Shown piece by piece: positions 1-42,960 of a stretch of 42,960 nucleotides of DNA. The notes under the pieces were generated by a model. The model did not search any database, was not told where the DNA came from, and was given only the letters and a program-made list of their open reading frames with translations. Location of the stretch: assembly GCA_013151835.1 (NCBI GenBank), contig JAADHK010000059.1, positions 1 through 42,960 of the forward strand, read 5' to 3'. Every line of letters starts with the position of its first letter. The stretch's first letter is position 1. The translations under genes were made by a program, and so were the position numbers. Source of the stretch: Deltaproteobacteria bacterium. GTDB taxonomy: Bacteria > Desulfobacterota > Desulfobacteria > Desulfobacterales > Desulfosalsimonadaceae.

Positions 1-2
1 TT

Positions 3-167
3 TATTTCAGAAAACTAAGACAAAGAAATATTGATGTATGGCTGGTATGCCATATGCGGGTAAAGGAAGAACTTCAAAAAAAACTATGCCCGGAAGAATT
101 TGAAAAAGTCCCTTTGACTGGGATTCCAAAATTGACGGGCTTATTGATATTTTCAAAAAATCTTTAG
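3..167 (+). CDS. C-terminal fragment of an unidentified CDS, possibly glycosyltransferase-like
   Basis: An open frame enters from the left edge and ends at TAG 165-167, giving 54 residues without a start in the window. The stretch RQRNIDVWLVCHMRVKEEL resembles the N-terminal region of GT4 glycosyltransferases (a strand such as 'DVWLV' followed by a charged helix), but only about 35 residues follow before the stop, so this could be the end of a truncated gene. It lies just before a plus-strand sulfotransferase gene. The reading frame is plausible; the family assignment is a guess from a short stretch. Confidence 0.35.
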   Translation, partial: YFRKLRQRNIDVWLVCHMRVKEELQKKLCPEEFEKVPLTGIPKLTGLLIFSKNL

Positions 168-250
168 CCCATGCAAATGAGCACAGGTAGCGGAAATCCG
201 TTATCTTCAACCGATTCCGGGTTTTTGGATTTACCGTTAGCGGAGCATGA

Positions 251-970
251 ATGATTAATTGGAAGTCGCCGGCGAATATGATTGGAACATATATATTGCC
301 GTTTCACAATTCCATGGTGGTATCTCCCCCCGGACGAGTAAAGCCGGGGCAAGGCACTCTTATACTTGTGCCGAGTATCATGCGGTCCGGCACTCATCTG
401 TTAATCGATACGATTCTGAACAATTTTTCGGCTTACAGAAGAAGACCTCTCTACGTCGACCTGGACAGGCTTTTGGATGAACCCGATGGGCGCGATGAAC
501 GCGTGGAGCAGTTGCTGGGCGCCGGCGCATATGTGGTAAAAACACACTATCCGCAGGTTTATTGCCATCCGGACCGGGAACCGTTTGTTCTCCGGGTCGC
601 AAGGCAGAGTAACATTATTACTGTAAACCGTAAATTTGAACAAACATTCCGCTCATCTTCAAGCTGGGGGCATCCGATTGCCGAAGACAAGGATATTTAC
701 AGGGAATCAATTCTGCGGTTCCGGCGATTCTGGTCGGAAGAGCCGATGTTGGAAGTTTCATTTCCGGAACTTACAATCCCGCTCCATCAAAAAGCCACTA
801 TTGAGAACATAAGCGGATACATTAATGTCGGACTCAGTGACAGCAAGCCGGTTGTTGTTACGATTCCCAAAAACAAGCGGCTTAAAGTATATATTGCAAA
901 GTTGCTTACGCGGCTTTTCGGAAATTATTCTCCTGTTATCAATACGACAATAAGGTATGCATCCGATTAA
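251..970 (+). CDS. Sulfotransferase-family protein (short, divergent)
   Basis: 239 residues. The motif PSIMRSGTHLLIDTIL (about residues 41-56) fits the PAPS 5'-phosphosulfate-binding loop of sulfotransferases, which would transfer sulfate from PAPS to a sugar hydroxyl in the cytoplasm. The usual RDPRD-type 3'-phosphate loop is degraded: the corresponding area reads VNRKFEQTFRSSSSW, keeping a serine-rich segment but not the canonical arginine-proline pair. The start at 251 is supported by GGAG at 242-245; later methionines are possible. The 3' end overlaps the next sulfotransferase gene by 14 bases, suggesting coupled translation. Divergence of the second loop leaves open an inactive or altered enzyme. 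Confidence 0.7.
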   Translation: MINWKSPANMIGTYILPFHNSMVVSPPGRVKPGQGTLILVPSIMRSGTHLLIDTILNNFSAYRRRPLYVDLDRLLDEPDGRDERVEQLLGAGAYVVKTHYPQVYCHPDREPFVLRVARQSNIITVNRKFEQTFRSSSSWGHPIAEDKDIYRESILRFRRFWSEEPMLEVSFPELTIPLHQKATIENISGYINVGLSDSKPVVVTIPKNKRLKVYIAKLLTRLFGNYSPVINTTIRYASD

Positions 971-1790
971 TTTTAATGGAACATTTAAGATGTTAAAAAG
1001 GGTTGTCCCAACAGTAAAAAAAATTAAACAGGCATTGTTTTTTCCCGTGGGCGGAATGAATAAAATCGTCTTGAATAAGCGGGTTCTGGTTGCGACCCAT
1101 CATAAAACAGGCACCAAATGGCTGGCTACAATATTTAAAAAAATCAGCATAAAATTAAGGTTGAAATATTTTTATGGCCGCCAGGAGAACCTGCCGAAAG
1201 ACTTTGATATATTTTTTCAGGACCACAGTACCTTTGATTTTGACCGGTTTCAGAATCAATACAAGGGGCTTCATATGATCAGGGACCCCAGAGACACAAT
1301 CGTTTCAGGATGTTTTTATCACCGGAAATCCAGGGAACATTGGCTGCACATCAAAAGAAAAAGATTTGGCGGACTGTCCTATCAGGAAAAGATTAACAGC
1401 TATGAATCGTTTGATGATCAACTCCTTTTCGAAATGGAACATTCCGGAAGGGGGGGAATTCAGGCGATGCTTGCATGGGATTATGATAATTCAGCTTTTC
1501 TGGAAGTAAAGTATGAAGATTTAATAAAGGACACCAATCTCTTTTTATTCCACAAGATATTCGCTTTTTTAGGTTTTCCCGGAAGATACCTTCCGGAAAT
1601 ATTAAAAATTTCATATGAGAACAGCTTGTTTTCCGGAAAACTCAGGAGATCCGATCACCTTCGATCCGGTAAAACAGGACAGTGGGAGAAATATTTTAAA
1701 CCAACGCATAAAAAGAAATTTTTGGCCTTGTTTGATAATTCATTGATAAAATTAGGGTATGAAACCGACAATAAATGGGCGGATATTTAA
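957..1790 (+). CDS. Sulfotransferase
   Basis: 277 residues, or 266 if translation begins at ATG 990. Both cofactor loops are visible: THHKTGTKWL (about residues 47-56) for the 5'-phosphosulfate and RDPRDTIVSGCFYH (about 108-121) for the 3'-phosphate of PAPS. The C-terminal RSGKTGQWEKYF is the usual sulfotransferase segment that closes over the cofactor. It probably sulfates a sugar of the polysaccharide built by the surrounding locus; the acceptor cannot be read from sequence. It overlaps the preceding gene by 14 bases and converges on the sugar-phosphate transferase gene with only 24 bases between, with no obvious terminator. Confidence 0.9.
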   Translation: MHPINFNGTFKMLKRVVPTVKKIKQALFFPVGGMNKIVLNKRVLVATHHKTGTKWLATIFKKISIKLRLKYFYGRQENLPKDFDIFFQDHSTFDFDRFQNQYKGLHMIRDPRDTIVSGCFYHRKSREHWLHIKRKRFGGLSYQEKINSYESFDDQLLFEMEHSGRGGIQAMLAWDYDNSAFLEVKYEDLIKDTNLFLFHKIFAFLGFPGRYLPEILKISYENSLFSGKLRRSDHLRSGKTGQWEKYFKPTHKKKFLALFDNSLIKLGYETDNKWADI

Positions 1791-1814
1791 ATTTTCAGAT
1801 TAATCATTGTGATA

Positions 1815-3293
1815 TTATGCCTGTTTTTTCAACCGGGTTAAAATCATCGATAAGACTATTATAACCGTTTTAAGAAGAATCCTGAAGTCCATGGCCAAAG
1901 ACCAGTCCCGGATATATGCCTGGTCGAGTTGCAGCCAGACATTAAAAGGCATTCTGTTTTTCCTTCTACTAACCTGCCAGGTGCAGGTGATTCCCTGTGC
2001 CACTGAAAGCCGTTTTCTTTCCCATAGCCGGTATTGAATGGTTTCTTTAACGATCGCGGGCCGTGGCCCAACAAGACTGATGTCTCCTTTAAACACGTTA
2101 AACAGCTGCGGCAATTCGTCCAAGGCCGTATTTCGGATGAATTTTCCGGTGTTCGTAAGCCGGGGATCGTGTTGAATTTTAAATACCGGACCATCCATTT
2201 CATTTAAATGGTTCATTTTTTCCTGAAGTGTTTCCGCATGCGCCACCATGGATCGAAATTTATACAATATAAACTTTCTTCCATATTTTCCAACTCTTAT
2301 CTGACGGAATAAAATGGGGCCGGGAGATGTTGTTTTAACTGCGGCGGCAATGGCAATATATATAGGTAAAGATAGTGATATTAAAATGATGGAAGCTGTG
2401 AAGTCAAACATACGCTTTGCAAAAACAAGTTCGGGCGGACGATAAACAAATTTTACGATCAAAACCGGGGTGTTGTTAATGAAATCGGAAAAACAGGCTC
2501 CAATTTTTTTTAATCTGGCATGGTTTCCTGTATCCGGGGTGATAAAATCAATCCCTGTTTCGGCACATGCATGAACAAGGTATTCAATCTCCTCTACGCG
2601 CAGGTCTTCTCCGGAGTTAAAAATAGAATCGACAAATCCGGATCGCAGGATATCCGGCAGGTCCTTAACTGTTCCCAATACCGCGTGAGCGGCTTTTTTC
2701 AGCTCTTCTTTATTTTGCCCGGAGGTTAAAAATCCCACAAGCCGTAATCCGCATTCCGGGTGTGATATGATATAATCACCGGTCTCCCGGGCTTTTTGTC
2801 CTGTTCCCGTGATAAGAATATGTTTAATGAAATTAGGATTTTTATTGTCTTTAACAATAAGCTGATCCAGATAAAAACGACTCGCCGTAAGGAAAAAACA
2901 GAGAATCAGGGTGATTATCAGCGAAAAACCGGCAGATAGCAGCAGACTTGTGGAAAACCTGGAAATGAAAACAAAAAAAATACATCCAATGAGCAGACAG
3001 GGGATGATCGGCTGGCGGATTGCATCTTTTGTGTTTATTGGGCCGTTATATCGGTATCCGTTGAAGATATGAATAATAAAAGTTGATAAGCTGATAAGCG
3101 CGGGAGAGAGTACCAATTGCCAGATAGTTCCGTATTCATTCTTGTGGAAAAAGATATCCGGAAGCAGGTTGACCGAAAAGCAGCTGAAAATTTTGTAAAG
3201 AAATGGAATTAAAAGTGAGAAAAGAATAATCAGGCCTGTTAATTTAACGGTGAAATTGATTAACGAAAGATATTTTTTTTGATCATAAAACAT
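1815..3293 (-). CDS. Initiating undecaprenyl-phosphate sugar-phosphate transferase (polyprenyl glycosylphosphotransferase)
   Basis: About 492 residues from ATG 3293; a TTG at 3314 would overlap the upstream gene. The N-terminal half has several hydrophobic segments followed by a Rossmann-like region (ILITGTGQKARETGDYI). The C-terminal catalytic domain has KRMFDFTASIILISLSLP, LFRQIRVGKYGRKF, FKFRSM-type YKFRSM, DELPQLFNVFKGDISLVGPRP, which are the hallmarks of the bacterial sugar transferase family (PF02397; WcaJ/WbaP-like). It would transfer a hexose-1-phosphate to undecaprenyl phosphate at the inner membrane to start each repeat unit. It is last in the export/kinase block, one base after the phosphatase gene. 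The sugar is not predictable. Confidence 0.93.
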   Translation of the reverse strand: MFYDQKKYLSLINFTVKLTGLIILFSLLIPFLYKIFSCFSVNLLPDIFFHKNEYGTIWQLVLSPALISLSTFIIHIFNGYRYNGPINTKDAIRQPIIPCLLIGCIFFVFISRFSTSLLLSAGFSLIITLILCFFLTASRFYLDQLIVKDNKNPNFIKHILITGTGQKARETGDYIISHPECGLRLVGFLTSGQNKEELKKAAHAVLGTVKDLPDILRSGFVDSIFNSGEDLRVEEIEYLVHACAETGIDFITPDTGNHARLKKIGACFSDFINNTPVLIVKFVYRPPELVFAKRMFDFTASIILISLSLPIYIAIAAAVKTTSPGPILFRQIRVGKYGRKFILYKFRSMVAHAETLQEKMNHLNEMDGPVFKIQHDPRLTNTGKFIRNTALDELPQLFNVFKGDISLVGPRPAIVKETIQYRLWERKRLSVAQGITCTWQVSRRKNRMPFNVWLQLDQAYIRDWSLAMDFRILLKTVIIVLSMILTRLKKQA

Positions 3294-3294
3294 T

Positions 3295-3993
3295 TTATAA
3301 TTTGTTTCCCTCAATTATAGCGGTTGGATTTTTGAAAACCAGGTCGCGGGCTTTTTGTGTTCCGATTATCTTTTCAGCTTTTTTTAACGCATTTGACAGA
3401 ATCGGGCGGCGATGAGTTGGAGTATGGGCATCTGAAGCCATCACATCAACAACACCTTTTTTCAGCAAATGAATTGCACATTTTTTTATTTCGCGGCCAA
3501 AGAGCCCTGTCAGGCTGCCGGCCGTAATTTGAACATGCACATTTGTATCCAGCAGGCTGAAAAGCTTTTCAGGGTCACGAATAATGGACTGATTTCTCTC
3601 CGGATGTGCGATGATGGGCTTAAGGCCGTTAACTAATAGTTCAAAAAAAAGTTCTTTTGAATTGATCGGTACATAGTCAACGGGAAAGTCTAAAAGGATA
3701 TAAGGTGTCCGGTTGAGTGTGAAGGCTTTGATAATGGAAACCGGGAGCAAAGAACTGATTTCAGCACCGGGAACTATTTCAACGCTTATTCCAAGGTCGC
3801 GAAGTTCCTGGTTCAGGCTCAATGTTTTATCCGCGATGGATTGTGCTGAATATTGATTGTCCTTGATGTGCGGTGTTGCCACAATTTTTTGAATACCGTC
3901 GTTTGCCGCAATCCTCGCCATTTCTATGGAAGCCTGTATTCCGGAAGCGCCGTCATCAATACCCGGCAGAATATGACAGTGCAAATCAATCAT
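3295..3993 (-). CDS. PHP-domain protein-tyrosine phosphatase (CpsB/CapC/YwqE type)
   Basis: 232 residues, typical family length. Begins MIDLHCHILPGIDDGASG, the metal-binding HxH and DDG signature of CpsB/YwqE phosphatases; further ligand motifs ATPHI (about 41-45), AHPERN (about 133-138) and MASDAHTPTHR (about 187-197) complete the PHP metal centre. The family dephosphorylates the tyrosine cluster of the cognate BY-kinase and so controls chain length and polymer output. It follows the kinase gene directly (stop and start abut at 3993/3994), matching that partnership. Confidence 0.93.
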   Translation of the reverse strand: MIDLHCHILPGIDDGASGIQASIEMARIAANDGIQKIVATPHIKDNQYSAQSIADKTLSLNQELRDLGISVEIVPGAEISSLLPVSIIKAFTLNRTPYILLDFPVDYVPINSKELFFELLVNGLKPIIAHPERNQSIIRDPEKLFSLLDTNVHVQITAGSLTGLFGREIKKCAIHLLKKGVVDVMASDAHTPTHRRPILSNALKKAEKIIGTQKARDLVFKNPTAIIEGNKL

Positions 3994-6189
3994 TTATTTT
4001 TTTGATTCAGCAGGTGATTCTCCATAGGTTCCGTAGCCCCCGTAATAGCTGTAATATCCATTCTCCTTTATATTTATTGCATTAAGAATAATACCGATTA
4101 ATCGGGCGTTAATATCCTTTAATGATTTAATGCAATTTTGAGCCATATCGTAATCGGTTTTTCCCGCGCGTATGACCAGGACGGTTCCATCAACGACTTT
4201 ACTCAAAATCAGGCTGTCCGTCACATAGAGTGAGGGTGCTGAATCGAGAAGAACCATATCATATTTTTGACTCATCTGCCCAATCATATCCCGAACCCTT
4301 TGGGAACTGATAATTTCGGATGGATTCGGAGGCTTTGGCCCGGACGTGATAATGTCCAGGCCGGGCATCGGTCCGGGTTTAACAAGATCACCATTTAAGA
4401 CACCGGCAACATACGTACTCAAACCCTCTGTGTTGTCAAGGCCGAAGAGGTTATGGATCTGCGGGTTTCTTAAGTCCGCATCAATCAGCAGGACTCTGTG
4501 TTTAAAATGGACCATTGCCAGAGCTAAATTAACGGACGTAATGGTTTTGCCGTCGCCGGCCGATCCGCTTGTTATCAGTAAGCTTTTTGGCTTGTTATCA
4601 GCAGACGTCAGCATGATCGATGTCCGAATGGCTTTATATCGCTCAGAAAAAGCGGAATTTGGGTTTTTGATCATGGAATTGATCATTTCTTTCTTTTTAA
4701 GCCGGCTTAAAAAGACGGTTCCCAGAAGCGGTAATCCAAGGCGGCTTTCAATCTCATCCGGAACTTTAATGGTTATATCGATATATTCAATAAAAAACGC
4801 AAGCCCGGTGGCGCTTACTATTCCCAGCATCAAACCCAGAAACAGATTCAGAAAAACATTCGGTTTATATGGAAATTCAGGGGATTTAGCCCGCTCTAAA
4901 ACCCAGACGTTAATCGTCTGGATTCCACTGATGATCCTTTGTTCTTTTAAATTGGTGATCAGTGCATCATAGAGGCTGCGGTTTGTCTCAATCTCTCTTT
5001 TCAGTATATTATATTGAATAAATTTTTCATTGGATTGAATCTCCTCGGCCTTGGCGGTATCTATTGATTTTTGAAGGTTTTCTTCATTTAACCGGGTTAA
5101 TTCAAAATCGGTTTTAAGGGTTTGAAGAATATTTTTGATTTCCCGGTGCTGTAGTTTTTTAAGGCCTTCAAGCTTGGCTCTTGCCTTGATCATTGCGGGG
5201 TGCTGCCTGCCGTATTTTTTTGATATGGATAGCTCCATGATATTTTGTTCAGCTTCAAGAATAGATTGTTTCAGGGACAAAAAGGCATTGTTCGTTGCAG
5301 CTGAAGGAATTGACAATGTATTATCGATGTCCTCTTTACGGACTTGATTATATATGGTTTCTAATTTTTTACGTTTTGTTTCAGCGAGGACTAATTGTGA
5401 ATTGAGTTCGGAGAGTTTTTGGGGGGTGTTGCTGATACTCCCTTTAAGGGGTACGATATTGTTCGCCTGGATGTATGATTGTAAAGCATTTTCCGAATGT
5501 TTAAGTTTTTCGAGACTTTGCTCCGCTTTTCCCTTCATCCAGTTTAACTTGTAGTTGGCAATATTTAGTTTAATCTCAAGTAGTTCATCCATATAGGCCT
5601 TTGCGATGGCATTAACAATGATCCGGGACAGGTCCGGATCATCTGAACTAAAGGAAATCCCGACAATGCGGCTTGTCCGGACCGGGTTTACCTCGATATT
5701 TTTAACAATAAATTCCGTTATAATCTCTTTAAGGTTCCTGTCGGCACCGGGATTCCCGGCAGTGCTCACGTCGGCCGGTGCGTGTAATCCGAACATTTCC
5801 TTTATCTTATTGAATAGTCTGGTAATTTTGTCTGTTGTTCCGGATCCGTTTTGACCGCCGCCGTCCAGATGCTTCCTAAAGTAATCAGTATATTTAGTGT
5901 CCAAAGACAAGTTTTTGACAACCTTGCGTGCGACGGCTTCGCTTTTAATAATCTGGTACTGGGTAGCCAGAAATTCAGGGTCCCGGCGGTTATCCGGTTT
6001 ATTCTGGGACAGAGGGTCCTGTTTGACATTTTCAATGAGCAGTTTTGTGGTCGCTTTATACTTCGGAGTCATTGTAAACGTAATGATTGCGGTAATTGCA
6101 AATATAATTATTGAGCAAAGAATTATCATGAGATGTCTTTTGTTGATAATTCTTATGTAGTCACTCAAATGTATGTCTCTTGCTTCCAT
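3994..6189 (-). CDS. Wzc-type chain-length determinant and BY-family tyrosine kinase
   Basis: 731 residues, normal for fused Wzc proteins. A Wzz domain begins around residue 5; membrane segments lie at about 19-40 and 446-468; a long coiled-coil periplasmic region lies between. The cytoplasmic kinase has Walker A SGSAGDGKT (541-549), Walker A' LLIDADLR (567-574) and Walker B VLLDSAP (646-652). The C-terminus carries a tyrosine cluster (Y712, 713, 715, 716, 719, 722), the autophosphorylation tail. It works with the Wza-type exporter and Wzy polymerase to set chain length. It starts 26 bases after the wza-like gene stop and is followed at once by its phosphatase. The 6189 ATG is the only good start near the Wzz domain. 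Confidence 0.96.
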   Translation of the reverse strand: MEARDIHLSDYIRIINKRHLMIILCSIIIFAITAIITFTMTPKYKATTKLLIENVKQDPLSQNKPDNRRDPEFLATQYQIIKSEAVARKVVKNLSLDTKYTDYFRKHLDGGGQNGSGTTDKITRLFNKIKEMFGLHAPADVSTAGNPGADRNLKEIITEFIVKNIEVNPVRTSRIVGISFSSDDPDLSRIIVNAIAKAYMDELLEIKLNIANYKLNWMKGKAEQSLEKLKHSENALQSYIQANNIVPLKGSISNTPQKLSELNSQLVLAETKRKKLETIYNQVRKEDIDNTLSIPSAATNNAFLSLKQSILEAEQNIMELSISKKYGRQHPAMIKARAKLEGLKKLQHREIKNILQTLKTDFELTRLNEENLQKSIDTAKAEEIQSNEKFIQYNILKREIETNRSLYDALITNLKEQRIISGIQTINVWVLERAKSPEFPYKPNVFLNLFLGLMLGIVSATGLAFFIEYIDITIKVPDEIESRLGLPLLGTVFLSRLKKKEMINSMIKNPNSAFSERYKAIRTSIMLTSADNKPKSLLITSGSAGDGKTITSVNLALAMVHFKHRVLLIDADLRNPQIHNLFGLDNTEGLSTYVAGVLNGDLVKPGPMPGLDIITSGPKPPNPSEIISSQRVRDMIGQMSQKYDMVLLDSAPSLYVTDSLILSKVVDGTVLVIRAGKTDYDMAQNCIKSLKDINARLIGIILNAINIKENGYYSYYGGYGTYGESPAESKK

Positions 6190-6215
6190 TGTTTCCCCAA
6201 AAAATTTCCAACTTA

Positions 6216-7289
6216 TTAAAATAAACTTTCCGGAACAACAATAACATCCCCGGGAAGAATTAAAACATCCTGGCCTTTTTTTCCTGATTTGGTGATTGCA
6301 TTGACCTTTACTTCAATGATTTTATTTTTCCCGTTTTCAACTCTGATAATTCTTGTTTTGTTCGGCGCTGCAATGGGTGTAAAGCCGCCTGCCATACTGA
6401 TTGCTTCAATCAATGTCGTCTTTTTTCCCCTGTAGGGATAAGATCCCGGATGCTGAACCTGGCCGATAATATAAATATGTTCCGTTTTAGGGATGTACAG
6501 GAGGTCTTTGTCGGCAAGCAAAAGATTTGACGCCTGATTTCCTTCATTAAGAAGGCCGGCAATATCGATCCATATGACAAGTTTGGATTCCTTGGGGGTG
6601 TTGGGATTGAGTGTTCGGATAATGATTCCCTGATTGCTGCTGTCCGGAAGAAGCCCCCCTGCTTTTGAAATCGCATCCAGAACCCGGTCCTGTGCCTTTA
6701 AAGAAAAGGAGCCGGGGGTTTTTACGGAACCGAGAACCATAAAAGTTTTACTCTTGAATTCATTGACAGTGACGGAAACACTTGCATCAAGGAGATATTG
6801 CCCCTTGGCGAGTTTTGCGGATATCAGTTTTTCGATTTCCAGTGTAGTAAGATTTTTCACCTTGATACGACCGATAAACGGGAATGAAATATATCCAGCC
6901 GCGCTGATGCGGACATTTTTTCTCGAAATATCCGGTTCCTCGTAAACCGTGATGTCCAGGGTATCATATCCGCCAACCCTGTAATCTCTGGTTGTAGAAT
7001 CGTTTGCATGGGGAAAAAGTTTTAGATATTCCGTAACGGAATAATTCGGGGTGCCGGAAATAACGGTTTCAAGACCCAGGTCTTTTTTTTTATTCTCTCT
7101 CGATTTTTTAATTTCTTCCAGTTGTGCCAGATCCTCTTCGTTGATTCCTGAAAAATGATCATTTGATACGGTTATGACACGAACAACATCGCCCGTGGTG
7201 CTGCATCCGCTGGGAAGCAGCAATAAAAACAGAACCAGAAGCGGCAGGAATATGTTTGCCGTATAATGGCGTAAGGGTGTGGTGGTCAT
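6216..7289 (-). CDS. Outer-membrane polysaccharide export lipoprotein (OPX/Wza family)
   Basis: 357 residues from ATG 7289, chosen because GGAGAG lies about eight bases upstream; an in-frame TTG at 7310 is less likely. The N-terminus is a lipoprotein signal with lipobox LPSGC (Cys29). The body has the Poly_export segment (YRVGGYDTLDITVYEEPDISRKNVRI) and two SLBB domains (about 175-260 and 265-350). The protein ends in LILPGDVIVVPESLF, with no amphipathic C-terminal helix such as the one that spans the outer membrane in E. coli Wza. That suggests it needs a separate outer-membrane pore, and a beta-barrel gene lies directly upstream. It precedes the Wzc-type gene by 26 bases. Confidence 0.94.
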   Translation of the reverse strand: MTTTPLRHYTANIFLPLLVLFLLLLPSGCSTTGDVVRVITVSNDHFSGINEEDLAQLEEIKKSRENKKKDLGLETVISGTPNYSVTEYLKLFPHANDSTTRDYRVGGYDTLDITVYEEPDISRKNVRISAAGYISFPFIGRIKVKNLTTLEIEKLISAKLAKGQYLLDASVSVTVNEFKSKTFMVLGSVKTPGSFSLKAQDRVLDAISKAGGLLPDSSNQGIIIRTLNPNTPKESKLVIWIDIAGLLNEGNQASNLLLADKDLLYIPKTEHIYIIGQVQHPGSYPYRGKKTTLIEAISMAGGFTPIAAPNKTRIIRVENGKNKIIEVKVNAITKSGKKGQDVLILPGDVIVVPESLF

Positions 7290-7310
7290 TGGTGTCTCTC
7301 CGGGAATCAA

Positions 7311-7486
7311 TTCGCAGGACCCCCTTATTCGGCGGCATCGGTATGCCGGGGTAAATGTATTTTTACATCATTGATTTTTACTTAAAAAACTTAAGTTTAT
7401 AAATTAAAACGATTCCGTCCGGATTGTCAAGCAGCAAAAGGTCCTGTTTTCATGACAGGCAAACAATGGCGAGGCTTGAAACATCT
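7311..7486 (-). promoter_or_regulatory. Intergenic leader before the wza-like gene with possible promoter
   Basis: On the minus strand a perfect TTGACA (7430-7425) is followed at 17 bases only by a weak TTAATT (7407-7402), then by a perfect 12-bp palindrome AAACTTAAGTTT (7387-7398) and a small hairpin (CGGCAT/ATGCCG, 7333-7348). This could be an internal promoter of the export operon or simply leader sequence. There is no run of Ts that would make a terminator. Confidence 0.3.
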
Positions 7487-8737
7487 TCAGAATGTTGAAG
7501 CTATGCTTAAGGAAATGATATTGTTGGTGTAATCCCTTTTATTATATGCAGCTTTCGTCGCTTCTCTTGTTTTATATTCATATCGGATTAGCGCACTGAG
7601 CCATTTTTTGATTGAATAGTCGATCTCCATGCTTGCATGAAACAGGTTATACTTTTGTTCGGGCAGTGCGGGTCCATCGTCCATGTCATAATCCCATATT
7701 GCAATTCCCGTGTCGAATGAAATCAAAAAAGAACGCATCAGGGCTTGATCATAACCTATTCTTAAAGAAGTGTCCGTATACGATAACGTACCCGATATGT
7801 CAGTCGGCCTGATTTTTCTATCAAGGATAAGTGAAAGCTCTGTTTTTGTTTTTATTTGATAATGAATATCAATTTCCGCCGTCCAGGTTCCCATATCTGA
7901 ATATGGATTGCTATTTTTATTAACTTTGTTTTCGAATTTTATTGTTTCATATCCCAATGTCAGCAAGCCGTTGATTTTTCCGCGCGGGTCAACGGAAAAC
8001 CCGGTCAAATAATCTTTTTTTATGTTGTCTTGGGAGGTTTTGGAATTCCAGCCGTCCACACCCTTGTTTTGTTTGATATAATTGTTTGACTCTTCGGTAT
8101 ATTTCAGGATAAAAGAGGTCTTGGGGGTTAATCTGTTTATGAGTTGCAGGCCGAATATGTTTCTTTCCCGATTTTTCCATTTATCAATCTCATCGTCAAA
8201 CCATCTGTATTGATTGTTATATAAACCTTCAATGGCCAAACGACCGGATATATCGTATCCAATTTTAAAATTTGCTTTATTGCTGCTCCGCCGTGTTTTT
8301 CTCCCTTCTCCGTAATGCTCCAGGGTCCCGTAAGGATCGGCGGTATGGATGTATGTGTTATCAAAGTCGCCGTATAGATTGAAAGGGGTTCTATAGTGGA
8401 TGGATAGATAGGGGGTGTTTACAGTATAGTTGTTTTCATGATAGTCTTTGTATGAAACAATATCCAGAGAGTACCCGGCTGTTGCGGACAGTTGCCGGTT
8501 AATATTATTATATTCCAGGTGAAGAGACGGTGAAATTGTGCTGATAAAATCATTGTCTTTGCGCTTGCCCAAAAATATATTATCATTGTGTTCAAGTTTG
8601 TATGCGAGACCGGTATCCATGTCGAATTTGGTCTTGGGCATGCTTTCCCGGCCATGCGCAATAGAAGAAAAAGAGAATATGGCGACCAGGAGCAGGGATA
8701 AAAACCTTAATGGCGTTGTTTTGTTTGTTTGTTTCAT
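7487..8737 (-). CDS. Outer-membrane beta-barrel protein of the exopolysaccharide locus
   Basis: 416 residues. A Sec signal peptide (FLSLLLVAIFSFSSIAHG, cut near residue 30) is followed by alternating hydrophobic/polar strands rich in Tyr, Asn and Asp, for example YSLDIVSYKDY, FILKYTEESNNY and ALIRYEYKTREA, ending in ISLSIASTF with a terminal Phe as is usual for outer-membrane barrels. It resembles the BBP2-type barrels found next to exopolysaccharide genes. Established work on Myxococcus describes barrel proteins (Wzp) completing the export channel of Wza-like proteins that lack an outer-membrane helix; the same gene pairing is seen here, so it may form the polysaccharide pore. First gene of the export block. 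Confidence 0.85.
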   Translation of the reverse strand: MKQTNKTTPLRFLSLLLVAIFSFSSIAHGRESMPKTKFDMDTGLAYKLEHNDNIFLGKRKDNDFISTISPSLHLEYNNINRQLSATAGYSLDIVSYKDYHENNYTVNTPYLSIHYRTPFNLYGDFDNTYIHTADPYGTLEHYGEGRKTRRSSNKANFKIGYDISGRLAIEGLYNNQYRWFDDEIDKWKNRERNIFGLQLINRLTPKTSFILKYTEESNNYIKQNKGVDGWNSKTSQDNIKKDYLTGFSVDPRGKINGLLTLGYETIKFENKVNKNSNPYSDMGTWTAEIDIHYQIKTKTELSLILDRKIRPTDISGTLSYTDTSLRIGYDQALMRSFLISFDTGIAIWDYDMDDGPALPEQKYNLFHASMEIDYSIKKWLSALIRYEYKTREATKAAYNKRDYTNNIISLSIASTF

Positions 8738-8749
8738 TATATCTCTTGA

Positions 8750-8790
8750 CGGCTCCGTAAAATGCCGTCGTATAGTTTTCAGGGAGCCGT
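8750..8790 (-). promoter_or_regulatory. Inverted repeat in the leader of the export operon
   Basis: ACGGCTCC at 8750-8757 pairs with GGAGCCGT at 8783-8790, 25 bases apart, ending 12 bases upstream of the barrel gene start on the minus strand. It could form a leader hairpin close to the ribosome-binding site. No known riboswitch pattern was recognised. Confidence 0.3.
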
Positions 8791-8917
8791 TGCTCGGGGC
8801 TTTGAGGAGGCCGTAAGCTGTTTACTGTAAATTTGGACTTTACAAGCATATTAATGTTTGTTCTTTAGATGTTTTTGCGTTTTGTTGCAATAGTTTCCAT
8901 AAAATTGTCCGGAGATT

Positions 8918-9094
8918 AGATATTGATGATCTCGTAAAAAGTCCGTCAACCCGTTAAAGATGGCTAAGTAGAAAGTTCCATATACAAGGCGTAGTGGTGT
9001 TGCGAAAGCGGAGGCATACATTTAGTATTCCGAGCATTTCGCGACCCGCTACAACGCAGTAGATGGGACTTTTTACGACGCCATCAGATATTGA
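8918..9094. mobile_element. MITE-like palindromic element, copy 1, with 9-bp target duplication
   Basis: A 159-bp body (8927-9085) is bounded by the direct repeat AGATATTGA at 8918-8926 and 9086-9094. The ends are imperfect inverted repeats (CTCGTAAAAAGTCC on the left, GGGACTTTTTACGACG on the right). The inner part (8967-9077) is a long imperfect palindrome centred near 9020. No coding capacity. A highly similar copy in the same orientation lies at 30432-30589 with a different 9-bp duplication, so this is a real non-autonomous transposable element, presumably moved by a DDE transposase elsewhere. Confidence 0.88.
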
Positions 9095-9132
9095 CGGACT
9101 CATAAAAAGTCGGATGGCACGCTAAAGATGGG
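9095..9132. repeat. Remnant of the left end of the same MITE family
   Basis: Directly after the right target duplication of copy 1, the sequence CGGACTCATAAAAAGTC...GCTAAAGATGG matches the left end of the element (GGACTCGTAAAAAGTTC...; GTTAAAGATGGC in copy 1). Copy 1 therefore appears to have inserted at the edge of an older, truncated element. The ATG of the following gene falls inside this remnant. Confidence 0.65.
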
Positions 9133-10735
9133 CATTTCAATTCTCAAGGGGAGCAAAAAGTATTTTGTAATTACGTGCGTGATCGCTGTTCTGTTCTGGT
9201 CGGCATTGTCATCGGCGATCGTCCGGGAGCAACATTCCACCATCTCCGCCCGGCTTGGTATAAACCTTGCGGGGCCATCGGACTGGAATACGGAACTTCC
9301 TTTTGTCGATGTGTTCCGGATGTCGCGCCCATGGATCAGTCAGCGCGTGGGGAGCAAATGGGGAAAGGGTCCGGAATTGTCCCTGGATGCTCACGGCTGG
9401 ATAAAAAAACTGGATCCCGGGTGCCGGGCGGAAACGCTTTTGTGCAATATTAAAGGCGGCCATTACCCTTCGGGAAATTATACGGTATTATACGACGGCA
9501 AAGGCAAAATCTCATTCAAGCGGGCTGCAACCATTATCAGCAGCAAACCCGGCCGTATTATCATTCATGTCAATTCGGATAAAGGCGGCTTTTCTCTATT
9601 GATTGACGAGACTGACCCCCAAAATTATATCCGGAATATTCGCGTTATCATGCCCGGTTTTGAGGATAAATATCGTGAGAATCCGTTCCATCCTGATTTT
9701 CTTACCCGGTGGCATGGAATTGCATGCATACGATTCATGAACTGGATGAAAACAAATGGTTCGCAAATCTCAAAATGGTCGGATCGCCCGACTCTTATGG
9801 ATGCAACGTTCTCAAACAAGGGCGTGGCGCTTGAGTGGATGATTGATCTGTGCAACCGCCTGGGGGCTGATCCATGGTTTTGCATTCCCCATCAGGCCGA
9901 CGATGAATATGTGGATCGTTTTGCCCGGCTTGTAAAAGAAACTCTTGATCCCGGCTTGAAGGTCTATATCGAATATTCAAACGAGGTGTGGAACAGCCGT
10001 TTTGCCCAGAACAAATATGCAGCCCGGGCAGGCAGGAACTTTGTGACGAGGGGCGGGAAAAAGGAAGCCGCCGCACGATATACGGCTTATCGCTCGATTC
10101 GCATATTTAAAATCTGGGAGGGTGATTTTAAGGGAACATCGCGCCTGGTTCGGGTGTTGCCTTCACAGGCAGCCGATCCATATCTTTCAAGGATGATCCT
10201 TGAATCCTTTGATGCCTGGAAATATGCGGACGCCCTGGCCATTGCGCCTTATATTTCATGCCGCATATATGATAAGGACAGGGGCAAGGGACTGTCGGCG
10301 GTTCAGGTCGAGAAATGGACAGTGGACCGGATTCTTGATTATATGGAAACAACCTCCCTGCCGACATCGATTGATCGGATACGAAAAAACAAACAAGTCG
10401 CTGAAAAATATGGCCTCCGCTTAATTGCATATGAGGGCGGTCAGCATATGGTGGGCTTGGGCCGTGTTGTTAAAAATGCAAAAGTGACTCAGTTGCTCCA
10501 TGCGGCAAACGCCCATCCGCAGATGGGAAAAATCTACCAAAAATATCTTGAAGCTTGGGAAAAAGAGGGCGGAGGGCTGTTTTGTCATTTTTCATCCATT
10601 GGAAAATGGACGAAATGGGGCAGTTGGGGGCTTATGCAGTATTATGATGACGACCCCGCAAAATCACCCAAATTCAGGGCCGTGATGCAATGGGCCGAAC
10701 ATTGCGGACAATTGGTGCGTGTCCCGGACAGATGA
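9128..10735 (+). CDS. Secreted glycoside-hydrolase-like protein (TIM-barrel type)
   Basis: 535 residues with an N-terminal signal or anchor (YFVITCVIAVLFWSALSSA, about 12-30). The motif IEYSNEVWN (281-289, Glu286) and AYEGGQH (434-440, Glu436) look like the acid/base and nucleophile glutamates on strands 4 and 7 of a clan-A TIM barrel; the 150-residue spacing fits. An N-terminal beta-rich region (about 90-165) may be a carbohydrate-binding part. It could trim or release the exopolysaccharide or act on other glycans. It is transcribed away from the export operon. The start codon lies in a mobile-repeat remnant and has no clear Shine-Dalgarno sequence. The exact GH family is not identified. Confidence 0.72.
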   Translation: MGISILKGSKKYFVITCVIAVLFWSALSSAIVREQHSTISARLGINLAGPSDWNTELPFVDVFRMSRPWISQRVGSKWGKGPELSLDAHGWIKKLDPGCRAETLLCNIKGGHYPSGNYTVLYDGKGKISFKRAATIISSKPGRIIIHVNSDKGGFSLLIDETDPQNYIRNIRVIMPGFEDKYRENPFHPDFLTRWHGIACIRFMNWMKTNGSQISKWSDRPTLMDATFSNKGVALEWMIDLCNRLGADPWFCIPHQADDEYVDRFARLVKETLDPGLKVYIEYSNEVWNSRFAQNKYAARAGRNFVTRGGKKEAAARYTAYRSIRIFKIWEGDFKGTSRLVRVLPSQAADPYLSRMILESFDAWKYADALAIAPYISCRIYDKDRGKGLSAVQVEKWTVDRILDYMETTSLPTSIDRIRKNKQVAEKYGLRLIAYEGGQHMVGLGRVVKNAKVTQLLHAANAHPQMGKIYQKYLEAWEKEGGGLFCHFSSIGKWTKWGSWGLMQYYDDDPAKSPKFRAVMQWAEHCGQLVRVPDR

Positions 10736-10891
10736 TGAATGAAACGCACTGGTCTTTGAGGCCCGGCCTGACGATGGCTTTGTGCTGGGTTATTCCATAT
10801 GAATTCAGGGGATTATTTTGAAAATTTCATGTTGATTTGAAGCCGGGCTTTCCGCCAGACAAACATCAAAATTTTCTTAATAGGATTATAT

Positions 10892-11575
10892 TTGATTTCA
10901 GATAAATATAAATGCGTTTTTATTCATATTCCCAAGACCGCAGGGCAAAGCATCGAAACCTTTTTTTTATCCTTGCACGGTCTTGCCTGGAAACAAAGGG
11001 GCCCTCTTCTGCTTAGGCATAACCCTGATCCGATGCTGGGACCGGAACATCTTGCCCATCTTAAGGCCTCGGAATACACGGATTTCGGATATCTAACCCC
11101 CGATACCTTTAACAGCTATTTCAAGTTTTCTTTTATCAGAAACCCATGGAGGCGATTGGTTTCTGAGTTCAATTACAGAAAATATGGCATGAAATATAGT
11201 TTCAAAGAATTTGTTTTTAGTGGACTACCTGAAAAGGATTCTTACTCGGATGCTTATCGTCACATTGTGCCACAGTACGATTTTCTGCATGATGCAGCCG
11301 GGCAACTGATTGTGGACTACGTCGGAAGATTTGAAACTTTACAAAGTGATTTTGATAATGTTTGCTCGAAGTTGGGAATATCAGATTCAAGGCTGCCCCA
11401 TGTCAACCCTTCAGGCCTAAAGCGCTGGATAAATATAATGTTGAAACATTTTTTTTCGAAAAACACCTCAACGACAAGGCATTACGCTTCATATTACGAT
11501 TCGGAAACTTTAGAATTTGTTGAGAAGATGTATTGCGTTGATATTTCCGGCTTCGGCTATAAGTTCGGTGATTAA
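10892..11575 (+). CDS. Sulfotransferase (Sulfotransfer_2-like)
   Basis: 227 residues. It starts at TTG 10892, supported by AGGA at 10882-10885 six bases upstream. FIHIPKTAGQSIETFF (about 10-25) is the 5'-phosphosulfate loop of the carbohydrate sulfotransferases of the HS2ST/chondroitin type, and FSFIRNPWRRLVSEFNY (about 79-95) is the 3'-phosphate loop. These enzymes transfer sulfate from PAPS to sugars. It stands alone on the plus strand between the hydrolase-like gene and the convergent flippase gene. The acceptor is unknown but the locus points to the local polysaccharide. Confidence 0.88.
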   Translation: MISDKYKCVFIHIPKTAGQSIETFFLSLHGLAWKQRGPLLLRHNPDPMLGPEHLAHLKASEYTDFGYLTPDTFNSYFKFSFIRNPWRRLVSEFNYRKYGMKYSFKEFVFSGLPEKDSYSDAYRHIVPQYDFLHDAAGQLIVDYVGRFETLQSDFDNVCSKLGISDSRLPHVNPSGLKRWINIMLKHFFSKNTSTTRHYASYYDSETLEFVEKMYCVDISGFGYKFGD

Positions 11576-11779
11576 AGGTAGTGTTTCGGAACATGCAGGC
11601 AGCAAATTTTTCGGGATCGGGGATCGATAATTTCGGCACAATCTTAAATGATATCAGTAATCTGAAGTCCCCATGCCTTGTTGATCAAGTTAAGACATGG
11701 GAATGGATCATTTCCAAAGCGTTTAAGATTTGTGTTGAATTGGGATATCGGGCTTGAAGCCTGAAAAAGGCTCTCAGGA

Positions 11780-13132
11780 TTATGGAATTTGCGAAAACGG
11801 ATGCCCGAAACCAAGCCATATCCGCATCCAGCAAACAGCCGCAATGCATATGACCAGGAGCAGTGTTGCGTGAATATCCTGCCGAATTCCCGATAAGCCT
11901 TCCCGCCGGAGTCCATGGTTTACTGAAATATATAGGGGAATATCGTTGGATGCAACTACGGCCACAGCTCCCGGAATTCCCCATAAATAAAATCCCATTG
12001 GAAGTCCTATGAAAATATAAATAAATTTCAAGAAGTTGCCATAAGCATGGTAGCGTGGTTTTCCGATTGCAAACAATGCCTTGTTGATTGAAAGAGAAAG
12101 CAGATAGGGCCAGATGCCGATCGCAAGAACAGGCAGCATCCAAGCTGCCTGCGCATACCTTTTGTCATAAAGCCTTAGAATAAATAAGTCCCCGAAACAG
12201 GTTAAAATCATCACCAGAATACCCAGCCCGATCAGAATGATCCGACGTTTCCGGAGAATTTTAATGCGAAGCTCTTTTCGGGGAAGATCATTAAACTTTG
12301 ATATAACGGGAAATATGATTATATTGGAGATTCTTGTGATCAGCATTTTGGGGATATCCGATATAAACAGGGCAATTGTAAAAATTCCGAGCATTTTAAA
12401 GGTAAAAAGCTTTCCCATAATCAATTTATCTGATTGTGAAGCTAAAAAAGTCATAGCGGTTGAGATAAAAATCCATTTCCCGAAGGAAAAGATTTCTCTT
12501 GCGCAAGACCTGTTCCAGGCAAACCGGTTTTTCATCTCCGGCATGAGTCGATGACTCAACAGGCTTTTTGTCAGTGAAGAAATAAGGCTGCCCGCAACCA
12601 GCGCCCAGATGGTTGGACTGAACACGGCCCATGCAATAATCACGGCTGTTGAACAAATCTGGGTACACAGATTAAGCAATGTCAGCCTGGCAATGGCTAT
12701 CCGGCGGTTCAGAATAAAGAGGGATGTTGAATTAAAACCGGAAATAACGGATGAAAAGGCGACTATGGGAATCAGCCACAGGAGTTCTTTTTTACCATAA
12801 AACAGGGAGATGGGCCATGCAAGGATCAGGGAGCCCAGCCAGAGCATGGCTCCGCGCATGACCTGAATTGTCCACGCCGTGTTATAAAACTCCGGGCTTT
12901 CACCTTTTCGGTTTTGTATAATGCTCGGGCCGATGCCTATATCGGAAAAGAGCTGCAGGCCCATGATAAAAACATTCACCAGGGCCATTAATCCAAACAT
13001 GTCCGGGACAAGAAGCCGGGTCAGGAGGAGGTTTGCGGCCAGCCGGATTGACTGGTTGAGCGTAAACCCCGCAAATATCCAGATCACACCACGAGTTGCA
13101 TTTTGTCTGACAGACGGCATTCGGTCACTCAT
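11780..13132 (-). CDS. Wzx-like oligosaccharide flippase (PST/MOP family)
   Basis: 450 residues with about 12 hydrophobic segments. The start (ATRGVIWIFAGFTLNQSIRLAANLLLTRLLVPDMFGLMAL) is the typical opening of PST-family flippases. It would move the undecaprenyl-linked repeat unit across the inner membrane for Wzy polymerisation. It overlaps the upstream sulfotransferase gene by eight bases and is the last gene of the second minus-strand block. About 200 bases of non-coding sequence follow with no clear terminator hairpin. Confidence 0.92.
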   Translation of the reverse strand: MSDRMPSVRQNATRGVIWIFAGFTLNQSIRLAANLLLTRLLVPDMFGLMALVNVFIMGLQLFSDIGIGPSIIQNRKGESPEFYNTAWTIQVMRGAMLWLGSLILAWPISLFYGKKELLWLIPIVAFSSVISGFNSTSLFILNRRIAIARLTLLNLCTQICSTAVIIAWAVFSPTIWALVAGSLISSLTKSLLSHRLMPEMKNRFAWNRSCAREIFSFGKWIFISTAMTFLASQSDKLIMGKLFTFKMLGIFTIALFISDIPKMLITRISNIIIFPVISKFNDLPRKELRIKILRKRRIILIGLGILVMILTCFGDLFILRLYDKRYAQAAWMLPVLAIGIWPYLLSLSINKALFAIGKPRYHAYGNFLKFIYIFIGLPMGFYLWGIPGAVAVVASNDIPLYISVNHGLRREGLSGIRQDIHATLLLVICIAAVCWMRIWLGFGHPFSQIP

Positions 13133-14063
13133 TCCAGCAGGACAGATCCGTTCCCGTTAATTTTGCTAACCATTCATTGCCCGGTTTATATCTTTCAATA
13201 AGAGACAATCGGGTATCCCTTTTCATTGGAGGTGGTGTAAATCCTTTTTCTATTTTACGCCCGACTCCGATTTTTCGGGCAAGCCGGTACAGAGAACTTC
13301 TCATCCGTTTTGGAAGCAGATAAGCGGTGTTTGCCATTTTATGATTTGATTTGATTTTATCCGTCAATTCCTTTCTGACCCGTGTTTCGCGAAAGTCTTT
13401 AAATCTGTTTTTATGAAGGCTCCGGTGGGAAAAAACCTCTGTGTCCGATTTTATTCCTATAAATTCAAATAAGTTGCTTAATATCATGCCTTCTTCAACC
13501 GAGTATTGATGAGTAAAGACAAAAAAAAAGGATTCTACGGGGAAATATTTAAAAAAACTTTCCAGTTGCAATTTATAATCACTCGAATCCAGGCAGACGG
13601 GATCTGTTTCAACATGCTCCTCGAACGTTTTATCAAATGGCCGGCCCGGGTATAGCTCTTTTGTGAAGCGATGAATATAATGTGAATATGCGCGGTCAAC
13701 CGGATGCCGCATCATATAAATAAACTTTGCATCAGGGCAATATCGGTAAATCCTTTCAGCGGTGTCCGGATATTGCGGCATACGTGTGTAACTCGTTGAC
13801 GCATCCATGCATAATTGGTTGTTTTTCGCATTTTTAAAAATCCGGGAATAAAAATCCGGGCCTTGCAAAAAAATTTCATCATGGGAAAAAAAATCATATT
13901 CTTTTTTGGGACCCATAAAGATTTGGCGGTGTTTGGACAGGCGTGCGGCCAGGCTTGTGGTTCCTGATTTTGCCGCGCCGATGATCATGAAGTCGGGCAT
14001 CCGTTGATGTCTTTTAAGGGCTGGTGATTTTTCCGTAATGGATATCTCAAGGCTTGCCATCAT
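13125..14063 (-). CDS. Sulfotransferase (heparan N-sulfotransferase-like fold)
   Basis: 312 residues. DFMIIGAAKSGTTSLAARLSKH (about 24-45) is the 5'-phosphosulfate loop and MMRHPVDRAYSHYIH (about 117-131) the 3'-phosphate loop with the conserved Arg and Ser. PKKEYDFFSH following the first loop is typical of NDST/HS3ST-like bacterial sulfotransferases that receive PAPS. The ATG at 14063 has AGGA five bases upstream. It sits between a glycosyltransferase and the flippase, so it probably sulfates the lipid-linked repeat unit before export. Confidence 0.92.
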   Translation of the reverse strand: MMASLEISITEKSPALKRHQRMPDFMIIGAAKSGTTSLAARLSKHRQIFMGPKKEYDFFSHDEIFLQGPDFYSRIFKNAKNNQLCMDASTSYTRMPQYPDTAERIYRYCPDAKFIYMMRHPVDRAYSHYIHRFTKELYPGRPFDKTFEEHVETDPVCLDSSDYKLQLESFFKYFPVESFFFVFTHQYSVEEGMILSNLFEFIGIKSDTEVFSHRSLHKNRFKDFRETRVRKELTDKIKSNHKMANTAYLLPKRMRSSLYRLARKIGVGRKIEKGFTPPPMKRDTRLSLIERYKPGNEWLAKLTGTDLSCWNE

Positions 14064-14099
14064 TGTGGTCCTGCCATGTCATATTCAGGGGTAATTTTT

Positions 14100-15083
14100 C
14101 TATTTATACTCGATTATTTCAGGCTGTTTATTTAATGCCCGACAAAGTATGAATTGAATTTGTCCTTTTAATTCCGGAAGCTTGCCGATTAAATTAAAAA
14201 GAGAATAATAAAAAGATAGTTTCCAGTCATTGTTTTTTTGATATTGCATGATCATTACGCGAATTATCTGAAGCGGATATATAAGGAAACATGCAAAAAA
14301 TGCCGGGCTGAATATATTTGCGGCAAGGATCACGCAAAGAGGGATTAATATAACCCACAACCAGATTCGCATGTTTTCACGCATACGGAATTTTTCCCTG
14401 CCCAAGCCATGAAGAGCAAAATTTTGGGCATTCGCAAAACCGTTTCTGACGCATCGTTTCCACCATTGTGAAAATTTTGTGATATCCGCATCATGAATTG
14501 CCATTGGATAGTCGATCCGCCATATCTGAAATCCCCGGTTCCGGATACGATATCCCAGTTCCAGTTCTTCTCCTGCGATTATAGATGGATTAAATCCTTT
14601 TATTTGTTTAAAAAGCTTGGCTCTAATCATGAATATGCCTCCGGAGGCTCGTGTTTGACCGATCCGAATATTCCATTCAATATCGCATAACAAATTATAA
14701 ATGGATTTTTCCGGATGTCGTTCCGTCACCTGTCCAAAAACAATCGCCCGTTCGGGGTGTCCTTCAAGTTCCTGCCGGGCATGTTCCAGCCAGCCGTTAA
14801 GCAACTCACAATCACCGTCAATGAATTGAAGATATTTAAGTTCCGGATAATTTGTTAAAAGGTGATAAGACCCTTCATTGCGGCTACGGGCGGCGGTGAA
14901 AGGTATATGTTTATCCAGTTCAATTATGGCAATATTAGCGGATCGAGCGAATTCAACACTGGAATCGGTTGATCCGGAATCCACATATACAATATGCTGA
15001 TAATTTTCTTTCAATCGGTCCAGGCAATTGAGCAAACGACGCCCTTCGTTTCGTCCGATGATGACTATCCCGATATTTTTCAT
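14100..15083 (-). CDS. Family 2 glycosyltransferase with C-terminal membrane segments
   Basis: About 327 residues from ATG 15083 (TTG 15092 possible). IGIVIIGRNEGRRLLNCLDRL and YVDSGSTDSS are the nucleotide-sugar-binding start of GT2 enzymes; FIDGDCEL holds the DxD-like metal site and GEELELGYRIRNRG the EDxELxxR-type catalytic region. Two hydrophobic segments near residues 240-275 suggest attachment to the inner membrane. It would add one sugar of the repeat unit; donor and linkage are unknown. Confidence 0.9.
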   Translation of the reverse strand: MKNIGIVIIGRNEGRRLLNCLDRLKENYQHIVYVDSGSTDSSVEFARSANIAIIELDKHIPFTAARSRNEGSYHLLTNYPELKYLQFIDGDCELLNGWLEHARQELEGHPERAIVFGQVTERHPEKSIYNLLCDIEWNIRIGQTRASGGIFMIRAKLFKQIKGFNPSIIAGEELELGYRIRNRGFQIWRIDYPMAIHDADITKFSQWWKRCVRNGFANAQNFALHGLGREKFRMRENMRIWLWVILIPLCVILAANIFSPAFFACFLIYPLQIIRVMIMQYQKNNDWKLSFYYSLFNLIGKLPELKGQIQFILCRALNKQPEIIEYK

Positions 15084-15110
15084 TTGCCGCAAATCAATTT
15101 GAAGGAATTA

Positions 15111-16082
15111 TTATTGCTTTTCACAATCAAACCCTTTTAAAAAAACACTGTAATGCATAAAATCACGTAAAAGGCGGTGCGGACGGGTATTATCTTTTTT
15201 TTGTATTCTGGTTTTTATAAGCCACAAAAGATGTCCTAAAATAAATCCCGAATCCGCTAATAACGTATGGAACCCCCCTTTGTTCTTGATAAAGAAACGC
15301 CTGCGGGATTCAAACCAATATGCAGGGCGCCTTGAGGAGTTTTTCCTGGAGCTGGAAATTCCGGTAGCTGCTCCTGCTTTGTGTATAACCCGGCTTGAAG
15401 GAACATACCAGCAATTAAACCCAAATTTTCTGGCTTGATAAAAAAAATCCACTTCTTCGAAATAGAGAAAATAATGTTCGTCCATCAAGCCGATTGTTTC
15501 AAATACTTCCCGTTTAATCATTACTGATGCGCCCGATAACCAATCTGCTTTATGTGATGTTCCCCGAACGGGCTGATGTATTAAATAAGCGTTGAATATT
15601 CTGGAAACAATACCCAGGCTGAGCATGCCGATAAATTCATTGAAAAAAGAGGGGAAATTAAATGTGGAAATCTGGGGGGTGCCGTCCTCATCTTCAAGTC
15701 GGCTTCCGCAGATTGCTGTTTGATGGTTGTTTTTTAAAAAATTCAGCAATTCCCGGGCGGCGCCCGGTCTGATAAACGTATCCGGGTTCAATAACCAGAT
15801 AAAATCCGGAAGCCCGGTTTTTAATGCTTCTCTTAAAGCTATATTATTGCCGGCGGCAAACCCGCTGTTTTTTTTCGAGGATATTATCTTAAAGTTTTCT
15901 GACCACTGATTTTTTTCAATGATTTTATGTATTTTTTCAAAAGAGCCGTCCCGTGAGTTGTTGTCGACAATCGTGACATGCAAACAATCGTTAAGCGTGC
16001 TTGATTCACGGGCAAGTGCGTGAAGTCCCTTGATTACTAAATCAGCCGTTTGATAATTTACGATAATTGCCAGTATTTTCAT
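15111..16082 (-). CDS. Family 2 glycosyltransferase (rhamnosyltransferase-like)
   Basis: 323 residues. MKILAIIVNYQTADLVIKGL, IVDNNSRDGS, NSGFAAGNNIALREAL, LLNPDTFI (DxD-like) and DEHYFLYFEEVDFFYQARKFG are the ordered motifs of the WcaA/RfbN-like GT2 enzymes, several of which transfer rhamnose. The start overlaps the upstream glycosyltransferase stop by four bases (ATGA type), showing translational coupling. The role is a sugar addition during repeat-unit assembly at the cytoplasmic face. Confidence 0.92.
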   Translation of the reverse strand: MKILAIIVNYQTADLVIKGLHALARESSTLNDCLHVTIVDNNSRDGSFEKIHKIIEKNQWSENFKIISSKKNSGFAAGNNIALREALKTGLPDFIWLLNPDTFIRPGAARELLNFLKNNHQTAICGSRLEDEDGTPQISTFNFPSFFNEFIGMLSLGIVSRIFNAYLIHQPVRGTSHKADWLSGASVMIKREVFETIGLMDEHYFLYFEEVDFFYQARKFGFNCWYVPSSRVIHKAGAATGISSSRKNSSRRPAYWFESRRRFFIKNKGGFHTLLADSGFILGHLLWLIKTRIQKKDNTRPHRLLRDFMHYSVFLKGFDCEKQ

Positions 16083-17311
16083 TTTATAAAGGTGTTGTCT
16101 GTTTTTTTATTTTCAGAATTTAAACCGGCCTTTTCTCTTTTGGTCTTTATCCATCTTTTTTCCGGATTTTTGATAAAACTAAAATATATCGGCACTTTTG
16201 AAAACAGATAACACGGTGTTTTTAATAATGTTTCAAACGAGAGGATGTCTCGACCGAAATTTAACCAGCCCAGGAGAATCGTCAGTGCCAGGAGAGCCCC
16301 CAGGCCGGCGGACACGATGGCCGGAGCCCATATAACAAGATTTAACAAAGAAAGAGAAGTTAATATTGCCATGGCAATGGACCAGAGAAAAAACAAAATT
16401 GACAATGGTGGTATCATTAATTCCATGCTTAATCCCAGAAGATCAATTCTTTTAAACCTGATTGAGTGGCGCAGGAGCCTGGGGACTTGCGAAAAAATGG
16501 TTTTTAGATGGCCATATTCCCATCTTTTCCGCTGGATGACGGCTGTATCGGAAGCGGCCGGGAGTTCCCCTATGATCCTTGCGTCCGGACAAAATAGCGG
16601 GCTGTGCCCGGCGAGGGTTAAATCAATACCGAGTTGCATATCTTCGACAATATTTCCATTGGCAAGGGAAACTTCCTGAATTACGGCCCAGGGAATCGCC
16701 ATACCGGTGCCTGTCAGCAGGCAGGGCAGGCCCAGTTTAAACAAACCTGACGGACGGATATAATTTTTAAAGCAAAAAGCAAAGGCGGATAATTGACTTT
16801 TCGTTCCGGCGCCTTCAGGCGGTTTAAGCAGATAGGCGGCCTGAATCGGCAGCCCGGTTTGAAACGCCAGTTGAGATATCTTTTTCAAGGAATCCGGTGT
16901 CGCGATTACGTCCGCATCCATGAAAACAATAATATCCGGGGGGTCTGATTTCAAAGATGAAATTCCATAGTCAAGCGCATACCCTTTTCCAGTGAAATCA
17001 GTATCATGGCGTTCGATCACGTCAGTGCCCAGGTTCAGCGCAACAGAGGCCGTGGCATCGGAACAATTGTCCGCGACAACGAGAATCGAGTCGGTTTGGG
17101 CCAGCTGCGGGAGAATTGAAACAATGGTTGAGGCGATCACGGCTTCTTCGTCATGGGCGGGTATGATAATTGTAATTCGAGGCGTTTTATCGGCAGGTGG
17201 ACGGATTTTATTGCAGAGCACAATGGCCGCAAATGTTTCAACAGCCAGCACGGTTATCGGAAGGCCGATAAAAAATAGTAGAATATATGATAGATAGTTG
17301 ATAACGGACAT
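16079..17311 (-). CDS. Membrane-bound family 2 glycosyltransferase (processive-like)
   Basis: 410 residues. An N-terminal membrane segment (about 5-27) precedes the catalytic domain: ITIIIPAHDEE, VADNCSD, GKGYALDYG, FMDADV (DxD), EDMQLGIDL (general base region) and QRKRWEYGH, matching the Q/RxxRW motif of cellulose-synthase- and NodC-like enzymes. Three to four further membrane segments follow around 290-365. Such enzymes synthesise or extend beta-linked glycans across the membrane. It overlaps the next gene by four bases. Whether it acts once per unit or processively is not decided by sequence. Confidence 0.9.
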   Translation of the reverse strand: MSVINYLSYILLFFIGLPITVLAVETFAAIVLCNKIRPPADKTPRITIIIPAHDEEAVIASTIVSILPQLAQTDSILVVADNCSDATASVALNLGTDVIERHDTDFTGKGYALDYGISSLKSDPPDIIVFMDADVIATPDSLKKISQLAFQTGLPIQAAYLLKPPEGAGTKSQLSAFAFCFKNYIRPSGLFKLGLPCLLTGTGMAIPWAVIQEVSLANGNIVEDMQLGIDLTLAGHSPLFCPDARIIGELPAASDTAVIQRKRWEYGHLKTIFSQVPRLLRHSIRFKRIDLLGLSMELMIPPLSILFFLWSIAMAILTSLSLLNLVIWAPAIVSAGLGALLALTILLGWLNFGRDILSFETLLKTPCYLFSKVPIYFSFIKNPEKRWIKTKREKAGLNSENKKTDNTFIK

Positions 17312-17324
17312 GAGTGTTTTCTTA

Positions 17325-18587
17325 TTATAAATTGTCTGAGATCAAGACTTTTATTTTTTCAGCTTCCGTAAGGCTGTTATGGTTGTTTTTAATTTTTTTA
17401 AATCCATGGTCTCCCATTTCCTGCAGCCTTGCAAGGTCATCCGTTAAAACACGCGTGAGCGTTTCGGTCAACTTTTCTATTGATCCTGGTGGAACAAGAT
17501 AGCCGTTAATATTATTTTCAACCAGTTCGGGAATCCCCGCAATACAGGTGCTGATAACGGGGCGGCCCAGGGCGAATGCTTCCATGATGACAACAGGCAG
17601 GCCTTCTGCAAAACTGGGCAGTACCAGTGCGCGACTTTCGATAATTTCCCTTTTGACTTCATCGCCAGTCAGCCATCCGGTAATTTTTACACTATCATTA
17701 AGCTTAAGCTCATTAATTTTCAGCTCAATTTGATTTCTCATGTCACCATCGCCGGCAAAAATCATTTCAAAATTAATCGCCTGTTTTTTCAATTCATTAA
17801 GGGCTTCGACAAGAAGAAGCTGCCCTTTTTGCTCGCAGAGTCTTCCAACGCATATCAACCGTGGTTTATCCGGTAAAGGTACCGGCACATTGTCTATAAA
17901 AGCGTTATCCACCGTGCAGTGGACGACATGTATCTTTGACCATTCCCTAACATGGCAATGGCGCATCAATTGACTGCGGCAGTAATTGCTCACGGCAATC
18001 ACAAACTTTGCGTCTCGGATTTTTTCTTTTAATAACAGCCCATTGGGATTGTCAAATTCTTCAGGCCCATGGACGGTAAAGCTGAAAGGCGGGCCGCCTA
18101 TGGCCCGGCACAGAAGGGCGACCATTGCCGGATTGGTGCCAAAATGTGCGTGGAGATGGCGTGTGTTTGATTTTTTCAGTATGATTTTTAAGGCGCACGC
18201 TTCAATTAAATATATAAAATGTTTCAGAACACCGGCCTTGCTTTTTGCACCCAGGTAAAATGTTTTTTTTACGACCTTTAAAAACAAAAGCGGGTTTGAC
18301 AAAAAGACACGCATAACAAGAGATATTAATATAAATGGATGGATATCCAGAAGAATCGAAGTTTTAGCAAATTCTTTTCTATCGTCTTCGTCAATGATTT
18401 TGTCAATTGTCGAGCGGATGGAGATTCTATGGACTTTAACTCCCAGCTGTTCTAATGCCCGTATTTCCCGACGAATAAAAGTATGGCTCACCAGGGGATA
18501 CTGGTTAATTAAATAGGCTGTTTTTATTTTTTTATATCCTGCAGTCAACAACAGCCTCTTTTTCGGCGGCATGAATGAATCGAACAT
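17325..18587 (-). CDS. Family 4 glycosyltransferase (WcaL-like)
   Basis: 420 residues from ATG 18587. The recognisable domain starts at KTAYLINQYPLVSHTFIRREIRALEQLG (about residue 22), the opening shared with colanic-acid WcaL-type enzymes; HLHAHFGTNPA, FTVHGPEEFDNP, CVGRLCEQKGQLLLVEAL and SFAEGLPVVIMEAFALGRPVIST are the GT-B donor and acceptor motifs. The 18587 start overlaps the upstream polymerase gene by 56 bases; ATG 18572 or TTG 18551/18548, after an AGAGG, would give starts closer to the domain. It adds a sugar to the repeat unit. Confidence 0.9.
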   Translation of the reverse strand: MFDSFMPPKKRLLLTAGYKKIKTAYLINQYPLVSHTFIRREIRALEQLGVKVHRISIRSTIDKIIDEDDRKEFAKTSILLDIHPFILISLVMRVFLSNPLLFLKVVKKTFYLGAKSKAGVLKHFIYLIEACALKIILKKSNTRHLHAHFGTNPAMVALLCRAIGGPPFSFTVHGPEEFDNPNGLLLKEKIRDAKFVIAVSNYCRSQLMRHCHVREWSKIHVVHCTVDNAFIDNVPVPLPDKPRLICVGRLCEQKGQLLLVEALNELKKQAINFEMIFAGDGDMRNQIELKINELKLNDSVKITGWLTGDEVKREIIESRALVLPSFAEGLPVVIMEAFALGRPVISTCIAGIPELVENNINGYLVPPGSIEKLTETLTRVLTDDLARLQEMGDHGFKKIKNNHNSLTEAEKIKVLISDNL

Positions 18588-20055
18588 AGGCGCTTCCGAG
18601 AGCGATAAAAGACCAGCAATATAATTTAATATAGGGTAACAGGCTGACGGTTCCGATCAAAAGCATGCTTGCAATCAGGGTGCCGACCATGAGAATACCC
18701 AGATAAAAACACTCGGGACTGTTTTTTCGGGAAATTCTTTTAACACATTTAAAAATTTGAAAAATAAGTATAATAAATATCAGCGCAAAAAGAAAGAGAC
18801 CGATAACGCCGCTGTGCAGGGCAACCTGCAAATACGAATTCACAATATCGATGATTCCCTGTCCCTGCCTCATCTCTTCGAGCTCAACTGAGGAAAAATA
18901 GTCGGCCGAACCAAACCATAAATTTTTTTGTATTTCCATCAGTGAATTCTGTATTAAAGCGATCCTGTAGCTGAATGTGCCGTATGGATCCAATGATATG
19001 AAAAAGTTTTTTCCAACAGCCAGAATGCCCCCAATAGCCAGAATGCCTGAAAACAGGTAGATGCCGATAATATTGAGGTTGATTTTCGGTAAACCCCAAA
19101 ACAGGAGTATCATAACAATACAGCATAACCACGGCCCCCGGGAGCCGGTCAGAAAAAGGGCGGTTATAAAGAGAATCAAGGTCGCATAGCCCGGAATATT
19201 TTTAATAATGAGCAGTTTTTTTAAAAACAACAGAATGCCGATGTTCAGAACCATGAAGTATCCGAAAGCGATGGGTTGTCCCATTGTGCCCTCTATCCTG
19301 AGAAATCCACTTCGATACAGCTTGAGGAAAACAAACCGGCTTGCTTCGATACCAAGATACTGGTGCAGTATATTATAAAAGTCCCAATCGATAACAGTCT
19401 CTAAAAGTACTATAAATGAAAGGAAAACAGCCGTACATGTGACAGCAAGAAATATTTTTATAAAGTGTTTAAATGACAGAACATATCTGCTGATAACATA
19501 GTATGGGAAAGGAATCATTAAAGAAATATAAATTATGTTTTTGATGGCTGCCGTCAGGGAGGGGAAATCCCTGAAACAAAGGATATACATGAGAAACGAA
19601 TATAACAGGACCAGAAGGTCAACGGGTGAATCAATCAACCTGATTTTTTTAGAATTGAAAAATTTTGAAAAGTAACAATGGGAAATAAACCGAAGAAATA
19701 TCGGGGTAATAATAAACAATGAAATCAATCGATAGTAATTGAAGGTTAAGAGCTCATTTGTGCCCGGAAAAGGCGAGGGTATCCGGTAAAAAATATTTAA
19801 TGGCAACACCGGTAACGCCATAAAATAATAGGGAAGGATTTGCTGGCGTTGATTTCTTAATAAATATAGAGCGCCCATGGCCAGGATAAAGACCAGCGCC
19901 CAGATTTGACCGCTTAAAAATGCGGTTGCGGTAATCAGAGACCAGATGATGAAGCAGTGAATAACTTCCTGTTTTTTAAATATGAAAAAGGAGTATGCAG
20001 TACCAACAGCCAGAGCGATATGTATGTATACGGTTGCGACAATGTTTGCTGCCAT
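18532..20055 (-). CDS. Wzy-like polysaccharide polymerase / O-antigen ligase family protein
   Basis: 507 residues with about ten to twelve hydrophobic segments and a large loop. LFITALFLTGSRGPWLCCIVMILLFW carries the SRG(P/A) signature of the Wzy_C/O-antigen ligase family, and GSADYFSSVEL followed by VNSYLQVALHSGVIGLFLF resembles the conserved 'H(N)xxL...G..GL' region. It would join repeat units on the periplasmic side of the inner membrane. Polymerase is favoured over ligase because the locus has Wzx, Wzc and Wza partners and no lipid A genes. It starts 31 bases after the WecG-STAS gene. Confidence 0.87.
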   Translation of the reverse strand: MAANIVATVYIHIALAVGTAYSFFIFKKQEVIHCFIIWSLITATAFLSGQIWALVFILAMGALYLLRNQRQQILPYYFMALPVLPLNIFYRIPSPFPGTNELLTFNYYRLISLFIITPIFLRFISHCYFSKFFNSKKIRLIDSPVDLLVLLYSFLMYILCFRDFPSLTAAIKNIIYISLMIPFPYYVISRYVLSFKHFIKIFLAVTCTAVFLSFIVLLETVIDWDFYNILHQYLGIEASRFVFLKLYRSGFLRIEGTMGQPIAFGYFMVLNIGILLFLKKLLIIKNIPGYATLILFITALFLTGSRGPWLCCIVMILLFWGLPKINLNIIGIYLFSGILAIGGILAVGKNFFISLDPYGTFSYRIALIQNSLMEIQKNLWFGSADYFSSVELEEMRQGQGIIDIVNSYLQVALHSGVIGLFLFALIFIILIFQIFKCVKRISRKNSPECFYLGILMVGTLIASMLLIGTVSLLPYIKLYCWSFIALGSAYVRFIHAAEKEAVVDCRI

Positions 20056-20085
20056 AAGTAAGACTATATGTAGTTTAAAATGTTA

Positions 20086-21276
20086 TCAATTGAAATCAAT
20101 TGAAATATCCAACGAGTTTAAACTGTGTGTAACAAAATTGAAGCAGAAAATTTTTTGAAGATTATTTCTTATATTATAAACTTTAACAACTCTGTTGTTC
20201 CGATTTTGATGTTTTAAAAGCAACAGCAGGTAAGCCAGGAAAGCTGAGTCAACAAATTCAGTTTTATCAAAATCCAGCACAATGTTTTTCTTTTTTAAAG
20301 CGACTTCATAAAAAGTTTGCTGTACAAACGCTTTTTGAGGAAAATTAAAGTGTTCTCCAAATTTCAGGGTGATCCAGTCATGGTTTTCGGACATAAGAAT
20401 AATAGGCTTTCCCGCTTTTTGTCCGTACCTTTTTTTTAACCGGATGTATTTGAAGAAAAATAAGAAACGAGAGATTAATTCGCCAAATAAAAACAGGCCA
20501 TCATCGAGATATCGTCGAAACAATGAAGGCTCTTTTGCAATTCGCCAGAGCCACTCGAGTGCCGTTTTCTGAAAAAACAGAGGCGCACGTTTTACAGTCC
20601 CTGCAAGAAAATCAATGGTCGCGCCAAGGTGACTGATAATATGACTATTGAGTTTATTCCGATTTCTTTCAATCCATAAAACTCCCTTATGCGCTCCTAA
20701 AGCGACAAGTAAAATATCCGGGGACGAAGAATTAATCCTTTGGATAAAAGAGTTTTCACTCATTGTTTTGATTGAACCAAATCCCGGATTACAATGACCA
20801 ACCGCTTTCAAGCCTTTGGCAGATGAATTGATTTTTATAAAGGCATTTTCAGCGGTATCGCTATTTCCGCCGAATAAAAAAATCGAAAGCGGATTTTGCG
20901 CATCACCTTTTTGAAGCAAATGTTCACAAAGAGATGATCCTGAAACAACTTCCCTCATCGGCAGGCCTAAGCAATGTGAAAGAATAAGCAGGGGCATGCC
21001 ATCTAAGATGCAGATATCGCTGTTTAAGACGGCGGCCCGGAACTCCGGGCTTTTTAATGATGTTACAATCCAGTTTACATTAACGGTAGACAGAACAATT
21101 TGTTGGCATGCGGAGACATTGTTTTTAAGTAAATTTTCAGTGGATTTCAGCGACAGATTATCAACGGGAAAGCCAAACAGGCAATAAACATCCCGCTGGA
21201 AATCATTGTGAACAGCGCCATTGTTTTTGCTTTGGTATAATGAGGTAATAGATTTTTTTGAGCCGTGAGGAATCAT
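20086..21276 (-). CDS. WecG/TagA/CpsF-family glycosyltransferase fused to a STAS domain
   Basis: About 396 residues from ATG 21276, with AGGA five bases upstream. Residues 30-265 match the WecG/TagA family: LSTVNVNWIV, DGMPLLILSHCLGLP, FLFGGNSDTAENA, NPGFGS, DILLVALGAHKGVLWIERN and RAPLFFQKTALEWLWRIAKEP. After a basic linker, residues about 297-396 form a STAS (anti-sigma-factor antagonist) domain with NIVLDFDKTEFVDSAFLAYLLLLLK, the strand-helix around the usual phospho-Ser site. The transferase part would add ManNAc/ManNAcA-type sugars to the lipid-linked glycan; the STAS part suggests control by phosphorylation or by a partner protein. Fusion of the two is unusual. Confidence 0.88.
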   Translation of the reverse strand: MIPHGSKKSITSLYQSKNNGAVHNDFQRDVYCLFGFPVDNLSLKSTENLLKNNVSACQQIVLSTVNVNWIVTSLKSPEFRAAVLNSDICILDGMPLLILSHCLGLPMREVVSGSSLCEHLLQKGDAQNPLSIFLFGGNSDTAENAFIKINSSAKGLKAVGHCNPGFGSIKTMSENSFIQRINSSSPDILLVALGAHKGVLWIERNRNKLNSHIISHLGATIDFLAGTVKRAPLFFQKTALEWLWRIAKEPSLFRRYLDDGLFLFGELISRFLFFFKYIRLKKRYGQKAGKPIILMSENHDWITLKFGEHFNFPQKAFVQQTFYEVALKKKNIVLDFDKTEFVDSAFLAYLLLLLKHQNRNNRVVKVYNIRNNLQKIFCFNFVTHSLNSLDISIDFN

Positions 21277-21365
21277 CAAATTCCTGAGTTCAATTGGGAG
21301 CGGTTGGCATGAAAGGTTTTAATTTATGATACGAAAAAATGTGCTGTAAAAAGTGGAGTCAATTT

Positions 21366-22313
21366 TTATTTCAAGTGTTCTCTGTCAATCCTGTTCATGA
21401 TGTACTTTATTCTTTCAACACCGGCCTTATAATGAAACCATCGGGAAAAAACATTTAGAAACCACAATTTGAATGAATATCGTTTGATTCGGAACTTGAT
21501 TTTAAATATTCGGTCTTGAACGGCCATAAGATACATTAAATATCTTGTGATTTCCAATTTTGGTAATCCACTGAGTGAATATCCTTTTTTTGTTAGAAAA
21601 AAGGCGATTTGACTCTCACATATCCGGATATCAAAAGGCTTTAGTTTTTTCCATTTGTTTATTGCTTGCGTGTCCGGGCTGGAATAGGTGGAGTGCTTAA
21701 TATAGTTAAACATTCTTTCCTCAAATGGAACTCCAATAAATTGGCATATCTTGCTTAAAATTTCCGTTGGATTCTCAATTAAATCCTCAAAAAAAACAGT
21801 CAATTGTTGTTTTCCGGGCAGTTGGGCGCTCAGCTGGTCCCATGTTTTTTCCGCATTAAGCCATCTTTTGGCCCCTGTGTACATATTGCCGGCCCATCCC
21901 ATTTTAACGGTCGATAAAGCAACGTCTCTTCCATCCCGAACTATATGGATGAATTTGGCCTTTGGCCAGATAAGATTAAGGTAGTGAAAATTACGGTGAA
22001 CTGTTGCGCCGACAAAAGGTTTTCCGCTGCGGGATTGTTTTTGCAGCAGAAAATCATTGATTAATTCATCATATGGCAGACCCCTGTTGATTTTGAAATT
22101 AGAATCAAGGAATATGCGATTTAAATTAAGGTAATTGTAATAGTCCCTGAGGTCCGGGTATATTATATGGCCATCGCCGGTTTCTTGAAGCATGTCAACG
22201 GCAAATTCAAATTCGTGATGAAAGGCAATCCGAGGATGATGGTCAAGCATAAGCCGTAACAGCGTTGTGCCCGACCTTTCGGCGCCCACAAGAAAAACCG
22301 GAGAATCTATCAT
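21366..22313 (-). CDS. Sulfotransferase
   Basis: 315 residues. VFLVGAERSGTTLLRLMLDHHP (about 6-27) is the 5'-phosphosulfate loop and HIVRDGRDVALSTVKMGW (about 123-140) the 3'-phosphate loop. VFFEDLIENPTEILSKICQFIGVPFEE is the standard helix after the acceptor region. This makes it a well-preserved PAPS-dependent sulfotransferase. It is the first gene of the sugar-assembly block; a GGGAA about eight bases upstream supports the ATG at 22313. The acceptor is presumably a sugar in the repeat unit. Confidence 0.92.
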   Translation of the reverse strand: MIDSPVFLVGAERSGTTLLRLMLDHHPRIAFHHEFEFAVDMLQETGDGHIIYPDLRDYYNYLNLNRIFLDSNFKINRGLPYDELINDFLLQKQSRSGKPFVGATVHRNFHYLNLIWPKAKFIHIVRDGRDVALSTVKMGWAGNMYTGAKRWLNAEKTWDQLSAQLPGKQQLTVFFEDLIENPTEILSKICQFIGVPFEERMFNYIKHSTYSSPDTQAINKWKKLKPFDIRICESQIAFFLTKKGYSLSGLPKLEITRYLMYLMAVQDRIFKIKFRIKRYSFKLWFLNVFSRWFHYKAGVERIKYIMNRIDREHLK

Positions 22314-22387
22314 AGTTGTTTTCCCGCGATTACTGAAAGGAAAGGTGTATTACCGTAACTTATTGAGGTAATTGCATCGGCTGTTTA

Positions 22388-23197
22388 CTATGGCGTGACG
22401 GTAAATCGCTTTGTTGCAAGGATATTGCCTTTGCCGTCAACAACGTCGACCCTCCATTTCCCCACCTGAAAATCGTGTCTGAGCGTTATCCGGCTCCATG
22501 TCCTCATCCTCGGATACCTGATTTTGAGCGGCACCGCGAAATATTTTTTGCCGTTCACGTAATAGACGTGTTTTAGTGTGTATGGCAGTTCTTTTTTTGG
22601 GGAATAAACTTCCATCCATATAACCGGCTTTTTATCCATTGACATGGAAAAGACGTCTTTAGGGGATACAAAATTTTTATTTGAAATCCCTTTGCAGGAT
22701 ACGATCTTTGCGATCCGTACGGATTTTGCTTCTTTTTCCCGTGGTTCTGCCGGGGCTGCGACCTTTGCAGGGAGTTTCTTAGGCGCGGTTTTTATCGGTT
22801 CGGCCGGAGCTTTTGCAACAGGGGCTTTGACGCCCAAAGTTTCATGGGTTTCGGGCAGCGGTTTTTCATGCCCGGGCGCGGGCGGTTTAACGGCTTTAAC
22901 AGCAGGCCGTGACACCGTGTTTTCTGCGGTATCAACCTTTTTTCCTTTTATGGCGGAATATGTAACCTCCGTGAGGCGGATACCTGTTTTAGCTGCCGTG
23001 GCCGGGGTGGCTCCACGCCGTGACGTGGAAGGGCGCAGGACAATTAACACCAGGGCTGCGCAACACGTCAGGATGACTGCGGACAGCCATATTAACCTGG
23101 CCTTTTTCCTTTTTTTCCCCTCTTCCTTGCCTTTGACAACAGTTCTGAACTTATTTACAAGTTCCTGGTCTCTGTCTTCGATATGGTTTCTGTTCAT
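22388..23197 (-). CDS. Membrane-anchored DUF2914-like protein
   Basis: 269 residues. A charged N-terminus with a Lys-rich stretch precedes one membrane segment (LIWLSAVILTCCAALVLIVL, about 35-54), then a long Ala/Pro/Lys-rich linker (about 60-165) and a C-terminal beta domain. Motifs in the C-terminal part (VIWMEVYSP, VYYVNGKKYFAVPLKI, RMRTWSRITL, GKWRVDVVDGKGNILATKRFTV) agree with DUF2914, whose function is unknown. The linker would let the domain span the periplasm. It lies 75 bases upstream of the sulfotransferase gene but may be a separate unit. Confidence 0.75.
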   Translation of the reverse strand: MNRNHIEDRDQELVNKFRTVVKGKEEGKKRKKARLIWLSAVILTCCAALVLIVLRPSTSRRGATPATAAKTGIRLTEVTYSAIKGKKVDTAENTVSRPAVKAVKPPAPGHEKPLPETHETLGVKAPVAKAPAEPIKTAPKKLPAKVAAPAEPREKEAKSVRIAKIVSCKGISNKNFVSPKDVFSMSMDKKPVIWMEVYSPKKELPYTLKHVYYVNGKKYFAVPLKIRYPRMRTWSRITLRHDFQVGKWRVDVVDGKGNILATKRFTVTP

Positions 23198-23353
23198 GGG
23201 CCGGTTCTTTTATTTTGGCTGAGAATTATTTTTATGCGAGTCCGTTGTTTTTCAGATTACCTATTTTTGCAAAAATTGTTCCTGTAGAGATATTCAAATT
23301 TTTCAGTTTTTGCAACAGGATAATCGTCACAGGAAGGGTTGACGAAATGGTAG

Positions 23354-24859
23354 TCATTTGATTTCGAATGCCTTTTCAAGCAACCTCGGCTCGTCAAAAT
23401 ATAATTTGCCGACCAGGGCCATGGCGTGGTGCCCCGGCTGACGCATGGCGCCGGGAGATAAAACACCTGAAGACCAGACTAGAAAGCGTTCCTTCCGCTG
23501 GGTTCCGGGCACCAGCCCGTTAGTGTCAAACATGCTTTTAAAACCGTTGCTTAAAGGCAGATGGCGCAAGGTGTCGAACGGCTTATTTGGAACTGGTTCT
23601 ACATTCGCACGGGCATCTGCCGCCGGAGAAAGCCCGGTCACAAAGTGTTCTTTTCCGGTTAGATGGATCATTACACGTGCCGTTTCGCCATCCGGGATGT
23701 TGGTGTCGAAAATCAGCGGCGGCTCCGCAGTTGGCGGGTGCAAAAGAGGAGAGAGACGCTTTGATACCTTATAATACTTGTGATAGCAGCCGCATGGATG
23801 AACACTGTCATATAATAGAACCCTGCCGTCCATATCAAGCGTGACCCGCCAGATAAGTCCGTCAATATGGCCGCTGTATATATCAAAAAAACCGTCGGAC
23901 GGGCGCTCCGGAAACCACACCACATAATTTAATTGAAGAAATATGTCCTGGTTCATCCGTGTAAAGGAATGAAATCGATACACAACCGGGTCGCTGACAT
24001 TAATTTGGATTTTGCGGGAAGAAGCCCAAAAGGGGCGGCCGATCCGGTCACTTCCCGACATCGGAAACACATGCCAGGCCGGTGCAAAATAATCAAAAAA
24101 AAGTCTGAGATCGTCCGGTCCGGGCTCGGGAATACCAAGTGCGCTTTTTTTCACTGCACGCAAAAGGATTGCTTTTCGTGCGGGTTGCGAAAATTCCGGC
24201 TGCGGACCTTCCGGACAGTACCAGTTCCCACGCGGGTCAATCAGAGTGCCCGCCTTCTGAAAATTTTCTTTAGATTCCTTCTGAAGGTCCTTAAGGCCCA
24301 TGAGAATAAACCACCGGGACAGGGGGTAGCCGCCGATAACCCGCGCGTACGTCTGATAATCACTCGGTACACCGGCTTTTTCTATGATTGCATTTAATTT
24401 CCCGCTATTTTTTAATATCCTGTTTTTAATGGATGCCGAGCGCTGAATAATCGTAGCAGCCGCTTCATTTCTTGTTTGTCCTGAAAAAAGCGTATGAAAT
24501 GATTTGTCCGGGAGGTTGTCCATTTCCATGAGCATGCCCCGGGCGCCGAGTTCATGGACCCTGTCCATCCAGGCTGATCGTTTTTTTGCACTTGTAAGAT
24601 CGGTTTTTAAGGATTGCAGGAACCGGTTTAAACGGAAATACGGATATCCGTCTATCCTTGCATCCTGGATATCCGCCACTCCTGCATCCTGAACGGCTGC
24701 CTCAAAATCCATCAGCGCCTGATGATTTTGTCTGTCGACCATGACACGGTCCGGCGGCATGGCGCTTTTATCTCCAATCACACCGCAGCCGGAGCCTCCC
24801 GAAACCACGAAAAGGATTGCAATTAAGCATTTAATATATTTTGAATTGGCGGGCATCAT
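23354..24859 (-). CDS. Unrecognised lipoprotein, about 500 residues
   Basis: ATG 24859 is chosen over an upstream in-frame start at 24973 because AAAGGA lies five bases before it and the protein then begins with a clean lipoprotein signal (KCLIAILFVVSGGSGC). The body is mixed, with a helical N-terminal half and a C-terminal half rich in aromatic and Gly/Pro residues (SGHIDGLIWRVTLDMDGRVLLYDSVHPCGCYHKYYK). The CxC in HPCGCYHK and several His residues might bind a metal, but no family was recognised. It starts ten bases after the stop of the membrane protein gene upstream, so the two may be co-transcribed. It is full length with no sign of damage. Confidence 0.7.
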   Translation of the reverse strand: MMPANSKYIKCLIAILFVVSGGSGCGVIGDKSAMPPDRVMVDRQNHQALMDFEAAVQDAGVADIQDARIDGYPYFRLNRFLQSLKTDLTSAKKRSAWMDRVHELGARGMLMEMDNLPDKSFHTLFSGQTRNEAAATIIQRSASIKNRILKNSGKLNAIIEKAGVPSDYQTYARVIGGYPLSRWFILMGLKDLQKESKENFQKAGTLIDPRGNWYCPEGPQPEFSQPARKAILLRAVKKSALGIPEPGPDDLRLFFDYFAPAWHVFPMSGSDRIGRPFWASSRKIQINVSDPVVYRFHSFTRMNQDIFLQLNYVVWFPERPSDGFFDIYSGHIDGLIWRVTLDMDGRVLLYDSVHPCGCYHKYYKVSKRLSPLLHPPTAEPPLIFDTNIPDGETARVMIHLTGKEHFVTGLSPAADARANVEPVPNKPFDTLRHLPLSNGFKSMFDTNGLVPGTQRKERFLVWSSGVLSPGAMRQPGHHAMALVGKLYFDEPRLLEKAFEIK

Positions 24860-24869
24860 GGATTTCCTT

Positions 24870-25763
24870 TCAGGTCTTTTTTTTGTAGAAATCAGGATAA
24901 AGTTTATTCGCACAATCCGGGCAAATGCCGTGGCTGAACTCTGCCTCGGAATGGTCACAGATGTAGGATTCAATTTGTTTCCAATATCCCTGGTCGTCGC
25001 GGATTTTTTTACACGACGCGCAAATAGGTAATAAGCCAGTCAAAGTTTTCACTTTTTGCAATGCGTCTGTAAGCTCAACAATTAAGCTGTCTTTTTCAAT
25101 CTGCGCCTGTTTGCGTTTTTTGTTTTCTGATTTGATCTCCTCACTTGCCTTCCAAAGCTTCTTGTGCTGTTGCCCCAGGCTCCGCCTGAGATTTGATACA
25201 AACCCGCCGAAGAAGGCAAACCACGTAAGTAAAATACTGAAGAGAATAAACAGGAACAGTTCATATTGAATACTGAATCCCGGGCGGCTTTGCCAGTACT
25301 CCAGGGCCAGAATTGATGCATATAATCCCATCACGATGGCCGTTAACTTCAAATATTGTCGGCGTGTCAGGCGCAGCATGCCAAAGCTGAAAGCAGGCAG
25401 GTAGAACATCAGGACAATGGGGCGTGCCCCGGGCAATAAGTACAGCGATACCATACCCCAAAAGGAGGAATAGACTATTTGTTCGCGGGTTAAGGACGGA
25501 TCTGAAAAGCGGAGGTTTGTGTTTGTGTAAAACAGGCCGAAAAATGTGATATTGCCGAGAAGGCCAAGCCCGATGAAGGCTGTCCATTGCATTTCGTTCA
25601 TCCTGCCAAGCCCCAACCTGGTTATCAGGAACGTTGCCAGGATAACGATCGCGTATGTTGCCAAAGCCAGGCCAAAACGCTTCCTACGCAGTGACTGTGC
25701 GCTTTTTACCGCTTGATCTTCAGATAAATTTTTTTCTCGCGCCAGGGTTGGGTCAGCAGGCAT
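24870..25763 (-). CDS. Six-transmembrane sensor-like protein with C-terminal CxxC...CxxC module
   Basis: 297 residues. About six hydrophobic segments (35-185) are followed by a coiled coil (about 195-235, QQHKKLWKASEEIKSENKKRKQ) and the tail TLTGLLPICASCKKIRDDQGYWKQIE...HGICPDCANKLYP. This tail, with CxxC at about 247-250 and CxxC near 280-283, is well known at the ends of PAS and response-regulator proteins of deltaproteobacteria and is probably a zinc or cluster site. Here there is no kinase, GGDEF or PAS domain, so the output is unclear. AGGAG lies nine bases before ATG 25763. Confidence 0.75.
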   Translation of the reverse strand: MPADPTLAREKNLSEDQAVKSAQSLRRKRFGLALATYAIVILATFLITRLGLGRMNEMQWTAFIGLGLLGNITFFGLFYTNTNLRFSDPSLTREQIVYSSFWGMVSLYLLPGARPIVLMFYLPAFSFGMLRLTRRQYLKLTAIVMGLYASILALEYWQSRPGFSIQYELFLFILFSILLTWFAFFGGFVSNLRRSLGQQHKKLWKASEEIKSENKKRKQAQIEKDSLIVELTDALQKVKTLTGLLPICASCKKIRDDQGYWKQIESYICDHSEAEFSHGICPDCANKLYPDFYKKKT

Positions 25764-25875
25764 TGGCTGTTTCTCCTGTTCCCGGGAGCAGCAGATTGAT
25801 GCATTACGCCTGAAGCATAACCAGGAACGTATATTCTATTTATTCATCGTTTGCATTGAAAAAGCAACATCATCC

Positions 25876-26004
25876 CTATTTATTTGGGGCCTCAACCCAT
25901 GCGAGAAAACGTTTTTTCAGACGGGGGATTACTTCACTCCGATATCTGCCGAACGCTTTCGTATGCCGTCCATTCTTAATGGTCCACAATGCTTTTGGCT
26001 TCAT
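25876..26004 (-). CDS. Small basic ORF, 42 residues, coupled to the four-helix-bundle gene
   Basis: An ATG at 26004 overlaps the TGA of the four-helix-bundle reading frame (ATGA) and opens 42 codons ending in TAG 25878-25876. The predicted peptide (MKPKALWTIKNGRHTKAFGR... ending WVEAPNK) is basic with aromatic residues. No family was recognised. The ATGA junction suggests coupling to the upstream gene when that was intact. It may equally be a chance frame. Confidence 0.35.
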   Translation of the reverse strand: MKPKALWTIKNGRHTKAFGRYRSEVIPRLKKRFLAWVEAPNK

Positions 26005-26357
26005 CCTTCCGGCTTTCTTGTCTGGGCGGATTTGACAATGCTGGTCAGAATGCGAACCAGTTCGTCAGACTCCTGCACAATCTCAGACAGTCTGGACTCG
26101 TAGGCAATATCTGAATCGGCCAGCAATCGCAGCCAGTAATGTGTTTCCCTTGCTTCCTTCCGGGCAATTGACATTTTGGCGATAAAATCCGCCTTGCTCT
26201 GCCCTGCCCGGGCTTCTTAAATATTTGCCCCGATCGATGTGCCGGAACGTAACAATTGGTTTGCCAAAGTTCGGGAGACGCGATTTTTTCCTTCCAGAAA
26301 TTTGCACAGATGAATAATTCGAACGGCAAAAGCAAATGCCCTCTCCGTTATCTTCAC
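26001..26357 (-). pseudogene. Four-helix-bundle protein (23S rRNA intervening-sequence type), broken by one TAA
   Basis: Reading from GTG 26357 (a GTG at 26372 is also in frame) gives 118 codons that match the four-helix-bundle family along their whole length: ERAFAFAVRIIHLCKFL, LANQLLRSGTSIGANI, then TAA at 26219-26217 (codon 47), then EARAGQSKADFIAKMSIARKEARETHYWLRLL and a normal end. The family usually reads GANIEEA here, so the stop is consistent with a single GAA to TAA change. No frameshift is visible. These proteins occur in 23S intervening sequences and as free genes, function unclear. The gene neighbours an AbiE-type pair. Confidence 0.82.
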
Positions 26358-26382
26358 TTTATAATTCAGCACTCAGCCTTCA

Positions 26383-27360
26383 TCATTCACTAATATTCCA
26401 TTCAAGCCGCCGCAATCTCTCTTGAATGCGAATGAGTGTTGCAACAATCTGCTGCTCCTTCGGCAACTCCCCATAAACCAGCCCCCTGAACTCACCAGTG
26501 TATGTTGCTTTCAATCCACTCCAGCAACCCTCAACATCACGAAACAGCAAGGCATCAGCTGGATGATGTGTTAGCCATTCATTGTTATTCCTGAAACTCT
26601 GAACATCATCCTCGGCAACCTTGAGGATGAACGCAGCAAAATCATCAGAGTCGAAGAAATTGCTGAGCCCTTGATCCTCCAGCATTTTATGGAGATCATA
26701 GACATGGCGGATCTTCATACGAAGGTCATCCATGGGGGTTTCACTGTAAGAAAAGCGCACCAGGCCCATGATCTTCTCGCACAAGGTTCGGTTGACATGG
26801 AGCACATTGACCTGAAAGGGTTGCAGGCCGAACTCCTCTATCATCTCTTGCTGCTCCTGCTCCACCATCATGTCGTGAATATATGCAGACAGAGACTGCT
26901 CGACATACGGCTCATAATATCCATACCATGTCGCCTCAACCACGATCACATCCCTGACCTGCCCGAACCTGCCGTCAAACACTTGGGGATAGTTGTGCGC
27001 CGTCTTTCTGTTCATTCCCATCTTCCGGGTTAATCCTTCAACCTCAATCTCCGGAAGTACGGGTGTGACAACCTGACCGATCCGTTTGATTTTTCTTTTC
27101 AGCTGGTTGTCTGTTTCTCCGCCACGACGTTTGACCACCAGGTCAATGTCTTCTGAAAAGCGTTCAATCAGCCCAAAACATTTAGAAAGTGCAGTCCCAC
27201 CTTTAAAAACCGTCTCTCCACCAATCGGGTCGTGAAAGATGGCATGCAGTGCACAGGTGACCCGGTAATCCTTTTCAATAAAGATTTCCGGGATATGCAA
27301 CTGCTCCGCAGTGGCAGTCACTGCTTGGCGAAAAAGCGTCTTATCCTCATGCAGTCTCAT
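26383..27360 (-). CDS. AbiEii-type nucleotidyltransferase toxin
   Basis: 325 residues from ATG 27360, which overlaps the antitoxin stop as ATGA and has GGAG six bases upstream; a GTG at 27372 is less likely. TVFKGGTALSKCFGLIERFSEDIDLVV (about 50-75) is the GGTxLS...DxD nucleotidyltransferase signature of AbiEii/AbiGii toxins, and EKDYRVTCAL upstream is also typical. In studied members the toxin modifies tRNA or other targets with nucleotides and halts growth, giving phage abortive infection (type IV toxin-antitoxin). The gene order antitoxin then toxin, coupled, is standard. Confidence 0.92.
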   Translation of the reverse strand: MRLHEDKTLFRQAVTATAEQLHIPEIFIEKDYRVTCALHAIFHDPIGGETVFKGGTALSKCFGLIERFSEDIDLVVKRRGGETDNQLKRKIKRIGQVVTPVLPEIEVEGLTRKMGMNRKTAHNYPQVFDGRFGQVRDVIVVEATWYGYYEPYVEQSLSAYIHDMMVEQEQQEMIEEFGLQPFQVNVLHVNRTLCEKIMGLVRFSYSETPMDDLRMKIRHVYDLHKMLEDQGLSNFFDSDDFAAFILKVAEDDVQSFRNNNEWLTHHPADALLFRDVEGCWSGLKATYTGEFRGLVYGELPKEQQIVATLIRIQERLRRLEWNISE

Positions 27361-28082
27361 TTTATACTCCACCTGGAGGCAGAAAAAAGGGCATCAGGCA
27401 CACCGGGGATTGTGTATGTGGTCAAGGGGTTGAGTGATTTCCTCAATTTCTCTGTAACCTCTTCTCTGTTAATGTCGCAGAGTATTGCCCCCAGCAGTGC
27501 ACGGGTTGCGGGCTGGTACTTCATGGCCAGCTTGACGATTTTTCCCTGTTTTTTTTCCGGGAGCTTCGAGATAAGGTTTTGTAAGGTTTTACAACTGTTG
27601 CCGATGGAAGAATCGGGGATCTTTTTTATAAAACGCAGGCTGTCGAGGATCTGGAGAAGAGGGATGTTTTCTCTGGTGATGCTGTTCTTCTGTTTCACAA
27701 AAGATATAGTGTACCGCCCCCGCGCAAAGGATGATCGCACTTCATTCCGTCCAATCTGGATAACACTGCCGACCTGGGTGGTGAGGCCAAGCGTGTTGTA
27801 TATGCTGAGCCCTGTAAGATAGCCCGTCACCTTGCCGTCACGTTCCAAAAGATCTTTCACCACCTGATACCGGTCTGGCGGCAACTCTCCAAAGGGTGAC
27901 TGTTCCGGTTTATAAAATTTACCCTTGGAAAGTTTTACGATCTTGCCGGCAGCGGCCAACCGATTCAGGGCCTTTGCCAACGCCTCCTCACTTTTCACCT
28001 TTTTAGTAAAGTCTGCATAGGTGAAAACATGGCCTTTTGGAAAGCGGTCAATGATATTCTTTATGCATTCAGCATCTTTCAT
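27357..28082 (-). CDS. AbiEi-like antitoxin (DUF6088-type winged helix protein)
   Basis: 241 residues. The N-terminal part (IIDRFPKGHVFTYADFTKKV...ALAKALNRLAAAGKIVKLSKGKFYKPE, about 8-60) is a winged helix-turn-helix of the AbiEi/DUF6088 kind; the remainder (RDGKVTGYLTGLSIYNTLGLTTQVGSVIQIG) is the usual downstream domain. It neutralises the downstream toxin and represses its own operon in known systems. An inverted repeat starts 26 bases upstream of the start codon and is a likely binding site. Confidence 0.88.
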   Translation of the reverse strand: MKDAECIKNIIDRFPKGHVFTYADFTKKVKSEEALAKALNRLAAAGKIVKLSKGKFYKPEQSPFGELPPDRYQVVKDLLERDGKVTGYLTGLSIYNTLGLTTQVGSVIQIGRNEVRSSFARGRYTISFVKQKNSITRENIPLLQILDSLRFIKKIPDSSIGNSCKTLQNLISKLPEKKQGKIVKLAMKYQPATRALLGAILCDINREEVTEKLRKSLNPLTTYTIPGVPDALFSASRWSIK

Positions 28083-28107
28083 GAAGACGGCCTTGTTAAG
28101 CCCCTTC

Positions 28108-28147
28108 CTATTTGTCCAGTTTTTTGCATAAAAAATTGGACAAATAG
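28108..28147 (-). promoter_or_regulatory. Inverted-repeat operator candidate upstream of the AbiE-type operon
   Basis: CTATTTGTCCA at 28108-28118 is matched by TGGACAAATAG at 28137-28147, an 11-bp perfect inverted repeat with an AT-rich 18-base centre; the symmetry continues imperfectly inward with T and A runs. It lies 26-65 bases upstream of the antitoxin start, where AbiEi-type antitoxins bind paired repeats to autoregulate. The AT-rich centre could also contain the -10 region. Confidence 0.6.
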
Positions 28148-28373
28148 AAGAGTGAATGGTTAAGGGTGAAAATCATTGTCGTGAAAATTACGGGACGTTA
28201 TGTTGCGAGTTTAGAAATGTTGTGAGTTTAGAGTAGTCCTCGCACCCCGTCGATGTATACCCCGCCAAAAAACTATTTAGTTGTACCCCGCATACCCCGC
28301 CCGCATAGATACGGAAAGTTGTATTGTGAGTTAAGAGTGATGAGTGCGGCAACCCCGCTGAAGTGCCCCAATA
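28148..28373. other. Non-coding stretch between the AbiE-type operon and the glycyl radical enzyme operon
   Basis: No convincing gene. It contains three TACCCCGC repeats (around 28258-28302) and short TTGTGAGTTTAGAGT-like direct repeats (around 28200-28340), of unknown meaning. No terminator hairpin with a T-run was seen at the end of the operon. Confidence 0.4.
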
Positions 28374-29264
28374 TCAAGCCGCGCCCTGGAAAAAGTCGTC
28401 CCATTCCCGCACCGGCGAAAGGGGGACCGGGGGCCAGATCTGGCCGTGACCCGGGGGCATTGAATTGTAGACCCAGTCAATGTCCACGTATGCGGACGGA
28501 AGGATCGGGTTGTTCGAAATACCCGAAAAACGACCCCGGACAAGGACGTCTTCCATCTGCATGGTGACGGAAAAGACCGCGACCGTTGCGCCTGCCGGGA
28601 CTTTTTTGAGTTCCGCGCCGTAAGCAAGAAAGGAAAAAACCAGGCGGCTGCTGCCTGCGGCCCTGCACTGGAGAATGGGGATGATTTCGGGAAATCCGTC
28701 GTCCTTTATATAGGCCAGGAACTTGAGGCATCCGAGGGTGTTTATGAGTTTTTCCCCGAAAAAGGAGAGAATCCGCTCCTGGTTACCGGCTTTATCCGAT
28801 TTATGTGTGGCCGCTCCCTTTGCATTTACAAGGGTCGCAAGGCTTGCCGCGATGATTGACGGCAGGGGGAGACCAGCCGGGCCCGCTGCGTCAACCAGAT
28901 CAAGATAGTGTACGGTGTTGATGCCGAAGTAGGCGTTGTACCTGAACATGGGCAGGTCGTTGTAGGATTCGAATTCAGGCCCCTCTTCCTTCAAATGGGT
29001 CCATACGGCATGGCCCCGCCACAAACGGCGGTCCATGGTCATGATGAGAAAGGCGGTTTTGGGATTTTTGGCGATATTGGTCTTGCTCGTCCCCTTGCAG
29101 AACTCGCCAAGCGTCACGGTTGACGGTCCGGACGCCCTGATGGAGGTAATGAGGGTGACATGCGGAAGACCGTCCGGGTTTACCGACGCCACCAGCCCGA
29201 TCTTTTCGACCGGCATGAATGCGGAAATGGATGATTCGTCAAATGCGCGAAGGGGATAATTCAT
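28374..29264 (-). CDS. PNPOx-like flavin split-barrel protein, probably with two barrel domains
   Basis: 296 residues. The N-terminal half has EKIGLVASVNPDGLPHVTLITSI and KGTSKTNIAKNPKTAFLIMTMD (about 18-100), the pyridoxamine-phosphate-oxidase-like split barrel that binds FMN, F420 or similar. The C-terminal half repeats the pattern (LGCLKFLAYIKDDGFPEIIPILQC...VAVFSVTMQMEDVLVRGRFSG, about 180-265), suggesting a tandem duplication. It starts 13 bases after the activase stop with AAAGGAG eight bases before ATG, so it is part of the operon. It could be a redox partner or act on the product of the radical enzyme; function unproven. Confidence 0.8.
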   Translation of the reverse strand: MNYPLRAFDESSISAFMPVEKIGLVASVNPDGLPHVTLITSIRASGPSTVTLGEFCKGTSKTNIAKNPKTAFLIMTMDRRLWRGHAVWTHLKEEGPEFESYNDLPMFRYNAYFGINTVHYLDLVDAAGPAGLPLPSIIAASLATLVNAKGAATHKSDKAGNQERILSFFGEKLINTLGCLKFLAYIKDDGFPEIIPILQCRAAGSSRLVFSFLAYGAELKKVPAGATVAVFSVTMQMEDVLVRGRFSGISNNPILPSAYVDIDWVYNSMPPGHGQIWPPVPLSPVREWDDFFQGAA

Positions 29265-29277
29265 GGCTGTTCTCCTT

Positions 29278-30327
29278 TCAATCTAATTGCGGCCCGGTTG
29301 AGCAGCACAGGCGGATATTGCCGCCCGTGCTCTGTGCCGGCTCTTTGTCTTCAGTGTTTTCATCAAGCCGGGTTGAGCCGGACGTGAGTACGATTTTGGG
29401 ATCGACCCCGGAGTTTTCGGCGGCTTTTCCAAGGCAGTCCAGCTCCTCGGCCGTCATGAGTTCCGTGTTCGTAAACATCCAGTCAATGCCGAGCCGCCTG
29501 TATTTATCCCTACAGAGATTGTTAAACGCGCACAAATCCCAGCGGGTCACCACGCCTGAAAGGTTGTCGGCGATAAATCCGCCGATGGCGGAGATGTTTT
29601 TTTCACTGGCTGTGGCGTTCGGTATCAGGGGGGTCCGTATCCATAATTCCTTTGGATAGATATGGCTGCGGATATAATCGGCGACAAAACGCGCGTTTTC
29701 AAGTATCGCTTTGTTGTCTTGCCCGCAGAACTTTTTATGATCGTCCGGGTCCATAATTTTTAAGTCAAACATCACCATTGCGGCATGGGGCAGGATTTTT
29801 TCCAAGGCGTTTTTTGTGGTAAGCCCGCAGGTATCAAGGGCCGTGTGTATTCCCTCTTTTCTGAGGCGTGCCAGAAATGCCGCCGTAAAACCGGCCTGTA
29901 TGGTCGGCTCCCCGCCCGAGACGGTAACACCGCCGGAATTCGAGAAATAGGCCCTGTCCTTTAATACCTCGACCGCAAGCTCTTCGACCCCCCATTTTTT
30001 TCCGAAAATTTCCAGGGCGGTAGTGGGGCATTCGGTCGCGCAATCTCCGCACGCAACACATTTTTCCCGGTTGATCTCGATTCCGTCCGGGGTATGGGAA
30101 ATGGCCGAGTTGTCGCAGACATCCTCGCAGGTGCGGCAACCGATACAGCGGGTTTCCACCCACACGACCTGGGGGCGCACGGAAATTGACTCCGGGTTGT
30201 GGCACCAGGCGCAGGAAAGCGGGCAGCCCTTGAAAAAGACCGTGGTCCGGATTCCGGGCCCGTCTTCCGTGGACATGCGTACTATTTCTAATATTGTTGC
30301 CGTATCTTCTTTATTTTTCATAATCAT
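29278..30327 (-). CDS. Glycyl radical enzyme activating enzyme (radical SAM) with two extra 4Fe-4S clusters
   Basis: 349 residues. FFKGCPLSCAWCHNPES holds the CxxxCxxC radical-SAM site; an inserted ferredoxin domain follows with CIGCRTCEDVC and CVACGDCATECP (each CxxCxxCxxxC), as in activases of the glycerol dehydratase, HPAD and BssA classes. TVSGGEPTIQ is the SAM-binding GGE motif. It generates the glycyl radical on the adjacent enzyme using S-adenosylmethionine. ATG 30327 or 30321 (second Met) could be the start; neither has a good Shine-Dalgarno, so translation may be low. A mobile element and a hairpin separate it from the enzyme gene. Confidence 0.93.
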   Translation of the reverse strand: MIMKNKEDTATILEIVRMSTEDGPGIRTTVFFKGCPLSCAWCHNPESISVRPQVVWVETRCIGCRTCEDVCDNSAISHTPDGIEINREKCVACGDCATECPTTALEIFGKKWGVEELAVEVLKDRAYFSNSGGVTVSGGEPTIQAGFTAAFLARLRKEGIHTALDTCGLTTKNALEKILPHAAMVMFDLKIMDPDDHKKFCGQDNKAILENARFVADYIRSHIYPKELWIRTPLIPNATASEKNISAIGGFIADNLSGVVTRWDLCAFNNLCRDKYRRLGIDWMFTNTELMTAEELDCLGKAAENSGVDPKIVLTSGSTRLDENTEDKEPAQSTGGNIRLCCSTGPQLD

Positions 30328-30343
30328 AGGGCATAAGGTTTTA

Positions 30344-30367
30344 TCGGATTACGCTTCGCTAATCCGA
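30344..30367. repeat. Short hairpin between the glycyl radical enzyme and activase genes
   Basis: TCGGATTA (30344-30351) and TAATCCGA (30360-30367) form a perfect 8-bp stem with an 8-base loop. The sequence resembles a short intergenic repeat seen in many bacterial genomes (general recollection). It has no T-run for termination in either direction but could lower downstream expression or stabilise the upstream mRNA. Confidence 0.55.
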
Positions 30368-30422
30368 CCTGCGGAGCTGCGATACTTCGAAACGCTCGGT
30401 CCAAGGCTTCTACGGAGTCGTT

Positions 30423-30598
30423 AGAATTTACGGACTCGTAAAAAGTTCGTCAATACTGTTATGATGGCTAAGTAGAAAGTTCCATATACAAGGCGTAGCA
30501 GTGTCGCGAAAGCGGAGGCATACATATGGTATTCCGAGCATTTCGCGACTCGCTACAACGCAGTAGATGGAACTTTCTACGACGCCATCAGAATTTAC
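30423..30598. mobile_element. MITE-like palindromic element, copy 2, inserted at the glycyl radical enzyme stop codon
   Basis: The 158-bp body (30432-30589) is bounded by the direct repeat AGAATTTAC at 30423-30431 and 30590-30598. It is closely similar to copy 1 at 8927-9085 in the same orientation, with long identical runs such as GATGGCTAAGTAGAAAGTTC and AAGCGGAGGCATACAT. On the minus strand the enzyme gene now ends TTC TGA, where the T comes from the target duplication and GA from the element. Removing the element and one duplication restores TTC TAA, so the protein was unchanged by the insertion. Confidence 0.9.
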
Positions 30599-33104
30599 TA
30601 TGGCTGACCCGGGCAATGACCTCATTTTGCAGCTCCTTTCCAATGGCCGTAAAATAAGCGTTATAACCGGTGATCCTGACCAGAAGGTTGCTGTAGTTTG
30701 CGGGGTGCTTCTGGGCGTCTTTGAGCATATCCGGATCGAGCATGTTGATCTGGAGACAGGTCCCTCCGTTTTGCGCGTAGCCCTTGAGATATGCCTTGAA
30801 CTTTTCCCTGTGCTCGGGGTCTTTTATGATCGACGGGTTGAAGGTGATGGTGTGGCTTGCGCCGTTGGGAAGGCAGTTCATGTAATCCTCCCAGTCTCCA
30901 TTGCCGTCGGCGGCTTTCCCGCCAAGGGCTTTTCCCGCTGAATTGGCGTTTGCCGTGGGGCCGTTTGTGTCCGCGCCGTTTGACGGGCAGATGGCGTTTG
31001 ACAGGAACTCCCCTTTTTTGCGGCCGTCGGCGCTTGCGGCCATGACAAATCCATCGCCGGCCCAGTAGTTCCAGCTCAGCATCCCGGGCCGAAAAGGCCT
31101 GCCGGTCGACAGGGTTTTGTGTTTCCATGTCTCGTCGGCCCAGAGGTCCATCACCCGTTTTGCCATGGCATCCGCCTCGTCGTCGTCGCGGCCGTACTTG
31201 GGCGCCCGGTTTATCGCCTGTGCGCGCAATACTTCCCATCCGTCCCAGTTGGCTTTAAGCGCCTCTATAAGCTCGGCCATAGTGCATTTTTTCTCGTCAA
31301 ACACAAGGTGTTTTATGGCAAGAAGAGAATCCACGGTTGTGGCGAATGTCACCCCCTCGATGGTTACAAAGGATATCTCGGCCCCGCCCCGGGTGATGTC
31401 TTTTGCCTTTTGGGCGCATCCCGATACCAGGCAGGATAGATACGGGGTTGGAAGAAAGGCCGCCCGGGTTGATTCGGTCTTCTCATACAGGGACACGCAT
31501 TTTTTTATGATATACCCGGTCTGCCGCACATAGGCGTCAAAAAACTCCTCAAAGGTCTTAAAGCGCGTGGCATCGCCGGTGAACGGGCCATCCTGCCGGA
31601 TTTTTTCCGTCTTGTTGATCAGGGTATCAAAGAACGGGACAAGGTCTTTTCCCCCGGTCAGGGCAAGCTCCACCGCCTTTAAGAGATTTAAATTGCAATC
31701 CACGGTTCCGGACCGGTCGTTTCCGGCCATGGTGTTTTCAAGGCAGCCCACGGGCGCGTAATCGAAAACATTGGACTTGTTTATCAGGTGCGAAAGTCCG
31801 GACGTAGCAGATTCGCGCATCATGCCCGCCATGGACCGCTCGTCGAAATTAATGAGAAACGGGGCTCCCTGGCTGGTTGAAATCATATCTGCGAGTTTGT
31901 CGAGCAGTTTTTCGGGCGAATTTTTATGAATCCGCACGTTCGGCTTTGGTTCGAGTATGGGGGAAAGTTCGTCTATCACTTCGAGCATGGCAAAGGTAAG
32001 GTCGTTTGTCATATCCCGGCCGTTTTCCCCAAGCCCGGAAAGGGATACCAACTGGCCGAACCCGGAGGTGATCCCCTGTTTTCCGTTTTTTATCATGGCG
32101 TCATAGGCCGCGTTGCAGTGAATCCAGAAGCACCTTAATATCTCTTTTCCGAATTCCCGATCCATGCCGTTTTTGAGCGAATACTCCCAATAGGGCAGGA
32201 GATACTGGTCGATTCGGCCAAACGACACCCCCGGGCCGGGGTAATTTTCGTCGGAGATGACCAGCATGTGGTTTATCCACAGGGCCTGGACCGCCTCCCA
32301 GAAAGTTTTCGCAGGCTCCCACGGTACCTTTTCGAGGTTTTTCGTCATCTGCTCAAGCTCCGCCGCACGATCGGAATTTTTTTCCCGCGCGGCAAGGTCT
32401 TTGCAAAGAGCCGCATACCCGGCGGCAAGGTCTTTGGGAAGGGTGGCTGCGGTCATCATGGCTCGGAGCTGAGCGCCCTTTTCACCTGTTTTTTCCATGG
32501 AAGAAAGGCTGTTGTATCGTTTTTCGAGGTCCGCTGAAATTCCCTTCCACCCGAGTTCAAGGGCGCGCTTATGACCGGGTATCAAGTGGCCGCTGGTGGC
32601 GCCCGTATTTCCGTACCCATGATCATGAAACCATTTCACGGCCTTGCGCGCCCCTTTTTTCCCGCAGGAGCGTGCGTCATATTCCTTTTGCTCTTCTTCG
32701 GTCAAGCACATGGACGCCTGGATATTGAAACGTCCGCCTGCGATCAGGTCACCGGGAAGTATCTCTTTAGGAAGGTTGTTTACCATTACCTCGCGGATAA
32801 ACCATGCCCTGCGCTCAACAATCGGTTTCGACCAGAAATCGCCCGGAAGTTTAACCGGTCTCGCAGCCTGGCGGTAGGACCCCCGCATGGTCTGGAGGAG
32901 AAGATAGGTTTCCGGAACAATATGGTAGGTCATCTCGTTGAATTGAACATCCCAGGGCGTGCCGGTAGTCCAGGAGGTGAATTCATTGTTCCATTTCCGC
33001 TTTGTTCCCATGAAATAATACTGCCTGAGCGCGGAAACGCGTTCGGAAAGATTGCCGGGGGTTTTTATTTGCGGCGGATATGTATGTGCGGCGGAGATAC
33101 TCAT
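30588..33104 (-). CDS. Glycyl radical enzyme of unassigned substrate (PFL-like; possibly arylacetate-decarboxylase-like)
   Basis: 838 residues. PVGCLEN places the thiyl Cys454 with Glu456 (GCxE), and VRITGYNAYF places the glycyl radical at Gly813. The N-terminal PFL domain carries LPGDLIAGG and DENYPGPGVSFGRIDQYLLPYW. A GCxE site excludes PFL itself, and no microcompartment genes are nearby. The Cys-to-Gly spacing of 359 is nearer to hydroxyphenylacetate decarboxylase (Cys503, Gly873) than to choline lyase or isethionate lyase (about 335), and the activase also has extra clusters, but no small HpdC-like subunit is present and the residue at the HPAD His536 position appears to be Asp487. AGGAGG lies five bases before ATG 33104. 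Substrate unknown. Confidence 0.93.
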   Translation of the reverse strand: MSISAAHTYPPQIKTPGNLSERVSALRQYYFMGTKRKWNNEFTSWTTGTPWDVQFNEMTYHIVPETYLLLQTMRGSYRQAARPVKLPGDFWSKPIVERRAWFIREVMVNNLPKEILPGDLIAGGRFNIQASMCLTEEEQKEYDARSCGKKGARKAVKWFHDHGYGNTGATSGHLIPGHKRALELGWKGISADLEKRYNSLSSMEKTGEKGAQLRAMMTAATLPKDLAAGYAALCKDLAAREKNSDRAAELEQMTKNLEKVPWEPAKTFWEAVQALWINHMLVISDENYPGPGVSFGRIDQYLLPYWEYSLKNGMDREFGKEILRCFWIHCNAAYDAMIKNGKQGITSGFGQLVSLSGLGENGRDMTNDLTFAMLEVIDELSPILEPKPNVRIHKNSPEKLLDKLADMISTSQGAPFLINFDERSMAGMMRESATSGLSHLINKSNVFDYAPVGCLENTMAGNDRSGTVDCNLNLLKAVELALTGGKDLVPFFDTLINKTEKIRQDGPFTGDATRFKTFEEFFDAYVRQTGYIIKKCVSLYEKTESTRAAFLPTPYLSCLVSGCAQKAKDITRGGAEISFVTIEGVTFATTVDSLLAIKHLVFDEKKCTMAELIEALKANWDGWEVLRAQAINRAPKYGRDDDEADAMAKRVMDLWADETWKHKTLSTGRPFRPGMLSWNYWAGDGFVMAASADGRKKGEFLSNAICPSNGADTNGPTANANSAGKALGGKAADGNGDWEDYMNCLPNGASHTITFNPSIIKDPEHREKFKAYLKGYAQNGGTCLQINMLDPDMLKDAQKHPANYSNLLVRITGYNAYFTAIGKELQNEVIARVSHSKF

Positions 33105-33134
33105 GACTGCCTCCTGTTGTATGATGTCGTTCTG

Positions 33135-33857
33135 TTATGTTTTAAGCAGCGTCTTGAGCCAATCCTCACCATGGGCGAGGATGTCTTTTATCACCTCCAT
33201 GGCAATGTCTTCGTTTTGATCGGCAATGGCGGAAACGAGTTTTCTGTGAAAATCAAACACGGTCGGAACCACGTTTTCGTCCGAGAAAAAGACGGCTGAA
33301 AGGGTGGTGTAGACCGGTTTGAATGAATTCATCAAAAGGGTGTAGAGCACGTTTGAAGAGGCCAGGGCAAGCCGGAGGTGAAGATCGAAATCAAGGGCCA
33401 CGATCTTTGCCGTCTCACCGGGTTCGGTCTGGGATTCTTCGAATATGACGCTGAAAAAACCCTCCAGCTGCTCCATTGTCCGGTTTGCGGCGGCAAGCCG
33501 GGCTGTTTCGGTCTCAAAGAGCTTTCGCATGTTTAAAAGCCCGTCCAGAATTTTAGGGTCAAGATCCTGTTTCTGGTAGTTTACAAGGGACATGAGCAGG
33601 CAAAGAGAGCCGTTTTTAAGGTAGTCGTTTACAACGGTGCCGACCCTTGGAATGATTTCAACAAGCCCCTTTGCCGCAAGATCGACCAGCGCTTCGTGAA
33701 CCACGGGGCGGCTGACGCCCAGGCGCAGGGCAAGCTCGCGTTCGGGCGCAAGCTTTTCGCCCGCTTTTACCTTTCCCGAAAGGATAAGCGCCTCAAGGCT
33801 CGCTATACAGGCATCTTTTGTACTCTCGACCCGGACCGGTTTCAATGCTTCAAGCAT
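33135..33857 (-). CDS. FadR-type GntR-family transcriptional regulator
   Basis: 240 residues. The winged helix (IASLEALILSGKVKAGEKLAPERELALRLGVSRPVVHEALVDLAAKGLVEIIPRVGTVV, about 18-77) is the GntR DNA-binding domain; the C-terminal all-helical FCD-type domain (from about 100) has the DFDLHLRLA and FHRKLVSAIADQNEDIA segments that hold a metal or ligand in FadR-like proteins. It lies 30 bases upstream of the enzyme gene in the same direction and is the likely regulator of the operon and itself. A TGGTNNNACCA palindrome lies 31-41 bases upstream of its start. Confidence 0.93.
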   Translation of the reverse strand: MLEALKPVRVESTKDACIASLEALILSGKVKAGEKLAPERELALRLGVSRPVVHEALVDLAAKGLVEIIPRVGTVVNDYLKNGSLCLLMSLVNYQKQDLDPKILDGLLNMRKLFETETARLAAANRTMEQLEGFFSVIFEESQTEPGETAKIVALDFDLHLRLALASSNVLYTLLMNSFKPVYTTLSAVFFSDENVVPTVFDFHRKLVSAIADQNEDIAMEVIKDILAHGEDWLKTLLKT

Positions 33858-33887
33858 GGATTTCCCCTATGATGGTTTTCTGGCTGG

Positions 33888-33923
33888 TGGTTTTACCATG
33901 AGACAAAAAAGCTTTCGTGTCAA
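33888..33923 (-). promoter_or_regulatory. Promoter of the glycyl radical enzyme operon with a FadR-like operator
   Basis: On the minus strand TTGACA (33923-33918) serves as -35; the -10 region near 33900-33894 (CATGGT/ATGGTA) is weak. TGGTTTTACCA (33888-33898), a perfect TGGTNNNACCA palindrome of the type bound by FadR-subfamily GntR proteins, covers the -10 region. Binding there would block RNA polymerase, so the regulator gene, and the genes behind it, are probably derepressed by the effector. Confidence 0.6.
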
Positions 33924-33970
33924 GATAAAACTTGCGGAAAATGGTGTCGCATCTTGAATTGCATTATTAG

Positions 33971-33997
33971 TTGACAGCTCAATTGAAACGATATAAT
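33971..33997 (+). promoter_or_regulatory. Consensus promoter of the transposase gene, with almost no leader
   Basis: TTGACA (33971-33976) and TATAAT (33992-33997) are both perfect, 15 bases apart. The start codon follows at 34006, eight bases after the -10, so transcription would begin at or within a few bases of the ATG and leave no room for a ribosome-binding site; none is visible. Confidence 0.65.
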
Positions 33998-34005
33998 AAA
34001 TACTC

Positions 34006-34977
34006 ATGAGCAGAGCATGGAGAATAGAATTTGAGGGTGCCTTGTATCATGTATTGGCACGGGGCAATGCCAAGCAGGATATTTTTACGGATGATCGGGA
34101 CAGGCTGTTGTTTATCGATTTAATCAGTGAAATGGCGGTGCGTTTTGAAATTGACGTGTATGCCTGGGTCCTCATGGGAAATCATTATCATTTATTGCTT
34201 AAAACAAACCGGGCCAATCTGTCCAAAAGCATGCAGTGGTTTGGTGCGAATTACACCCGCAAATACAATATCCGCCATGAAAGAACCGGCCACCTGTTTC
34301 AGGGACGGTTTAACAGTTTTTTAATTGAAAACGATTCATATCTGATGCGCCTGTCGTGTTATATCCATAGAAACCCGTTACGGGCGGGAATCGTGAAACG
34401 CCTGGCAAATTACCGCTGGAGCAGTTATCCTGTGTATGCGTACGGAAAAAAGCCGCCGGAGTGGATGAACACCGAATTGATATTTTCTTTTTTTACCGGC
34501 AGGCAAAAAGTAAAAATTAAGGCATACCGAAAAAAAGTGCAGTATTATTCCCATGAGGAGAATGATTTTTGGGAGGATTTACGCCATGGACTTGTTTTCG
34601 GAACCCCGGAATTTGTTGAAACAATAAGAAGCAGGCATTTACCCGATTCGCCCCATAAAGAACAACCCCAGCAACGCGATCTCATCCGCGCTTCAGATCC
34701 CCGCATCTTACTGAATAAAGCCGCCGCAGCGCTTGGCTGTGACCCGGGTGAATTCATCGAATCAAGACGGGTGTACGGAGCCGCCAAGGCCAACAGGGAT
34801 GTATTGATGTATTTTTTCTGGGAACTTGGCGTATATACAAACGGAGACATCGGCAACCTGTTTAATGTGACCTATTCTTCGGTCAGCAGAACCATATCGT
34901 CTATCAGGAAACAATTGCCTGAAGATAAAACTTTGAAAAAATTGATTCGCCGCATAAAGTCTCAAATCAAGATGTGA
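34006..34977 (+). CDS. REP-associated tyrosine transposase (RAYT, IS200/IS605-like Y1 family)
   Basis: 323 residues. The start MSRAWRIEFEGALYHVLARGN is the family's usual opening, fixing the start. GNHYHLLLK (58-66; His60, His62) is the HUH metal site and CYIHRNPLRAG (118-128; Tyr119) the catalytic tyrosine region. RAYTs nick single-stranded DNA at REP hairpins. The C-terminal third (about 225-323) is an extra helix-turn-helix region (AAAALGCDPGEFIESRR, GDIGNLFNVTYSSVSRTISSIRKQL) similar to the DnaA domain IV-like tail of some family members. The gene appears intact. Its end overlaps the convergent mannosyltransferase gene by 11 bases. Confidence 0.92.
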   Translation: MSRAWRIEFEGALYHVLARGNAKQDIFTDDRDRLLFIDLISEMAVRFEIDVYAWVLMGNHYHLLLKTNRANLSKSMQWFGANYTRKYNIRHERTGHLFQGRFNSFLIENDSYLMRLSCYIHRNPLRAGIVKRLANYRWSSYPVYAYGKKPPEWMNTELIFSFFTGRQKVKIKAYRKKVQYYSHEENDFWEDLRHGLVFGTPEFVETIRSRHLPDSPHKEQPQQRDLIRASDPRILLNKAAAALGCDPGEFIESRRVYGAAKANRDVLMYFFWELGVYTNGDIGNLFNVTYSSVSRTISSIRKQLPEDKTLKKLIRRIKSQIKM

Positions 34978-36103
34978 CACCAGTTTCTCGCACCATATCG
35001 CCAAAAACGGCATCATACTCAGGCGCCATATGCTGCCAGGCGTATTGTTCAATACAATGGCGGAAACTCTGCCTCCGGATCGTCTCGATCGACTGCAGAG
35101 CTTTCGCGAGTTTTTCAACGAGTTCCTGAAAGTCCGTGTAAAAGATGTCGGGATACGTCTCATGGGAAACAAGCTCGGGATAGGTAAGACGCCTTGGCAG
35201 CAAGGGGTAGCAGCCGCAATACAGGGCGCCAACAAGGCTTGCTCCGAAAAATTCCTGGTTTGATGTTACCGGGATGATGTCGGCGCGATAAAGCCAGTGT
35301 GCATAGTGCGCAAAATCTTCTACATAACCGCAGTGCACGATCTTGTCTTTTAATATCCCGCGAGCTGTTTTGAAAATGGGATAATTTTCGCGAAAACTCT
35401 CCCCAAGAATCGCCACACGAAAATCCATGCCGCGCTCATGCAGCGCAAAGAGGGCCTGGAAAAACTCCTCGGGATTTTTATCATATTCCCATCGATGATT
35501 CCAGACAATGAGCGGCGCCCGATCAGCCTTCTCTTTTTGCGGGTGCGAAATTGCAGGCAGATCAAATTTTTGCAGGTCTACCCCGAGATGCAGGACACGA
35601 CTCCTGGCCCGGATAGCGGCCACCGTGTCTAACTCATGGGGACCGGGAAATTGTTTCAAAAAACGGGGCAATTCGTTTAAAAACGCCGTGCGATGATACG
35701 CCGAGTTGAACACGACGAGGTCCGCTGCCAGCGCAGAGCTGTAATTGATGAACCCATAATGGTGATCGCGTTTCTGAAGAATATCCCGATCCTTCGGCGA
35801 CCAGGGATAGCAGATCTGGTTTTCGTGAAAATAGATCGCGACAGGAAGACGGGCGGTTTCGTGACGAGTTAATGCCAGAAATGTGGTCAGGTCGAGCATG
35901 TCCGTGACAAGCAGCAGGTCCGGGCGTGCGCCGGATGCTGAAAATTTTCGTGCCAGAGTAACAGCGCCTCCGTGCATGCGCCATTTCCAATAGTTTCCGC
36001 TCAGGCTCAGAATATCAATATTGTGCTCGCTGTGCCGGGCGTATTCCGTGGCCCAGGCCGCATGCGAACCGGTGAAAAAGGGTTCTATGAGTGTTATATT
36101 CAT
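34967..36103 (-). CDS. tRNA-queuosine alpha-mannosyltransferase-like protein (DUF3524/GTDC1 family)
   Basis: 378 residues. MNITLIEPFFTGSHAAWATEYARHS, WKWRMHGGA, FHENQICYPW, INYSSALAADLVVFNSAYH, VWNHRWEYDKNPEEFF, and SNQEFFGASLVGALYCGCYPLLPRRLTYPELV follow the DUF3524 N-domain and GT4-type C-domain of the GTDC1/QTMAN family. The animal member transfers mannose from GDP-mannose to queuosine at the wobble position of tRNA-Asp. A bacterial homologue probably does the same or a related modification. It begins 14 bases after the M48 peptidase stop, suggesting one transcript. It is full length. Confidence 0.88.
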   Translation of the reverse strand: MNITLIEPFFTGSHAAWATEYARHSEHNIDILSLSGNYWKWRMHGGAVTLARKFSASGARPDLLLVTDMLDLTTFLALTRHETARLPVAIYFHENQICYPWSPKDRDILQKRDHHYGFINYSSALAADLVVFNSAYHRTAFLNELPRFLKQFPGPHELDTVAAIRARSRVLHLGVDLQKFDLPAISHPQKEKADRAPLIVWNHRWEYDKNPEEFFQALFALHERGMDFRVAILGESFRENYPIFKTARGILKDKIVHCGYVEDFAHYAHWLYRADIIPVTSNQEFFGASLVGALYCGCYPLLPRRLTYPELVSHETYPDIFYTDFQELVEKLAKALQSIETIRRQSFRHCIEQYAWQHMAPEYDAVFGDMVRETGVTS

Positions 36104-36117
36104 AATTCAATCCAAAA

Positions 36118-36918
36118 TCACGGTTCCGCCAATTTTTTGGCATACACTTCCATGTCCCGTATCCGTTCCTCGGGGGATGGATGGGTGGCAAGCATGTAGG
36201 CCCATCGGCGGATTTTGTTCCGGTCTCTGAGGATTTCAAACAGGCGCTGTGTCCCGTTGACTGTGCCGTATACGGAGTGCACCAGCTTCAGCCCGAACCG
36301 GTCGGCTTTTTTCTCGCATTCCTGTGAGTAGCGTCGTTGAATCACCATCTTAAGGATCCCGCCAAAGGAATCCGCCCCGATGCTGGAGCCGAAAATTGCC
36401 GCAGTCAGGACTGAAAAACCAATGGCCCGGCCCATGCCCCTCAGGTGGTCCCGGTTTTTAAAATGCCCGAGTTCATGCCCGAGGACAAAGGCGATTGCAA
36501 TGTCATCCGTGAGTACATCAAGCAGTCCGGTGGTGATTCCGATTGAGCCGCCGGGGAAGGCAAAGGCATTGGGATCTTTTTGGGTGATGAGAACCAGGTG
36601 GAAAGGGAGCGGGGGTACAATGTCATTCTTTTTAAGGGTATCAAGTATCTTGCGGATTTTTTTCATGCGGCTGTCATAATCAGATAAACCGGCGCTTTGC
36701 GGCGTTGCCGCCGGAAGGGGAAGGGCCTTGAACAGGCGGGCCTCGGTTTCAAAGGAAATCCTTGTGACAATAGTATCCACTAAAAAACCGGTGATAAAAA
36801 AGAGCGCCACCAGAAGGACGACGGCGGAGATCACCAGCTTCAAGAATTCACCCAGAGCGGACCCCCGGGATGCATTGATGTCCGCAGTCTCCCTGAGTTG
36901 TTTATTGATAATTTTCAT
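36118..36918 (-). CDS. Membrane-anchored M48-family metallopeptidase
   Basis: 266 residues. One membrane segment (about 26-50) precedes the protease domain. HELGH (148-152) binds zinc with the catalytic Glu149, and ECEKKADRFG (about 199-208) gives the third ligand, as in HtpX/Ste24-like M48 enzymes. FPGGSIGITTGLLD is the conserved beta-strand edge. Probably periplasmic quality control or lipoprotein processing. Its start overlaps the YbjQ-like gene stop by one base, so translation is coupled. Confidence 0.92.
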   Translation of the reverse strand: MKIINKQLRETADINASRGSALGEFLKLVISAVVLLVALFFITGFLVDTIVTRISFETEARLFKALPLPAATPQSAGLSDYDSRMKKIRKILDTLKKNDIVPPLPFHLVLITQKDPNAFAFPGGSIGITTGLLDVLTDDIAIAFVLGHELGHFKNRDHLRGMGRAIGFSVLTAAIFGSSIGADSFGGILKMVIQRRYSQECEKKADRFGLKLVHSVYGTVNGTQRLFEILRDRNKIRRWAYMLATHPSPEERIRDMEVYAKKLAEP

Positions 36919-37379
36919 TATTTAAACTTGATGGCCGTCCCGTAGGCATAAACTTCAACAGAGCCGATTTTGTTTTTTCTTCCCTTTGAAATACTGCTCG
37001 TTTTGATCCTGAAATTCACGATAAGGTCTGCATCCCTGCATTTTTCCTTCATTCGCAGGATGGCCTCCCTTCGGCCACGGTCCACCAGGCTGACGTAGGA
37101 TTTAATCTCTCCGCCGAAAATCTGCCGCAGGCCGGCAAGGAATTTTTTGAAATAGTCGATGGAGATCACCACCGAACCGCTCACAAGCTCCGCTTTTTCA
37201 ACCGGCCGCTCCCCGGGATATTTCTTGCCGTTCAAGACCGGAATGCCGGACATCTCCTTCTCGCGCTTTTCAATGGATTGAAAGTGACGTTTTTCAAGGA
37301 TGGAGCCTGTAAAGACCGCAATGATTATAATAAGCAGGGGAAGGCCGATATTCATAAAAATTGAAAAATATGCATCCAT
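36918..37379 (-). CDS. YbjQ-like (PF01906) protein with N-terminal membrane anchor
   Basis: 153 residues. A membrane segment at about 8-28 is followed by a YbjQ/heavy-metal-binding-like domain: PVEKAELVSGSVVISIDYFKKFLAGLRQIFGGEIKSYVSLVDRGRREAILRMKEKCRDADLIVNFRIKTSS, ending with EVYAYGTAIKF. YbjQ-like domains form pentameric beta-barrel assemblies of unknown job. A membrane-anchored form next to a soluble one and an M48 peptidase suggests a small membrane-associated complex. Confidence 0.85.
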   Translation of the reverse strand: MDAYFSIFMNIGLPLLIIIIAVFTGSILEKRHFQSIEKREKEMSGIPVLNGKKYPGERPVEKAELVSGSVVISIDYFKKFLAGLRQIFGGEIKSYVSLVDRGRREAILRMKEKCRDADLIVNFRIKTSSISKGRKNKIGSVEVYAYGTAIKFK

Positions 37380-37387
37380 GGCGGCTC

Positions 37388-37702
37388 CTATTCTACGCGC
37401 ACGGCAGTGCCGTAAACATAAAGTTCGCTGGCACCCTGGGCAACGGAAGAGGTGTCAAACCGGATATTTACGACCGCATTGGCCCCCAGCTCCCGCGCCT
37501 GGGCAATCATCCGCTCCCTGGCCTGCTTCCGGGAATCTTCGAGCAGTTCGGTATACCCTTTTAATTCCCCGCCCACCAGATTTTTCAAGCTGGCCATGAT
37601 GTCCCGGCCCACATGCTTTGCCCTTACCGTACTGCCGGTTACCAGCCCGTAATGTTCCACAATGGTTTTCCCCGGAATTTCCTCGATGTTCGTCAATAAC
37701 AT
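37388..37702 (-). CDS. YbjQ/UPF0145 family protein
   Basis: 104 residues, the normal YbjQ length. TIVEHYGLVTGSTVRAKHVGRDIMASLKNLVGGELKGYTELLEDSRKQARERMIAQARELGANAVVNIRFDTSSV and the C-terminal YVYGTAVRV match the family. The start is ATG 37702 preceded by GGAGG (rev. strand). It is the first gene of a four-gene set with the anchored YbjQ-like protein, M48 peptidase and mannosyltransferase, with eight bases before the next gene. Function unknown. Confidence 0.92.
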   Translation of the reverse strand: MLLTNIEEIPGKTIVEHYGLVTGSTVRAKHVGRDIMASLKNLVGGELKGYTELLEDSRKQARERMIAQARELGANAVVNIRFDTSSVAQGASELYVYGTAVRVE

Positions 37703-37807
37703 GCCGCCCTCCTTTTATTGTTCCATGTTCCATATAATTAAAGATCGCGGAATTCGCCGTCATTTTTATATACGTGATTGTTTGGGTAGTGACAGAAGGT
37801 CTGACCC

Positions 37808-38926
37808 CTAGTGAATATTTTTCAGTTTTTCGAGGAGGGTTTCGGCCTTTAGCATGTCCTTTTGCGCTTTTTTATGGTCCGGGTCGAGCGAAAGGGTTTT
37901 TTTCCATTCGGAAATGGCATGCACAAGGTCTTGGTTGACAAAACATCTCACACCTCTTCGATAGTGGGTTTCAGCCTCTTTTTGAATTTGTTTTTTCAGC
38001 GAGGCAATGGATTTTGCCGTATCCTTATAATCGGTGTCCACATTTAAGATCATTGCGAGCGCCTCGGCATATTGTCTTTTTTTCTCGAGTTTTTTGCCCA
38101 TCCGGTAATAAGATTCATTTTCCATCTTAATGGCGTCGGCATTGGTGGGATCAACTTCCAGGATGTCCTTTGACATTGTCAAGGCCTTGTCATAGTCCTT
38201 TTTGTTTAGAAGCTGCCGCGCTTTTTCAAGTTGTGAATCGAGGTTAAAGGCAGTTTCATCCAGAGTTGAATTTTCATAGGCGGTATCGGGAATCGTATTT
38301 TCGGGCACGGTGCGGGCAAGATCGGGAATTTTATTTTCCGGCGCGGTGCGGACAAGGTCGGGGATGATCAGCCGGGCGCCATCCGGCACTGTGGCATTTG
38401 TTTTCAGGTTGTTAAAGTATGCGATAATGTAGTTTTTTTTCGGATCATTATACATTTCCGCCGCAACGGCGGCCAGGGTTTTTTTGCCTATGGCATAATA
38501 TATCCGGCCGGTTTTGACGCCCATTTTTTTGAGCAGGTATTCTTTTGCTCCTTTATGGGATGGATTGATGCGCAATGCAGTTAAAAATTCCTTTCGGGCG
38601 TGATCACGGGCGGAACGTCTGTAAAAGGAAAGGCCGCGTTTAAAATGGAGGTCTGATTCCCTGTCGATTTTTGTCTGAAGCGCTGTAATTTTTTGAAGTA
38701 TATCCGTAGCCTCCGGATTGATCTTTTGCATAATTTTATAATAGTAAAGCGCCTGCGCCCATTCCTTTCCCGCCTCCGCCTCCACAGCCCGGGCGCGATA
38801 AGTTTCGGCCAGGCTGATGGCGGACGGCAGTTTCATTCCCTTCACGGCCGGCTTGAGCCCAGCGCATCCGGTCATGGTCAGGGCCAGCAGAAATAAAAAA
38901 AGTTGGAAAAAGCGTATTCGATTCAT
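37808..38926 (-). CDS. Lipoprotein with TPR-like repeats and an internal LysM domain
   Basis: 372 residues. The lipobox LTMTGC gives Cys21. TPR-like helix pairs (YRARAVEAEAGKEWAQALYYYKIMQKINPEA; HFKRGLSFYRRSARDHARKEFLTALRINPSH) precede a LysM-like segment (IYYAIGKKTLAAVAAEMYNDPKKNYIIAYFNNLKTNATVPDGARLIIP), a 12-residue duplication (LVRTAPENKIPD/LARTVPENTIPD) and further TPR-like units. LysM would bind peptidoglycan or another GlcNAc glycan. It overlaps the deacetylase gene by four bases, so the two are co-translated and may act together on the envelope. Confidence 0.85.
   Translation of the reverse strand: MNRIRFFQLFLFLLALTMTGCAGLKPAVKGMKLPSAISLAETYRARAVEAEAGKEWAQALYYYKIMQKINPEATDILQKITALQTKIDRESDLHFKRGLSFYRRSARDHARKEFLTALRINPSHKGAKEYLLKKMGVKTGRIYYAIGKKTLAAVAAEMYNDPKKNYIIAYFNNLKTNATVPDGARLIIPDLVRTAPENKIPDLARTVPENTIPDTAYENSTLDETAFNLDSQLEKARQLLNKKDYDKALTMSKDILEVDPTNADAIKMENESYYRMGKKLEKKRQYAEALAMILNVDTDYKDTAKSIASLKKQIQKEAETHYRRGVRCFVNQDLVHAISEWKKTLSLDPDHKKAQKDMLKAETLLEKLKNIH
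38285..38356 (-). repeat. 36-bp tandem duplication within the TPR/LysM lipoprotein gene
   Basis: Units at 38285-38320 and 38321-38356, both beginning ATCGGGAAT, encode two copies of a 12-residue segment in the linker. It lies between the LysM-like and second TPR-like regions and keeps the reading frame. Confidence 0.75.
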
Positions 38927-39939
38927 TTCAGGGTCATCCGGGTGAAAGAGGACAGGTTGTCGGAAAAGTTTTTGATATTGTAATCTCCATATATTGCGGA
39001 GCGCCGAAGGGTGTATTTGTCATGGTAAAATGGCGTTGTGCCGCGACTCACGCTGACCGCGCCTCGGTAGCCTAACTTTTTAAGTGCGGCAATAACCAGG
39101 TGGTTTGTTTTTCCGTAAGGATACGCCAGGTATTTGCATTTTTTACCGGTTTTTCGGTAGATTGTTTCTTCGGCCTGTGTAATTTCCCCTGTGATCGCAT
39201 TGAAATAGGCTTTAATGTCCTCCCCTTTTTTGGGCGTTGCCATATTGCGATGCGTTTTGGTGTGGTTTTGAATATCAAATCCATTTTCGGCAAGTTCTTT
39301 TATCCGGCCCCAGTCCAAGGCCTTGCCGCCCCCCACAAAATCGGTATAAACAAACAAAGTTGCCTTAAAATGGTATTTTTTAAGGATCGGATACGCGATA
39401 TCATAGGTTGATTTCCAGCCGTCATCAATGGTTATGACAACGGATTTTTCCGGCAAACTGCTTTTAAATTCCATGAAATCAAGGAGTTGGTCCAGGGTAA
39501 TGGTACGATATCCGTTTTCCTTTAAAAATTCCATTTGATCGTTGAAATTTTTTTCCGTTACGGTGGTTCTATCGCCTTTGTGTGTGGAAAAGCGGTGGTA
39601 GACAAGTATGGGGACGGTCTGATATCCCTGCGTCGTTAATCCGCCCGGATAGAGGGGGGTCAGGGGAATGATCAGCCGTATGCCCGGTATGATCTTTTCG
39701 GTCCGGTTGAATTTTGAAATCAGCCAGCCCTTGTCCGGATCATGAAGATACTTTTTTGCAAGGGATTCAAAGGAATCGCCCCATCCGGGTCTCACCACGA
39801 GAAAATCATCGGCTTTAATGCTCGATCCCGGCATGACCCTGAGCATCATGTTGCGAAACGCATCGCCCACGGGATTCGGCGTTGCGCAGGAAATAAGACA
39901 CAGGCATAAGATGATACAGATTGGGGCCAGTCTTTTCAT
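38923..39939 (-). CDS. LysM-like polysaccharide deacetylase lipoprotein
   Basis: 338 residues. A lipoprotein signal (IILCLCLISC, Cys18) is followed by a LysM-like segment (FLVVRPGWGDSFESLAKKYLHDPDKGWLISKFNRTEKIIPGIRLIIP, about 46-92) and a NodB carbohydrate-esterase family 4 domain: VVITIDDGWKSTYDIAYPIL (metal and base Asp), FDIQNHTKTHRNM (His ligands HxxxH), YLAYPYGKTN. Family members remove acetyl groups from GlcNAc in peptidoglycan or exopolysaccharide. It and the preceding TPR/LysM lipoprotein overlap by four bases. Link to the exopolysaccharide locus is possible but not shown. Confidence 0.93.
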   Translation of the reverse strand: MKRLAPICIILCLCLISCATPNPVGDAFRNMMLRVMPGSSIKADDFLVVRPGWGDSFESLAKKYLHDPDKGWLISKFNRTEKIIPGIRLIIPLTPLYPGGLTTQGYQTVPILVYHRFSTHKGDRTTVTEKNFNDQMEFLKENGYRTITLDQLLDFMEFKSSLPEKSVVITIDDGWKSTYDIAYPILKKYHFKATLFVYTDFVGGGKALDWGRIKELAENGFDIQNHTKTHRNMATPKKGEDIKAYFNAITGEITQAEETIYRKTGKKCKYLAYPYGKTNHLVIAALKKLGYRGAVSVSRGTTPFYHDKYTLRRSAIYGDYNIKNFSDNLSSFTRMTLK

Positions 39940-39960
39940 GGTAATTGTCCGCTTGCAGGT

Positions 39961-41403
39961 TTAATCACGAATAGCCAACACCTTATAGGTTTCGATCTTT
40001 TCGGTTTTTCCCTTCACGCGTTGCGGGGGTAAAGGGATGACGTCAAGCCGGTCTTTCAGCTTGTCATAGATGGATTTTCCGATAATTACTTCACCGGCGG
40101 CGGCAAATGCGTTCATCCGCGATGCGACATTGACCGTATCGCCGATAACCGTATATTCCATTTTAATCTGGGAGCCGATATTGCCCGATACCACCATTCC
40201 GGCATTGACGCTCAGGCCGATGGAGAGCAGCAGGCGGTTGCCGCCTACGGAAGCCGCCTTAAAGTCTTTCTGCATTTCAAGGCAGGCCTTGACCGCCCGT
40301 TCGGTATGGTCTTCAGAAAAAACCGGCACACCAAACACGCCCAGGACCGCATCGCCGATGAACTTGTCAACAAATCCCTCGTATTTTAATATGATCCTGG
40401 AGGCGATTTCAAAGTATTCATTAAGGGCTTCAACGATTTGCTCGGGTTCCTTGGCGGAAGAATAGGCCGTAAAGCCCCGGATGTCGGCAAATATTACGGT
40501 TGCTTCATTTTTATTTCCCTTGAGCCACCCCTTTTCACCGGAGGCGAGGATCATATCCAGGACATCGTTGCCAACGTATTTGCTGAAGGATTTTTTCATG
40601 ATCGATTTTACCCACAATTCACCGATCATGAGGTTGAATGACTTGGCCAGCTTGCCCAGTTCGTCGTTTCTGTTTAATTCAACCTTGAATTGATAATTGC
40701 CGTCCGCGATTTCCCGTGTGGCGGCAACCAGTTTTAAAACAGGCGCGGAAAACCGTACGCCCAGAAGAATGGCGATTACGATGCCAAAGAACACGATAAT
40801 CACCGTCAACCAGATAATCGCCAGTTTATCCTTGTGAATCGCATCCTCTATAAAGTCTATGGAAATGCCCACATAGACTTCTCCCAGATGCTTGTTCATA
40901 AAGGAAACAGGCCGGTTTAACAATAAAACACGGTCCCCGTTGGCGGCCGCATAGTTAAAATGCGTAACACCGGCTTCGTGTTTTACATTTTTCCGGTTGG
41001 CAATCCTATGATAGGGCCTGCCGATTTTATTTACATCGCTATGGGCTTCAATGATCCCTTTTTTGTTTACGATGATCGCAAACAATATCCCTTCTATTTT
41101 TGCGGATTCCTTAATCAGGGTGTTTAACCGCAGGGCATTGTTTTCAAGCAGCGGTATGGATGCATTGTTTACAACGTAGTTGAGCGTGACCATTCCTATC
41201 TTTACGGTTTGATTATACAGGAGCGTTTTTTGACGGTTTAAAACGCCGACGCTTATGGTTACAACGATGAGCAGAATGACGGCCGTCATGGTAAGCGAAA
41301 GCTGCAACCATATGGGAACGAAAATGGAATTCAGCCACCCCCTGATCCGCCCGGGCGTTTCTATTAAATTTGACGTTATTTTTTTCAGGATATTGTTGGA
41401 CAT
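39961..41403 (-). CDS. Membrane class III adenylate/guanylate cyclase with HAMP domain
   Basis: 480 residues. Membrane segments at about 34-56 and 195-217 bracket a Cache-like periplasmic sensor region; a HAMP domain (about 217-270) and the cyclase domain (about 295-470) follow. VIFADIRGFTAYS and FIGDAVLGVFG supply the two metal-binding Asp residues; QIKMEYTVIGDTVNVASRM contains the Lys and Asp used for adenine recognition and the transition-state Asn/Arg. It probably makes cAMP in response to a periplasmic signal. It lies 21 bases before the deacetylase gene on the same strand. Confidence 0.93.
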   Translation of the reverse strand: MSNNILKKITSNLIETPGRIRGWLNSIFVPIWLQLSLTMTAVILLIVVTISVGVLNRQKTLLYNQTVKIGMVTLNYVVNNASIPLLENNALRLNTLIKESAKIEGILFAIIVNKKGIIEAHSDVNKIGRPYHRIANRKNVKHEAGVTHFNYAAANGDRVLLLNRPVSFMNKHLGEVYVGISIDFIEDAIHKDKLAIIWLTVIIVFFGIVIAILLGVRFSAPVLKLVAATREIADGNYQFKVELNRNDELGKLAKSFNLMIGELWVKSIMKKSFSKYVGNDVLDMILASGEKGWLKGNKNEATVIFADIRGFTAYSSAKEPEQIVEALNEYFEIASRIILKYEGFVDKFIGDAVLGVFGVPVFSEDHTERAVKACLEMQKDFKAASVGGNRLLLSIGLSVNAGMVVSGNIGSQIKMEYTVIGDTVNVASRMNAFAAAGEVIIGKSIYDKLKDRLDVIPLPPQRVKGKTEKIETYKVLAIRD

Positions 41404-41815
41404 TTAAACCGTAAATGTGATGGTTGCCTAAAAATTCCGCTGTGTGCAACATTTTTCGGCGCTCAAGCCCCGGTGTGGGGTGTTCACTGCATGGCTTGAA
41501 TGCGAGACAGGGCGAATTCTACATGAATACGTTAAAAATAGCAAGCGGTTTGAGTCGCTGCAGGACGCCATATCATGTCCGTTTTACGACGCCATCATGA
41601 TTCAGGGCGTATATGCGCCACTTTACTTGCGCGACGTCGCGCAAGTAAAGTCATGGGTCAACGGCCATGAAATTTGCATTGTTTTTTCTTTTTAATTAAT
41701 TGGAAAAAAGGGATTTTTATTGTATTGGTAAAATCAGGCAGAACCGGGCGTAAATTTGGCGGTTCTGAGATATATCCCATTAAGAAAAAATGATAAGAAT
41801 AAAGGAGGCCCGTCC
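41404..41815. promoter_or_regulatory. Divergent intergenic region with a 32-bp perfect palindrome and a MITE-end remnant
   Basis: 412 bases without a convincing gene. TTTTACGACGCCATCA (41582-41597) matches the right end of the mobile repeats at 9070-9086 and 30575-30590, apparently a remnant. A perfect 32-bp palindrome follows at 41620-41651, half-site ACTTTACTTGCGCGAC. It has no T-run directly behind it. Promoters for the cyclase and hydrolase genes must lie here but no strong pair was identified. Confidence 0.6.
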
Positions 41816-42601
41816 ATGAATTATGAATTCATAGAGGAAAAACCGTCATTTTCCGCCGGGAAAACGCCGGTACTTTTTGTTCACGGCATGTGGCACGGCG
41901 CCTGGTGCTGGGCCGAACATTTCCTTCCCTATTTTGCGCAAAAAGGCTTTCATGCCTGTGCCTTGAGCCTGAGGGGGCACGGCAAGAGCGATGGATGGGA
42001 AGACCTGCAAAAGACATCGCTTGCGGATTATGTCGCAGACGTGGAGAAGGCTGTTGGACGCTTTGACAGGCAGCCGGTGATCGTGGGCCATTCCATGGGA
42101 GGGCATGTTGTTCAAAAATTTCTTGAATCCCATGAGGCGCCTGCCGGCGTGCTCATGGCATCGGTCCCGCCACATGGCGTGATTCCAACCACGATGAGAA
42201 TAACCTTGAAACATCCCATAGCGGTTATGATGACCCTCCGGCTGAGTATGTTCCCCGTGGTCGCGACCCCGGAACTGGCCCGGGAGGCGTTTTTTTCGGA
42301 CAACATCCCGGAAGCGAAGCTGAAACGTTATTTTTCCCGCATTCAGGAGGATTCTTTCCGCGTGTTTATAGACATGCTGGGTTTGAACCTCCCCAGGCCG
42401 AAACGGGTGAAGGCGCCCATGCTGGTGCTTGGCGCGGGCAATGACACCATTTTTTCACGCGCCCAGGTGGAGGCAACTGCCCGGGCCTATGGAACGGAGG
42501 CCGAATTTTTTCCGGACATGGCCCATGACATGATGCTTGAAAACGGGTGGCGGGCTGTTGCGGACAGGATTATTAAATGGATGCGGGGCATGGGCCTGTG
42601 A
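41816..42601 (+). CDS. Alpha/beta hydrolase
   Basis: 261 residues from ATG 41816, chosen because AAAGGAGG lies seven bases before it; an upstream ATG at 41756 has no such site. FVHGMWHGAWCW is the oxyanion-hole region, VGHSMGGH the nucleophile elbow with Ser, LVLGAGNDTIF the acid Asp, and MAHDMML the catalytic His. The cap segment (about 150-190) is typical of a soluble esterase/lipase-like hydrolase. Substrate unknown. A lysine-rich small gene follows. Confidence 0.93.
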   Translation: MNYEFIEEKPSFSAGKTPVLFVHGMWHGAWCWAEHFLPYFAQKGFHACALSLRGHGKSDGWEDLQKTSLADYVADVEKAVGRFDRQPVIVGHSMGGHVVQKFLESHEAPAGVLMASVPPHGVIPTTMRITLKHPIAVMMTLRLSMFPVVATPELAREAFFSDNIPEAKLKRYFSRIQEDSFRVFIDMLGLNLPRPKRVKAPMLVLGAGNDTIFSRAQVEATARAYGTEAEFFPDMAHDMMLENGWRAVADRIIKWMRGMGL

Positions 42602-42683
42602 AAACCACCATCATGGGGATTTACGCAGGTTTTAATTGGTAAAGTCCCCCGGAATAAAACCAGAAGAAAAAGGAGGAACAGAG

Positions 42684-42791
42684 ATGGGCGATCAGGGGAA
42701 AAAAGACAAGGGTAAAAGGGAACAGCAGAAAAAGGCCAAGCTTAATCCAAAGGAAAAACGGCAATTGAAAAAAGAAAAGAAGAAAGGATGA
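42684..42791 (+). CDS. Lysine-rich 35-residue small protein
   Basis: ATG 42684 is preceded by AAAAAGGAGG, seven bases away (one of the best ribosome-binding sites in the window). The 35 residues are nearly half Lys with Gln and Glu (MGDQGKKDKGKREQQKK...), without a hydrophobic segment, so it is probably a soluble, disordered, nucleic-acid- or ribosome-associated peptide. I have a general recollection of similar small proteins in deltaproteobacteria. It is 82 bases after the hydrolase stop. Confidence 0.75.
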   Translation: MGDQGKKDKGKREQQKKAKLNPKEKRQLKKEKKKG

Positions 42792-42811
42792 CGAACTCGA
42801 AAAAGGGTTCG

Positions 42812-42831
42812 CTGTCCACGCGCGTGGACAG
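42812..42831. promoter_or_regulatory. Perfect 20-bp palindrome downstream of the small gene
   Basis: Half-site CTGTCCACGC, 20 bases in all, starting 21 bases after the small gene stop. It could form a strong hairpin but no T-run follows, so intrinsic termination is not clear; a protein-binding site is equally possible. Confidence 0.4.
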
Positions 42832-42901
42832 TGAACACATCACGACCCTAACAGGCGGTTTGTAATGGTTCAGTGACCGCTTTAAAATCCGCCCCCACTG
42901 T

Positions 42902-42960
42902 TTACGGTTTCTTATCCACGACGGTCCAGTCGATTTTCATGCCGACCTGGTGCGCCAGGC
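42902..42960 (-). CDS. C-terminal end of an unidentified CDS
   Basis: On the minus strand a frame enters from the right edge and ends at TAA 42904-42902: the last residues read ...LAHQVGMKIDWTVVDKKP. Nineteen codons are too few to assign a family. Convergent with the small gene on the left. Confidence 0.4.
   Translation of the reverse strand, partial: LAHQVGMKIDWTVVDKKP

Follow-up and report, generated by a model that had tools for sequence, protein, structure and literature searches.

A palindromic MITE family with target TYAANNTTRA and its insertion at the stop codon of a glycyl radical enzyme gene

Introduction

The Chunjie MITE is known from Geobacter uraniireducens, where its copies are 178-235 bp long (Chen et al. 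2008, cited in PMC10969869). As far as the description in PMC10969869 goes, the element reported here is like Chunjie in being short and non-coding, with dozens of intergenic copies, inverted ends and direct repeats, a likeness of description only, and it differs from Chunjie in its length of 161 bp. The description of Chunjie consulted (PMC10969869) makes no mention of stop codons being reconstructed at the target. Correia elements, ERIC, QMITE and MITEAba12 are likewise non-autonomous repeats able to enter transcripts, according to the portions of PMC10969869 and PMC6382973 drawn on here. MITEAba12 is described in the same portions as carrying stop codons in all six frames and as making 9-bp duplications without a sequence trend, whereas duplications here are 6 bp long and follow a clear palindromic motif. 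REP sequences, which go with RAYT transposases, are also extragenic palindromes near genes, but they are 20-40 bp long in the part of PMC3733652 consulted, in contrast to the 161-bp element with its terminal inverted repeats and 6-bp duplications. The present element is palindromic, flanked by short direct repeats, and lies between the gene of a glycyl radical enzyme (GRE) and the gene of its activase.

Results

The window, that is, the whole stretch of 42,960 nucleotides that was analysed, comes from a genome described as sulfate-reducer-like. The GRE gene (30588-33104, minus strand) encodes 838 aa with PFL-like and Gly_radical domains and does not reach the cut-off for any of the curated NCBIfam subfamilies. 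Its glycyl motif RITGYNAYF and Cys motif GCLEN are intact, and it shares about 66-77% identity with proteins in MAGs of Desulfobacterota, Syntrophaceae/Smithella, Spirochaetes and Bacteroidetes and 29-36% with the other GREs found. A GntR/FadR-type regulator is encoded directly upstream on the same strand (33135-33857). On the other side of the spacer, also on the minus strand, lies the gene of the GRE-activating radical SAM protein (29278-30327; 349 aa, TIGR02494 PFLE_PFLC above cut-off), and further along the window an AbiEii-like nucleotidyltransferase gene adjoins that of a DUF6088 protein (26383-28082), which looks like an AbiE-type toxin-antitoxin pair.

It is evident that the palindromic element is one copy of a large family. 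Its right end has 161 matches genome-wide (at most 3 mismatches), whereas the reversed control pattern has none, and the family numbers about 160 copies in the genome, far beyond chance. The strongest full copies show 87-92% identity, and 40 were scored in one search besides the copy at 30429-30589. Another copy lies in the window at 8931-9088; it has a 7-bp match (AGATATT), and a MITE-like end (TTGACGGACTCATAAAAAGT) adjoins it downstream. The terminal inverted repeats read GATGGCGTCGTAAAAAGTC and GATGATCTCGTAAAAAGTC in sister copies, and the copy at 30429-30589 starts TACGGACTCGTAAAAAGTT; the family termini are GATG...CATC, with the ends also given as GATG..CTCGTAAAAAGTC. Copies in relatives of other genera and families, mostly 150-161 bp in length, have the same termini and the same 6-bp duplication. 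The earlier note's view that a mobile element had inserted here is supported, in that the family is multicopy and has target-site duplications.

The length of the duplication was measured on the 81 copies with both ends readable. It is at least 6 bp in 67 of them (exactly 6 in 57, 7 in nine and 8 in one), whereas left and right flanks re-paired at random share at least 6 bp in about 2% of cases. The 7-8 bp duplications in 10 copies are chance extensions of 6 bp. Since the duplication is 6 bp, the element between GRE and activase is 161 bp long and occupies 30429-30589 on the minus strand, flanked by AGAATT at 30423-30428 and again at 30590-30595. Its end GATGGCG... at 30589 adjoins the GRE gene, and A30590, read on the minus strand, gives the T of the stop codon of GRE.

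With the element in place the minus strand reads AAA TTC T|GA TGG, and with the flanks joined it reads AAA TTC T|AA CGA. The stop TGA at 30590-30588 is therefore made of one base of the duplication (T) and two bases of the element (GA), and the predicted 3' end of the gene before insertion is ...AAATTCTAACGACTCC. On the sequence, the earlier note was right that the gene ends TTC TGA with the element and TTC TAA without it, the insertion supplying the last two bases of the stop and leaving the 838 residues unchanged. The comparison of orthologous junctions that it had proposed was borne out in part. At 30 orthologous loci the gene ends at the equivalent residue or at most two residues from it, and four of the orthologous loci have TTCTAA at the GRE end. 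The orthologue ends agree with the predicted pre-insertion state, though the nearest GRE orthologues are 76-77% identical in protein and no empty site was seen, this genome being the only one of its genus in the comparison.

We then sought the reason why a stop codon was hit. In 50 copies that do not lie on stops, the target logo is T-Y-A-A-n-n-T-T-R-A, a 10-bp palindrome (TYAANNTTRA) whose central 6 bp (AANNTT) is the duplicated part. At the edge of the motif, T|RA corresponds to TAA or TGA, and since both ends of the element start with GA, the stop after insertion always reads TGA. A gene that ends in TTAA or TTGA makes a natural target, because the outer RA after the final T of the duplication completes TAA or TGA. 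When the 57 copies with a clean duplication were taken, 7 of the 49 non-genic ones were found exactly on a native stop codon, that of GRE and those of six other genes with coding-like codon use. In relatives belonging to other genera and families, 3 copies of 27 likewise lie on a native stop. These results suggest that the target motif accounts for most stop-codon insertions, and that landing on a stop is recurrent and mostly ordinary.

The GRE site itself has probably been hit more than once. At 30407-30423 (minus strand) lies TAACGACTCCGTAGAAG (the TAACGACTCC remnant), probably what is left of the end of an older repeat from a second MITE family; this end would have held the pre-insertion TAA. 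This sequence has 19 genome matches with at most 1 mismatch, and its reversed control has none. The second family is palindromic, about 130 bp long, with ends TGACGACTCCGTAAAAAGTC and TTTTTACGAAGCCGTCA; full copies at four loci read TGACGACTCCGTAAAAAGTCCGTCTGC...TTTTTACGAAGCCGTC, and at least one copy supplies a stop, the TGA of a GGDEF-type gene. Judged from its 17 bases, the remnant is probably a decayed copy of this family. A REP-like palindrome, TCGGATTACGCTTCGCTAATCCGA, follows at 30344-30367 between the MITE and the activase gene, with 18 further genome matches to that part and one match in the window. With MITE, remnant and REP-like palindrome side by side, the spacer between GRE and activase is therefore a pile of repeats. 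The window also holds, together with the REP-like palindrome, a gene for a Y1-type transposase resembling REP-associated tyrosine transposases (34006-34977; NF047646, just under cut-off).

A matching pair of ends was found at none of the DDE_Tnp_1 (PF01609) loci fetched from 36 genomes. One candidate autonomous partner, an apparent pair of ends (885 bp), in fact consists of one MITE copy and a separate end. One-sided matches occur in relatives (L220-L223), and the ORF lists of L221 and L222 contain no obvious transposon.

The earlier note had taken the duplication as 9 bp and the element as 158 bp, and an element of another kind that makes 9-bp duplications would fit the exact repeat AGAATTTAC found on either side of the inner 158 bp. 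The boundaries drawn from 81 copies tell against both figures. Duplications of 7-8 bp in register occur in just 10 of the 81 copies, as chance allows, and the outermost TAC of this copy aligns with the GAC terminus of sister copies; the repeat appears as 9 bp because this TAC happens to equal the TAC of the gene after AGAATT. The 9-bp reading is thus refuted by the family comparison unless the copy at 30429-30589 used a different transposase, and we regard it as very improbable. A separate question is whether gene 3' ends or stops are actively recognised, by the family or by its transposase, beyond what the sequence motif provides. An initial enrichment of stops of about 10-fold, obtained with the 6-bp motif, was lowered once the 10-bp motif was used, the exact-stop expectation for non-genic sites being 1.4% with the former and 4.7% with the latter. 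With the 10-bp motif, learned from the same copies as were tested, and with gene calls from a simple codon-usage model, 2.3 of 49 copies are expected on stops and 7 are seen (P = 0.007), and four other copies lie 10-30 nt inside the 3' end of a gene. However, the excess drops to 4 seen against 2.15 expected (P = 0.17) once three copies with what resembles another MITE-like end in their downstream flank are set aside, and in the 30 nt just past stops copies are not in excess (5 of 42 versus about 12% expected). A small extra bias toward stops is possible, and active recognition seems unlikely.

It could also be argued that the insertion was kept since its hairpin tunes expression, guarding the GRE mRNA from 3' exonucleases and/or lowering activase so that the enzyme is in excess. 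The long palindrome that the earlier note placed between enzyme and activase is indeed there, in imperfect form, at 30429-30589. The spacer RNA is computed to fold strongly (-96.9 kcal/mol, z -5.9), GRE and activase lie on the same strand and are probably in one transcript, and spacers of at least 130 nt are found in about 17 relatives, most with strong but unrelated folds; effects of MITE and ERIC sequences on transcripts via RNase III or RNase E are cited in the part of the review PMC10969869 consulted. On the other hand, 45 of 76 orthologous gene pairs manage with a gap of less than 40 nt. Recurrence of palindromes at GRE-activase junctions was considered and dropped after a control at the same loci, where long spacers are found about equally often at such junctions (10 of 24) and between other same-strand neighbours (28 of 83). 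No intrinsic terminator (GC-rich hairpin plus U tract) was found on the transcribed strand of the spacer, the sole terminator-like match being on the plus strand at 29578, and 30250-30750 has no Rfam match up to E 1. The element, moreover, occupies about 160 further sites in the genome. Nothing here favours the role in stoichiometry that the earlier note proposed; lower activase or a more stable enzyme mRNA is conceivable, and retention for expression tuning appears improbable.

Discussion

The element is short (161 bp) and without coding capacity, has terminal inverted repeats and a 6-bp target-site duplication in most copies, and is dispersed in about 160 copies. It has the features of a MITE that were tested. 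What is new here is why the stop codon was hit, namely the T|RA edge of the target and the GA start of the element.

The locus is very probably best explained by insertion of a non-autonomous palindromic MITE into the region between GRE and activase, at its target TYAANNTTRA, which changed the stop from TAA to TGA. The family inserts at this motif and duplicates the central AANNTT, moved by a transposase presumably encoded elsewhere. A frame stopping at T|RA becomes T|GA on insertion and keeps its stop, as in GRE, where TAA was changed to TGA with all 838 residues unaltered. The former TAA was probably the end of an earlier, decayed repeat, in which case the GRE site would have taken two or more insertions. 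An influence of the hairpin RNA on the mRNA, of the sort exerted by palindromic repeats elsewhere, may exist, and the insertion would by default be neutral and tolerated. More tentatively, and with the balance against it, the T|RA half-site and the GA terminus could be an evolved low-damage strategy, by which the family accumulates harmlessly at gene ends and stacks on its own ends.

For a large MITE family that spans a family of Desulfobacterota-like genomes, the boundaries, duplication length and target are now defined. The target edge and the element start offer a simple reason, at the level of sequence, why a mobile element can land repeatedly in stop codons without harm to the protein. 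They also call for caution, as stop codons and gene 3' ends in such genomes are often derived from repeats.
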